Origin: Mugil cephalus | Lineage: Eukaryota; Chordata; Actinopteri; Mugiliformes; Mugilidae | Direction: 5' to 3' | Length of the DNA stretch: 64,000 nt | Assembly (NCBI RefSeq): GCF_022458985.1 | Contig: NC_061783.1 | Span: forward strand, 7,346,413-7,410,412 | Shown here: positions 1-64,000 of the stretch, piece by piece | How positions within the stretch are numbered: the first letter of the stretch is position 1 | How the letters are laid out: every line of letters begins with the position of its first letter | The notes under the pieces: generated by a model | What the model was told of the DNA's origin: nothing | The model's database searches: none | Seen by the model: only the letters and a program-made list of their open reading frames with translations | Translations under genes and position numbers: made by a program

Positions 1-778
1 CGTCTGTGATGCAACCGTCCGTATGACGTTGATGGTTTCTATCGCAGTCGTGTCATAGTAATCGTATTAAGAGGTGTTTGAATAAGGCTGGTGGGAACTG
101 AAGGCCTAAGCGGAAAATGCACGGCCGCCACAGACTCTGAGAGAGCACATGTACGTCGACACTGCAGATTTTACACTGGAACAGTAATTGTACAACCATG
201 TCTCTTAACCAACTCATTCATCCTTTCTTCAGTTTGTCAGATTTCAAATGTGATTTGAACTATATTGTGTGTTTTTGTGTGTGTGATTTCAACTCTTTTA
301 CTCAATTTAGAAGTGCAATAAGCAGTAAGTATAGGTATGAGTGTAGAATTAATAGTATAAAAATCCTGATTACAACCTTTATAAGAAACAGAAACAAAAA
401 CAAAAACGATGATTGTGTCCCCACTGTTATAGTGGTCCTTGATTTTATTTATTTTTTTTATACATACCAACCAACTAATTATTGCCTAATCGATTTCACT
501 TTTTTTCAAAAAATTTTTCAGATTTAAATATTTTAGATATTTAAATCTGAAAAAAAAAAATTATATAATAAAAAAGTTGATGACCATTTCTGTTTTAAAT
601 CTGTAAGAAACAATGTGGTTTAAATAAAAAATATATAAAAATAAAATGAAAGTAAAACCAATGTAAATTCTTATTTTATAAACAAATTCATCAGTGACTA
701 ATTATTTAACACTTAAAATATTCAATTATATCAAGAAACTACAAAAATAGTAACCCTTTCTGATTTAATTACTGTGCA
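1..778. other. AT-rich stretch with no gene seen
   Basis: No open frame here has convincing composition or splice context. From about 430 onward the sequence is very AT-rich with T and A runs. It contains one perfect hairpin (listed separately). It is best read as intergenic or upstream sequence of the gene starting near 995. Confidence 0.6.
514..554. repeat. perfect 17-bp inverted repeat (hairpin)
   Basis: The left arm at 514-530 and the right arm at 538-554 are exact reverse complements, separated by a 7-base loop (TTTTAGA). The arm core is CAGATTTAAATA. It sits in AT-rich DNA with no gene. It could be the core of a small palindromic element or a chance AT palindrome. Confidence 0.85.
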
Positions 779-994
779 GTTTAAATATAAACATGTTTAT
801 GTGAAATTGAACGAATCGCTGCATGGTGATCGTCATGGTAACAGTTGTACATCGATTGTTCACTTGGACTTCGACGAAAGTTTTCAACGTTGTTGCTGAA
901 CACAATCTGAGAAGCCTGAGAGAAATCTGAAATTCGAAAGAAACTGCATCTGAAGCGTGGATATCTGTACGAGAGATTCACCAAAGTCTGAGAA

Positions 995-3002
995 ATGACA
1001 GCGAGACGCGAGGAACTTCTCCTCACCTACGGCATTGTCCGTGTTCTGGATGAACGCTATGGTAAAAACACAGGAACGACCTGACATAATAATACATTTC
1101 TCTACCTATTTTTTTTATTCATTTAACAAAATATCTAACATTATATATTTATATATTGGGGGTTGTTTGTTCACCAAGGCCTTTTAGTCAACATTAAAAT
1201 TAAAGGGATATAAGGATATAAGGATGGCACCTGGTTCGTTTTTGAATGATGCTAAAATTCTGAATGATTCAAGCTCCATGAATACGACCTCAGTGTGGCC
1301 AGTCTGGGTCTGTTATTGTTTGAACATGGTGGAGTCAAAGCCTGTGTTCCATGTGTGATCATTATCTGGTATTTCAGCTCCTGATGGAGAAACATGAGAA
1401 AGTTTAAGTTTATCCACGTACTCTGTGGATTGGTTTGTTTCTATTATTGTTTCCATGTATTCTGTTGTATTTCTATTATTTTGACAGCTCCATTTTAGTC
1501 ATTGCTGATACTACTGTATATTTTTACACAGCATTATATTATGCATCATATTATTATATAACTTAGATATCTTTCATATCTTAGTGCCATAGACTACAAC
1601 CTCCATAGAATGAGTTCAATTACAATGTTTCTTAAACTGTTTCAACACAAACTGAACATTTTAACAATCACAGACTGTGCTGAGTTGTGTCATTTTTATG
1701 AATTTTTAAGTCTGGAAGGAAGTAAATGAATGTAAAGGAGGAGAGATACAAAGAGAAACAGTGTTGCTAATATTTTGTCATGATAATAGTGTCATGGTAG
1801 TATAGTATAATAATAATATCTGACGTCTGGTACAACATAGGAATAGCTAATTCATACAGTATAAGTGCTGTGACAACGATAGATGAAATTTGTGTGGTAT
1901 GCACACACAAAACTAAGAAAGAAAGAAAAGATTATATCCTTCCAGATTAAATTATGGGAACAGGGTTTCAGGGAGGGGGGTGCAGCAGGTTAGATCAGAG
2001 GGAAATAATGCAGGACTGTTATATGAGAATGCATTTGTGTTTACCAGTGTACCTAACGAAGTGGCAAATGAGTTTAAAGTCAACTGGCAATGTGCCCACG
2101 AGTCAGACATATAGACATATATACAGACAGACAGACAGACAGACATATATCGGATATTAATCAGTCTCTGCTTAGAACTAATGCACTGAATCTATTCTTT
2201 TTACATTGAGCTCGTCTACAACGTGCTCAGTTAAAAAATAAGTGTGAACTCTTACAGAGCAAAGAATACTTCACATGACTATTTCCCATGTTTCAGTCAC
2301 ATTAATGATGTTTAATAATAATAATGACTCTGATCATGTCAAAATTAACGTGACTCGTGTCTTTGTCTCCTTGTAGTTGATCTGGTGGAGCCAGGAACCG
2401 TTCCGCAATTGCTCCTCTCCAACATGAGAAACCGTCCTCTGACCCATGACGACGTTAACTCCATGAGCGAGTCCATCCTGAGCCTCTACCACAACCTGCT
2501 CACGGGATCCAGAGAGTTCCCCATGATCAAGGCCGACAACATTGTCAGCTTGATGTATGTGTTTTGTCCTTTTGACGAGGAGATGGAGCCAGACAACTGG
2601 GAGAACGCCACACCATCTCCCTTCACCCGCACACCACCTGGCATGCTGGCTCCGGCTGCAGGCGCTCCCATTCGACGGATCTTCACTCCAGTTATCCCCG
2701 AGAAAGCGGATATGGAAGTGCTGAAGGGGGACCGTAGAAACTGTGTCCACACTTTGGAGTCCGGCGATGGGAGCACTTTTACGAGAGTCATCTCCCCTGT
2801 TTATCGATCACGAGACAAGCAGCTCACAAACCGGTGGAGAGTCACCAACTATGATGCATCTGGCCAGCTCACCATGTCTGTCCTCTGCCACTTCATGAGA
2901 CACACAGTCCAGCTGGCAAAGTCAAAGAGAAAGCAACAAGAGGAAGACAGCGTCAGCATCACCAGCAGCCCTTCTCCACCAAGAAAGAGAGTTAGAGTTT
3001 GA
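995..3002 (+). CDS. unrecognised 230-residue protein, two coding exons
   Basis: The coding exons are 995-1061 and 2377-3002, joined in phase 1. The ATG at 995 opens MTARREELLLTYGIVRV and exon 1 ends at a GTAAAA donor. The acceptor before 2377 is a pyrimidine-rich tract ending TTGTAG. The joined frame is open for 230 codons and stops at 3000-3002. I do not recognise the family. The N-terminal ~80 residues look helical. Residues ~95-125 are proline-rich. The C-terminus is basic and serine-rich, ending SPSPPRKRVRV, which resembles a nuclear localisation signal. There is no signal peptide or membrane segment. After the stop, a donor at 3045 and a series of further splice-like segments suggest a spliced 3' UTR or alternative 3' exons. 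The open frame across a 1.3 kb intron makes a real gene likely. Its function is unknown. Confidence 0.72.
2122..2147. repeat. GACA/ACAG simple repeat
   Basis: A short tetranucleotide run of CAGA units lies in intron 1 of the 230-residue gene. Confidence 0.8.
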
Positions 3003-3163
3003 GCTACAAGGACAAGATGAGCTGCAAACATGTGAAGAAACAAGGTAAGCAGTCCATTCCTGTAAATACAAGTTCATGTGACGCAAGCCAGAAGTTATTC
3101 CCCCAAATTATGGAAAAAATCTGGAGGTTTTAACTCTTACTATTATTTTTGTGTCTTGTGTAG

Positions 3164-3207
3164 AGAGAGAAAGACACCATCCACTGCAGCCACTCTCTCT
3201 AAAACTG
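3164..3207 (+). other. candidate untranslated mini-exon
   Basis: This 44-bp purine-rich segment is preceded by a T-rich tract ending GTAG and followed by ACTG/GTAAAT. With the donor at 3045 (CAAG/GTAAGC) it fits a spliced exon downstream of the stop codon. A second one of the same style is 3325-3404, between a TTGCAG acceptor and a GGTTG/GTAAAA donor. They are called on splice motifs only. Confidence 0.4.
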
Positions 3208-3498
3208 GTAAATATTCCTTTATTTTATGTCATTATAAAAATTCCTCTGAATATTGAATAACATTTATCGTGTTGTTCTGATGCAGTTTTCCATATTTTA
3301 TTTTATTTTTATTCTTTATTGCAGTTTCTTCATTCCTCAAGAGAGAAAAGAAGAAATGAGCTGAGACGCGACGAGAAGAAACGTCCCCACAACTTCTCCG
3401 GTTGGTAAAACTACTTGATGGTGTGATGATAATTTTCTCTGATATTCAATCACTTTTCTGATATTCTGAAATCGATTTGACATTTGTCTTTTGAGCAG

Positions 3499-3566
3499 AA
3501 GAGAAGAGACGAGAAGAGAAGAGAAGAGAAGAGAAGAGAAGAGAAGAGAAGAGAAGAGAAGAGAAG
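3499..3566. repeat. GAGAA pentanucleotide microsatellite
   Basis: About a dozen near-perfect GAGAA units begin directly after a TTGAGCAG acceptor-like site. If transcribed, they would form a strongly purine-rich, splicing-enhancer-like exon. Confidence 0.9.
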
Positions 3567-3895
3567 AGGGACTCAAGGATAAGAGACTACCTGCATTCTG
3601 AAGTATATATTCATTTATTCATTTTATCAAAATGTCCGTTATGATCAGTCATTATTTTAAAATTATTTCTCTCCATAAAGGAAAAAAGAAAAAGACATCA
3701 CAGCAGGAATTATGAAAGGAAACACCCTGGTCTATTAAAATGGTAAATTTAAAATCATGGTGATACTCTACCAGACTAGATTATTTACTCATCGTTTCAA
3801 TGAATTAATTGTTTTTTTGCCCATTTTTGCCCAGGGAGGACGAGGAGCAGCTTGCACAGTTTCGGCCGAAGGCCTGTATAGGTCCGGTAATACGA

Positions 3896-3957
3896 GGCTA
3901 GTGCACTACTCCTCTACTACGCTGACGGCTAGGCTAACAGCTAGGCTAACGGCTGAC
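3896..3957. repeat. GCTAGGCTAAC-like minisatellite
   Basis: Three imperfect copies of a GGCTAGGCTAAC / GCTGACGGCTAGG unit lie inside one of the splice-flanked segments after the 230-residue gene. Confidence 0.6.
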
Positions 3958-4881
3958 TGACGCTGGGCAGCGACACTTAAAGACCTCTGGATACCAACTT
4001 CACAACTGAGGGAGGAAGAAGGAGCCAAGGACATGTGACCACCTGCACTTTGAAGTAAACATATATTGTCTTTCAGAATTGAATAATGTTTATTTATTTT
4101 AACATGATTCTAATGGCTTCAATAAGTGTTTCCTTCATTATTATTTTTATCCCATTTTTTCCTTTAGAAATAACAGAGGCCATGATGTGAGAAAGAAACT
4201 AAACAGAATAGGAATAAGAGGGAGCCACTGAGGATGTGTTGTGGATGAACGCTATGGTAAATCATGGTGATTGATTTTCCACCAGAAATACATTTTTTAC
4301 ATGTGGTTTCCTTTATAGTAATTTCATTGTTTTGTTGGTCATTTTTCTGTTTCAAACAGGAGAGAAATTAAGATAAAAGAAGTTTCTTCCACTTCAGTGA
4401 TTTTCCACTTCTGGTATCAACCTTACAATTGATAGAGAAAGAGACAAAGCAAGACAAGAGAGTTAGAACCAATGATGTGAGGAGAGAAGAAAAACGAAGA
4501 AGAAGACAAAGAAGAAGAAGAAGCCAAGTCCCTGTGACAGTTTGCACTCTGAGGTAAACATATACTGTATTTCAGAAATGTATCATATTTTCGTTTTATT
4601 TTAACATGATTCTAATGGGTTGATTAAATGTTTCCCTAATTTTTTTTATTTTTTTTTACGCCATTTTATCTTTTAGAAATAAGAGAGGCCTTGAAACGAG
4701 AGAGCCAGTGAGGATGTGTTCTGAATGAACACTATGGTAAAACATGGTGATTGATTCTATACCAGAAATACATTTTTCACACGTGATTTGAGTGAATTCA
4801 TTTGATTGTTTCTTTGGCAGTTTTTCTTTTTCAAAGAGGAGAGACAACAACAGGAGAGATTTCTTCCTCTTCAGCAGTCTT

Positions 4882-4958
4882 TGCCACCACCCGGATTTGA
4901 ACCAGTGTTGTTGCCACAACAGACAGTACGAACCTCTGCACCTCTATACACTCACGGC
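4882..4958 (-). pseudogene. decayed tRNA-His(GTG)-like sequence
   Basis: Read on the minus strand it starts GCCGTGAGTGTATAGAGG, has TTGTGGC at the anticodon position, the B-box-like GGTTCAAATCC, and ends GGTGGTGGCA. This order matches vertebrate tRNA-His (GTG anticodon), with an insertion in the D-arm region and a mismatched acceptor stem. It lies antisense in the tandem array. It is probably a tRNA pseudogene or tRNA-derived retroelement fragment, not a working tRNA. Confidence 0.6.
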
Positions 4959-5670
4959 TGATCTGGTGTCCCTGTATGACCCCTTGATATCAACCTTACA
5001 ATGGGCGCAGAAGTGCGATACCAAGACAAGGCAATGACGTGAGGAGGAAAAAAGAAAAATAGAAGAAAGGAGGAAGAAAGACAAAAAGAAGAAGAGTAGG
5101 GTGTTATGAAAGTATAGGCCCTGTTCCAAATCCTCCAAAAACAGCCTGTACATTTATTTTGTGTAAAATTTCTGAGAATAATCAGTAGTTTTTCTGTTGC
5201 TTAAGGAATTTGAAATGTATCCTCTTATTTGCCTTTAATCTTTTAGAAAGAGGAGAAATTGTAGTAATAGTAGAAGTAGAAGTAAAAACAAAGAAGAAGT
5301 AGAAGAAGCCACATAGGCTAAACATGGTCACCTGCACTGTGAAGTAAACATATACTGTATTTCAGAATTTAGTATAATTTGTATTTATTTTAACCAATGA
5401 TTCCAATGGGTTCACGGCCATTTTTTCTTTTAAAAATAGGCCAAGACATGACGTGAGAAAGAAACAAGACAGAAAAAGAACAAGAAGGAGCCAGTGAGGA
5501 TGTGTTCTGAATGAACGTTATGGTAAAACATGGTGATTCCCTGTGAGAAATACATTTTTTACACATGGTTTCAATGAATTAATTCCATTATTTCTTTGAC
5601 TGTTTTTCATTGTCAAGGCAGAGGATTCAAAGAGAAGAAGAAATTATGCAAAAAGTAAGACAAATGAAGA

Positions 5671-5740
5671 CTCTTCCCAGGATTCAAACCGGGGTTGCAA
5701 CGGCCACAACACAGAGCACTGACCTCTATATGATGACAGC
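5671..5740 (-). pseudogene. decayed tRNA-His(GTG)-like sequence, second copy
   Basis: On the minus strand this copy reads GCTGTCATCATATAGAGG, then CAGTGCTCTGTGTTGTGGC and GGTTTGAATCC. The D arm, the anticodon arm (GTG) and the T arm are very close to vertebrate tRNA-His. The 3' acceptor half has been lost, so the stem cannot pair. It sits at the equivalent place in the next array unit, so it duplicated with the array or the array arose around it. Confidence 0.65.
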
Positions 5741-5744
5741 TGCT

Positions 5745-6643
5745 GCCTGTTAAATCAAGAAGCAACAATTATGTAAGGATGAAGCAAGAGAAACATGACA
5801 AAAAGAAGGAGAAACAGAACCAAAGGACAAAAAGGAGGTCACAGGGGAACATATGGAAGGTAAGGGCTCATTAATAATGGTAAATATCCTATAAATTATC
5901 CCATACATTTACTAAAAGAAATCTTGACAATAATTCCTAAAGTTAATTTTATCATTTTTATTTTCTCTTCGAAGCAATAATATGATGAGAGAAGAAGAAG
6001 AAGAAGAGCCAAGAAGTTGTGATGATGATTTGCATGAAATAATTAACTGGAGCCCAAAGGCTTTGTCAGAAGTCACAAACAATATTGAAAACCTCTGGAA
6101 ACAAGCTGACAAACAATAGAAAAGAGGCACTAATTACAATTTTATCTGGATTTGCAATTATTATTTTTTGAAATATTTACACACTCCAATACATCATCTA
6201 TTTCAAACAGCCCTCATTTTTACAGCTCCTGATAAAATTATGTGGTCCATAAAGTCTTTAAACGTACTTAAACCTGTCAACCAGGTCAAGTTATTGTTTT
6301 ATGCTTTATTACGTTATCCTTGTTTACTTCCTCTATGGACGGTGTGAAAAGATTCAAACATTTTTAACAGCTTTTGTATATATTGTGTAGTGTTTTTTGT
6401 CTCTTTACCAAGTCATGCTGCTCACATGAATCTAAAATGACAAAGAATGAGATTTATCAAAGGAATATTGGTTAGGAGGTCTAATCAGAAGAGGTTATCC
6501 TGGCTTTAATTAAGGTGCCACAAAGATTTGAACTGAGATCACTGGACTCAATTAAGTATGTACACTCTTTTTTTCTCTCATTGGTTATAATATAAAGATC
6601 TGCTTTTTCTACTCATTAGAATAATGTGTACAGTGTATATACC
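5745..6643. other. end of the array and spacer
   Basis: A last purine-rich stretch (5760-6120, with acceptor- and donor-like sites) may be the terminal exon of the upstream transcript. From 6130 to 6643 I see no gene and no repeat I can name. Confidence 0.4.
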
Positions 6644-7080
6644 CAGGGCTCTGAAGTCTCACGCACGCATTTTTTTTAAAAAAAAGTTCAGCTCTCACGC
6701 CACACATGACATTTCTCACGCCGAAAAATGATAAAACTCGCCGCACATACACTTTAAACGAGAATAGTAATCGATGAACGGATGAGACGGAGGCAGGCTG
6801 CTCCGCTTCGATCAGCGACCAATCGAAAAATACTAGCGACGAATCGGCCAATAAGAAAATAGCATTTGTCGTTGCTAGGTGAAATAGGAGCGATGAAACC
6901 ACGCCTTCCACAAATTCCCGAAAATGTGCACCCGTCGAAGAAGAAGTGGAAGTCAGGGATCTGGTAATCACTTCGTCACTTAATTTATTATTATTATTAT
7001 TACTTTTTATGGTAGTTGCTAGTTGCTAAAACGTCTTACTCTAGCTTACTCCAAGCTAAATTCAAAACTTGGGAGCCCTG
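6644..7080. mobile_element. miniature DNA transposon with CAGGGCTC ends
   Basis: The element begins CAGGGCTCTGAAGTCT and ends GGGAGCCCTG. The reverse complement of the right end is CAGGGCTCCCAAGTTT, so the terminal repeats are clear. The flanks share ATACC (6639-6643 and 7081-7085), an apparent target duplication. TCTCACGC motifs recur inside the left half. The CAG...CTG ends suggest a hAT-type non-autonomous element. A minus-strand open frame inside (6609-6971) is not a gene. Confidence 0.7.
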
Positions 7081-7085
7081 ATACC

Positions 7086-8084
7086 TGCATGGTACTTGTG
7101 CTGTCTTCGTCAGTATGTCAAAACATTTTCAGTACGGACTTAAAATGGTCCTCAGAGTTTCAGCAGCTGGGAGCACATCTGATATGAGTTATGAGTTACC
7201 GGCAGGCTTCTGTCAGCTGGATCACAGCACGTACCACGTACCCAGTGTGTTCCATCCAAAATCGAATTTAATTCAGCAAATTCAAGTTTTTTTTTCTTTT
7301 TCTTTTTTGCCACGCATAAAAGTTCCCATTAGATGACATTCGCTATATTAAAGTCTGTAGACTTGAAAAGTGTCAGCGCCTACACTGAGAATCAATGCCA
7401 GTCTACAACTTCATATATATATAGCTATAACAAAAGTCTCCCAGGGTGCAGGATGTAGTCTATCATGAATATTCTTGCCAGTTTTTTCCATCCTGCTCTG
7501 TCTCCATGTCGTCAGTACATTGACTGTACTGGCAGACTCAGACTGGATAATGTTGTGGTTCCTGTCTGTTGTTACATACAAATCATCCTTAACCCCAGCT
7601 CGGCATGGGGACAGTTGATAATAACTGTGTCTTTCTGGCTACCTACCAGTTTCCAAATAATATAACCGACTTGTAATTTTAACTGGGCCGCATTGACAGG
7701 CAATTGGCCTGATGTTGTTATAGATTCCTGAGTATTTTAACACTTTCTGGTGCAATCTAAAGTTGTATATTCAAATTGGTTTTGTGTGGTTGCAGAGATG
7801 CTGCGTAGAAATGCCCGTGAAGCAGAAAATACATATGCTGGACATAGAGATTTTTTGAGTGGCATCTTTGCCTCTGCTGTTTTATTATTATTATTATTTT
7901 TTTTTTCAGTACTTTGGTAGTTTTGTCAGCAGAGGTCACTGAAACATTTAGATAAACCACTGCTGCTCACTTCCCCGGTGGATCTGAAATGTACAAGCGT
8001 GAACTCAAATGATCACAGCCCCAAATGTCACGTAACGAACTTCAGGAGGGTTGGAACCCATTTAAAGACCCTGGCAGATAATTG
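7086..8084. other. spacer, no gene seen
   Basis: I see only short chance frames and T runs. Nothing here supports a coding or RNA gene. Confidence 0.5.
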
Positions 8085-8445
8085 TACACCCATCAGACAT
8101 AACATTATGACCACCTTCCTAATATTGTGTAGGTCTCCCTTGTGCCTCCAAATCAGTTGTGACTCATCAGAGAATGGACATGGGACTTCTGAGAGAGGGG
8201 CCTTAGGTCCTATGACCAGTGTCGTCTACATCGAGGGGAGGGGCCTCTGTGGATCAGGTACAGTGCAACCCAGGAGTGTCATTGTTAATGTGCGGAGTGT
8301 CTGGTCTGGTCTAGGTGGGTGGTACATGTTTGAGTAACATCCACATGAATGACAGGCCCAAATGTTTTCCAGCAGAACACTGAATTGTCACAAGATGATG
8401 AGTGTTATTTTCTTCTGTATGTGTCACTTACTCTGTGATTTCACT
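8085..8445. mobile_element. internally deleted Tc1/mariner relic
   Basis: After a TA at 8085 comes the terminal sequence CAGACATAACATTATGACCA, typical of a widespread teleost Tc1-like family. It is followed by that element's GGTCTCCCTTGTGCCTCC and later its CATCCACATGAATG and CCAGCAGAAC segments. Most of the transposase region is missing. The copy is not coding-competent. Confidence 0.7.
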
Positions 8446-10611
8446 TCTGCACAGCCATACGTCATCGTAGACTGCTCTGTGTATATCATGGTCAGACACA
8501 AGAACTCACCTGCTCTCTCACGACTCTGGAGGGGAATAGCCACGACCTTCCCAGATGTGGTAGACCAAGGACCCAGGTGTATACATAGCTGAGCATTTGT
8601 GTGGCTTTGTTGCAAACCTGACAATCATTTTCAGACTCTTTTTAAGTTAATTCACATAAACTGGTGCTACTGCAGCCTGTGACACAGTGCATGTGTTCTA
8701 GGCGCTAGGCATCATCTCATAAATCACCGCGGTTCGTCCCTCCTAAGTGTAAAAAATACACTTAATCTGCACTGAAGAAATGTGCTCAGGTAATGCCGCA
8801 TCGCATTTGATCAGGCAGAAACAGATGAAAAATGCCCTCTCACTTCCTGCTTCTTTTTTTTTTTTTTTTACCCCATCTCCCTTCTTCCGTCCTCCCTCCC
8901 TGCAACCCTCCTCTCTTCCTCATGTCCCCTTGCCTCACACACACACACACACACGCGCTCGGCGGCTCTTCCTTTCTCCGAAGTTCCCTTCCCTCCTTCC
9001 TCGCCGCTCCCTCCGGCCTCCCCTCCCCCCGTGGGAAACCCAGCGCAGTGTGACTGTGGTTGTCCTTCCTGGAAGCTGTGGTGGTGACTCTGGCTCCTCC
9101 GCTGAGAGGCTAGAATAGTGCCAGCCAGCCAGTGTGCGTCTATGTTTGTGTGTCGCCTGTGTGTGTGTGTGTGTGTCTGTGTGTGTGTGTGTGTTTGCAT
9201 GCACCCTCCACAAACATTCCACCACCGTACCGTCCGTCCGACCGCCGGCCGGCCTCGCACGAGAGCCACGCCGTCACCGCGGTTCAGTCCTGACGCCAGC
9301 CCTGAATACTCGCATTACACACACACACACTCGCACACACGCCATGTGTGCGCACCACATAAACAAAACGCGCGGAAGAAGCGCGCGCGCGCTCGCACGC
9401 ACACACACACGAGGAGAGGGAGCGCATGAGACTGGCTTGAGAGCACACTCGCACACTCGCTCAAATAAACAATATGCACTTTGCGGAACACACACATTTT
9501 TGGACCGCAGACCACAGACATTGCATCCTGAAGTAGATCAAAGCGTTCCCCAGCAGTAAACACACACAAGACTCTTCTCTGCTCTCTCATCCCCCAGGAG
9601 CACTCTTGGTGAAGCACGGCACAATTATTCTGATCTTCTTGAGAAACAACTCGTCGCAACTGCCGTTCATCAGCGCTCAGGGGTTTGCCTGGGCCGCCCC
9701 GTACGTGCTGGCCGGCTCTCGGTGATTCACACTGTTTTCCCCCCCTGTCCTTTTAAACCCTCGCAGTCCCTCTCATCTCCATTTAACCCTGTCTCCTGCC
9801 TCCCTCCCCAGCCTGTTATTGAGCGTCTACGCCGAATCAGTCACTCGACCACAGACCTTCAGATCTCTGTCTTTGTTTTCCCCTTTCCCAGTCTCCCTCC
9901 ATCCCTCCCTTCTCGCCCGCTTCTTTTCTGTCTGTCCATTGTTGAGGAGACAGTGGCGCAGACAAGCAGGGAGAGAAGATATCCGCTGGTGTACCACAAG
10001 ATTGGAGAGAAAGAATGGCAGAGAGACAGCAGAGGAGAGGAAGATACACTGACTGATATGAGGGTAAAGTTAATTACAGGGCGCTGCCAATTAGAGGGCA
10101 AAGTGATGGGTCTGTTTGCCTCGCCGCGGCATCCCAAAAACATCACCATCTCCCACCATGTTTATCCTCCGCGGCCACAAGACCACAGCTCCCATCAGCC
10201 ATCGCTGGAGACAGCTCAGACACCGAGGGGGTTACGGCTGGGGAACACGCAGGCGGTGTTTGCAGACACGGCTAATGGGGAATAAACGGGGAATTCTTTT
10301 GCAACCATTCCTTTCGCATTTGCATCGATGGCAGATGACATCGCCGCAGTTGCGCGCTCGCATTTACTCGCGCCGGTCGAGGGATAAAAACAGAGATAAA
10401 CACGGTGAAAGTCAAAGGCACTTTATAGAGGTTTTTTTTCTCTTTTTTTTTTTTTTCGTCAAACATTCGTCAGAAAAGATGGAAGCGTATAAATGTGTCG
10501 GGAAAACAAAAGAAGAAGCATCACAGTTCAGTGACCGGTACAAATACTTGATACGTGGCTCTGTTGGACACTTCTCTGTGTGTGTTTGTCAAGCAAAATC
10601 ATGTACATGGA
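8446..10611. repeat. CA/GT-rich low-complexity region
   Basis: Several CA or GT tracts (8936-8955, 9160-9195, 9318-9345, 9395-9415) and C/T-rich sequence fill this interval. Long open frames here are artefacts of dinucleotide repeats. It lies downstream of heyl. One RBPJ-type motif, CGTGGGAA, is at 9030-9037. Confidence 0.6.
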
Positions 10612-10617
10612 TTTATT
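10612..10617 (-). terminator. candidate poly(A) signal of heyl
   Basis: The minus strand reads AATAAA about 240 bases after the heyl stop codon. Confidence 0.5.
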
Positions 10618-10856
10618 CAAACATATTCCTTCACATTCCTTCATCATCCCATTATATATGATTGTGATAATCTGAATCTTCACCCATCGTCTGATATGGC
10701 TTTTAGAATCCCTCACACGCAGAGACAATCATCAGCGCTCAATACTTCTTTACCCAAAGGCATCATGTTTGCTACACGGTGAACATGGGAGGTCCACGGC
10801 CACTGCACAGAGTCCATTTTGCAAAGCAAAAAAAAATAAAAAATTGGAGCCGCCCC

Positions 10857-13800
10857 TCAGAAAGCTCCGATCTCAGTCCCCCATCCCTGGGCCGCCTTCG
10901 CCGATCCGCTCAAGCCCCTTCGCTGGACTGTGGGAGACCCCAGAGGTGCAAAGGGCCTGAAAGACACTTGCAGAGGGGCAGAAGATGATGAAGTAGAAGA
11001 GGAGGAGGAGGAGGAGGAGGAGGTAGAAGGGGAGGAAGAGGAATGGGAGGGGAGAGGTAGAGGCGAGGCCCTGGTGGTGCTGTGAGGGGACGGCTGGGTC
11101 GGTCTGGAGGGGGCCAGGGCCGGGGACGCTGTCAGGGAAGGCACCCTGTGGACGGCGGCCAAAGCCGTCGGCGCGAGGAGCGGCGGCGCGCCCTGCTGGC
11201 ACCCGGCCAGAGGTGCGAGGCGGAGGGAGGCATGCGACGGGTAGCTCCCCAGCAGAGCCAGGTCCCTTCGCCCGCTGGGGAAAGGAGGAGAAGAGGAGGC
11301 CGGCGAGGCGGGGGAGATCTGAGGGAAGGACGCCCACGCCCAAGGAGGGAAGGGGAGGGTGGAGGCCGGGGGCGTCTGCAGGAGAAGGGGGTCGAGCTCG
11401 CTCGCACAGTGGGAGAGGTGGGAGACGAGGCGAGCTCCGATCGGGTCCGGGGACTCGCCCTCAAGTGAGCTGAGGTATCGGACCACCTCTCCAACACACT
11501 CCCTGAACCCCAGGGTCCTGTAGTCGACTGCCAGAGCCCTCGCATCAAAGTATCCTGAGAGAGAACAGCAGAGTTTAGTCATGCACTGAGTAAAGTTAAC
11601 GGAATGCAATCGGTCATAAAAAAAAATAGAAGGACATTAAATCACTATTTGTCAGATTCTTTTTAACTCCTTTTTCCTTGTCACCTTTTCCTCCCATGGC
11701 ATGCAGCAGTTTGAGATGGTCCACTGTCATCTGCAGAATCTCTGCTTTCTCCAACTTGGAAGAACCCTTTAAGCAAAATTCACATTTTATTCAGAAGCAT
11801 GATTCTCATTCTTAATTTTTTTTTTGTATTCAAATATCCACAGGGATCCTAATTAACTCTCTCCACACATAAGCCGGTACCTGTTTCTCAAAAGCGCTTG
11901 GCACCAGCCTCCGGAGCTCTGACAAGCTGTGGTTGATCCGGTCCCTGCGCCTCTTCTCTATGATCTACAAAACAAGAGGAGCAGAGGGACGTTCAGCGCC
12001 AACCAAAGAGACAGGACTAAACTGATTAAGATCCAAAGCCGTAATCCACTCACTCCTCGTCTCTTCTTTCGGGCCAGGATCTGTGAGGCGCTGCCTGGAG
12101 ACATGGACCCCGTGACTGGACTGCACCATGGAGATAGAGTAACAGAAACAGGGGAGAGATGGGGAGGGTTGGCACAGGGAGAAGACATGGTAACTTTGAT
12201 TCGCCTGCATATTGTTATTATTACCCTTCTTAATATGACACAGAGGCAGGATGGCACATCAGCCCCCTTCAATCTAATTTGTTGTTTGGGCACAGAACAG
12301 CAGAGGGGTGCCCGGGAGAGGGGGGGGAAGATGAGATTGTTTTTGGTTTAATGCGTTTCTGGACATTAGGCCCAGTGAAATGACATGCTGTTCTCCTTTC
12401 CATGTGAGCGAAAGCACTTTTAGAAAGATGATTATATAGCCCCGGGGCTACGCTTTCGCTCGCATAGGGCTCCAACATGCTGCATAGGGCCCGAGCGGCT
12501 CCCAGTGCAGTCACTCAATGTGGATTGTGTTTGTTTGTGAGCTCTCATCTTACAGGCCTGAAAGAGGCTGACAGCTTGAAGTTCCCTTCAAACTGCCCCA
12601 CAAGAGAATTATTGCGTTTCTATTAGATTTTAACATGAGGGCTGCCAGTTTAGCTGTGTGTTTTTGTTTAGGTTTATGTTTGATGGTGCTGACTTGAAAA
12701 GGCACCACTGTCTTCTGTTTGCATGTCACATGGCAATTTCATTTATCAAAACCGTCTTTAGTGTTGCTGGCTCGCTGAGTGTCTGTGATGTAACCGGCGC
12801 TGGCGTGGACGTGTTTTTGTAAACTGTAGATGCACAAATACACTTTAATGAATGCTCCCTTTAATCCAGATGTCCGTGTAATGCAAGCCAAAGAATCTGA
12901 CTAATTCACCTAAAAAGCAAAAAAAAAAAAAAAAAACACAACAAAAACGGAATAACGACTTTTAAACAGAGTCAGGGTAATTTTACTGTTTATCAGCCGT
13001 TTTCCACAACACTGAGTCAAGTTACTTGTAATGGGCTGCAGTTAAATAACATTTGCGATGAAAGGCTAAAGGTTTTCTCTCTTTTTGCATATTGGAGTCA
13101 GTTCGTGTTTTGCACTACGCCGTTGCTTTCCAAGCTTGTTTTATTTTTTTTTTTTTTTTTTTTTTGCACTGGTCAACATGCATGTTGATATTCAACAAAA
13201 ACACAAACCCCTAACACTATTCTTTTAACCCTAACCCTTAACATAATAAACCTGAAACGATAAATCAGCCTATAAAATATCTATATCTCTGACCACGAGT
13301 TAAGTGGCTCAAATAAAGCAAAAAAAAAAAAAAAAAGTTTTTAAATCCTGCAATCAGCCTGTGTGCGTTAAATGTCCTTGGATAAATTCCGCTGAATATG
13401 TTTGATGAGGTGTGTGCTTTTTTCCTGCTTTAGTGTTAATTTGACGGACCGATTTTTCACTTTTTGCACATTGATGTGACATCAGATAAAAAAAAACAAA
13501 AAACGATATCGCTACTTTTAAAAGAAAAAATAACAAGTACAAAACTTTCTATAAAAGATCTGAAAGGTGTTTTTCTTATTTATTAAATGTCTTTCTTGTT
13601 ACGGGTTAATTTCTCTTATTTATTAAATAAGGAAATCCTGCTTGTGACTCCAGCCCGTCGCCTTGCTTCAGACCTCAGAGGCCTAATGAACGTTTCACTG
13701 CTTTATACTTACTGGGATGCATGCACAAACTAGTAAAAAGCAAAAGTGAACCCACTATGTGTTTAGACACAGACTAAATTGCGGCCTGAAACTCAGTAAA

Positions 13801-14206
13801 CACGTCAATTTAAAACTAACTGCAAAGTTTAGGGGATGTTTTTTTGTTTAGTTTAGTCTATATATATATATATACATGACACACACACACATTAAAATCT
13901 TTGATGTGAACTCAGACAGCTTTAAATGACACAAATCCCCAAATTCTCCTTATTACTTTAAACGCCACATCAGCTTCTTGGCCCCTCAGACCTGACACTT
14001 TTCCCGCCGTCTTAAAACCAGATTTGCGTCTCTCTGCTACATGCGGCTGCGTAGCCTCCCGTGTAAACAGTGATTCGGAGGGCGTGTGTTACAGTCGGTC
14101 TCAGGTGCGGCTGCTCGGATGCTCACCAGTAGCTGTCTTCTTGTCCCACGTCAATGAACTCGTCCGTGTCCGAGTCCGGGGAGCTGTAGTCGTGAGGTCT
14201 CTTCAT
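10857..14206 (-). CDS. heyl: HEYL, bHLH-Orange transcriptional repressor (Notch effector)
   Basis: Five coding exons on the minus strand: 14127-14206, 12054-12120, 11881-11964, 11685-11766 and 10857-11554. They join in phase to give 336 residues (human HEYL is 328). The start [20 protein letters not shown] is the HEY-family N-terminus. The bHLH spans residues ~44-101, with basic region [15 protein letters not shown] carrying the Gly HEY proteins have where HES proteins have Pro. The Orange domain runs from [16 protein letters not shown] (~106-150). The C-terminus ends GWGTEIGAF, with no YRPW tetrapeptide, which favours HEYL over HEY1/HEY2. Residues ~270-300 contain a Ser run. Known role: nuclear dimeric repressor downstream of Notch/RBPJ in vascular smooth muscle, somites and neural tissue. 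It faces away from zbtb8b. Identification is secure. Confidence 0.95.
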
Positions 14207-14235
14207 TTCTCTGCCCCCTTCCTCTCTGGCTGGAC

Positions 14236-14292
14236 TGATGATGATGATGATGATGATGATGATGGTGGTGTTGTTGGTGATGATGATGGAGG
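14236..14292. repeat. GAT trinucleotide repeat in heyl 5' UTR
   Basis: An imperfect GAT run (ATC on the heyl sense strand) lies 30-90 bases before the start codon. It adds no upstream ATG on the sense strand. Confidence 0.7.
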
Positions 14293-14457
14293 AGGGATGA
14301 TGGATGGACGGATGGGTGGATGGGTGATGGGCTGATTGATCTGGGGTGATCCTGCTCTCTGCGGCGCAAAGGCAAACACACTGCGGAGCGTCTCCCTCTG
14401 GTCCTGAGAAGCACTCACCCTGCGCGCCCCTCGCTCTCTGTTTCTCGTGCGCTGCGA

Positions 14458-14467
14458 CTTATAAAAG
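14458..14467 (-). promoter_or_regulatory. candidate TATA box of heyl
   Basis: The minus strand reads CTTTTATAAG, 252 bases upstream of the ATG. That would place transcription start near 14430 and give a 5' UTR of about 225 bases. The assignment is by position and motif only. Confidence 0.5.
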
Positions 14468-15042
14468 CCCCGTTGTTGTCCTGAGTTACTTCTCGTCACT
14501 TGTGTTTGCTCGCTCGTTCCTTCATGTGTCCGTCTCTGAGTCAGCCGCGCCACTTGATCAACCCCCAAGGGCCCATGACAACTAAGGAAACTCACAAGTC
14601 GCTTTAGTCTTTTACTCTGTCACTGGCATCCAATCGTAGTCACTCTCGCTCTCTCTCTGTCTGTTACTTCTCTCTTGGCTCGCTCTCTCTGTCACAGCCA
14701 CCCAATGACAAAATAGCACTTTGGCAAATGGGGCAGGGTTGCCAGTTTCGGCTCCCCCGCCTCCTCTCTCCTATGTCTCTCCTCCCTCCCTTTAATCTGC
14801 TCTTCCCTGGCTTGTCACCCTCCTCCCCTCCTCCCTCCACACACACACACACACACACTGGCCCCATCTTTCCACCCCTTTGCTCAGTCATCCTCAGTCA
14901 ATTAGCCTCCAATCTCCTTTCCTTCCTCTCTTCCTCCCTTCCTTCCTCTCTTCCTTCTTTCCATCCTCCTTTCTTTCTGCTCCTTTAATTATGCCGCACA
15001 ATGGCAGCGGAGGAGGACGGAGAGAAGGAGCGAGGTGAGAGG

Positions 15043-15050
15043 TGTGGGAA
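15043..15050 (+). promoter_or_regulatory. RBPJ/CSL-type motif TGTGGGAA
   Basis: This is an exact match to the YGTGGGAA consensus of the Notch effector RBPJ, about 0.6 kb upstream of the proposed heyl start site. Other exact matches near heyl are at 9030, 15772, 19171 (minus) and 19802 (minus). Confidence 0.45.
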
Positions 15051-15073
15051 TTATGAAGTGCGCGAGCACTCCG

Positions 15074-15104
<31 letters not shown>

Positions 15105-15533
15105 GCAGGGGGGGCTTTGGTCGGGATGATGCGCCAAGCCTCGCTCTCACACAGGTGGCTGGATGAATGAGACCACTGAGCTGCTTTGTGTGTGATTGAG
15201 AGAAACTGATAAAGGGTAAACAATTGCGGTGATAAAAATGTTAAAAAAGGAGTCAATGTTTAGCTGCGCAGTTGGTGAAAAATCCCCGAACTACCCATGT
15301 TTTGATGTTTTGGCATAAAATCAGAGACTTTAAAAACTTTTTTTTTTTTTTTTTCACAAACATTAGCTCATAACTCAGGCTTTTTAACAGCCTAAAGTAA
15401 ACTTGTATCGGAATTAGATAAATTAAATGTACTGATTGACCAATCATGCAACTGCAGAAGAGATATTTAAGCTGACATTATCAAGACATCAAGATCACAC
15501 CTCAGGCTTTGGCTTCTGAACCTCTTCCAAAAT

Positions 15534-15537
<4 letters not shown>

Positions 15538-15596
<59 letters not shown>
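15538..15596. repeat. (GT)n microsatellite
   Basis: An almost perfect run of about 28 GT units. Confidence 0.95.
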
Positions 15597-15599
15597 GCC

Positions 15600-17358
15600 C
15601 TGTGTGCAGCCACGAGTGCAGGTACCCGAGGGTCAAGAGGGGGGGATCAGCCCAGTGAGTGTCCGAACATCTGGGCTCTCCGCGGGACAAGATAGCGCTC
15701 TCTGCGCGAGGGGCGAGCTCAGACCTCCGAGCGGCTCCTTGCAACACTCGGTGCTTTGGTTCCGCTGCCACCGTGGGAAGATTGCTGGTACAGATTGCCA
15801 TGGAAACATGAGACCCAGGCGCCGGTTGTTGGGAGCGATGCCTGACTGACCCGGCAGTGTGTGCATATGTGTGTGTGAAAGACGGAGAGAGGCCAAGTGG
15901 CATGCCCCCTTCCACACAATGCCCGAGCTGAGTGTGTCTCTTCCTGCCTGGCAGACTGGAAGGGTGTGTTAGTTTAAACATAGCACAATGCATGAGCGCG
16001 AGATCCTTTGTGTCTATTCGCCGGGCGGAGGAAAGTGTCTTTTGGCCGCGCAAGTTTTTAATAAGCTCCTAAAGTCGGGCTCAATCCCCTCTGTCTTCGC
16101 GCAGGCTTTAATTTTTAGCCTGCTCCGTCGACATCTCGTCACAAACTGTGTGTAAAGTAGTAAACTAACGTAAAACATGTGCGTGTGCGTGTGTTTGTAG
16201 GAAGACGAAAAAAAAAAAAAATACCCAAGTGTCAGTAATCAGTGTGACCATCACCGGGGGGCTCGCAGTGTGGTGAATATGAGTCAGGACTGACAGAAAA
16301 GAGAAATCCCTTTTTCTCAGCCCCCGCCCCGTCCACATATCCTTTCATTACCAATCATTCCTTAATTCAGATCTGGATCTCATTTCAGCGTCAGAAAACT
16401 GAAGAGTGGGGGGGAGAAAGAGCCTGAAAGGAAAGGGACATCTATGAAGTCAGGCCTCAGTCTTCTCTTCTGTTGTTATTTTTATCCACCCCTTTCTCCT
16501 TCTCTTCAAAGGTCCTTCTCTTTATCATTTTTTGGAGATGAAATCACTCTGGTTTTCCGACGTGTTGGGGCCTCCCAAAAAGTTCCAGGAGGTTGCGCGG
16601 AAAACACGCAAGGAGTGGAAAGCAATTAAGAAGATGAGCGAATAAATAAATACATTAATTATACAAATGGTTTCATGGCGGGGGTGTGTGTGTGTGTGTG
16701 TGAAGGGAGGGTGTTGGAGACAAGCATTAGACAGAGAGAGAGAGAGAGAGCTGGCACCGCGTGGCGGGATGGAATTCTGGGAGATTTCTGGCGATCTTGG
16801 TCGGCCACTTCAAGTCCTCTCCCCTCCCTTCCCACCAAACCACAACAAGGCAACGTCCCTTATTGAAATTAACAAGCTCATACTTTTACAATTTGCACAC
16901 ACATGCACACATGCGCAACTCAAATATGAATGTGTGAACGCTCAAGGACATACAGTCCACACACACACACACATGCACACACAGACAAAAGGCCACTAAA
17001 CTGATTCACACAAACACACGCACACACATGCTGCTCCCCTCACGCGAATGTGGACAGTGCTCGCCCACAATTTATAAGGCACAAACACTCAGCTGCAATT
17101 ATTGCTTCTGATGCATGACTATTGCTATTGTTTGAAAGTCTGTGAGATGGAACCGGCTCAGCGGGACGTGTTGTTTGTTACTTTTCCCCGCGCTCATGTC
17201 AAACTGAATCACTGATCAGATGCCGCACGTCTCGCTGCACGGTTGAACTTTGATTATTTGTTCTCTAGCTTTTCAGCGGCAGAAAATCCTCCCAGTACCA
17301 AAAAAAAAAAAAAGCTGAAAAGAGACAAATGGAGAAAGCTGTTACACATCAATATATT

Positions 17359-17389
<31 letters not shown>

Positions 17390-17834
17390 AAAAAAAAAAA
17401 AACAGCTGTTCCACTGCATTTTGATTTCTCCTGAAAGTGGACATTTAGAACAAACATCATCAATAAAAACGACAGGGGCCGTTTTACGGTACTGCAGGCC
17501 ACAAGTTTACTAGTTTTCCCTCACTAATGAGTGCAAGGGAGCTTGAAATAAAAGCCTGAAAAAAACGAATTGTTTTTTTTTTTATGTTTTGTATTCCCTA
17601 TGTAAATCAAAAGAAGAACATGACACTATAAAATATACGACTAAAATAAAAAATAAATGCGTGATATCGAACAAGTTAGAAGACATAAGAAATAAAAATG
17701 GAATGAAGCATGTAATCGCTCGGATTCACCAAATTGGCTCATTATAGGCTTATTTTATATAGGCTGCATCAAGAGCAATTTAATCTTTCAGTAAATCTGG
17801 AAACTTGAAATGACATCTAGTTTTCACTTTAAAG
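15600..17834. other. intergenic, no gene seen
   Basis: The sequence contains short CA/TG and GA runs (16685-16703, 16732-16750, 16960-16980), poly(A) runs and a TA repeat near 17346-17385. I find no splice-bounded open frame. Enhancer function cannot be judged from one sequence. Confidence 0.5.
15772..15779 (+). promoter_or_regulatory. RBPJ/CSL-type motif CGTGGGAA
   Basis: This is a second exact YGTGGGAA match upstream of heyl, about 1.3 kb from the proposed start site. Confidence 0.4.
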
Positions 17835-18128
17835 CAGTTGTCTTCAACGTTTTTCAGGCCAAGGACCCCAATTAAGTAGGGACCCATTACCTACTATATG
17901 TGTTCTTTATTAAGCATAGTGCTATTTATAAATATACATCATTATTATCATTTTGCATTCATTATTAAGCTATCTCTTATCCCTGTACTAAAATATGTTG
18001 GATTCATGTAAATGTGTATTTAAAGAAATTTAAATTTGCGGGGGAAAATTCAAAAAATATACAAAAAATGTCGATCAACCAAAGAAATTGGTAGTAGTAC
18101 CTGCGCGTACCCGCGTTGAAGACCCATG
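17835..18128. mobile_element. hAT-like miniature element, copy 1 (294 bp)
   Basis: The ends are CAGTTGTCTTCAACG and, on the other strand, CATGGGTCTTCAACG. The element is flanked by a perfect 8-bp target duplication CTTTAAAG (17827-17834 and 18129-18136). The interior has GGCCAAGGACCCC and the AT-rich block found in the copies at 21909, 38723 and 56064. There is no coding capacity. Confidence 0.8.
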
Positions 18129-18136
18129 CTTTAAAG

Positions 18137-21100
18137 TAATCATAGAGAACTGATGAGGGAAAAAAATAATGCATCCTAGAAATTGTAAAGTGTGCCTAAC
18201 CTCAGAAATATGTTTTTTTTTTCAACAGAAATGGTGTTCCAATTTTAACTCCGATAGTGTGCCACCATTCCCTGCTTTGATGGAATGTAAAAACTGGGCA
18301 GTGGTGGTGAAATCTGAGCAGATTTATAACGATTAAAAGTCTATTTCATCATTAAAATATGGAGACCGCACCAAATCCTACATCTAAATGAAAATATAAA
18401 TGGAAGTTGATAAATTGCATCCCAGAAATGATGAAATATCACCAAAATATCATGAAATAACTATAACCCAAATGAAACGTCCCCTGTCTAGAAGCCCCGT
18501 GGAGAATTAGTGAAAGGCCAAATGCTGTCAAAGAAACCCTGCATGATGCCCTGCAGCACGCAACTACTAGCGACATACAGTGTAAAGTCAGAATCAGTTG
18601 ATTTCTCATTGGCCATTATACTAGTCGGCCTGTGACTGACCGCTCAGTCATTGGAATCAAGATTGGATTGGCATGGGAACTGGCACCGGAGGAGCTTGGC
18701 ACTGTCCAGGCCGGACCCATGAGGGAATTATCTGCCTTTCAGACACATAAGGAATGTCTGGGACCTGTGGGTCTGGATGTCTGGCCGTCTCCACGATTCT
18801 CTCGGATTAACCTGGATACACGAGACAACGCCTGAGAACGCTCCAAAAAGTGTTTTCATGACGTGACTGAGCCGATGTGCGGGCGAGAACAAACCCCCGG
18901 AGGAGGAAGGCGGCCAGACGCACTCAGCGTATGTCTGGAGCGGTAGCCGCTGCAGCCGCTGCCATTTGAGGAGTCAAGAGGGCAGGAGGGCCGTAGCCAT
19001 GGGTCATGCTGTCCGTCACAGAGCGAGAGACATAGAGACATAGAGAGAGAGAGAGTCCTCCCTCCTTATCCGGCTCCCCCTATGCAAAGATAAATAAAGA
19101 GGCTAAAAGCCGAAGAGAAGGAGCAGAAAGGAGCTTTTGTGGCTTCCGAGTGGGGTCCCTTTCATGGCGGTTCCCACAGCACTGGGCCTGTGATGACATA
19201 CACCATGTTTCACACACACGCTGATGGGCCCTGTGACTGCGGTGACTTTCGCTGGTGCCGGGCCCCAGACGGGACGGCGAGGCCCCCGAGAGCCACAGGC
19301 AGCCATTGTGCTGTCGCCGCGGAAACCAGCCTCTTTATGTCAGACATGTTTTTCTGTTTGTTTTCTTTTTTATGTCTTTAATGTGGGCATGGGGGAATGT
19401 TTCCCCCTCTCGACCCCCCCTCCCGCCCCCCCCAAACCCTAACCCCAGCCCACCCCCCAACCCCTTCACTGCTCTGCGTTATTTCCCCCCAATACCCATC
19501 TTCCTTCTCCTCCCACCAATCCGTCCACATTTGTTTCTCCTCTTCCTCCCTCGTGTCGCCTCCTCCTCCCCCCCGTTTCCCCCTGGAGATCGTCATTTGT
19601 AAGGCTCTTTGCTTAGACAGCCCATATCTTTTTCATGGTGTTGTGGCCTCCCTCTGGCTCAGCTCTTTTTTATCTATACTTCATGAGGTTTTGGCACAAA
19701 CTGGCACTTTCTTCTTCCTGCGCTGGAAAAACAAAAAACAAAAAGCAAACAAAACACAATGCACACAACCCTAAAACAACAAAACCTAAAGAATTCCGCC
19801 TTTCCCACGCTAAGCCAATTTTCCTCACAAGATTAAACAAACTAACCAATAACGAAATGAAAGGAAATTGGAAGGAGGGGAGGGGAGGGGGGACGAAAAA
19901 AAGAAGAAGAAGAAAAAAAAGAATCTGGTTATGATTTGGGTCTCAGAGGATGATGCCCCAAAGTCCTCCAATGTGAAAAACAAACCTGAAAAAGCCGACT
20001 GTTACTATTTTTAAGCGCTGCAAGAATGCTGTTCAGAGCCATGACTCAAAGGCACGTTGGCCGTGGTCCGTAATCAGTTCATTCTGACTGCTCCTCTGCC
20101 ACATCACACGCAGGACGCAATCTTTTATGAGCCACAGAGAAAGACGAGGAGGTAAAAAAGAAAGGAAAAAAAGAAGAAACGGGGGGGAAAGTGAAAAATG
20201 AAAGAGTTCAAGGCTAATCCGCTGTGCCCCCCTTTCAGCCATGCATGCGACGGGTTAGGGCTGGGGGGGGGGTGGTGGGTTAAGACTCGGCTAATATTAG
20301 CCACTGTAAAACTGCTTTATACCCAAGCGTTTTTTTGACTTGGAAGCCGACTATCATTCAAGTTTATGGGGGAGACTAATTTTTATTGCGCGGAGTCACG
20401 TGGCGCTTAATTCCTTTATTAGCTTTCTATTTCTGTTAGTGTGTAACATGCCATTCTAAACTATACGAGGGCGCGTTCAAAACAGAAAAAAAAAGAAAAA
20501 AGAAACACACGCAGCTGCTCAGAGATTGTGCGTAGATTTAGAGAAATCGGAATCAAGGTTGGTTCAGTTGAGCTCTTGTCATAAACCCAGTGGTGGAGCG
20601 TCACTGCGTTACGCTGCCCCAGACCTCTCTGTGACAGCCCCTCACCTTCCCAAATCCCTCCTATAACTTTACACCTCAGATTACGGCCTTATCGGGGAGG
20701 CCTCCCGCCGACACCTCGTTCTGACGGCAGCTCTGAAGAGCGAGCGTAAGCCCCCCAAGAAACCGACATAAAAACTCGCCGCCGCCGCCGCCGTAGCCCC
20801 GCTGGGTCATTTTTAGTGTTTCCCGGAAGGGGATTACGGTGAGTGTGCATGAAAAGAAGGGACGGCTTTGATGGAGGAAGGATGTGGGTAATGACGAGCA
20901 TCATTATCATCTCCCGGGGGAGCTGGCTGCACTTTTATTGGTCTCAGCAGTGGTTTTATTATTAAAATGAAATAAGGGACGCAGTGAACCTGGATTTCTG
21001 CCCAAGTTCTTTTAACTGACGTTCAATAAAACCGGCAAAGTGGATCGAGATATCTGATCTTTTAGCTGACACCGCCCTGTCTTGAATAGATATCACAGCT

Positions 21101-21439
21101 GTTCCCGACCCTTTTTGTCAGACACGCCCACAGCACTGTCAGATGAGCTCAGTGCAACTGTATACTATACATTGTTGGGACATTTTTTCATGCAAATTAG
21201 GTTTAGATTTGTGGTACTTGCATTTTGTTGCACTACTTTAGATGAGACATTTGTGTTAGAGTATTTTGACTCCATCCATCATTTTTACCCTTTTAACAGT
21301 TCATGCATTTTAAAGGGCTTTTACAGTACTGTGGGACTTACATGCCCTAACCTACGCACGTCTCAATGTGAGAAATTTATACGTGTGTGCTCAACAGTCT
21401 GGCTCGCTCTTTTTTGCCATTCTGGTTAATTTGTGTTTC
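18137..21439. other. intergenic, no gene seen
   Basis: GC-richer patches (18840-19620) with C-rich low-complexity sequence and A-rich patches (19720-19920) alternate. Two minus-strand RBPJ-type motifs lie at 19171-19178 and 19802-19809. I see no gene. Confidence 0.5.
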
Positions 21440-21850
21440 CACTTTCTACTTCACTTTCAATAATGGCGACTGAAACTTTAAAAAAAAAAAAAAAAAAACA
21501 TTCAGCCAAATTTCGCCAAACACGAGTCGTTACAAATGTCTGTATCTCCAGACCTCCTCTGTTTATTTATTTATGTGTTGATTTAACGGGGACAGTGCAC
21601 AGCTCCACCAGAGTTAGACACTAGCTCATTTTCACCTGTAGTCTCTGAGCAGTTAATTTTACCAATTCTTTATTGATGGAAAATTAGAAAATTGCGGTGA
21701 TGGAAAAGATGCCGGAAATACTAAAGCGGAAATACGCAGCTATCAAGCGGACCAATCACAGCTCTTTTTGTCTCTGCCTTGCTGCAGCACATAGTTACAT
21801 CTCTGGGAAGGTGCACGTCAGTCGCGGCGCTAGGGTCTCCGAAGGATCTA
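21440..21850. repeat. unclassified dispersed repeat, copy 1
   Basis: This region shares blocks with 59985-60212: ACTTCACTTTCAATAATGG, a CCGGAAATACTAAAGCGGAA block and CGGCGCTAGGGTCT. The order is the same in both. It ends close to the neighbouring hAT-like element. No open frame is shared, so it is probably non-autonomous. Confidence 0.55.
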
Positions 21851-21908
21851 CGTAGGGGTCTGTGTTTTCATTGCAGCCTCTGAGTGTAAACCGCCTATTA
21901 TTCTAAGA

Positions 21909-22496
21909 CATAGGTCCATGGAGGTACTGCGGGGGTGGAGGGGGTTGCAAAATCTTTGGTTGATTAGACATTTTTTTATATATTTTTTTTATTTTCCCCC
22001 ACAATTTTCCATCAATTTTTTTACTGTACATTAACACGAATCCAACATAAAGGGCGAAAGGGTAAAATCCCAGAGGCATGCTGCAATATTAGCAGAAGAG
22101 AAGCTAACAGTGCAGCTCGTTCCCATCAGCCAAATACTGAGGCCAAAGTGGCCTGGTGATTCACTCTCAATGCTAAATTGTCTATGTTTAAAGTTACAAC
22201 TTGAATCTGTCAGTTATTTCATTTTTCTGTCAGTACACCAGTTACGTATGTTTATGTTCACGGCAGTTGCATGGCCAACCTGCTGTTGCACATGTTTGAC
22301 ATTAGGAAATGAATATTTGAACCTGTGAATATTTGAATAGCTTAATATTGAATGCAACATGATGATAATGACAATGTATATTTATAAATTGCACCAGGCT
22401 GAGTTTAATATAGAACACATGTAGTAGGTAGGGGGTCCCTTCTTAATCTCTCGATCAGTTTGGGGTCCTTGGCCTGAAAAACTTTGAAGACCCCTG
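21909..22496. mobile_element. hAT-like miniature element, copy 2 (588 bp, longer form)
   Basis: It lies in reverse orientation to copy 1. The right end reads TTGAAGACCCCTG and the left end CATAGGTCCATGG (a few terminal-repeat bases lost). The flanks TTCTAAGA and CTCTAAGA form a 7/8 target duplication. It contains extra internal sequence relative to the ~290-bp copies, including GCAGAAGAGAAGCTAACAG, which is also present in the 56064 copy. Confidence 0.7.
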
Positions 22497-25400
22497 CTCT
22501 AAGAGTCTTTTATCAGCATATTAATTATTCCAGCTTACAGTGTTTCACAGTGCATCTTACATACCAACTCATCCCTGTCATTACCTCGTGTCATTTTTGT
22601 GCAATACGCAGTACGTCTCCTACTGGAGGCTTTTTTTTTTTTTTTTTGTTATTCAGGATATTCATCAATACCATTATTTATATTCAACCTACTACGGCCT
22701 AATAATATTTTTTACATGTTGAAGTTAAAGTGGCAATCTCAGTGTTATCAGTCAAAGTTGATTTTTTTGCGACACCTGCAGTCGTGTAGTGGTGGAAAAA
22801 TCAAATTCACTTTTAAAATAGAGTTTGCAGAATTCTGGGGGAAGCAACACAGAATAATGTCGCTGGGAACTAATTGTCCCTTTCCATAATTGCATGAGCA
22901 GCTGTGAGCTGTTTTTTTTTGTTTTTTTTTGCAGCACGTGGCGTGATTGTGCGAACAGCCGAGGGCAGTGAAAGGAGTTGGTTACGACGCTTAGAAGTTG
23001 TGCAGCCTCCTGCTGCTCCTTCTTCTTCCATTATTCTCTGAAATCAGTCAAACTGAGTCAGAAAATTACCAAAATTACTCTTTTGCTTGTTGTCAACAAT
23101 AGCACGTCATAACTTCACTGACCAAAAACATTTCCTAAATCTACTTCCTAATGAACGCCAGCTTCTATTATGTGCAGCTGCAGAAGAACCAAATGACCAC
23201 TTAGCATTAGCAAATCATATCCAAATATCAGTTTATGGAGATTACGTTAGCCGTCACTTAACCCTTTATCGGGCGAGGACCCATATTTGGTAACTTCAAC
23301 ACACATTTGAAACTGTGTCCCCCGTCCCGCTCAGTTTTCACCAAGCGAAAGGTCAAAGCAACATATGTAAGGACAAATGTGGTCTGTAAGGTCCACCTCT
23401 GCATGAATGCTGAAAATAACTCCTTTATTAGTGATATTAGTAATATGTACGCATTGTTTACATTTTATTACCTATACTGTTATTCTAGTTTTGTTTTGAA
23501 GAATGTCACAAAAGTAAAAGAGTCTTTTTTTCCCCGAGTATTTCGACAAGTGTCCTATAAAGGGTTAATAGTGCATTTTCCCCTGGAATGTTCCCAGTTT
23601 GTAATGCACAAATTCACACACACACACACACACACATATATGAATATGTATATGTTAAAAACACTTCTATCAGTGTGTCACCTTTGTGTTACTTCATTCT
23701 GAGACAGATAACAAATTAGACAGACGCGTATTTAAATGCAAATCTTGTTCCAAGATGTACTCCCATGTTCCAAGTAGTGGCTGGGAATCACCAACATGCG
23801 TTATCAGATCAGGTGTTCATTGTGCACATATTTGTAGTGCAAATGCAATGTCAGTTTGTATATATATATACTGTATGTATGTGTATGGACGCCGACGCAC
23901 ACGAAGCTCAGTCACACGCCAGCGCTGAGAGCTGCACATGACAGACGCTCATGCATAGCTGGCTTGTTCAAAGGCATATTTGCATGGTGAACTCATTCTA
24001 CACACTCTACGTGTAGATCGGGCATAAACACACGCTGTCTTTCTCAGACATGAAAAGTTGCTTGAGGTCAGTGCTTGAGGACAAATAGCTGACTGGATAT
24101 AGTACGGGAGGCTTTGATCTCGGGACTTGGCTGTGGCAGAGACAGCCAGCCAGCCAGCGGTGCGGCCCTGCGTTACCGGAAGCTTGTGGTCTGGGACGGC
24201 TCCATTTACTACTCTGTTCTAGTGCTAAATATACAATAATAAAAAGGCTGGCAGATTTATTTCAGACTCATACATTTCCTCTCCAGCGAGGGAAGAAAGG
24301 ACTGTGCAAGAGACAGACGTCTCCAGATTAGCGAAGAACATTAAGTGATAATTACAGAGAGATAGACAAAAAGGGAGAAACGAGGTTTCCCCCTCTCGCT
24401 TTTCTCTTCCTCCGCCGCTACAGAGAGTGGCGTCTCCAAGCTAAAGCGGGGCGCCCGCTGTATTAGGCTTCCAATGATTGGCTATGATTGCATTATCTGA
24501 TCCCATGAGGGATAAAAGGACGGCAACACGCACACACACGCACACACACACCACACGCCTGTATTTCATTGCTCAACGAGCTCTGCCTCCTCAGAAGTCA
24601 AACATGACTCTTTTTTTTTCTTTCTGAAAGCATCGTCAGCCGTGCGGCCATAAATATGATTCAAATTCAAACATTGCTTTTTATCTTTTTTTTTTTTTTT
24701 CCCCAAGTTAGTTTTCTGAAGCGCTCGAGCGTGCACACGCACACACTCATGCTCCCCCATGTACTCCACTCCACCGCCAGTCCACCGCACTCCTCTCAAG
24801 GCTCTTTGATCCCTGGTCGAGGGTCCTCTCCGCGGTGCCTCTGTCTGAATTCCAGAGATTCTGGGATAATTCAAACGTTTCACGGCACATACTCGGTCCC
24901 CCCAGGAGACAGCGGCGGCGATGGAAAATGCCACCACGGTCCCCGTCTCTCTCTCCCTCCATTGTCCCTACTCTTTAATCAGGCCTTCTCTGTGGCTCGC
25001 GCTGCCACCGTGGTGTGTTGTCTCAGCCTGGGAAAATGCCGGCCTAAGTGGCTGTTATGTACTGAGGCGCAGACCACAGGGACCCAGAGGGGTGCTGCTG
25101 GAGCCCTCTGTGCCAGCCGTGGGTCTCCGAGTGGCTAACGCACACAATGAGTGAGGTCCCAAGTCTGGATGCAGCCTTACATAACACCCATCGCTACATC
25201 TATTTACTTTCTTGTCTGGGCTTCGATCGGTAAATCATACGCCATCATAATCATAGGCAAAAACCCGAACATAAATCACGAATGTTATTTGTTCCTAAAG
25301 GGTTGCTGGGTGTAAACCGACATTAAACTGCCACACAGATAGGGCAGCACTGTAGAGACTCCAGCGTGATTGCTTGGCTGTGAAATGTCTTCAGAGGGGG

Positions 25401-27512
25401 AGTTTCCTGCCCCAAAGTCAGCGAATGACCAAAACAAAGGCCTTGTGTTTTCCCTGAGTCACAGCGAGAAGAAGGTCAGCAACCAGAGTTCAACCCAATT
25501 CAGCTTTGTTTTGGGACGGGCTCGTGTCAGGGCAGGGCGGCTGGGTCAACTGACAGTTGGCCTTGCAGCCGGCCGGACGTAACGCTCCCATCAGGTCAAG
25601 TTTACAAGGGCCGACCAAAAACCCTGCTGGTTTATTCTAGTTTATATTTAGTGCTTATAAGCCTGAATAGACTTTTTATGAGGTGCCATAAATTTCATTT
25701 TCAAAAAAGGACAAGCGCGGAGGCTCATGTACGCCTACCCCGTGGTTTCTCCGGGCCACCACGAAGCCTTTGTGTTCGGCCTCTTTGCCATGGGAAAATA
25801 TCTGAAACAAATAAGTTGCCTGGTCGGCACCCATCAGTGTAAAAACACTTCTGAGAGCTGTGGATTGTGCTGAGAGGGTGTGGTGCAGCGCTCAAGGAAC
25901 TACTTGTTTACCCTCGCTGCGTCCGAAAATAAAAAAAGGAACTATTTTTTCTCCGAAATGGAAAGCAAATAAACAAGTATTCTTGAGCAGACAATGTGGG
26001 CAGGCGCGAGCAGCCTGTGGTCACGCAGCGGCATGCTGGACTTAGTGTGAGAGGGGAGGTTGATGCTTGGAGGTTTTCCCCCCGGAACACCGTCAACATT
26101 ATCATCATCATCATCAATATCAATGTGTCTGCAAAGAGGAAACGTTTGAATTTATCTCAGTAGAGTCTGTTTTAACTGCCTTGTCTTTAAACTAAAAACA
26201 TACAGTTTGACAAGTGCAAGGTTTCTGTGCAGATTTTTACTTATTTCACCTTTCAACAGTCTTAATGTTAATTTATCAAAGCAGATATAATCCATATCCA
26301 TGAGAACTGGCAGGCAGATGAATCCTCGTCGAAAACTCTGACAATGACTTTCACAACATAGTTTAAAAAAACCATTGTGCCAGTGTAAATAAAAATACAG
26401 TTTACAGCAGATTTTGCATTAAAGCACATGCGGGTCAAATTTACCACATTGTGTGATCTGTCAGGGTGATCGTAAACCCTCCATTTGTCAAAAGTTTTAG
26501 TTTATAACTCATGTGGTAGCAAACTTTTTTTTTGCATACCAGCATTAAAATCACAAGTAATCGTTTTCAACAAGCTAAGAAAGGCGTAGGGAAACTGTTG
26601 CATTCAAGTGATGGGGCCTTGTGGATAAAAGGGCGTAATCTAACTCTGCAAATGGGCAGGTTTCAGTTCCAAAGGATGTTAAAGCGTGATTTTTCAGGCA
26701 TTTTTAGATAAAAAAAAAAAAAAAAAAAGCTGGAGACAGACCATGACAGAGGAAAAGACAATTTCAAAGCCCTGTGAAGTTGAGCAACTGAAGCACTGTT
26801 GTTGAATGTTCACCAGGCCGTCATGACAGCTACACTAGAGCATAGCAGCACTTGGATAAGACAAATAAAAGGATCAAGTTTATTTATCTATCTATAGACA
26901 AGACTTTTTTTTGTTTGTTTTTTTAATGAATAACTCAATACACAGACTGCACATTATGAATCTTACTGATGTTACAGTGGGAATGGAAGTTGACTGTGTG
27001 TTGGTTAGCTTGATCTAATTGGCAAATTTGCTACTACTCTGACGCTGAGATGTCTGTAACTCAGCTACAGCCAGACTTTCTTTGTTGCCATCAATGAACA
27101 TCGATGATAATTGATTCTTGATTTTTATTTTTTTTTTTAAACTTTTTTATTAGAGCAATTACTTTCTGCAATGGCTGTGTGTCACATCCATCCCATCGGG
27201 TCATCCACGGACAGCCAGGGCACGCCGTGCCTCCTCTGGAACAGATACACTTTTGGCCTGCTTTAGATTGCGGCTTTTAAAACTGCAACTACATACTGTT
27301 TGTTGAGACTTTCTGTTCCATTGCTGCGCATGAAACCACTTCAGTCACACAAACAGGGAATTGAAATTAAAGTAAAGCTGAGGGTATAATGTAATTGTTA
27401 TTGTATCATAATATTTATAAAAGGTTTTTAAAAATGGCACATATTCTCCATAAAACTAGAACTGGTTTGTTTGTTTCTGGCGATTTATTTTTCAGTGTGT
27501 TCTAGATCTTCC
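22497..27512. other. intergenic, no gene seen
   Basis: There is a (CA)n run at 23615-23636 and another CA-rich tract near 24527-24550, several T runs, and no open frame with splice support. A CCGCGG-rich patch at 24890-25140 is GC-rich but shows no gene structure I can defend. Confidence 0.5.
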
Positions 27513-27600
27513 GATAGGTGGTGGTAATGGGCCTTTGAGCACCGCCAGTCAAGCCTGGAGAAGAAGAAGAAGTAGTAGAAGAAGAACAAGAAGAAGAAGA
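27513..27600 (+). repeat. promoter-proximal teleost repeat ending in GAAGAAG
   Basis: The core GGTGGTAATGGGCC, then GCACCGCCAGTCAAGCC, is followed by a GAAGAAG tract. Similar elements lie before the second helix-turn-helix gene (36714-36787) and before fuca1 (39152-39250), all in the same orientation as the gene downstream. Confidence 0.5.
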
Positions 27601-27674
27601 ATGTAGACGCTGATTGTTGCTAGTTGCTGTTTTTCCGCTACGGAATAGGATTTACCACAGAGCAATTATACAAG
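27601..27674 (+). promoter_or_regulatory. possible untranslated first exon of zbtb8b
   Basis: After the GAAGAAG tract the sequence becomes less repetitive and ends at ATACAA/GTGAGC, a good donor near 27672. The next acceptor in the right place is TCCTGGCAG at 28106. This is inferred from motifs only. Confidence 0.3.
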
Positions 27675-28125
27675 TGAGCTCGTATTATGTTTGATTTTAT
27701 TTTACGGTTTGTCAGCATACTTTGTAATCTGCAGCTTGTCCTGTTACGCTGTTGTTTTAAAAAGTATCACCTAGTGCTAGCAGGCTACGCACGGAGTAAA
27801 CAGGATCCGCTTGCCGTTATTTTAGGTCTGTTTGGTTTAATTTTTGCACATTTAATCCCCAGGAACTGTTGTATTTTAGAGCAGTAAATGTTTCTTACCC
27901 TCAAGGGCTATAGTTGATCGTGGCGAGCTCATTGGTTGAGTCTTTATGCGTAAACCGTGTAGAATAAATACAATCACACTACATCAGTACAACCGCCGCA
28001 AACCAATAGTAATCGAAGTCAAAACTCATGAGTAGAAAGGAAGTTTTATGTAAGTTAAATGAATATCATGTTACCCCAATTCACATGGCTCTTCTCTTCC
28101 TGGCAGAGGAACCTGGGGTGCAAAC

Positions 28126-31100
28126 ATGGAGGTGCCTTGCTACCTGCCCAAACTGCTCTTTGAGCTCAATGAGCAGCGCAAGCGGGACTTCTTCTGTGAC
28201 TGCAGCATCCTCGTCGAGGGCCGCGTCTTCAAGGCCCATCGTAACGTGTTGTTTGCCGGCAGTGGCTATTTTAGGGCCCTTCTGGTACACTACCTACAGG
28301 TGAGCATACGAGTGCTTCTGTGTTTCTGACAATCAAGCAGAGCACAAAAGGTAAATGGCTTTGATTGTCATGGAACTGAACTCGCAAGTTGAATGTACTC
28401 AAACATCTCTTTTCAGGACAACGGACAGCGCTACAGCACGGCGTCACTGGACATCGTAACAGCTGACGCCTTCTCCGTCATTCTGGACTTCCTCTACTCC
28501 GGCCGCTTGGCCCTCAACAGGAGCAACGTCATTGAGGTGATGTCGGCGGCCAGCTACCTGCAGATGACTGATCTGGTGAGCTTTTGCAAAGGGTACATCA
28601 GCTCGTCCTTGGAAATATGCAGCAAGGACAAGGAGAGGAACACGGAGAAGGACAACCAGGCGCAAAAGGGAGGGACGGGTCCTGCCGATAGTGGCACGCC
28701 TGCTGCAACGACCTCCAGTGGTGCTGGGGTTACAGAGTCTCATTCACAGGTCGCCGAGGCGGATAGAGGGTCAGCTTTAGGCCCGGAGTCCGAGACCTCG
28801 GCTAGAACCCCTTTGTCCATTGCCGCCACCACCCCTCCAGCCTCAGGCAGGGACAGTGGTTACCCTTCCAGGGAGGAGTTTGCACCTGGGAGTGAAAGTC
28901 AGAAGGTACATGTGGACCAGACTAATCTCTCATCTTCCTCATCCTCTGCTTTGACTCTAGAGCTAGTGAACCCTAAGATAGAGTACGACCCCGACGAGGA
29001 GCTCATGGAGTCTCCTGACACCAAAGACCTTTCATCGTATCCTGGACCTTCCCTGCACAATGACCATCATAGCAGGCTACTCCCCACAAGTCCCTCTAAT
29101 TCCAACGAACGCTCTCCCTTGGGATACAACTCCTCCTTTAATACCAGGCAGCTGATGGAGATGCTGGCCAGAGGTGAAGGCCCCAGTCCTCTGGGGGACA
29201 GAGTGGGGCAACGCTTTACACAGGGACTAGGTAGTAACACGGGAGGAAGCAGAATGGACGAGGGGTTAGGGTTTGTGGGCTCATCTATCATGGAGATCCA
29301 GTCTGATTGGCTTGGAGAGGACACAGGTAATTGGCGGGAGTTAACTAACCCCGTACAAATGGGTCACGGTGACATTCATTTCCCTGCTGACTTAGAAAAT
29401 GCCTATATTACGCATCTACTTTCCATTCAGTGAAATTCGCAGTAAAATGAGGTAGACGCTGACTACTGGCCTCTTTCTCCCCCTGCAGGCGATGGCTTGG
29501 TAGTGCCAGTGAAACTCCACAAGTGCCCGTTCTGTCCTTACACGGCCAAGCAGAAGGGGATCATGAAGAGACACATACGTTGCCACACAGGCGAGAGGCC
29601 CTTCCCCTGTCCCATGTGCGGCAAGAGGTTCACACGACAGGAGCACCTTCGTAGCCACGCCCTAAGTGTAAGAGGAACCTAGTTTTGATTGTATTATGTT
29701 GTTTAATTTATTGGAAATTAATGACACATTTTTGCCTCTATATCCTCTCTATTATTTAACCATCCAATGTTTAATGGTATACATATATGATATATATATA
29801 TATATATTGCTTCATATTTAATGACTTGATGTGTTATTGTTCTTGATGATAATTTTCATACCAAATGTTATAGATAACAAGAATAACAATACAAATTCTG
29901 CTGTGCTATTTTAAAGCTCAGTATTTTTTCAGTGGTTGGCAGAATCATTTTTGATGAGAGACAGGCGGTTAAACAGACATATTTTAGTATAAAAGTCTGT
30001 ATTTTGAAAAACAAATGTCAAATAACACAGATAAATTGAGTAAATAACGTTATTATTATTATACGATATTTATACCGTATTTTTTTCCCCTTTAGAAAAA
30101 CAATTTCAGAGGTTGACCACCCATTTTTGTCACTCTGAACCATGTATTCTAATTCTAACCATCCAGAATTAAACCCCTCTCATGACTGTTGTGATGTTCA
30201 GTTTATGTTTCAGTGAGCGTCAGAGCACTGGTAATCCAGGTGGATGCTCATTGTGGAGGATGTAGTTTGTGGTGCTGTTAAACTGAGTTGAATGAAATGC
30301 TAAACGTGTTTCTGTTATTTAGCCAAGCCGGCAGACAACAGTTGGGCTGTCAAAAGAGTAGAAAGACATAAAGACATACAATACAGTTCAACAGCACTAC
30401 AAACCACAGCCAGTTATTTTAAACAGAGTTGATAACATAACCTTTAAAAAGCTAAGAATTAGTGCAAGACTGCTACATTTGAATGCAGTCATTTTCTTTT
30501 GTGCACCTAGTGAACTTGCAACTGAGTGTAAATTGTTATTGTTATTTTTCTATTCTGTGAATGAATTCCTTCATCTCCTTTTTATGTCCGATTGTTCTTT
30601 TGATGTTTATAATGGAAAACCATATCGATGCCCAGTATTACACGAGGCAGAGTTTTTCCAAATATCCTCAAACATGTCTGGAATGGATTTTAACGCTGCG
30701 GTGCTGGATGGCATTGTTGCAGATTACAGATTGATTGCGACATGTTGACTTGCTTACAAAAAACTGTACAGGCCGTAATACATCAGGAAGACAAAATGGC
30801 TGGCTCAAGACCACTTAAGTCAGTAATTGCCAGCGGTTGGCTGTAAACAGTAATTAGCATATCCTTCTTTAATCGAATGCCGTTTCAGTTCTTTTTCCCC
30901 GTTGTGTTTTTTGTGCAGAAAATAAGTCGGTAGCGAAACTCCTGTCTCCTACGTTGTTGTTCTTTAATATTCTAAATGTGGGTGCTGCCAAACATTTACG
31001 TGTTCACTCTGCTGACGGCCCACAGGTCCACAGACAGTGCTGGCCAGTGTCGTGTAAGAGCTGCAGGCGAACGTTCACTGGGCCGAGCGTGTCGCCGGGG

Positions 31101-31340
31101 CTCAGGCGTTTTGGCATCTGCGACGGCTGCAGCTGCGTGACGACCACTCACGACGACTCAGCTCCCGTCCACCCCTCCGGCCAAGCGGAGCCAATGGAAC
31201 GTGCGGACGGAGGCGCAGACTGGTCCAGTTTTATGGACGATGTGGATGAGGTGGAGGTTGGCAGAGTGGAGGACTTAGTGGAGAAACAGATGCTTGAAAG
31301 ACAGCTAGCTGCCTGTACTGATGTAAGTCACACACTGTGA
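28126..31340 (+). CDS. zbtb8b: ZBTB8B, BTB and C2H2 zinc-finger transcriptional regulator
   Basis: Coding exons 28126-28299, 28417-29326, 29489-29667 and 31026-31340 join in phase to 525 residues (human ZBTB8B is about 495). The BTB/POZ domain starts at [19 protein letters not shown] and runs to about residue 120. A long low-complexity linker follows (~130-350). Two C2H2 fingers start [17 protein letters not shown] and [17 protein letters not shown]. The last His of finger 2 comes from the next exon (VHRQ). A Cys cluster with [13 protein letters not shown] follows, then an acidic tail. The finger region and the preceding WLGEDTGDG...VVPVKLHK segment match ZBTB8B rather than ZBTB8A. Its role is presumed nuclear DNA-binding regulation; little is known of its targets. 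A strong GTAAGT at 31323 could replace the last residues in another isoform. Confidence 0.9.
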
Positions 31341-32298
31341 GTTTATATTTAAATTTCTAATTTATAGTCCCACACCATGGAATACCTTGGACTTTTTAGA
31401 TCATCGTGTCTCTCTTGGTAAACTTCCAGAAATGGAAAGAAATGGTAAAGAAAGCCACTGGGTTGTAACAAAGTGAAAGGGACTTTACAACAGCAGGTGG
31501 CTGAAATGATGTTTCAGGGAGCAGTCACAGTTTGCAGGCTCAAACACTCGCAGTGGCAGCCACAGTTGGTCGAGACTTGATTAAAAGATGTTACATGCAG
31601 TATTGTCATTTTTGCAGCTACTCAGAACAAAAACGTCACTTTCAAGCTAAGTTTTGAATATGAGCATGTGTTCCTAATTGTATGAAAGGTATTATATTTT
31701 TTGTATTTATTGTGGCGTATGCCAATAATGCAATGCTGATTATAATTTCGCAAGTTTTCTGTTACTGCATAAAAACGGGCTCAACCAGATTTTACCATTA
31801 AAGACATCGTTTTAAATTATTATTAAATATAAAATGGTATTCCATTAAATCATTCATGAGATGTTTTCAAAGCACTGTATAAATGCGCAGTTTCCTTTCT
31901 CAAATTACTGTTTCAGTAGAACTTGCTTTAGTATTTCTGTCTCTGTATTCTTTTTGTCTCTTCTTCCAGACTCAGAGCATGATGTTGACGTCAGGGCTCA
32001 GTGTGGGTCAGACCACGCGTTGCGTGTTATATTTATGGTGGGAAAATATTCCTGTAATTTGTGTCTGGATTTGTTGTCCAGTTGCAGGATATATTTTGAG
32101 ATATCCGATGCCTTGAAGGTGGTATTGTTTGATGAGTAAGAATCGGTGCCTACAAGTATTGCGCAGGACTGTTTTGATGGCGTCTTTGACGCACACAAAC
32201 CCAGTACGTCCTGGTTGTGATTTTCCATCACTCATGTTAGCACTACAGAAAATGACCTGGAACTGGTAGTTGAAAAGAGTGAGAATCATTGTCATTGC

Positions 32299-32304
32299 AA
32301 TAAA
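32299..32304 (+). terminator. candidate poly(A) signal of zbtb8b
   Basis: AATAAA lies about 960 bases after the stop codon, with T-rich sequence just downstream. Confidence 0.4.
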
Positions 32305-32408
32305 TGTCCTTTTTTACAATCTGAAATGATGGTTATTCACCGGTTATCTTAATTTTGCTGATTTTCCTCATGTCCAAATCATCGTCCGTTTGATCCAAAT
32401 GCGGCCTC

Positions 32409-32424
32409 TGGCGCCCTCTAGTGG
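32409..32424 (-). promoter_or_regulatory. CTCF-type motif
   Basis: The minus strand reads CCACTAGAGGGCGCCA, a full match to the CTCF core consensus (CCACNAGRKGGCR). It lies just past the zbtb8b 3' end and before the helix-turn-helix gene pair. Confidence 0.5.
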
Positions 32425-33398
32425 TAGAATTTGAGGTTATGCAGAAAAGCTTTGGATACACATTTTTGCTTGTGGTCCCAGGATCCTGTTGAATATTTCT
32501 GCCCAGGTATCATTTCCTGCTGTGAGTATGTTAGTAGCTTACCATAACAATATCAGTGTTTTTTTGTTTTGTTTTTTTACTGACTACATCAAGTTTGCTT
32601 AGCCACACCATCACCTGCAGTGTGTTCCATGTATATGATTGCTTTCAGCTGAAAGGTGGTACTCCGAGAATAATAATGGGAATACAATAATGTTATATTT
32701 ATTACTCTGCATAAAATAGTGTCACAAGTAAAACAAAGCAATTTTCATTTACTTGCAAACAAGTAGATACACTAGATACAAATCCTTTGGTCCAAATCAG
32801 AAGAGTTATCAAGGCTCATCTTCCCATATATTTCACCAACTGAATTATTCAATTATCATTTTTAACTCCATATGAAAAAAACTAAACTTACTAATTACAG
32901 TTTGTGTGGTTTGTGTGTTACGGTCCTGCACAAAACCATCACACAGTTCAGTGGCCACATCTCTTACAATGGTTCACAGCCATGACCGGGGGTTAAAATG
33001 TAGGAATGCATTCCTTTTTATTAGTGTACCAAATGCTTTGGGAAACGAGTGGAAACGGAAAATTACAACTGTCACGGTGGGGAATTAAATGATGAAATGC
33101 CACTTGATTGTTTAAATGAACTGTTCTCCGTCATGTGTTGAAGTTCCATTAAATAATAATAATGAAAAAAAAAAAAAAAAAAAAAGATGCGTGCGGGGCG
33201 GGAACACATCCGGGCATTTGGACTGTACTTGATCTGAACTGTGCTCGGGCAGAGACTGGTGACGTCTCCGATGAAGTCCACCAGAACAGACCAGAACGAA
33301 CGCGAGCAGAACAGCCGGCTTGTTTTTATTTTATTGTGGGGGGTGGCAGACACGAGACGCTGCGGCGTGTCCACGAGCCTTTCTCCGGGGAGGAAAAC

Positions 33399-33938
33399 AT
33401 GGGGAAGTCGCGAGATTTGAGCGAGTTCGAGCGGGGCATGATAGTGGGAGCCCGCAGCGCCGGGTGCAGCATCTCGCAGACCGTGAACATGTTAGGATTT
33501 TCAAAGACGGCGGTGTCTCGAGTTTTCAGGGAATGGTGCGAGAAACAGAAAACGTCCAGTCGACGGGAGCTGAGCGGGAGAAAGCGCCTCGTCGACGAGG
33601 CCGGCGAGAAGATGCTGGAGAGGATAATGGAGGCGAACAACCAGGCTACGGATGTGCAGATCCAGGCCATGTACAACAGCAGCGGACCGGAGAAGCCCAT
33701 CTCGCTCAGAACCACCCAGCGGACCCTCAAGAGGCTGGGCTACAGCCGCAAGATGCAGCGGCAGGACGTGCTGGTCGCGGCTGGGCTGCAGGCTTTAGCC
33801 GTGTACTCATGTCCACAGCAGCTGGAGACTCCCACTGACTCTGCGTGCGGGAAACAAACTGACCTCAAGAACGAGTCTCCCACGGATACCACTAGCAGTA
33901 ACGAGAATGACAAAAAGGATGTAGAAGCAGTAACCTAA
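33399..33938 (+). CDS. intronless helix-turn-helix protein from a Tc1 transposase, copy A (179 aa)
   Basis: The ATG at 33399 opens MGKSRDLSEFERGMIVGARS, the usual start of a teleost Tc1-type transposase. Residues ~8-55 form the first helix-turn-helix (SISQTVNMLGFSKTAVSRVF). GRKRLVDEAGE (~72-82) is the GRPR-like linker. Residues ~84-125 form the second helix-turn-helix, ending RTLKRLGYSR. The catalytic DDE domain that should follow (>200 residues) is absent. Instead there is a ~50-residue polar tail (QDVLVAAGLQALAV, then a Ser/Thr/Asp/Asn/Lys-rich end). The frame is intact, CpG-rich and intronless. A paralogue lies 3.5 kb downstream at 36887. The frame is open upstream to 33162 through an encoded A run, but MGKS is the family start. 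AATAAA is at 34286. It is either a domesticated DNA-binding gene or a truncated element; intact duplicates favour domestication. Confidence 0.65.
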   Translation: MGKSRDLSEFERGMIVGARSAGCSISQTVNMLGFSKTAVSRVFREWCEKQKTSSRRELSGRKRLVDEAGEKMLERIMEANNQATDVQIQAMYNSSGPEKPISLRTTQRTLKRLGYSRKMQRQDVLVAAGLQALAVYSCPQQLETPTDSACGKQTDLKNESPTDTTSSNENDKKDVEAVT

Positions 33939-35937
33939 TTTTTTTTTTCAACATGGCGGCTCCACTCCCAAGATGGCGAACTGTGCAGAAGTTCTTTTTT
34001 TTATATATATTTTTTATTTAAGCACTACATTGTCTTGCAAAAGAAAAAAAAAACGTAGGGAGCACCTCAGCCAGGAAAATGACTACGAAAACGGAAGAAG
34101 ACAGAGTGACAGCACAGACAACAATACAAAAGAAAATACGTTTAAACAAGCAACTAAAAAAAAAGTGACAGCACTCCATGTTCAAATAAAGCTTATAAGA
34201 GCAACGAACGGGACATTAAAGGAGTGGACTGGCTTTTCTTTCCCACACTTTTAGCTATGAAAAATGAACAGCAAAATTGATTGTGAATAAATACATTGAA
34301 GGTGGGGGTGAGACCTACCACTTACACCTGCCTACATATGTTGTGCTGAAATCCAGTTTCTCAATGAGTATGAGAAACACACCGTTTGGGGAAGAAAAAA
34401 ATAAAGTGGTTTATAGTTTCAACTTTTACAGAAGAAAAGGTGCATGCATTCACTTCATAACCAAATGTTTTGTGGAAGACATCATTAGTGGTATATTTAA
34501 ATATTATTTTATCTCCAGGTCAACAGAATATTTAAGAAACAAAGGAAAAGATTTCATTGTCAAGGTGTTTACTGCGGCACCAGTGTAGTATGTCATTTTG
34601 GTTCAAAAACAAGCTCACGTTTCTGTTACAGTATTGATCTAAAGACTTGTGTTATGTGGTGGTGATATTCCAAGGAAAAGGCATTTTACCATAAATATTT
34701 TACCAAAAAGCAATGCTTAATTGGTGACGTGAAAAAGCTCTAGTTGTTAAACTGTTAGGAATATGGTGGCATATACTCTCACTTACCAAAAAAAAAAGAA
34801 AGAAAAGAAAAAGACTTGTGAAACTGAATGCATTGCGGTCTAAATAATGGAATCAAGTTTCTATACCACAACACGGTTTAATAGGACTACAAACTTCAAC
34901 TACGAAAATGAAAACACGCAGTTTAGTAGATTAGAGATTTAGTGCGGAGAGATATTATATACACAATTTACATTGTCGCGGCACGTTCAATGTGTGGCTC
35001 GGTAGTAGCTCCGGACGTGCACCGGGTCATGCACAACTGTGATTGGTCCGAAACTAATTCTCTTGTTCACGTGTCTCAGCGGCCGGAGAAGCACATAAAG
35101 TTCGCCTTCGTTCGGGTTTATACACGCCATCTATTCGGATGTCTAATCTATTTTATGTGCTGCAGTGATTTTAGTGAAACGAACTGTTAATCCACATTTA
35201 TTATCTTCTTCTATCAATTCCAAATGAACCGCTAGGTGCCACTCGCCATTGTATGAAATGCGAGTGCAGCTCACATCTGGACAGTCGCCGCCTAGTGTTT
35301 CGGTTGTGTAATTACAGAACAATACTTGCAGACCAGTGTACTGGTATGCTCTCCACGGCTAAGTCAATGTGCTGCAACCACCTGATTGAAATTCAGTTAC
35401 TCTAAGCATAGGTCCTGTGTAAACCATTTTTTTTTCTCCATGCTGCTTGTAATCTGGGAGTAAAACTTAACTAGTAATTAAAATATTGTTTTGTTCTGAG
35501 TAAAGCAAGGTATTTTCTCCTTTACTCCCTTTTCACTGATATAATGGCTGCATTATCAATAATGCATACCATGGGCAGCCAGACATTGCAGCATTTTAGG
35601 GCAATTAATGTCAGACCTGAAGATTTAGAGACAATACTAATTCCATCAGTTGCTATTGAAACTATATACTCTTATCGATTCATACCCCTATGTTCTTTAT
35701 CAGCCAACCACATGATGGTCATCAATAAGAGCATGTCTGTCCTGCAGATAAGCTTTGGGTCCCCGTTTCCGCTTCTAGCTTTTGCCAGAGACCGGCGATT
35801 TTTTTTATTGGTCCTCTTTGCATAAGTTCTCCCACAAGATGATTTTCATATATATTTTTTTTTTATCTTTTTTTTTTGAAACTTCATTTATGTTTGGGCT
35901 GTTCACTGGTGTGCTGTCTTACTGTGCGCATGTCTTG
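33939..35937. other. spacer between the two helix-turn-helix genes
   Basis: Just after copy A are two YY1-like motifs (ACATGGCGGC and AAGATGGCG, 33950-33977). A small CpG-rich patch at 34980-35130 has a CCAAT-type motif (minus strand, 35041-35047) and an E-box CACGTG (35068-35073). The rest is AT-rich. I see no further gene. Confidence 0.4.
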
Positions 35938-36182
35938 AGTTCACTTCTGGGATGGTTCTTGATTTCCTTGTCGTTCCATCTGGACAAGGAGGATCCACAG
36001 AGGTCCCTCCCCTCAAACCATAGCACCCAAAGACCCCCACTAACGACATCCTGTTGCCAGACACCACAGGACACCCTCAGAAGGTCCATGTCCATTCTCT
36101 GATGAGATATAACTTTTGGAGGCACAAGGGAGACCTACACAGGATTAGGAAGGTGGTCATAATGTTATGCCTGATCATTGTA
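35938..36182 (-). mobile_element. Tc1/mariner relic
   Basis: The right end GGTGGTCATAATGTTATG is the terminal sequence of the same Tc1-like family as at 8085. Read on the minus strand, the order matches the 8085 copy (GGTCTCCCTTGTGCCTCC, CTCATCAGAGAATGGACATG). The transposase is not intact. Confidence 0.7.
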
Positions 36183-36285
36183 TGTGCCTTATTTACGAAA
36201 CATTCAGTTGGTTGGATAAATTCCCTATTGTGCGATAACCTATATTTTTACTGAGATGTCCAATAAGTCATATTTACTTTGTTAT

Positions 36286-36540
36286 CACATCTCCTCTCCT
36301 ACCGCTTATCCTCACTAGCGTCGTGGGAGTTGCTGGAGCCTATCCCAGCCGTCATCACGCAAGAGGCAGAGTTTTCTTGTCATATATTGTGCATATTTCT
36401 TTATATATTTATTGGACTCTGGACTCACCATGTGCAATAATTTCCCCCAATCGGAACTGTTACACTTTAAGTAGGAACTGCTGTAACAAAGAGTACTTTC
36501 GCCCTGAGGTCTATAAAGTAATTGTGATTCTGATTCCTTT
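36286..36540 (+). repeat. LINE-like or satellite-like teleost repeat tail
   Basis: It contains CTACCGCTTATCCTCACTAG, then GGAGCCTATCCCAGCCGTCA, a signature common in fish dispersed repeats. The tail runs into CTATAAAGTAATTGTGATTC, typical of the 3' ends of fish LINE families. A shorter related piece is at 62105-62155. Confidence 0.5.
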
Positions 36541-36713
36541 TGTATTCAGCACCACGTGTGCGCAACAGTATCAAGTACACATGAAATAATTTGATACATG
36601 TGGGATTCATTCATTCTGTGTCAATTATTCAAATACTTTGAATGACTTGACTATAATATAGCATTTTTTTTTTTTTTTTTTTTTTTATAAAAGAAAATCT
36701 TCTGGAGGGACCT

Positions 36714-36787
36714 AAACCAACGGAGGAGGGCGCCAATACGCGCGTTTAATGAACTGATTTAATGAGACAAAAACCATAGAAGAAGAA
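36714..36787 (+). repeat. GAAGAAG-ending promoter-proximal repeat before copy B
   Basis: GGAGGGCGCCAATACGCGC, then GAGACAAAAACCATAGAAGAAGAACGG-type sequence, resembles the elements before zbtb8b and fuca1. It ends 100 bases before the copy B start codon. Confidence 0.4.
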
Positions 36788-36886
36788 CGGCTACTGTCCT
36801 TTTTCATCAGTTACCGATGGTTTTGTTTGGGTCAGTGTTTCAGCGTTCAGGAGCTCCTCTCTCTGTGGCATCCTGAACCGGGACTC

Positions 36887-37315
36887 ATGGGGAAGTCGCA
36901 AGATTTAAGCGAGTTTGAGCGGGGCATGATAGTGGGAGCCCGCAGCTCCGGCCTCAGCGTGTCACAGGCGGCGAGCCGGCTGGGTTTGTCGAGGACGGCG
37001 GTGTCTCGAGTTTTCAAGGAATGGTGCGACAAGGAGAAAACGTCCAGTCAGCGGGAGCTGTGTGGAAGAAAGCGCCTCGTCGACGAGGCCGGCGAGCGGA
37101 CGCTGGAGAGGATAATGGAGGCGAACAACAAGGCCACGACTTCGCAGATCCAGGCCATGTACAACAGCAGCGGACCGGAGAAGCCTATCTCGCTCAGGAC
37201 CACCCGGAGGACCCTGAAGAGGCTGGGCTACAGCCGGGAGTTACAGGAGATACACGAGACACAGGGGACTCAGGATGTGCTGGACGCAGCTGGACTGGAG
37301 GCTTTAGCTGTGTAG
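36887..37315 (+). CDS. intronless helix-turn-helix protein from a Tc1 transposase, copy B (142 aa)
   Basis: The ATG at 36887 opens MGKSQDLSEFERGMIVGARS. It has the same two helix-turn-helix units and GRKRLVDEAGE linker as copy A and again no DDE catalytic domain. Residues around the first recognition helix differ most (SVSQAASRLGLSRTAVSRVF). The second unit, from LERIMEANN to RTLKRLGYSR, is nearly unchanged. The tail ends DVLDAAGLEALAV and stops at TAG. Copy A has TAC at that place and reads on. Homology continues about 100 bases past the stop, to AATAAA at 37365 (AACAAA in copy A) and an A run. Conservation of both open frames, and of the non-transposase tail, argues that this is a small gene family rather than two random truncations. 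Confidence 0.65.
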   Translation: MGKSQDLSEFERGMIVGARSSGLSVSQAASRLGLSRTAVSRVFKEWCDKEKTSSQRELCGRKRLVDEAGERTLERIMEANNKATTSQIQAMYNSSGPEKPISLRTTRRTLKRLGYSRELQEIHETQGTQDVLDAAGLEALAV

Positions 37316-37364
37316 TCTTCACGTCCACAGCAGCTGGACAGTCCCACTGACCCTTTGTGCGAGA

Positions 37365-37370
37365 AATAAA
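37365..37370 (+). terminator. candidate poly(A) signal of copy B
   Basis: AATAAA lies 50 bases after the stop codon. The aligned position in copy A reads AACAAA. Confidence 0.5.
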
Positions 37371-37429
37371 CTGACATTGAGACCGAGTGTCCCATTGAGA
37401 CAGTAACTTGAATGACAAAAAAAAAAAAA

Positions 37430-38164
37430 ATGAAAGAAGAAGAAGCAGAAACGACTTAGTTTCTTTTCCAATATGGCGTCAATTTAATCCGAAGGAATTT
37501 CTCAAATGGCATTAATAGACTTAATTTAACACTTTGTTTCACTTTTATTTGTATGTTAAATTGTCCAGACGTTGTCTAGAAGGGAGTCTGTTGTTCCTTT
37601 GAAACGCCGTTTGATTTATCTGTTATTCAAAGGAAACGTCTGCCAGTGTAGTTGCCTCCTAAACAATTAAAGGAAGCCTGTGTCCAGATGTCGGATACTT
37701 TTCTCAGTCTTGCCTTCAATATGGCGATTGTTGTGTGAAGAGCTAGGATATGGAGAATACTTTAATAAATCTTACTGGACTAAATGTGAACAAGAAAGAC
37801 GGCATACACAAGTGTGGAGGACTGGAGTTCAAGAGGTCGCCGTTAAGACTTGAATTAACTTAACTTCATTAGTCTTTTCTGATTGGATAAATGTGTAGAA
37901 TTAAATCTGTGATTCACATTCAGGAGAAGTAATTTCCCTAACGTGCTACATGCCAAAGTCCTTTGAAAACCACCAAAGAACGCTAAAAAGAGGAAAGAGT
38001 CAGGCTCAGGTTAAAATGACAACATATTTCTTGCAAAACAACCGTTAAATTAGGCAAATTGAAGTTTGAGCACTGTGTATCAAACTGGACATGAGTGTTT
38101 TGTTTTTTTGTTTTTTTCTAAACTGTTTTTGTGTGCACATATGTCAGACTGCATCCTGATGGCT
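37430..38164. other. spacer, no gene seen
   Basis: Two YY1-like AATATGGCG motifs lie at about 37471 and 37719. No coding structure is visible. Confidence 0.4.
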
Positions 38165-38357
38165 GTTGGCATCAAGGAGTGAAATTAGTATGGGGTGGGA
38201 GTGTCTGGTCTTGGTGGGTGGTTAATGTCTAAGTAGCATCCATGCGAATGCCAGGTCCAAAAGTTTCCCAGCAGAACGTTAAATTGTCACAAGATGCTCA
38301 ATGATATTTACTTCTACTGTTGGCAGTGTTATTGTTATGGCTAATCAGTGCATGATG
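38165..38357 (+). mobile_element. Tc1/mariner relic
   Basis: GGAGTGTCTGGTC..., then CCAGCAGAACGTTAAATTG and TCACAAGATG align with 8260-8410. The right end GTGTTATTGTTATGGCTAAT is a diverged terminal repeat. It has no coding capacity. Confidence 0.6.
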
Positions 38358-38371
38358 CAGGGTTGTGTCCA

Positions 38372-38455
38372 TAAATCTGAAATGTGGATGTTGTGACTAA
38401 CCCTGTCCTGCAGAGGGCAGTAATATGCCTGGCAGCGTTTACTGTGCCTCGAGTT
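38372..38455 (+). repeat. teleost CTGCAGAGGGCAGTAAT repeat, copy 1
   Basis: The sequence from AATCTGAAATGTGGATGTTG to CTGCAGAGGGCAGTAATATG is matched by 39152-39210 upstream of fuca1. The core resembles a CTCF site. Confidence 0.6.
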
Positions 38456-38601
38456 AACTTCTGGGATGGTTCTTGATTGTCGTTGATCCAGTCAATACCA
38501 TCTAATCACATGCTTATTGAAGAATGCCAAGAGCTGTGGTCTTTGCTAACTCCAGACATGGTTAGGCCATGATAAGGAAAAAGAAATATATAATATATAT
38601 G

Positions 38602-38632
<31 letters not shown>

Positions 38633-38722
38633 TTTTAATAAAAAGAAAAAAAGTTGTGATTGCTGCAATATTTGACTCTTCACGCCACCATTTCGACATG
38701 CCCCCTAAGGCATCCTTTAAAG

Positions 38723-39011
38723 CAGGGGTCTTGAACCTTTTTCAGACCGAGGACCCCCAAACTGATGGAGCGATTAAGTGGGGACCACCTACCTATTATA
38801 TGTGCTCTGTATTAAATTTGGCCTAGTGCTATTTAGAAATACACATTATTATTTTGACTATCATTTTGCATTCAGTAATAAGCCATTCCTTATCCCTCCA
38901 CTAAAATATGTATACATTCATGTTAATGTGTATTTAAGGAAATTTAAATTTGTGGGGGAAAATTACTTTGCGGACCCTCCAGGGGTCACGGACCCCTGTT
39001 GAAGACCTATG
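38723..39011. mobile_element. hAT-like miniature element, copy 3 (289 bp)
   Basis: The left end is CAGGGGTCTTGAACC and the right end TGTTGAAGACCTATG. The flanks CTTTAAAG (38715-38722) and CTTTAAAT (39012-39019) form a 7/8 target duplication, nearly the same target as copy 1. The interior is collinear with copy 1. Confidence 0.8.
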
Positions 39012-39151
39012 CTTTAAATCTTAGCGACTGGCTGAGAACCAGTAGTTTAAAGTGACTTACAGACAATACAATACTTCTGCTTCTGTGTGAATCTTGCAAG
39101 GTTATTAACTTTTCCTTTCAGTGGTTTCAGTATTGTGGCTGATGAGTGAGT

Positions 39152-39250
39152 GAAATCTGAAACGCGGACGTTGTAACTAACGCTATCCTGCAGAGGGCAG
39201 TAATGCGCCTATTGGCGTCAAACCGGCCAAAAATTGTAGAAGAAGTCACG
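39152..39250 (+). repeat. CTGCAGAGGGCAGTAATGCG repeat before fuca1
   Basis: This is a second copy of the 38372 repeat, here continuing through TATTGGCGTCAAACCGGCC to GTAGAAGAAG. It ends about 230 bases before the fuca1 start codon and probably overlaps its promoter. Confidence 0.6.
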
Positions 39251-39483
39251 GTGAAGTCACGCGATATAGACGGAACAATAAATGAAAACAGTCATATGAT
39301 TAGAAACACAATTCACCTGAAGGGACGCAACTAAACATTAAGTCTCATAAATACCTGTCAGGTGTAATTTCACTTTGTTGCAGCCTGTTAACAGTTAACC
39401 GTGGACTTGTTAGGAGGCTGCAGACTGCGCCAAGTGGTCTGCACACATTCAGGAGTTGGCAGATAGGCTGATCTACTGTAACG

Positions 39484-42400
39484 ATGCTCGTCCTTTTCCT
39501 CCTGGCCGTCGCGTTCGTTTCCCAAACGGAGGCTCGCTACACCGCGGACTGGACCAGCCTGGACGCCAGGCCGCTGCCCTCATGGTACGACGAAGCCAAG
39601 GTGGGCATTTTCATCCACTGGGGGGTGTTTTCCGTCCCGGGCTTTGGGAGCGAGTGGTTCTGGTGGCACTGGCAGGGGCAGCAGCCTCCGGACAAGAAGT
39701 GCGTGGACTACATGGCCAAGAACTACCCACCCAAGTTCAGCTATCCGGATTTCGCCCCTCGTTTTCACGCTCAGTTCTTCAACCCGGAGGACTGGGCGGA
39801 CATTTTTAAAGCCTCTGGAGCAAAGTGAGTTATATTTCTCTTTAGCTTTAAGAACGTATTTTAACGCTGGTTGACGTACAGTTTATATGCTGCTTTACTC
39901 GTATTGAATTGGTTTCACTTTCAGATATGTCGTCCTCACTGCAAAACACCACGAAGGATTTACTAACTGGCACTCTCCAAACTCCTGGAACTGGAATTCT
40001 GTGGATACTGGTCCTCATAGAGACCTAGTGGGAGACCTGGGAGACGCAGTGCGCAACAGGTGGGTCCTGAATTATAGACTACTGTTTTTTTTCTCTCCAC
40101 CAATTGAGTGCGTGTACATTATACATGCTCAATGAAAATAAAGACATTCCATTCTATTCTATTTCCTGTCAGACAAGTCAGAATCTCATATCCTCCTGCA
40201 GCTTTTTGTCTCTCCAGTTCATTTTTAAAGCCACACTTCTCATTACAACCCATTGGGAAGTGGTAACTTACTGTTCCCTTTTTGTAGAACTTCAAATTTA
40301 TTCTTCCAGCTTGAAAATAACAAACTAGAAGCCACAGGGGTTATTGTAAGTAAGCTCGTTGTCACAAATTCATTGATTTTTTACCACCAATTACTGATCC
40401 TTGCAGCTTAAGGGAGCACAGTAATATTGTTGTTGTGTTCTAGATCGCACATATATCTGGTTTAAGAGTCGACTAACTTACTGTAGTGTAACCCTGGTCA
40501 ATGACTACATTCAATGTTTTTAAGCAACGCTGACTTGAATTCTGTAAATACCTGAATGCATGCTGATTGTTGAAGGGAAAAACATTCATCAAATGACCTG
40601 TCAGCTGATGCATGATTGAATTAGTGCCAAGAGACTGAAGATTAAAATGACACATCTTTACACAGTTTCACTAGCATATTTCCTTGTGCTGCTGAAGTTT
40701 GTTCTCGGACGAGCTTCATATGTCTCTGACTTCATCTGCTGCAGCTTTGTGTGTCACCAGTTTGACTGAGGAGGGCATGGTGTCCAATTGGGTGATGCTT
40801 CCTATCTTACATGCACAGAATTGAAATGTGTTCCCAAATTTAACACTAATCCACTGCCTCTAGATTGGGGAATACAGTGATCCAATGGCACTGATAGCAC
40901 TGATACAGCCCTAATCCAAACTGGCAAATTGGATTGGTGAGGGCTGCTAACTCTTTCAGTGACACACCAGCTCTGTCCTCATGTGACCTGGTTTTCTGTT
41001 ACATATGTTTTTCTCATTTAGGTCGTTGCACTATGGACTCTACAACTCCCTTTATGAGTGGTTTCACCCTCTCTATCTGAATGACAAGAAGAATGAATTC
41101 AAATCCCAGGATTTTGTGATGCATAAGCTGCTCCCAGAGCTTTATAATATGGTTGTGAGGTATGTGCTGCTTAAATCTACTTATTTGCTTTTTGCTTTGT
41201 GCATTCGTCTCTCTGAGCTCCACAGCATGATAGCAATACGTCTGAACCATGTCGTTCCTTTTGCCTCGCAGGTACCGACCTGAGGTGATCTGGTCTGATG
41301 GGGACTGGGAAGCACCTGACACCTACTGGAACTCAACCGAGTTTCTGGCCTGGCTCTACAATGACAGCCCTGTTAAAGTAAATGTCCTTATGACAAGGAA
41401 ACGACAAGACATATACTACTGTTCTAAACAAGACTCAAAACTGTTTCTACACAGTTGCATGTACTTACCACATCTCCCCCTGTTTTAGGATACGGTTGTG
41501 ACCAATGACCGATGGGGACAGGGCTGTGCCTGCAAACACGGTGGCTACTACAACTGCGAAGACAAGTACACTCCAGGCCAGCTGCCCAAGCACAAGTGGG
41601 AGAAATGCACATCTGTGGACACTTTTTCCTGGGGCTACCGTCGGAACATGAAGATTAATGAACTTATGAACATGTCCTCCATCATTGGGGTGAGCACGCT
41701 GAGATTATTTTCTACTTTTTGTTTATAGCTGCCACACATATATATATATTACATTTCTTTCACTCTGATGGAGACAGTTCTTTAAATGTAGCCTTTTGAC
41801 TAAAAAAAACATCCAGAAAGTGATTATTTTACATTTTCTTGTCCCACTTCCTCTTTCAGATCAATCTAGGAAGTGTACTTTTTGTCAGTTTGTTGATTCG
41901 TATGATCTCCCACGTTACTCCTTGATTGTGTCAGACCAATCTTTAAGTTGGGTTTATGTTGGGCCAGTTAGATTTTACTAATCTGGTCTGTATGATAAAT
42001 GTAATGTTAATATTTCCTGTTTCATCTTGGGCCTGCTGTTGCTTTGTGACAGGATCTGGTCCGCACTGTGGCTCTTGGGGGTAATTATCTTCTGAACGTG
42101 GGTCCTACACCCGATGGAATGATCCCTGCTGTTTTTGAGGAGAGGCTCAGGGGTGTTGGAGCCTGGCTAGGCATCAACGGGGAGGCCATCTATGCCTCCA
42201 AACCCTGGAGGGTGCAGACAGAAAACACAACTGTGCCAGTCTGGTAAGAAGGAGGGTGCAAAATAAGTATTTGCCATGTTCATGTTTGTTGATTTTGCAA
42301 TTTATTATACTGTTAATGCCGTTATCATCTCCATTGTTCTAGGTATACATCTAAAGGGAGCACTGTCTATGCCATCATAATAGACAAACCCCTGAAGCCT

Positions 42401-42981
42401 TCACTGCAGCTGTTGGAACCCAAAACATCTTCAACCACGAAGGTAAAGGGGCTGAAATGAGGCTGTGCTATTGTCTTTACAGATTGCGTTAACTCAGAAC
42501 AGTAGAGCCATGCTCTAAAAATAGATCTAACCTAGCAAAATACACAAACATGCTTAGGCAAAGTTAAACAGTGGGGCCCGTATGTCGGTCTAAAACTTAA
42601 TTTAAGCCTTAATTTTACGCTTGCCAACGATTCTTGGAGACCGCAGACAAAAGGCCCAAGATCAGAGGGAAACTTGATCTTAATTGTCATTAATCACTTG
42701 GGTAATTTGTGAAGCAATAGACACGGTTATATAATGTGAGTAATCTGACAATTCTAAAAGCCATATCCTATGCAGTGTCTTTTTAATAATGATACGTCAC
42801 ATGTGAAATATGAGAAACTATATTTTGATCTTCGTGTCTTCTCCAGGTGACCTTGTTGGGGGTTCCTAATGCCTTACCTTGGTCCCCAGTCAAAGGCAAT
42901 GTTGGCCTTAATATCGTCCTGCCCGAGCTGCCTTATACTCCTGGTCTGGCATGGACACTCAAACTGGATGGTGTCCAGTGA
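39484..42981 (+). CDS. fuca1: tissue alpha-L-fucosidase (lysosomal, GH29)
   Basis: Eight coding exons: 39484-39824, 39925-40059, 41022-41159, 41272-41377, 41489-41689, 42053-42243, 42343-42442 and 42847-42981. Phases agree throughout and give 448 residues (human FUCA1 is 466). A hydrophobic signal peptide ([17 protein letters not shown]) precedes [22 protein letters not shown]. The GH29 core includes [31 protein letters not shown] and [20 protein letters not shown]. The Asp of WSDG (residue ~214) aligns with the family's catalytic nucleophile. The C-terminal beta domain ends TLKLDGVQ. The enzyme removes alpha-1,6/1,2/1,3-linked L-fucose from glycoproteins and glycolipids in lysosomes. Segments such as [17 protein letters not shown] and [12 protein letters not shown] favour FUCA1 over FUCA2. 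All catalytic landmarks are present, so it is likely functional. Confidence 0.95.
40104..40165 (+). repeat. LINE 3' tail with ATTCT microsatellite in fuca1 intron 2
   Basis: ATGCTCAATGAAAATAAAGA followed by CATTCCATTCTATTCTATTT is the characteristic end of a fish LINE or SINE insertion. Only the tail is recognisable. Confidence 0.5.
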
Positions 42982-43402
42982 TCTTTGGACGTTTCAAGTT
43001 CTACACAGATGATGATTTTGAATTAGGTAAACTCCGATTTTTAATATGTTTAAAGGATAATGTGGATGCTTATGAGCTGTGACTGAAGGAGCAACTCTTG
43101 CATAAAGGGATGGTGTTTGTAAAAGAATGGAACACTACTCTTCAATGAGGCTTTTGTTGCCCGGAGGACCAAAGGTTTAATGGGTCACTGCTTTTTAATT
43201 CTGCTCTCTTTTTAATGATTGCACGGTCGTGAATGAAAAGTGGAACGAGCCGCTGGGCTCCAGAAGCACTCCTGACAGTTTGTCCACTGTGTCATCGTGT
43301 TTCGCAGACGATGAGTGTTTGAGTGGTTTGTTTTGAAAATCAACATGTACATACAAAGCACTTTAATTTTTATTTTTTTTTACTTCCATTTTGAAATGTC
43401 CC

Positions 43403-43408
43403 AATAAA
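43403..43408 (+). terminator. poly(A) signal of fuca1
   Basis: AATAAA lies about 420 bases after the stop codon, with a T-rich stretch downstream. Confidence 0.7.
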
Positions 43409-43429
43409 AACATACTTGATTTGTATGGT

Positions 43430-46400
43430 TTTTCAGTTCATCTCTTTTTGCGTCAAATGGGAGCAGGTTTCAAGCACAAAAGGTCAAGAAGTTATTTTGT
43501 CAAATTGGACATCAAGCCTCCTTCAAGTCCCATCACTTCAAGAACTTATTTCCTGCTGCCATGGTAACGTCAGACAGTTATCGCTCTAAAACCCCACATG
43601 TGTATGTGGATGTGTGTAGTACTAACAGTTTTTGTGTATATCCTACTTAATGACAAATTACACTTCCCAAGGTTGTGAATACCACAAGAGGGGAGCATTT
43701 ATATGAAAATGTTTTAAACTTTGCCTTTAAAGCTTTATTACTTATTTTCCTGCTGGTTTGAAAGGGGTGATATGATGTATTACTTTGGGCCAGGTCACTG
43801 ATAGGTTTTCATCAGAACAACATACATTTTTTTTTTTTTTTAATTCTCTTTAATATTGATTCTTACGTAATCGTGACTGTTTGATATAATGGAGAGAAAT
43901 ACTTGAGTTCAGAAGCTGACTTGCAAGGATTTAGTCGTCAGTGCTCAAAACATTCAGTGGAGTCGAAAGAATCAACACGCAAGAAAGACAAATCAGACGC
44001 AGCACCCCGTCGTTTAACTCGCTAAAATAGCTTTATAATAATCATATTAATAGTAATAATATTAGCCATTAGAAAATGTTTTGACAACGTTGACAGTGTT
44101 ACATTCTGTGTTGGGGTAAACCACGTCACAGTGTGCCATCTCTCTGGGCTATATATCAGACGTGCTCCTGCTGACACATCTAGATCCATGGAACATATCA
44201 ATAAATACATTTTGTATGTACAAAATGAGAAACACAACACGGCAAACAAAAATCATGATTCACACTGTGCAGCGTCGTCCGTCGCCGGTGTCCAGCGTTA
44301 TTATGTATTCAGACTCTCCCAGATCACCCCGTGTTCTCGTGCGTCGCGCGTGTCCAGTGGTGGCGTTATGAACGTTTGTACCTTGTGGCATTTCTATTGC
44401 TATATGGTCCAGTCAGATCGTTTTAGAAGTGAACAAACGAAAGTGTTTAGTGTTCATATGTACAGTATGCTGTCTTGGCACTGAATCAGACGTGTAGAAA
44501 ACGAGTGAACTCAAGAATAAAGCTTAAAGACAGAAAAGCTAAACCCGTCTCAATTAAAAATCAATGTGAGAGATGAAAGAGGGAAGATGGGAGAGAGTAC
44601 AGAGGGAGGGCCTAGTTTGTTTTTGCTACATTATAAAGTAGAATACAGAGAGTGGAGCGTCTGTATGGGTTTGATGTCCACGTAGTTTTCCTCCTCTTGC
44701 GGCACTAAGAGTTCAGGGTGGAATAAAAGCACATGGAGAAACAAGGTCTTACAACTGGATCTCCCATTCACTCCGTCTGTTTACTCTTTTGGTGATCTCT
44801 CACTCCTCACTGGAGCATCCATCGCTGATCCCAGAGAAAAGAAAAAAAAAGTCTTCCCAGAGTTATTGTCACTTTGCTCTTCCTCTGCGCCATCTCCTTA
44901 GTAGCAGCGATTTATTGAACTTCTCAGTATAAGCTAAACATTTTCATTATTGTACACAAGACTCGCCAGTCAATGGTTACCCATAGCTATAACTGACAAC
45001 ACCATTTATAATAATGAAAGTGATGGCAATAATTAATCATACTAATAATAATCATATTGTAATAACAATATATGCAATATTGAGAAGAGAAATGTCCGTT
45101 GGTAACAGGTATTTACATTTTTGTAAACGTGACGGTGGCAGGGTTTCAATTCTTTTTTTTTTTTTTTGTTAATTACACAGTAATTGCTCAGTTGCCTCTG
45201 ATCCACATGGTTATTATGCGTGTGTGCGTATGTGTGTGTGTACTGCAAAGCAACATGACAGCGTTAATATACACGCACATACACGCACGAACAGAATTAC
45301 ACCTCAGTGCTAAAGGCACATTGGAGTTTCAGTTAAACATCTGCTTGGGTTGCCGAGCTGCTCTGGAGGGAGTGGGGAGGAGGGGAAAAACCTCAGTGGA
45401 GAATCAACAAAAGCATTCGAAAGGAGTTTGGTCAAGTCAGTGTAAATGATTGTTTGTAGCAAATGTTCGCTATTATTAAATCATGCGGCGTTCGATGCGT
45501 TCAAGTGCATTAATGGATTTCCATTAAATGGATCTCCCCCATATAGTGCGAAATTTTAAATTAATATTTGGCCTTAATTGTCGAATTGCTTGTAATTACA
45601 CTAAAAAAGAAGAGGCGGCAAAGAGATGATACTGTTAAATGAGCCAAGCCATACCTCAAACTGTGGAAATACGGCATTTAGATGCTTTATGAGATGTGCT
45701 CCAAAGGTTTAGCATTCACCCAGATACTGCCCATGCTGTCCCCGCTGTTGCCCATTAGTCAAAAGCACTGAAAGTCTCATGACTGATTGTTTTGACAATG
45801 GATACTTTTTACATATTACTGGAAACCTGCGTCTGTGAAGCTGCCACAGGTCATCCAGGTCATGATATCCAAAAACCGACGCGGAAACAAGGGTGTGTAG
45901 CTTCTTCAGTTCTAGATGACTGGTGAGGAGTTGGGGTTTCATTACCTTAGTAGTGAAATGAGTTTTAAGCTAATTAAATTTTAGGAATTCGATTAGCAAT
46001 TTAACCATTTAATTCAGTTTCAATTTACACAAAAACAACTGTAGATCATATTCTAACTAAAAATTATTATTATTATTATTTTTACTATTTTTTAAGTTGT
46101 TTATTTTCAGTAAGGACACAGATATTCCTAGCTTCTTAAATTTACTCTCCATCTTTCCGACACGTGACTTTGAGTAAAACACACCAGCTTAGATGATGCC
46201 TTCATGGAAAACTCGAAATTTAATATTCCAACTCGAAAATTTCAGACTTCCAATACGTTCACAATTCAGGACTCAGAGGCGAAAAAATAAGTTTGGTACA
46301 TTGTCACCTGACTGTCACACTAAACATTAGCATATGTGCAGCTGCTATTTCTTTCATTTTGGAAGCAGTAATTTCTGAGTTTAACAACTCAGAGCATATT

Positions 46401-49400
46401 TTTCCCAACTTGTGGGGAATGCTGAATTTTTTTCTGAATGTTTTTTTTTTAATTTATTTTTTTTATCGCGATTAATCGTGATCAATCACCACACGCCAGA
46501 GATCTGGCATGGTGCCAGAGATACTTAAAGCGCTGCATACTATACATGTAGGGAGACACATGCAATACTGGTTAAAACCTGGTGACTTGTGAAACAGCTG
46601 AAAACTGATGGCGAGCTCAGATCAGACAAGTTTGATGTGATCTGTGTGACAAAGCTGTGATCTCTGGCGCCCCCCCTTGGGGACCACAACTCCCCACCAG
46701 TCATTCAGAACTTAAGGAGCTACTCTGTGGCAAAACTAGTTCTTCAAACCCGGCATGTCCACCCGCCTTTGTTTCGTGGATACTGCCAGGAGTAATGAAG
46801 ACAAAATGCTCTTTTAGCCTCAACTGGAAAAGCTACTTCCTTATCTTCTCCCACTGAGGTTTAATGATTCTAATGTGTTCTCCAGAGCAGCTCTGCCTCT
46901 CAGAAATGTCAAATTAAAACTCAAATCTGCTGCTACTTCGTCCCCTCCGCTTGCAGTTCATTGCAGATGCACGCATACAGTACATATCGGCTACAGTTGA
47001 GCTTTCCCCACCTCCTGCATGTTAATGTTACCGTGCTCCGTTCCAGTCTTGGAAGATGGCTAAAAGGGCTCAAACAACAAGTGATTCCCCCCTCTTTCGG
47101 AGAAGCTGAACAGACTGAACAGCATTCCTGCAGGGCTGATCTGGCCCTGGGTTTTCAGGGTCTGTCGGTTGTGTGGCGTTAGAGAATCCCCTGAGGACAG
47201 AGGCCTGGGTCAGGGCTGGACACACTGCCGTTAGAAACTGAGGTACTCTGAGTTGACTTGTCCGTCTGGCTGTCCTTTGTGGGGTATTTGCACTTATAGG
47301 AGGAGGTGAAAGTGTCCGTATAGTAGTCTGTCCGTTGTGTTGTCAGATCACGTTTGTACAACTACACACCCGGGCGCTGGGGCCCCTGTGTTTTTACTGT
47401 GCAGATATAGGACAATGGATAGGTACAATATTTAACAAAAACATGGGAATCACAACCACCGAAAGTGTGTTTGCACTGGACCTGTTTCAAGGCAAGGTGG
47501 CTGGCTAACACGTCAACGCAATGATAGAAAGTACAGAGGAGAAAGTCAGCAACAGTTGAAGAAGAAGTAGTTGTAGTTGCTACTGTGGATAAATATCCAA
47601 CAAAGCCTCTGTGATTCCTGGTGTCCCTCAAGGCCAACTCGTAATGGGAAAGACCTTGCCATCCCGCCACATGTAGGAGATTTGAGGATTGTGAGGGCGG
47701 AGTCAAGAGTCCTTCACAGTGGAGTAACAGTATTAAAGCAGGTCTTTGTGCTTTGTTTGATAAGGGCTGTGTCAAAAACCACTTAGATGCTGTCAACTTT
47801 GAGGGTAGCAGAGGAAGGAAGGACGACGGGATGAGAGGCTGCAGCCCACGCCGCTGCAGGCGAAAGCAAACGCGACGCCCGCCCCTTTCCGTTCATCACC
47901 GGGGCAGCTCGTAACGACGCCAAGGCGTTGTCAAATTGACCCGCCGATAGTCAAATCACACCATCGGTTCCCGTTCACAAGGACGTTGGTACCGTGGTCC
48001 TCCGAGGATCTAATCTCCTCGGTTGTAAAATCGTTTTGTTTCTCGACCACAACAAAAAAAAAAAAAGAGAAGAAAAGAAAAAGGCTTGAAGGCTACAAAA
48101 TTCCTTTTCTCGATCAAAAATGAGGAGATCCTGCTAATTGTTTCAAAGGAGGCAGTCATAAAACATGCAGTATTAACATCAACAAAATATTCCAGTATTA
48201 TGTGTGTATTGCGAGTGAAAGTGAGGGAGATAAAGGATGCCATGTCAAGTACGATAAAAACGTTTTCGTTAACAATATTCTCTGCTGCTTTCATACTTTT
48301 CTATTTACATATCTTTCTATATATATATATATATATATAGATATATATACTGTAAACTGTGTTCAAAGGAAACCTCCACATATAGCTGGTTAGGCACATG
48401 TAGTTGGTTCTAAAGAGGAGATACAGGGAGGGAGTACAGCAGTATATGTTTGTTAGAACCACAGATATATATAGTAGGCCTAAGGAGGATCATACTTGGC
48501 AATCAACACTCTTGCCAGTTATACCCTGTAAACCTGACTCACGAACTGAAGATAATAAGAATGGTTTTGAAATTCTTTTTCACGTGTACTTGAGTCTGGA
48601 TATGCCACACAGCTGTAGTACCACACAATGCTATAATCTATCGCAATAATACTGCAGTATTTCACATTTGATATATGCTTTTTTTTTGTACATAGACTGT
48701 ACTGAATAATTTCTACTCATCTAGAAATGTAGATTATATTATAAAATATACATCTCCCATTAAAATATCCCATTTTGCCAACGCATTCCATCCAAATATA
48801 ACAAAAGCAAGAAAAGAGGTCATGCTAAAAGATTCTTAATATCGTTCTTCAAAACGGACAGATTTGGACTTTTCTCTAGTATTCACTGGGCTTCGTCTCA
48901 CGTCCCTTACTACACACAGGCCTTCATGTTCAGTAATTCCAGTGCATTCACACACACGCACACTTTTACACAATATCCATACAAAATACGTAAATTAGAA
49001 ATATCGACTCTGGCGTGAATTTGAGGACCCTTTTCACAATAAAATCACGCTACACTTTGTATAGCATGATTTCAAGGAAAGGAAAAAGAGCAACAAACGT
49101 ACGTTATTCCATTCGAATCAAGTGTCGCATCTAATCTCAGTATCTAATAACTAAACTGTTTCAAGTTGCTTCTCTCCTGTATTTCACAAAATGATGCTCT
49201 CCTCTTTTCTTTGGAAGGGTTTTGGGACAGAGCTGCTGTTCCCTCGACACGATCTCCTCTTCCACCGGCGCCGCGTGAAACTTGAGAGGACTGTACTTCA
49301 AGTCAGGTGAGTGGATTCTACTGGAGACTCTCGGACAGCTCTCCCTCTTTTAGATTGCGATCCACCGCCTCTTTTTATTAAGAAAAAAATAAATAAAATC

Positions 49401-50697
49401 CACGTTCGGGAGAAGAGAGAACGCGCTGCTGTCAAGGTAATTAATTGAATCATAGTACTAAAGAAATTGATTTTCCTTCATGGCTGTTTCATCGGGGTGC
49501 CTGTTAATTCCTGACTGAGTGGAAAGAACTCTCTACAGACCCCTTTTGTTAGTTTGGGTCCTCATTTGACCACTTGGTGGTGCTGTAGTCTCACAGTGAA
49601 AAGGGGAGGGAGGGGGGGTGTCCTCAGTAAAGTCCTGAAAAGCCACCAAAATATATTCCCATAAAAAGACCCAGAAACCCCACCCTGAACACTTGAAACT
49701 TCAGAAAGACTATATAAGAAGCAAACGGCTCTATTTTTTTATTTTTATTGTTTTTTTTTTGTTATTGTCGTCGTCGTCGTTGTCTATGATGCTCTCTAGC
49801 TGTCAAGGCTGTGATGCTACACTGCTAAAGCTCCTTTTGGCAAACACGAGTGTGCACTCTATGTACAAATAGCACTTGCACATTCAGACAGCCTCACTGC
49901 TGAATGCTGAGGGGAGTCGACGGATACTTGGGACGTGGGGAATGAAAGAAAGACGTAAAAAAAAACAAACAAAAAAAACGTTCCATATTCTTCCGACTGG
50001 GCGCCCGTGTGGGCAGATGGCACCTGGGTGAGGGGTGCCAGCTGCAGTTGGCCGATGATCCTCACGGGATGGTCTTTGGGGTTTTGTCAACCGTTGGACT
50101 TTAAGGGCATTAGGACTAATGCTGAGAAATTCGAATGTGTTTATTCATCCGTACTGGGAGCGCCAGTGGAGAGACTTGATGGTCATCATTCAGAAGCCCC
50201 TAGGATAAAAAACGGAGCCGATTTTTCCTGAAAATGGCATCAGGGATATTCTGTCAGAGGTCTAGTGCCAGTTAAGCCCTTGATTTTCAGTGGTGAAGAT
50301 GTGCTGGGTGGACACGCACAGGCATGCTACTACTGCGTGAACCTCTGCTGACTACTTTTACAAAAGTGGAATTTTCCCGTTAGTTGTCAGCTAAAATAAT
50401 AATTAAAAAAAAAAAAAAAAAGGAATTCGGAGACTTATCTACTAGCTACCAGTTCAGGTCTAGGCCTCTGTGTCTGTAAAACGTCCAGATTTCAAGACAC
50501 TAAAATGGCTGTCATTGCTTGTTTAACAAGTGTGGTAACTGAAGTGGGTGGAGGTGCTGAGGGGAGTAGCACATAAACAGCAAGAAGATCCAAAACTGGG
50601 CTCAGAAAAAGACTGAGACTGGTGTCCGTGTCGCGGTAATGAGGGGCGCGGTGGGTGGGGTGAGGGGGTGAGGCGGCGGGAGGGAAACACCTTGTGT
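43430..50697 (-). other. interval between convergent fuca1 and dlgap3; probable long dlgap3 3' UTR
   Basis: No splice-bounded coding frame is present on either strand. Several minus-strand AATAAA motifs could end the dlgap3 transcript (49744-49749, 49374-49379, 44911-44916). Mammalian DLGAP mRNAs have long 3' UTRs, so much of this may be transcribed. It contains a TA microsatellite (48318-48350) and a short repeat-like ATCGCGATTAATCGTGATC at 46465-46486. Confidence 0.4.
48318..48350. repeat. (TA)n microsatellite
   Basis: An alternating TA run with one GA interruption. Confidence 0.9.
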
Positions 50698-53600
50698 TCA
50701 GAGTCGAGTCTGGGCTTCGGGGATGTAGATCTCGATGCTGTCGGCGCTCTCTGTGGCCGAGTTCTGCCTGAAGGAGGCAGTACGCTTGGTCTGCAGCAGC
50801 CGCCTCCTCGCCTCTGTCCTCTGGCGGTCCCCGAGGTCCAGGGACTTCTCCCTGATGGGCAGGGTGTGCCCCCCAACGCGGGGCACGATCAGGCCGCCCG
50901 ACCCACCTCCTGCACCCATGTCCCCAACGCTATCGGCACGGAGGCTGCCACTCACCCCACCTGCTGGCTTCTTTGGTAACGGGGGAGGAAGCTTCTTGTC
51001 CTCCTGGTTTCGCCAACGGCGAGCCGCAGACGCGGGGCGAGACCCAGCGGTGGATGGTTCGTGTTTGGTGATGGGGCGGGGGGGTGGAAATAATGGGGTT
51101 TGTATGGTCGTGTAAAAGAGATTCCATGCACACGCAGGAGGAAAGAGAATGAGGAAACCAAAAGACAAAAAGGAAGTTCATGTGAGGAAGAACAATGGGC
51201 CGAAACAATAAACCAAAAAAAAAAAAAAAAAGCAGAAACAATGACAGCATGCATTTGCATTATGTAAACAATTGAAATGGGAGAAGAGAAGGCAAACACA
51301 GATAAACAAAGGAAAAGAAAAGGAAAAGAGAGACAGTTGTTAGTTTGTTATCAAGAACAATGTAGTGGTTGCGTAGGCTAACTTTATCGAAAAAAAATAT
51401 AACAGGCAAGTTTATTCTTTTCCTTGATCCCCTGCGATAAATTTCCAAAAAAAAAAAAAAAAATCTAGCACCTTAAGACTTGACAGTTTTGTGGGAAGCT
51501 CAGCTCAGTTCCTCTTGCTGCTCTGTATTTTCACAGCCTGCAAAGACTTTGAGGGCACAACCATCTGCGCTACTCGTCTGCACACTGCCATCTTAGCTCT
51601 GGGGGAGCGCTGAAGGGAAACCATGGTTGTTCGGACCCCCAGGCCTCTCACCTTCTTTTCAGGAGGGAGCCTCCAACCAGAGTCCTTGATCCTCTGGAGG
51701 TCCTGAAACTTGACCCTGACGTCCTCAATGTTGAGCTGGAGCAGCTCCCAGAAGGCCGCCAGGTCCTGAGACGTGGGCTGGGGGTAGGCGGACGGGTCCT
51801 GCGTGGGAGACACGAACACGCGACGGGTGAGAGATTCAAGGATTTGCGGAGGAGAGATTAATTACGTAGAGCCACTTTCTCCAGAAGAGTGTTTGCAGCC
51901 GGGCAAACCCTGTAGCCTGTGGCGGCGGTGGATCCCGGGGGAAACCGCGCACCGTGCTTAATGCGCGCTGTCATGATTTCGCATGCAGTCGCAAATACTC
52001 ACCACACTTTGTTGGCAGAGGCGGAAGAACTGCTGGACTTTCTGAGACATGAGCATCTGGGCGCTGCCAACTGCGTTTCGAATCAGCTCGAGAACTAGGA
52101 GGGAAAAGCGGCACATGAGAGGCGTCTAATGTCAAGCAGACATTCTCAGTCTTCGTCTCGGGTCCGCCGTACGTACTCACCCTCCTCTGGAAGTTCGTTC
52201 TCCTCTGCCTCTCGTTCCATGTTCTGGCACCAGCTCTCCATCCTCTCCACCTCCGTCTGAAGCAGGCGCAGGAAGAACTCCCCGTCTCGCATGCAGGGCG
52301 AAGCTCGGCCTGAGTCGGGCAGGCTCCGGGGCCCCTCCAGCGAGGGGGTCCCGGCCCAGGCTCGCTCGGAGGTAATGGGCAGGGGAGAGTGAGAACGTGG
52401 AGGCAAGTGTGGGTGCTGGTGGGGCCGTGGGTCTGCTTGGCAAGCTTCACTCGTGTAGCCGCTCTGTATAAAGTCCTAGGTTTGCATAAGACAAAACTGT
52501 TTGGGCTCATGGAATTTGGCCGGCCCATAATAGTACTGATCTTGCGAACATATGTTCACCGCAAGCCTTCTGTTCACTGCAACCGTTCTCTTAGTAAATG
52601 AAAGGGGTGGGCCTTTTACTTCCACGTTTGCTTGCAGGAATACAATTAATGTGCAAATTAAACCAAGTGTTAAACCAAGAACTGGCCTGGTCATGCACTG
52701 TGCATCTGTGTAGCATAGCAGTAGTCGTGCTACCAGCAGATGAGAGCTGAAGGTGAAATATGTCTTATTTTGCTAGCTCTCTGCCCACCTACTTTAACTC
52801 CACTCACACTCCACCTATTTGCACATTTTTTAATTAGCAAGACTGTGCTGCCAGAATGCCCATTTGGACGGTTTTGAATTTCAATTTGGGAGTTAAGATA
52901 GAATGAGCTAAATTTGTGGTGGGATAATTTTTATTTATTTATTTATTTAGTTTTTTCCAAATCACTATTTGCCAGTAGTTGTCCAAATAACATTATTTAA
53001 TGTTGAAACAAATCCAAAGTGCATTCCCAACATGCAGGAGTGCACCGATGAGTGCACTGAATGTGCACTACTTGTAACATTAGTGAAAAAAGCTACCAAC
53101 AGTGGACTACATGACATACTCAAGTGTTTTTTTTTTTGTTTTTGTTGTTGTTTTGATGATATAGACATTCTGAGATGTCATAGTACTAAACATTTGGGCT
53201 GAAAACCATCAACTGTATCTGTTTTTGACCACTAGCAGCGTTACTGAACGTTACGTTATCAAGCAGGTTATCGTCTTGTTTGGATCTCATAGAGGAGCAC
53301 GAGGCCAAAGGTTTCTCATCGTTAAACTGCTTCAACACTTGACAGCTGTAACCAATAAGCAATAATTGTGCTTTTAAAGGCCGGTGAGAAGCGACCGAAA
53401 GCTAGTAAACTCAGCCAACTCCTGATGGGTCACCACTGCAACAAGCGAGCTGAGCGGCTAGCATGTAGCGTTGAAGGTAAATGAGTAATGATTGTACCTT
53501 GATTATACCTTGCAGCAGTTTTGATTTACAAAGAAGAAATTATTCAATTCGGAATTGCATTGGACACAATAAAACGTCTCTTTGAATCTCGTTCTCTGCC

Positions 53601-56600
53601 CTTTAACCCTTATTAAATACAGGTAATAATACTGGCATATCACAACAATCAATAAAGAAGATAAAGAAACATCCAACCTGGCAGAGAACACCGAATGTGC
53701 GTTTGACAGTGTTGTTTCATTATGTCTTTCTTTTATTTATTGGTACAAAGGACTCATTTTGCTAGGAACCCATAATCAAATAGGCCATTTGTGGTCTTTT
53801 AATCTAAAATGGCATTGTGTTGTTTCATCTGATTAAATGATATTTCTCCAGACATTCATAATAAAGCTGTAATACAAGATTGAAGCTGTAATTTGTTTTG
53901 AAGGGATCCCCAAACATAGCTTTCAAAACCTGATTAACTGCGGTTAACCGCTGAATGAATATTCATGCACTGATTTGCTTTTCGTTGGTTTACATAAGAC
54001 AGTTTTTTGGGAACAATTGCGTTTAGCTGTATCCATCCATACTTCTCTTACTCGATAAAGCTCTTTCTTCTACCAGGACGATTTCCAAAATATATAAATA
54101 CCAATGTGATGTGATTGTTGCAGACCTTACCTCTCTGTAGGCCCACTGTCCCTGTGTGTGCACGGTGCGGTGGCACTCTGTGTACTGGCTCGCAGACTCA
54201 GGCTCCGAGGAGTGCCTTTGGAAAGAGCAGCCGAACTGGAGACTCTTATCCTGTGTTGGCACGGCGATGGTGAGGCCTGGGAAGCCCTCGGGGTCCAGGT
54301 CGGCCTGCACGCTCGCCGTCACGCTGTTGGAGCGCTTGAAACGAGCTCGCCTGTGAGACAGAGAGCTACAGTGGGCCCACGGCAACGCGTTCACACGGAG
54401 TGCAGCACGCACAAGTCTTTCTGAATTTATCTCGAACAAGTGCGCGTTGCCGTTCGAGCCGGGCTGTGCTGTCGCTGCAGTCACTACTACTCACTGGGCT
54501 GTTGTAAGTCCTGCTCAATCCTCTGGCATATGACGCATCAGTGTGTGCAAATGTCATGTCAGTGGACTCAGTGATGAGTGTTTACTCTGTTGCAACTTTA
54601 AACCCCACCTCCCCTCATCCTCCCTCACTGTCTGATGAGGTGTGAGGTGTGACTCAGATTTCTGTGATCGGCCCCCTTTTTTTTTTTCCCACCCTCGACG
54701 ACTGCAGGAGGTGGGGAACATTGTTAACAGGTGCATGATCACACACTGCTCTCGGTATGCGATGCTGCGGGTGCTTGCGTGCGTGCGTGCGTGCAGATCT
54801 GACCCGTAAGCAATGCTGGATATAATTAGGAGAGGGCTGAGACACGTGTGAAAGTCATGTTGAGCGCATGATTCGCTGTCGTCGTGGTTACACTCACTAA
54901 TGGCGAAAAACAAGACATTCTCGGAACAAAGTGTTACTGACTTCAAGCTGTGATGTCTGATGAAATGTTAAATGAAATAATAGGATCTAGCCTAGAAATC
55001 AACCGTAGCTGGCTGCACTGTTGGGCGCCCAGGAGATGAAGGCCTTTTAAAATGATAAATCCAAATTATTAACATAAATTACCGTGCAAAGACCAAAAGT
55101 TCTTGATGAAGCCACGTATTCGGAGGCAAATTAAACAAGAGGCATCTTTAGTTTGCCACAATAATTACAGTAAATTAAATGCCAGGCAAAATAAACAGCT
55201 CGAGCAGGGGGGAGGTTTCAAAGATATGCACTTTTTCACTGGTTTGCTTTGAGGTCGCGCTTGATTTACCTTTTGTCGTCCTCCACTTGGACTCCGATAG
55301 AGTGGACCTCTGTCAGAGCTTTGCCCTCCACATCGGAATCTGACAGAGTCTCTGAACTGTCCACCTGTAGCAGGAAAAGAAGACGTCAGTGAGCAGAGGT
55401 ACAGTATTTGGTGAAAAACACATTCTTCCCGCAAACTGGATATAGAGGAACACTGGGACATTTTGAGAAATATGATTGTAACTGTTGATTGGCTCATCAG
55501 CGACAGGGGTGGGTCCTACTGTGTACAGAAGGTTTTGATTGATAATATAGTGCTCTGTTTGAAATGTTGCACTGTTGCGACAGCTCCTGTATCGCTGAAT
55601 GAGTGAAGCAGTTACTGAAAGATAATGTTTTCTGACTCCTTTTCTAAAGTATGTTAGATTCATGTTAATGTCTATTTTAAAAAAATTAAATTTAAAATTT
55701 CAATTTAAAAATAATAAAAAAAAATCTATAAAAAAATATCTAATCAACCAAAGATTTTGCAAACCCCTGCAGTACCTCCACAGACCCCCTAGGGGTCAAG
55801 GATCTGCTGGTTTTGCACTAATACACCAGAATAATTCTCTCATCAAACACTGCACAAGAAGTTGAATAAGATTATTTCCCAGAATGTATAACTTTGTAGT
55901 TTTATAATAAAAGACTGTCGCCACTCTCAAGTCTGTACGATAAATATGGATCTAAAGCCAGGAGCTAACTAGCTAAACTTGCGTAGAGGCTGGAGGACAT
56001 ATTTTAAGAAGTCTCCAAACACAGACTCTAAGCTCAGGTAAGATGTATGATGTCTATCGAAACCATAGGTCTTCAACAGGGGGTCCGTGGAGGTACCGCA
56101 GGGGGGTTGCAAACTCTAATATGAATCCAACATATTTTAGTGAAGGATAAATGGAATCCAGACGCACGCTGCATTATTAGGAGAAGAGAAGCTAACAGTG
56201 CATGGTATAAATAGGTATGTTTATGTCAGGTATGATACTGTATGTTTTTGTGTATTATCAGAAAAGCTTAATATTGAAAGTAAAATGATGTGTATTATTA
56301 GAACTAGGCCGAGTTTATAGAACACATAAAGTAGGTAGGGGGTCCCTACTTAATCTGTCCATCAGAGTGGGGGTCCTTGGCCTGAAAAATGTTGAAGACC
56401 CGTGATCTAAACTATATGTTGATCAGAACACAAACCATCCGCGTTGAAAATGATCAATTTTTAACATTATTTGGGTGGCAAGTCAAGTCAAATGTGACAC
56501 GCAGTAGTTAACCGTCGTCTCTCACCTGCACAGCTATGGACGGCCTCCACTTTCTGCCCCCGCGCCCTTCGTCCTGCCCTCCCGCTTTACTCAGGACTAT

Positions 56601-59600
56601 GCTGTTCTGAGGCAAAGAGACCGACTTCCCCAGGCTGCCCCCGACCCTGCCGTCCCTCTCCCTGGCCGGCCTCGGCGGCCCCTCGAGCAGGCTGTCGGCC
56701 GAGCTGCTGTGTTTCGCTCTCACGCCGACTCCCGGGCCCCCTCCGTAGGGCACCAGCTCCCTCGAACCCCTCACCCCATCCAGGCTCTCCGCGGAGTTGC
56801 TGTGCTGCCGGGAGCGCGCGGGGCCACCGGCTGTGTAGTAGCCTCCTCTGGATGAGCGACCCGAGGGTCCGTCAGAGCTACCCAGATCCACGGAGTTGCT
56901 GTGCTGCTTGGCGCGCCCGGGGCCGGAGCCTGAGGTCAGCTGTCCGCTGCTCTGGAAGTAGGCGTCCTGGGTGGACTCTGTGCTGCTCTGGGCCCGCACT
57001 GACAGTGAAGACTTTGACATGCGAGGCGGGAGAGGGGGAGGAGCACCTTTGCGATAAGGAAAGACTGAAGAGTCAGAAGAGCAGGGGGAGAAGGGAAGAA
57101 AGAGGCAAAGCGGGCGGTTAAAAGCCAAATACGTCAACAGGGAGCAGCGGAGGTGCGTACTTACAAAAGCGACAGACTGGATGGAGAACGCGAAAGTTAG
57201 TGGGAAAAACATAAGAGGAGTACAGGGAGAAGGAGAGAGAACAACATTAAAAAAAAGGTGTCAATGCAAAATGTGACAAAGATTCAAAATGCAACTTGAA
57301 AGTTCTTCTTTTCCGTATTAATATCAGAGAGATGGAACTAACTGGTGGAAAAAACAAACAAAGCAACACCGACAAAAGAAAACCTTTTCCCTTGCGCGAA
57401 CCTTAGAACTGCTTCTTACGATGACAAAGCAATTTCCTGAGAGGAATATTAAAATGAGGCGTGCAGATTCCGTCGCTGCCTCCTCCTTCGCGGCCTCATC
57501 AAACGTATATACAGATGTACAGATGCGACCTGCGGACCTAACCACCAGACGTGTGCTCTGCTCGTGTTTGTGGTGGCTGTAGATGACACTTCGCGGAGGC
57601 TTTAATAAATATCACACGGGGGATTTGCTGGAGGCTAAGAAACTTCAGTGCTCCGAGGACAAACGCTGTACAAACACACAAAGGCAAATACATGCAGCCG
57701 TTCTCGTGTAATCACAAATTATTGCACATTTACTCTGTTTGCTCTACATCAGGTTTGAGCGCCAGGAATAAAAGACAGAGAAGCGGCTGAAGACACTCGG
57801 CTGCTGTCAGAGTCACAAGGGTTTCTGTGCCTTTTACTGAGCCTGAGAAACCTGCAATCACGCAGGAGAGGGCGATGGGAGAGATGAAAAAGACGAGAGA
57901 GAAATGACAGAGAACAAAGAGCATGCACAATAGCGTTGGCGCGACCTTAGCCTATTACACGCAGCTATGTACGCCAACACAGAGGCCCGGGTAAAAACGT
58001 GAGATCATTAGAGAGCGAGAGGAAGGAAAAAAACCTAAATATTAAAAATGGATGCGCACATTGTGTTAAGCTGTGTGAGCGCTTGTGAACGCATGTGCAT
58101 AGGTTTCCGCACAATAACTCCTTCTAACACTCAGTTCTCCCGCCAAACAAAAGGCAACCACACTCCACGAGAGAGACTCACCGGCCCCACTCTTGATGCT
58201 CCCCTGGGGGCCGGACATGGAGAAGACGGAGAGGCAGTCGTCGTCCTGGGAGCAACCGGCCTGGATGGCGCGAACGTAGCTGTGGCTGCGAGTCCGGAAC
58301 ACGCCGGGGAGATCCAGGGCCTCCACGGCCTGGGACTCCACCTCCCCGAACATGGTCTCGCACACGGCCTCGAACTGACGGTTCAACGTGTCTCCCAGCT
58401 GGAGGAGGAGAGGGCGGGCGAGGCAGTTTAAGGTCTAGGTTTCACACCTTCAAAATACGTGCGCGCGCACACTATTAGGTATTTGGTACCTGCGAGCTGG
58501 TCAAAGAGCGGGTGTAGCTCCGAGAGCGGGTGTGGGTTTTGGGTGTGGTTCGGCTGTTGGGGTAGGAATCTGTGCACTGCTTACACGAGTACCTGGAATT
58601 AACACATGCATACACAGCATTACTGATAACTGCAGCAAAAATTACAAAACCAACAGTTGAGTCTAACAACATTCAGTATTTTGTCTGTGAAAAGCCCAAA
58701 ATTAATTTTCGTAGCAACTTTTTGTAACTAACATAACATTTGACTGATGGGTCACGCTCTGTGTCACACGAGTGTGATGCCGAGTCCCCAAGCCTGATGA
58801 GGGGAAAAGAAAAACATCCAATTGTGATTTGTTCATTTTATTTGAATTCATTCTGAACCTTTGTTCGCCATGTCGTGCAGGGATTAAATGTGGAAACTTC
58901 CAGGGTTTCCACGGAAACTTGCCCGTGTGAAGGTTTTCGCTCATAAAATGAAATCTGCTCTATTTCTTTTTTAATGATGGCAATTGGACCAGGCGGATGT
59001 GATAAAATCTCTGCTTCAGAGTACGGCTGGGCGATAATTCAGTATGACAAGTTACGGTCTTAAAATCTTAAAATAAAGCATTGAGGCTCACATTTTCATG
59101 TCTCAATGAGCGATGGCAGTCTTACTCCATCACTTCTGCACAGCACGTGTTTGTAATTTCCCCTAAATGTTAGCCTATGTCTGCATTATTCCCTTTATCT
59201 GTCCTTTACCAAACGTATCTATCTGACCGAATGAGCTAACACAATATTGACCGATCCTATAATTACACACCTGCGTTAAAAACAAGCTGGGTGTCACATC
59301 TCACATTCCTGGAAAACTGCTGCTGCTAATGTCCTCTCTATAAACAAATATCCGCGTATGAATGCTGAATGTTAAACTGTCATTAGACGGTAGCTGGTGG
59401 ATTCAGAGATCGCTGCTAATGCAAAGTGAACATTTTCCACTGCTGCGGCTTCAAATTAAAAGCATTTACCTGGCACTACGTGTCTGAAAAACACCATGAT
59501 GCCTTCTTCATATATATATATATATATGTATGTATATGTGTATATATATATATATATATACAGCAGATCCATTTGAAAGGTTTCTGGAAGTAATGGGACA

Positions 59601-61087
59601 AGAAGGAGCAGCTGCAGTGAGCTGTTTGATGAAGAGCTGCAAGGTGACACCCTTCACGCCTCCATCTTCTCAGTAAAAGCAACTCGCTCTTTTCATGGTT
59701 CCCTGCTGCTCACAGAATGTGTGCAGCATTAAAATCTGATCATGGCTGCTCACAGGACTAGAATAACAGCTAAACTAACAGGTGTTAACAAATCAGCCTG
59801 GACTGAAATGTTCAAAATTGCCACTTTAAGCGTTAAACAATTTGCACTTGAGACTCATTTCAGGTGCAGCCAAACTTAAGTATGCAGCCTGAGAGCCATT
59901 TATACTCGTGCATTCTGGCTTGCTACCCACGCCACCCAAATTGTCACTGTGTCTTTTTTGGCAGATGGGTTAATTTTTGTTTCTGCTTCCTGCTTCACTT
60001 TCAACAATGACGACTGAAGCTTTTGCCATATATATACGAATGACAAGTTATACAGGCGTTTGTGCCGTCGAACCTCCTCAGTTAACTTTTCCTCTACCTG
60101 TTCCATCTGTATTGATTCAAATCTGTCAACTATCAAAACTGCAAAAATGGAGAAGCAGCCGGAAGTACTAAAGTGGAAACACGCTACTAACGGTGCTAGA
60201 GTCTGCGTACACTCTGCACTGTCGTCATAACTAAGTTGTCTTTTTTTTTAAAACTTTTTTTAAACTTTTAACATCTAGAGAGGAATTGAATTAGCAGGAT
60301 TATATGCTATAATAATAGGCATGTTAAAATAAGAAAAAAAAACATTTCCACTCCACCAATGAGAAGCCAATGTCAGCAATTCCATAACTCTCAAGGTCAT
60401 AAAGCTTTCAGCAACATTCCACCGTTGTTTGCTTCTTGCTTTGCGCGTCTGTATTTGCCGGTGTTTTAAACATTTGCATTTCGTTTCCATAATTGGTTGT
60501 GAGTATATGCATAGTCAGATTGATGTAGCTTATGTTTTGCCTATTTGCCATATATTTTCTAGGTTGCAGGGCACTTAGCTCTCTTGGCTACCAGAGTGGC
60601 GCAGCAGTACTTCAGATTGAAACCAAAAATAATGGGATAGAAAATTAATGTGTGTAAACATTAAATTAGCATAATGAAAATGATGGTCCAACTTATTCTC
60701 GGAGCAACCAGCACTTTTTTTTTTTTTAACAGAAACAGAAACATTAATGGTCATTGCCTAGGGTAAAACTAGCAAAGCTTATCTCATCCCTGTCCATCTT
60801 GTTTATTTACATCAGAGCATAGTAGGTCAAGGATTTTCTATTTCATGAATATAGACACAGAATTTTTTGGCATTTGACCTTTGATCCATGCTGATAGACC
60901 GTCTGAAGGCATCCCTCTGAGCGATCAGCGTGGACTTCGGCGAGGCTTTGGGGCTTGTGTCTGAGTCGGCGCTGTCGTCGTCACCCATGGCCTTGATGTA
61001 GCTGCCGCTCCGCATTCGGCGGCACGGGATCTCCCCACCGCTGTCAGCTCCGCCACCATACCCACCTCCCCAGTCTTCTGAAGGGAC
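50698..61087 (-). CDS. dlgap3: DLGAP3 (SAPAP3), postsynaptic scaffold, 3' ten coding exons
   Basis: Minus-strand exons: 60879-61087, 58490-58592, 58182-58398, 56526-57046, 55270-55364, 54131-54350, 52181-52475, 52003-52094, 51652-51798 and 50698-51003. They join in phase to 734 residues; the N-terminal exons lie past the right edge. Landmarks: PCRRMRSGSYIKAMGDDDSA; ESQAVEALDLPGVFRTRSHS; SVRAQSSTESTQDAY; RFKRSNSVTASVQADLD; the GKAP homology domain from DGEFFLRLLQTEVERMESW through DLAAFWELLQLNIEDV; and the C-terminal PDZ ligand in SIEIYIPEAQTRL. HLPPRSHSPLPITSERAWAG matches DLGAP3 rather than its paralogues. Known role: links PSD-95 (guanylate-kinase domain) to SHANK (PDZ domain, via QTRL) at excitatory synapses; loss in mice gives compulsive grooming. 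The gene looks intact. Confidence 0.95.
52930..52950. repeat. TTTA simple repeat in dlgap3 intron
   Basis: A short run of TTTA units in the intron between exons 52181-52475 and 54131-54350. The rest of this 1.65 kb intron shows no gene. Confidence 0.7.
55644..55806 (+). mobile_element. truncated hAT-like miniature element in dlgap3 intron
   Basis: TGTTAGATTCATGTTAATG, then AATCAACCAAAGATTTTGCA and GACCCCCTAGGGGTCAAGG, match the right half of the element family at 17835 and 38723. The left half and one end are missing. Confidence 0.55.
56064..56404. mobile_element. hAT-like miniature element, copy 4 (341 bp), in dlgap3 intron
   Basis: The left end is CATAGGTCTTCAACAGGGGG and the right end ATGTTGAAGACCCGTG. 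The flanks ATCGAAAC (56056-56063) and ATCTAAAC (56405-56412) form a 7/8 target duplication. It has the orientation and internal GAGAAGCTAACAG block of copy 2. Confidence 0.75.
59510..59560. repeat. (TA)n / (TATG)n microsatellite
   Basis: Alternating TA with TATG interruptions. Confidence 0.9.
59985..60212. repeat. unclassified dispersed repeat, copy 2
   Basis: It shares ordered blocks with 21440-21850: GCTTCACTTTCAACAATG, CCGGAAGTACTAAAGTGGAA and CGGTGCTAGAGTCTGCG. Both lie outside genes' coding parts and neither codes for a protein. Confidence 0.55.
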
Positions 61088-61527
61088 CTGAGGCACATTC
61101 ACATTCATCCAAATATACTCATAGTCAAATGCAGGTCTCAAAATTACCAAGTTTTGGATGTGAAAATACAACATGTAGTGTGAGTATTAATGTAACAACC
61201 ATGAGGACCAGACCCATCGTCAAACATTTAGTAGTGGTATAGAATGGGTTAAAATGTGTTAAAAGTAAGTATGCATTCCGCTTCTACAGCAAATGTTAAG
61301 GAATCACATTGTGAATTAATCAGTGTTGAGATATTGAAGATGCTTTCACTGCAGTGTTGGCAGGTTCTTCCCAATATCTGTTATTAAACTCCAAAAACTT
61401 GTCACAACAGAAATATGTTTCACATTCGAAAAATATTTCACACCTCAAACAGAAGGAAAGGGATGATTCCAACCAACGGCCCTGGCTCACGTGCACGCAG
61501 CACACATCAGATATCTCAGTCATGCTC

Positions 61528-61563
61528 ATGCACGCACACACACACACGCACGCACACACACAT
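61528..61563. repeat. (CA)n microsatellite
   Basis: A CA run with CG interruptions. Confidence 0.9.
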
Positions 61564-62076
61564 GCACATATACGCATACATGAGAGATGTCGTCAGAGAA
61601 AGAGAGAAAGAGACCAAGGGACTTACAGAGAGAGAGAAACTCTGACAGCTGGAGAAACACTGACGCAGAGAAGGAGAAACAACGTAAGCTGGAAGCCGGC
61701 AGACGGAGAGCAAAATAAACAAAGACCCAGAGCGGACAGCGGACAGAATGTAGGCGGCACACGCACACGCACATAGAGGCAGACACGGTGACATGACAAA
61801 TGAAAATGAAACGCAGGAAAGAAGACAGACAGGCAGACTGACAGAGAGACAAATGACTTTCTGATGGGAAAACAAAATATGAAAACCCGCTGGAGACCGT
61901 CAAGTACGAAACTAAATAGGACAATGCATAGTGAAAAAGTAAATCTGTTAAAAAATTAAGAGTTTTTCTGGTATATTATTGAACTGGTTTACTGTCAGAT
62001 TTTATACTTTATTTACCTGTGAATTTAAAAAACAAATGACAGTTCTCCTCTTTAAAGCTCCTTCCGATTTTTTTGT

Positions 62077-62088
62077 CCACTAGGGGGC
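62077..62088 (+). promoter_or_regulatory. CTCF-type motif
   Basis: CCACTAGGGGGC matches the CTCF core and has the opposite orientation to the one at 32409. Confidence 0.4.
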
Positions 62089-64000
62089 TACCAAGGTGAC
62101 TCATGTCATCTCATCTTCTACTAGCTTATCTTCACTATGGTCGCAGGGACCAAGGTAACTTTAAAACATAAAATTTGGAGCACTATTAGTCCTACAAGAG
62201 GATGCAACCAACATCTTTGTTTCTGGCCATCTGATTAATGTAAGTCAAGTTACAGAAAGCATCTCGATTCATATCTTGCTAGCTGTTTGACCATTTCTCC
62301 CAGCTAATCGCTAACTTTGTGGATTAAAAACGTAGAATTGAGAACGTAATAAGGAGTTTTTTAATGTAGAATGTAATGTAAGCATTGGGCTCTTCAGGAG
62401 GTGATGTCATGGTTTTGGGTTTTGAACACACATTGTCTTTTCCAGTTTTATCTTGGACCGTGATGTCTCTACTTCCTGTCTCGGTTTTCCTGCTCCGTTG
62501 ACTGTGTGCTTCTCACTCATTAGCCTCACCTGTGTCTTGTTTTCACATCAGCTCTTAGCCTCCCTAAAGTCAAGTCTTTTGTCAGCTGCTTCATACCCTC
62601 CTGTGTATTCAGCGTCCCTGTTAATTTCCCGGGCGTCCTTATTCATTCACTTTTTTGATTCTTTTGTATATTTTTGGACTCCTCTGGTCTGTGTTTTCCT
62701 CCGTTGGATTTTCTTCTTTTCTGCTTATTTGGACTTCACCTGGGTTAACGAGGCCGCCCCCCTTCCTTCTCGACGCCGGTAAGTTTAATTAAATTCACTA
62801 TTGTTTGCACCTCCTGCCTCTTTGACGGTGTGTCCTGCCTTTGGGTCCACTTTGAACAGAATGCCTTACAAAAGCTCTTTAAAGCTGATGACGGATGCAG
62901 AGTCGAGCGATGACTTTACGTGGGTGCTCTAACCGTGAGCGATCCCTTTCGTGTAATGACAAATCCAGCTTTAATTAGAATCATAGCAAGTGACCTTGTG
63001 CACGTAATCCTAGTTTTGTGCACCCTCATTCGGTTTGATGTGCGTGCGTTCATCTGATCTCACTTCTTTTCCAGTGTAATGAAAGCTTGACACTGTCCTA
63101 CAGTAAGTAACGCAGCTGCTTGTGTTGAAGGATCTTTCGTTTTTTCGCCATGCGCTCTCATACCAGCATGTGACCAAATGAAAACACCTACACGCATTGA
63201 CACACACATCGTCAAGGCCCCGGGGTTTGGCCATCCAGCTGAGTGTGTGTTTTTAAGGTCATCACTTAAAAGATGATTCAGCCTAATCTCCCCGGTCCCC
63301 TGGCCCTCCACCATCTCTCATTTCCTTCAACCGGCACCTTCTCTCCCCTTTTCCCGTTACCCCTCGGCTACCATCTTCTCCTTTATCTCTTTTCTATCCC
63401 TGAGCTTGCTTTGCTATTACCACTTCCTTCTCCCTGGCTCTTCTCTCCCTCTGTCTTTGTCTCTCTCGCCCTCGCCGCTTCTGTCTAGATTTCACTCTCG
63501 CTCCATATTCTCGATTATTCCCCCCCTCCTTTTTTTTTTTTTTATCATTCCTTATCTATCACATACAGGCCAGGCGGAAGGGTGAGACGTAGGGAGAGGA
63601 GCGCGCCGGGCTCTGATGCCGCACATAGTGATTGGCTTTGTCACCAAAGGAGAAACCCTTGTAAGGGTCCTCTTGCCTCTGACCGCTCCAATTCAGACTT
63701 GTGAAAACTCACATAGGCTTGGTTGCTGTTTGTCCCCTCCTGATATGTTGCAGCAAACTTGAACGACTACAGAGTGGACTTGTCAGAATGAGCATGCACA
63801 TGCTGTAGAGATGCTACAAGTAAAGTAGGGGGGATTGGAGTGTGACTGAGGAGGGAACGTTTGCTTGCAGCATTCTTTTACTGCTTTTTAAAGACAGCAG
63901 ATTTCCAGTATTTACGTTCTCCTGTGCCATTGAGACTACTATTATTAGCTGTTTCGTTTTTTATGTTGAGCTACGTTCTATTAACATGTTTCATTTTTTT

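Follow-up and report, generated by a model that had tools for sequence, protein, structure and literature searches.

The 64,000-nt stretch of the Mugil cephalus genome analysed here (the window) carries a tandem pair of intact genes corresponding to the DNA-binding half of a Tc1 transposase, and the evidence within this single genome well supports their interpretation as a domesticated, duplicated pair of DNA-binding proteins. This interpretation, already proposed in the earlier note, is the best-supported reading because two copies were found, their dN/dS ratio is 0.34 against neutral Tc1 relics, and no transposon ends accompany them. Gene A (P0001) is a single-frame ORF at 33399..33938 encoding 179 amino acids plus stop, and gene B (P0002) is a single-frame ORF at 36887..37315 encoding 142 amino acids plus stop; both lie on the + strand and were delineated by ORF reading and own-genome search, which confirmed the two intact frames described before. 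The proteins are 81% identical across 118 residues.

Both genes align with Tc1 relics from their own genome in the DNA-binding half (E down to 1e-36), and the alignment with these relics and with an intact Tc1 protein extends over ~115 residues from the start codon on. Against an intact Tc1 transposase, B matches the DNA-binding half at E 8e-06, with 25% identity across 114 residues. The first, PAI-like helix-turn-helix occupies residues 1-51 (33399..33551 in A, from the alignment with relics and intact Tc1; 36887..37039 in B, from the HTH_23 model at E 1.6e-08 and the intact Tc1 alignment). It is followed by the previously noted GRKR-type linker, present at residues 60-63 of either protein (33576..33587 and 37064..37075, from sequence and alignment), and by a second, RED-like unit at residues 65-118 (33591..33752 and 37079..37240, from the relic alignment), all on the + strand. 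The claim of a full bipartite domain stands by alignment to the relics but not by Pfam models alone, which leave A under every cut-off, its first helix-turn-helix included (HTH_23 E 0.0079), and likewise the second unit of B (PF01498, residues 71-116, E 0.03). A likeness to the solved Sleeping Beauty domains would hold only as a bridge through an intermediate family: a seven-row profile that includes the intact Tc1 row matches both solved subdomains, the match is gone once that row is left out, and these domains are reached at E 0.09 by A and B together and at E 0.15 by B alone. A alone had no match among solved structures at E 0.001. AlphaFold, run on B with A as its sole companion, gave a fair first helix-turn-helix and a poor remainder (mean pLDDT 61); Foldseek found no match to this predicted structure at E<=0.001, the 50 matches listed being mainly generic bacterial regulators. 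No relative was found in viral contigs or prokaryote genomes.

The features required for mobility are lost from the pair, the catalytic half being absent from the window and terminal repeats from the flanks. As had been claimed, no DDE domain was found: the catalytic half of intact Tc1 matched nothing in the window (E<=1) but matched 30 of 38 relics, and the search with 45 Tc1 loci agreed. The intact protein was chosen as query because Pfam gave no DDE model on the open 333-aa frame of one relic (L049). The relic terminal repeat was recognised at 13/38 loci, and around A and B its scores were not above those of shuffled sequence. A 33-mer at 33019, ~350 nt before A, ranks third among the ungapped matches in the window; it is 21/33 identical to the repeat, a value reached by 35/100 shuffled windows, and was rejected; the one clear Tc1 trace in the window is a terminal-repeat-like 33-mer at 2042. 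The Tc1-like relics that were thought to lie between and beside the genes were not found when 45 Tc1 loci from two families served as blastn queries. All matches there were to L034 DNA more than 1.3 kb past the L034 start codon, which is taken to be another repeat. Since no relics were found in these positions, the suggested action of A and B on adjoining Tc1 elements is unsupported.

The earlier note had held that many frame-broken truncated copies with Tc1 ends would speak against domestication. That pattern was not seen: a search of the 634.8-Mb genome found two copies, A and B, in tandem; the next-best matches were Tc1 relics with <=57% identity to A/B, belonging to a related family with 2799 candidates in the first genome search. 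The relics used for comparison are 38 of 148 (the 18 best-scoring, L011-L028, and 20 stop-free, L031-L050), so that the sample is not random; relic stop codons were entered as X in the tree and excluded from codon counts. In the FastTree phylogeny A and B form a clade with support 1.0, a stem of 0.67 and tips of 0.13 and 0.09. When pieces of the flanks were searched against the genome, one 47-nt piece was repeated elsewhere and the others were unmatched, which is no proof of uniqueness, as the DNA search skips common words.

Over 118 codons the two copies differ by 26.5 replacement and 20.5 silent changes, close to the two dozen and fifteen counted by hand before. The resulting estimates are dN 0.111, dS 0.326 and dN/dS 0.34 (Fisher P 0.0003), with a ratio based on 57 differences. 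None of the 703 relic pairs had a ratio as low (median 1.01), these pairs being non-independent and mostly closer than A and B (median dS 0.094); the eight pairs with dS 0.2-0.45 had a median of 0.60. Comparison of A or B with the relics themselves gave a mean dN of 0.37-0.39, with silent sites saturated in 73/76 cases, and the constraint seen in it belongs partly to the transposon's own history. Intact frames and purifying selection, the mark of a domesticated transposase gene, were both found for the pair in this one genome.

A sceptical account would make A and B the leftovers of an older Tc1 subfamily that has otherwise disappeared, with the first half open by luck and no host function. 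Stop-free stretches are indeed common among the relics (36/148 by eye count across the matched stretch), A, its original stop probably lost, runs on into non-coding-looking DNA, and its first helix-turn-helix is weak in Pfam. We nevertheless regard such chance survival as unlikely, given a dN/dS that no relic pair equals, the failure to find terminal repeats and a catalytic half, and the finding of two copies only, adjacent to each other. Simulation starting from B points the same way: both frames stayed intact in 352/20000 runs without indels, in 6/20000 with 0.05 indels per substitution and in 0/20000 with 0.1.

Divergence between the copies is concentrated in codons 21-36, which cover helix 2 and the turns (33459..33506 in A, 36947..36994 in B, both +, from the A/B codon comparison). 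Here 14/16 codons differ, a clustering attained in 0/20000 permutations. The earlier note had placed the changes around the first recognition helix; the cluster lies instead around helix 2 and the turn, it extends to silent changes (8 of 12.2 sites in the patch versus 12.5 of 69 sites elsewhere), and the core of helix 3 is spared, first-unit positions 38-43 and 47 being the same in both copies and positions 36 and 44 showing K/R swaps only. The second unit is less variable but not "nearly invariant", as had been said: codons 73-118 contain 7 replacement differences and 6 silent ones.

Besides plain gene conversion outside it, other explanations of this patch were considered. The first recognition helix and its surroundings could have been under positive selection that altered the target of each copy; 11 of the 26.5 replacement differences fall within codons 21-36, and A and B differ at 5 of the 14 first-unit DNA-binding positions listed for Sleeping Beauty in PMC7827188 (28, 29, 31, 34, 36). 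Such selection is disfavoured by the accompanying rise in silent changes within the patch, and the identity of positions 38-43 and 47 also stands against a shifted target specificity, a suggestion of the earlier note that is unsupported and that we judge very improbable. A patch centred on helix 2, silent changes included, with the helix 3 core spared, is better fitted by conversion outside it than by selection. A possible though doubtful account dispenses with conversion and takes the patch either for a mutational hot spot or for sequence brought in from a different Tc1 copy. The modest clustering of silent differences alone (1064/20000; third positions 695/20000) and the ordinary length of the longest identical runs (4273/20000 and 1568/20000) count in its favour, but the A-B identity is 0.88-0.95 in four other stretches and only 0.60 in the patch, and neither patch is close to the 38 relics (identity 0.53 and 0.51), which disfavours import from a relic. 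A further reading, in which conversion homogenises most of A and B and selection blocks it in one 48-nt patch so as to keep two versions of a DNA-docking surface apart, would be concerted evolution, and we hold it to be improbable.

As to function, we infer that A and B would act as host DNA-binding regulators without catalysis. Shortened transposases can act in a dominant-negative manner, and a DNA-binding half could compete for the terminal repeats of related Tc1 elements and block their transposition. A large related family is available as a target (the 2799 candidates), and the base-facing positions of helix 3 (36, 37, 40, 41, 44, 45) carry the relic majority residue in 9/12 cases, compared with 131/230 over residues 1-116, although these are small numbers. 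However, the wider set of 14 Sleeping Beauty DNA-binding positions matches the relic majority in 13/28 cases only, RED helix 1 in 5/22 and the RED turn in 2/12, the sampled relic family looks dead, its pairs being neutral, and no relic copy was found near A/B. A role as transposon repressor is accordingly improbable.

The scenario that we consider fairly probable as a whole begins with capture by the host of the DNA-binding half of a Tc1 transposase gene, in a frame that would have retained the transposase start, both helix-turn-helix units and the GRKR linker and stopped before the catalytic domain. A tandem duplication of the captured gene would have followed, in the interval flanked by a BTB gene and an alpha-L-fucosidase gene, with both copies maintained by purifying selection, as judged within one genome. 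Each copy would most likely encode a small nuclear protein whose paired-like domain binds DNA without cutting it and which serves as a regulator at chromosomal sites, and gene conversion between the copies probably left a single patch of older divergence around helix 2 in the first unit.

By the relic and intact Tc1 alignment, A and B share the two-unit layout and basic linker of Sleeping Beauty (PAI, GRRR and RED). They differ from a Tc1 transposase in the absence of a catalytic domain and terminal repeats and in purifying selection, and from a dispersed multi-copy Tc1 element in having been found as two tandem copies. Like SETMAR, CENPB, TIGD, JRK, POGK and POGZ, they would be host genes of low copy number with an origin in IS630-Tc1-mariner transposases. 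The pogo-derived vertebrate genes keep the DDE domain as whole transposases or fusions (PMC7386202), whereas A and B consist of the DNA-binding half only and are of Tc1 type. A transposase DNA-binding domain has likewise been re-used in KRABINER and the F-box A2 genes of Caenorhabditis, which are host-transposase fusions (PMC12062965); no fused host domain was detected by Pfam in the single frames of A or B. Among the matches listed from open-licence full texts, none concerned a vertebrate gene retaining the Tc1 DNA-binding half alone. The paired-like two-unit layout also resembles the Pax paired domain. An origin of Pax from such a transposase domain has been proposed, and stand-alone transposase DNA-binding halves are supposed to supply the starting material for transcription factor families such as Pax. 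No Pax model appeared among the matches listed at E<=1 (the best 25 of 32 families for B, and 4/4 for A). With a tandem pair and a related transposon family in one genome, the step from transposase to regulator would become directly testable, including the sites still bound; if the concerted-evolution reading were true, the pair would show, in a young natural example, how a family of paired-domain transcription factors arises from a Tc1 transposase.

Beyond the second unit both proteins carry a common tail (residues 119-135 of A, 33753..33803; residues 119-142 of B, 37241..37312, containing a 7-residue insertion not present in A; both + and from the A/B alignment). It had been called a non-transposase tail, and in the genome it is found only at A and B, but it weakly resembles the transposase linker, a similarity equalled by 304/20000 (A) and 679/20000 (B) shuffles. 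Nor do both frames end cleanly, as had been thought: A reads 44 residues beyond the point where B stops (33804..33935, +). Its differences from the B DNA are spread evenly over codon positions (6, 6 and 5 in 28 codons, none silent), which disfavours these last 44 residues as coding and makes the extension probably a stop-loss read-through of former 3' untranslated DNA. Because the DNA beyond the B stop is still ~80% alike between the copies (17/84 sites differ), a saturated age of the whole duplicate is disfavoured.

The block common to the two copies runs on the + strand from 33398 to 33958 at A (the main match and a weak collinear one of 43 nt) and from 36886 to 37478 at B (A versus B DNA match). 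The A copy begins 1 base 5' of the ATG and extends to a CAANATGGCG motif; DNA upstream of the block is not alignable between A and B. Two CAANATGGCG motifs lie immediately 3' of A (33949..33978, at 33949-33958 and 33969-33978), a CAATATGGCG motif closes the block 3' of B (37469..37478), and a further CAATATGGCG motif follows at 37717..37726, all on the + strand. An Rfam scan of 32000-39500 gave no match at gathering score. Each gene lies with its 5' side in a CpG-rich stretch (33181..33920 for A, o/e 0.97; 36781..37300 for B, o/e 0.88), two of 22 such stretches in the whole window, and the CpG o/e of the genes themselves is 0.93 and 0.91, versus a mean of 0.34 and a maximum of 0.49 in the 38 relics.

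Gene A (33399-33938, 179 codons) and gene B (36887-37315, 142 codons), two tandem intronless ORFs on the forward strand, retain the DNA-binding half of a Tc1 transposase, lack the catalytic half, and show purifying selection within one genome. Both frames are intact, as described from the sequence in an earlier note. The pair lies between a BTB exon on the left (28393-29433) and an alpha-L-fucosidase exon on the right (39472-39828); both neighbours are assigned by domain, while their names, zbtb8b and fuca1, rest on the earlier note. Domain search also places Hairy_orange and GKAP frames on the reverse strand (10857-11636 and 50698-51177). A 58-nt direct repeat is found at 38373-38430 and 39153-39210, its copies being 86% identical.

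We searched the host genome (634.8 Mb, 24 contigs) with A and with B. Of 2799 and 3036 candidates, respectively, 150 were scored in each search; these comprised A and B themselves and 148 further matches at 41-56% identity. We examined 38 of the 148 matches as relics (18 best-scoring and 20 stop-free). Alignments begin at a common start codon and extend to residues ~116-128, with identities of 45-55% and E down to 1e-36. Mean identity of the 38 relics is 51% to A (best 55%) and 52% to B (best 57%), and relics average 81% to one another. The tree groups A with B in a single clade (support 1.0; stem 0.67, tips 0.13 and 0.09), placed beside or within the relic family. The parent was therefore either the examined Tc1 group or a lost sister. 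In a genome DNA search with common words skipped, the A upstream flank (224 nt) has one 47-nt partial match elsewhere, the A 3' flank (271 nt) is found only at A and B, and the B upstream flank (211 nt) only at B.

The domain assignments are graded. B is 25% identical across 114 residues (E 8e-06) to the DNA-binding half of L002, an intact Tc1 protein of 340 codons. In Pfam, B scores above the cut-off of HTH_23 and A above none. PF01498, the second Tc1 HTH, is above cut-off in one relic (E 2.8e-13, residues 71-142), whereas in B the match is restricted to 71-116 and falls below it. The GRKR linker recognized earlier is present at residues 60-63, the positional counterpart of the Sleeping Beauty GRRR motif as described in PMC7827188. 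Against solved structures, a seven-row profile that combined A and B with four relics and an intact Tc1 protein hit the PAI (2m8e, E 4.5e-07) and RED (5unk, E 1.5e-05) domains of Sleeping Beauty. The match was lost without the intact Tc1 row, and A plus B or B alone found PAI entries only, at E 0.09-0.15, so that this recheck with reduced profiles weakened the direct tie to the solved Sleeping Beauty domains and the link is indirect.

The absence of a DDE domain claimed earlier is borne out by a stronger test, in which the catalytic half of L002 has no match in the window at E<=1, yet the same query matches 30 of the 38 relics. A short terminal-repeat pair occurs at 13/38 relic loci, the left arm usually lying 90-160 nt upstream of the start codon and the right arm ~0.7-1.1 kb downstream of it. 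In five stretches flanking A and B, no match to this repeat rises above shuffles (the best equalled by 20, 30, 72, 188 and 66 of 200). A solitary 33-mer at 2042-2074 resembles the relic repeat at 26/33 positions, with none of 100 shuffled windows equal. Pieces at 8147-8416, 36065-36107 and 38190-38315 are shared with a region of one relic locus (L034) that lies over 1.3 kb downstream of the transposase start there, and are perhaps the source of the Tc1 relics reported earlier.

Over 135 common codons A and B are separated by 25 silent and 32 replacement changes (dS 0.326, dN 0.111; Fisher P 0.0003). The resulting ratio of 0.34, from two copies in one genome, is below 1, in keeping with the domestication proposed earlier. 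Among 703 pairs of the 38 relics the median is 1.01 and none is at or below 0.341. These pairs are non-independent, and most are less diverged than A from B (median dS 0.094); in the eight whose dS falls between 0.2 and 0.45, the median ratio is 0.60. Of 76 comparisons of A or B with relics, 73 show saturation at silent sites, while mean dN is 0.39 (A) and 0.37 (B); constraint seen there belongs in part to the transposon. In neutral simulations begun from B, with 20000 runs at each indel rate, both frames stayed open in 352 runs when indels were absent, in 6 at 0.05 indels per substitution and in none at 0.1; begun from A, with 5000 runs at each rate, the corresponding counts were 67, 0 and 0. 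CpG observed/expected is 0.93 in A and 0.91 in B, against a mean of 0.34 (maximum 0.49) in the 38 relics; six younger Tc1 copies have 0.38-0.39. Under one rule, 22 CpG-rich stretches of at least 300 nt are counted across the window, so islands are unremarkable in themselves and the meaningful contrast is between genes and relics. CpG-rich DNA of this kind may point to germ-line activity.

Differences between A and B are concentrated in codons 21-36, where 14 of 16 codons differ (0/20000 permutations equal). Silent differences number 8 over 12.2 sites there versus 12.5 over 69 elsewhere, and replacements 11 over 35.8 versus 15.5 over 237. Identity of A to B is 60% in this patch, where A and B are 53% and 51% identical to relics, so that the two copies are nearly as distant from one another as from the relics; it is 88-95% in four other stretches. 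The first unit of Sleeping Beauty has helices at residues 12-22, 29-33 and 39-55 and binds DNA through positions 28, 29, 31, 33-36, 38-43 and 47 (PMC7827188); recognition is primarily by helix 3 (PMC11754664). The B structure model has helices at 9-20, 25-32 and 36-49. Of the DNA-binding positions, 28, 29, 31, 34 and 36 vary between A and B, and 33, 35, 38-43 and 47 do not. The patch therefore spans helix 2 and adjoining turns, barely touching the start of helix 3: the clustering noted earlier is real, but its placement around the first recognition helix does not hold. We prefer a mosaic, in which gene conversion acted across the remainder of the genes. Clustering of silent differences, taken alone, is only suggestive (1064/20000 permutations; third positions 695/20000), and the longest identical A/B runs are not unusual in length. 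It is also possible that selection holds the patch distinct.

Relative to the relic majority, base-facing positions of helix 3 agree in 9/12 cases, against 131/230 over residues 1-116; agreement is only 13/28 across the wider DNA-binding set and 5/22 in helix 1 of the second unit. The products would be nuclear proteins that bind DNA without cutting it and act as regulators. Direct repression of transposons, raised in the earlier note, is less likely because the sampled Tc1 family looks dead. SETMAR and CENPB are given as the only genes then known as Tc1/mariner-derived in PMC7386202, where the domesticated pogo genes surveyed retain the DDE domain. According to PMC12062965, which also cites host-transposase fusions, F-box genes have captured a Tc1/mariner HTH; PMC10027918 names six families of transposon-derived factors, none as Tc1 paired-like. 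The pair has no report among the matches listed in open-licence literature; fish databases may well carry genes of this kind under the label of uncharacterised protein.

Similarity between A and B begins one base before the ATG (33398 and 36886). Upstream nothing is alignable (370/500 shuffles as good), and no splice-acceptor AG lies immediately 5' of either ATG. On the 3' side similarity continues beyond the stop of B at ~80% and probably ends at a CAANATGGCG motif; its last 43-nt stretch is weak (E 0.002, core 48/300 shuffles) but collinear. In the 28 codons past this stop, differences at first, second and third positions number 6, 6 and 5, none silent, so that this DNA does not look coding. 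The last 44 residues of A are probably read-through after stop loss, and the clean end described earlier does not apply to A. The tail is indeed common to both, but its faint similarity to the transposase linker tells against calling it non-transposase. All four CAANATGGCG motifs of the window, which we take to be YY1-like, sit just 3' of A and B on the same strand (33949-33978, 37469-37478 and 37717-37726, forward). Counted post hoc, four compare with 0.45 expected (0/100 shuffles with four), and other loci hold one in 157 kb.
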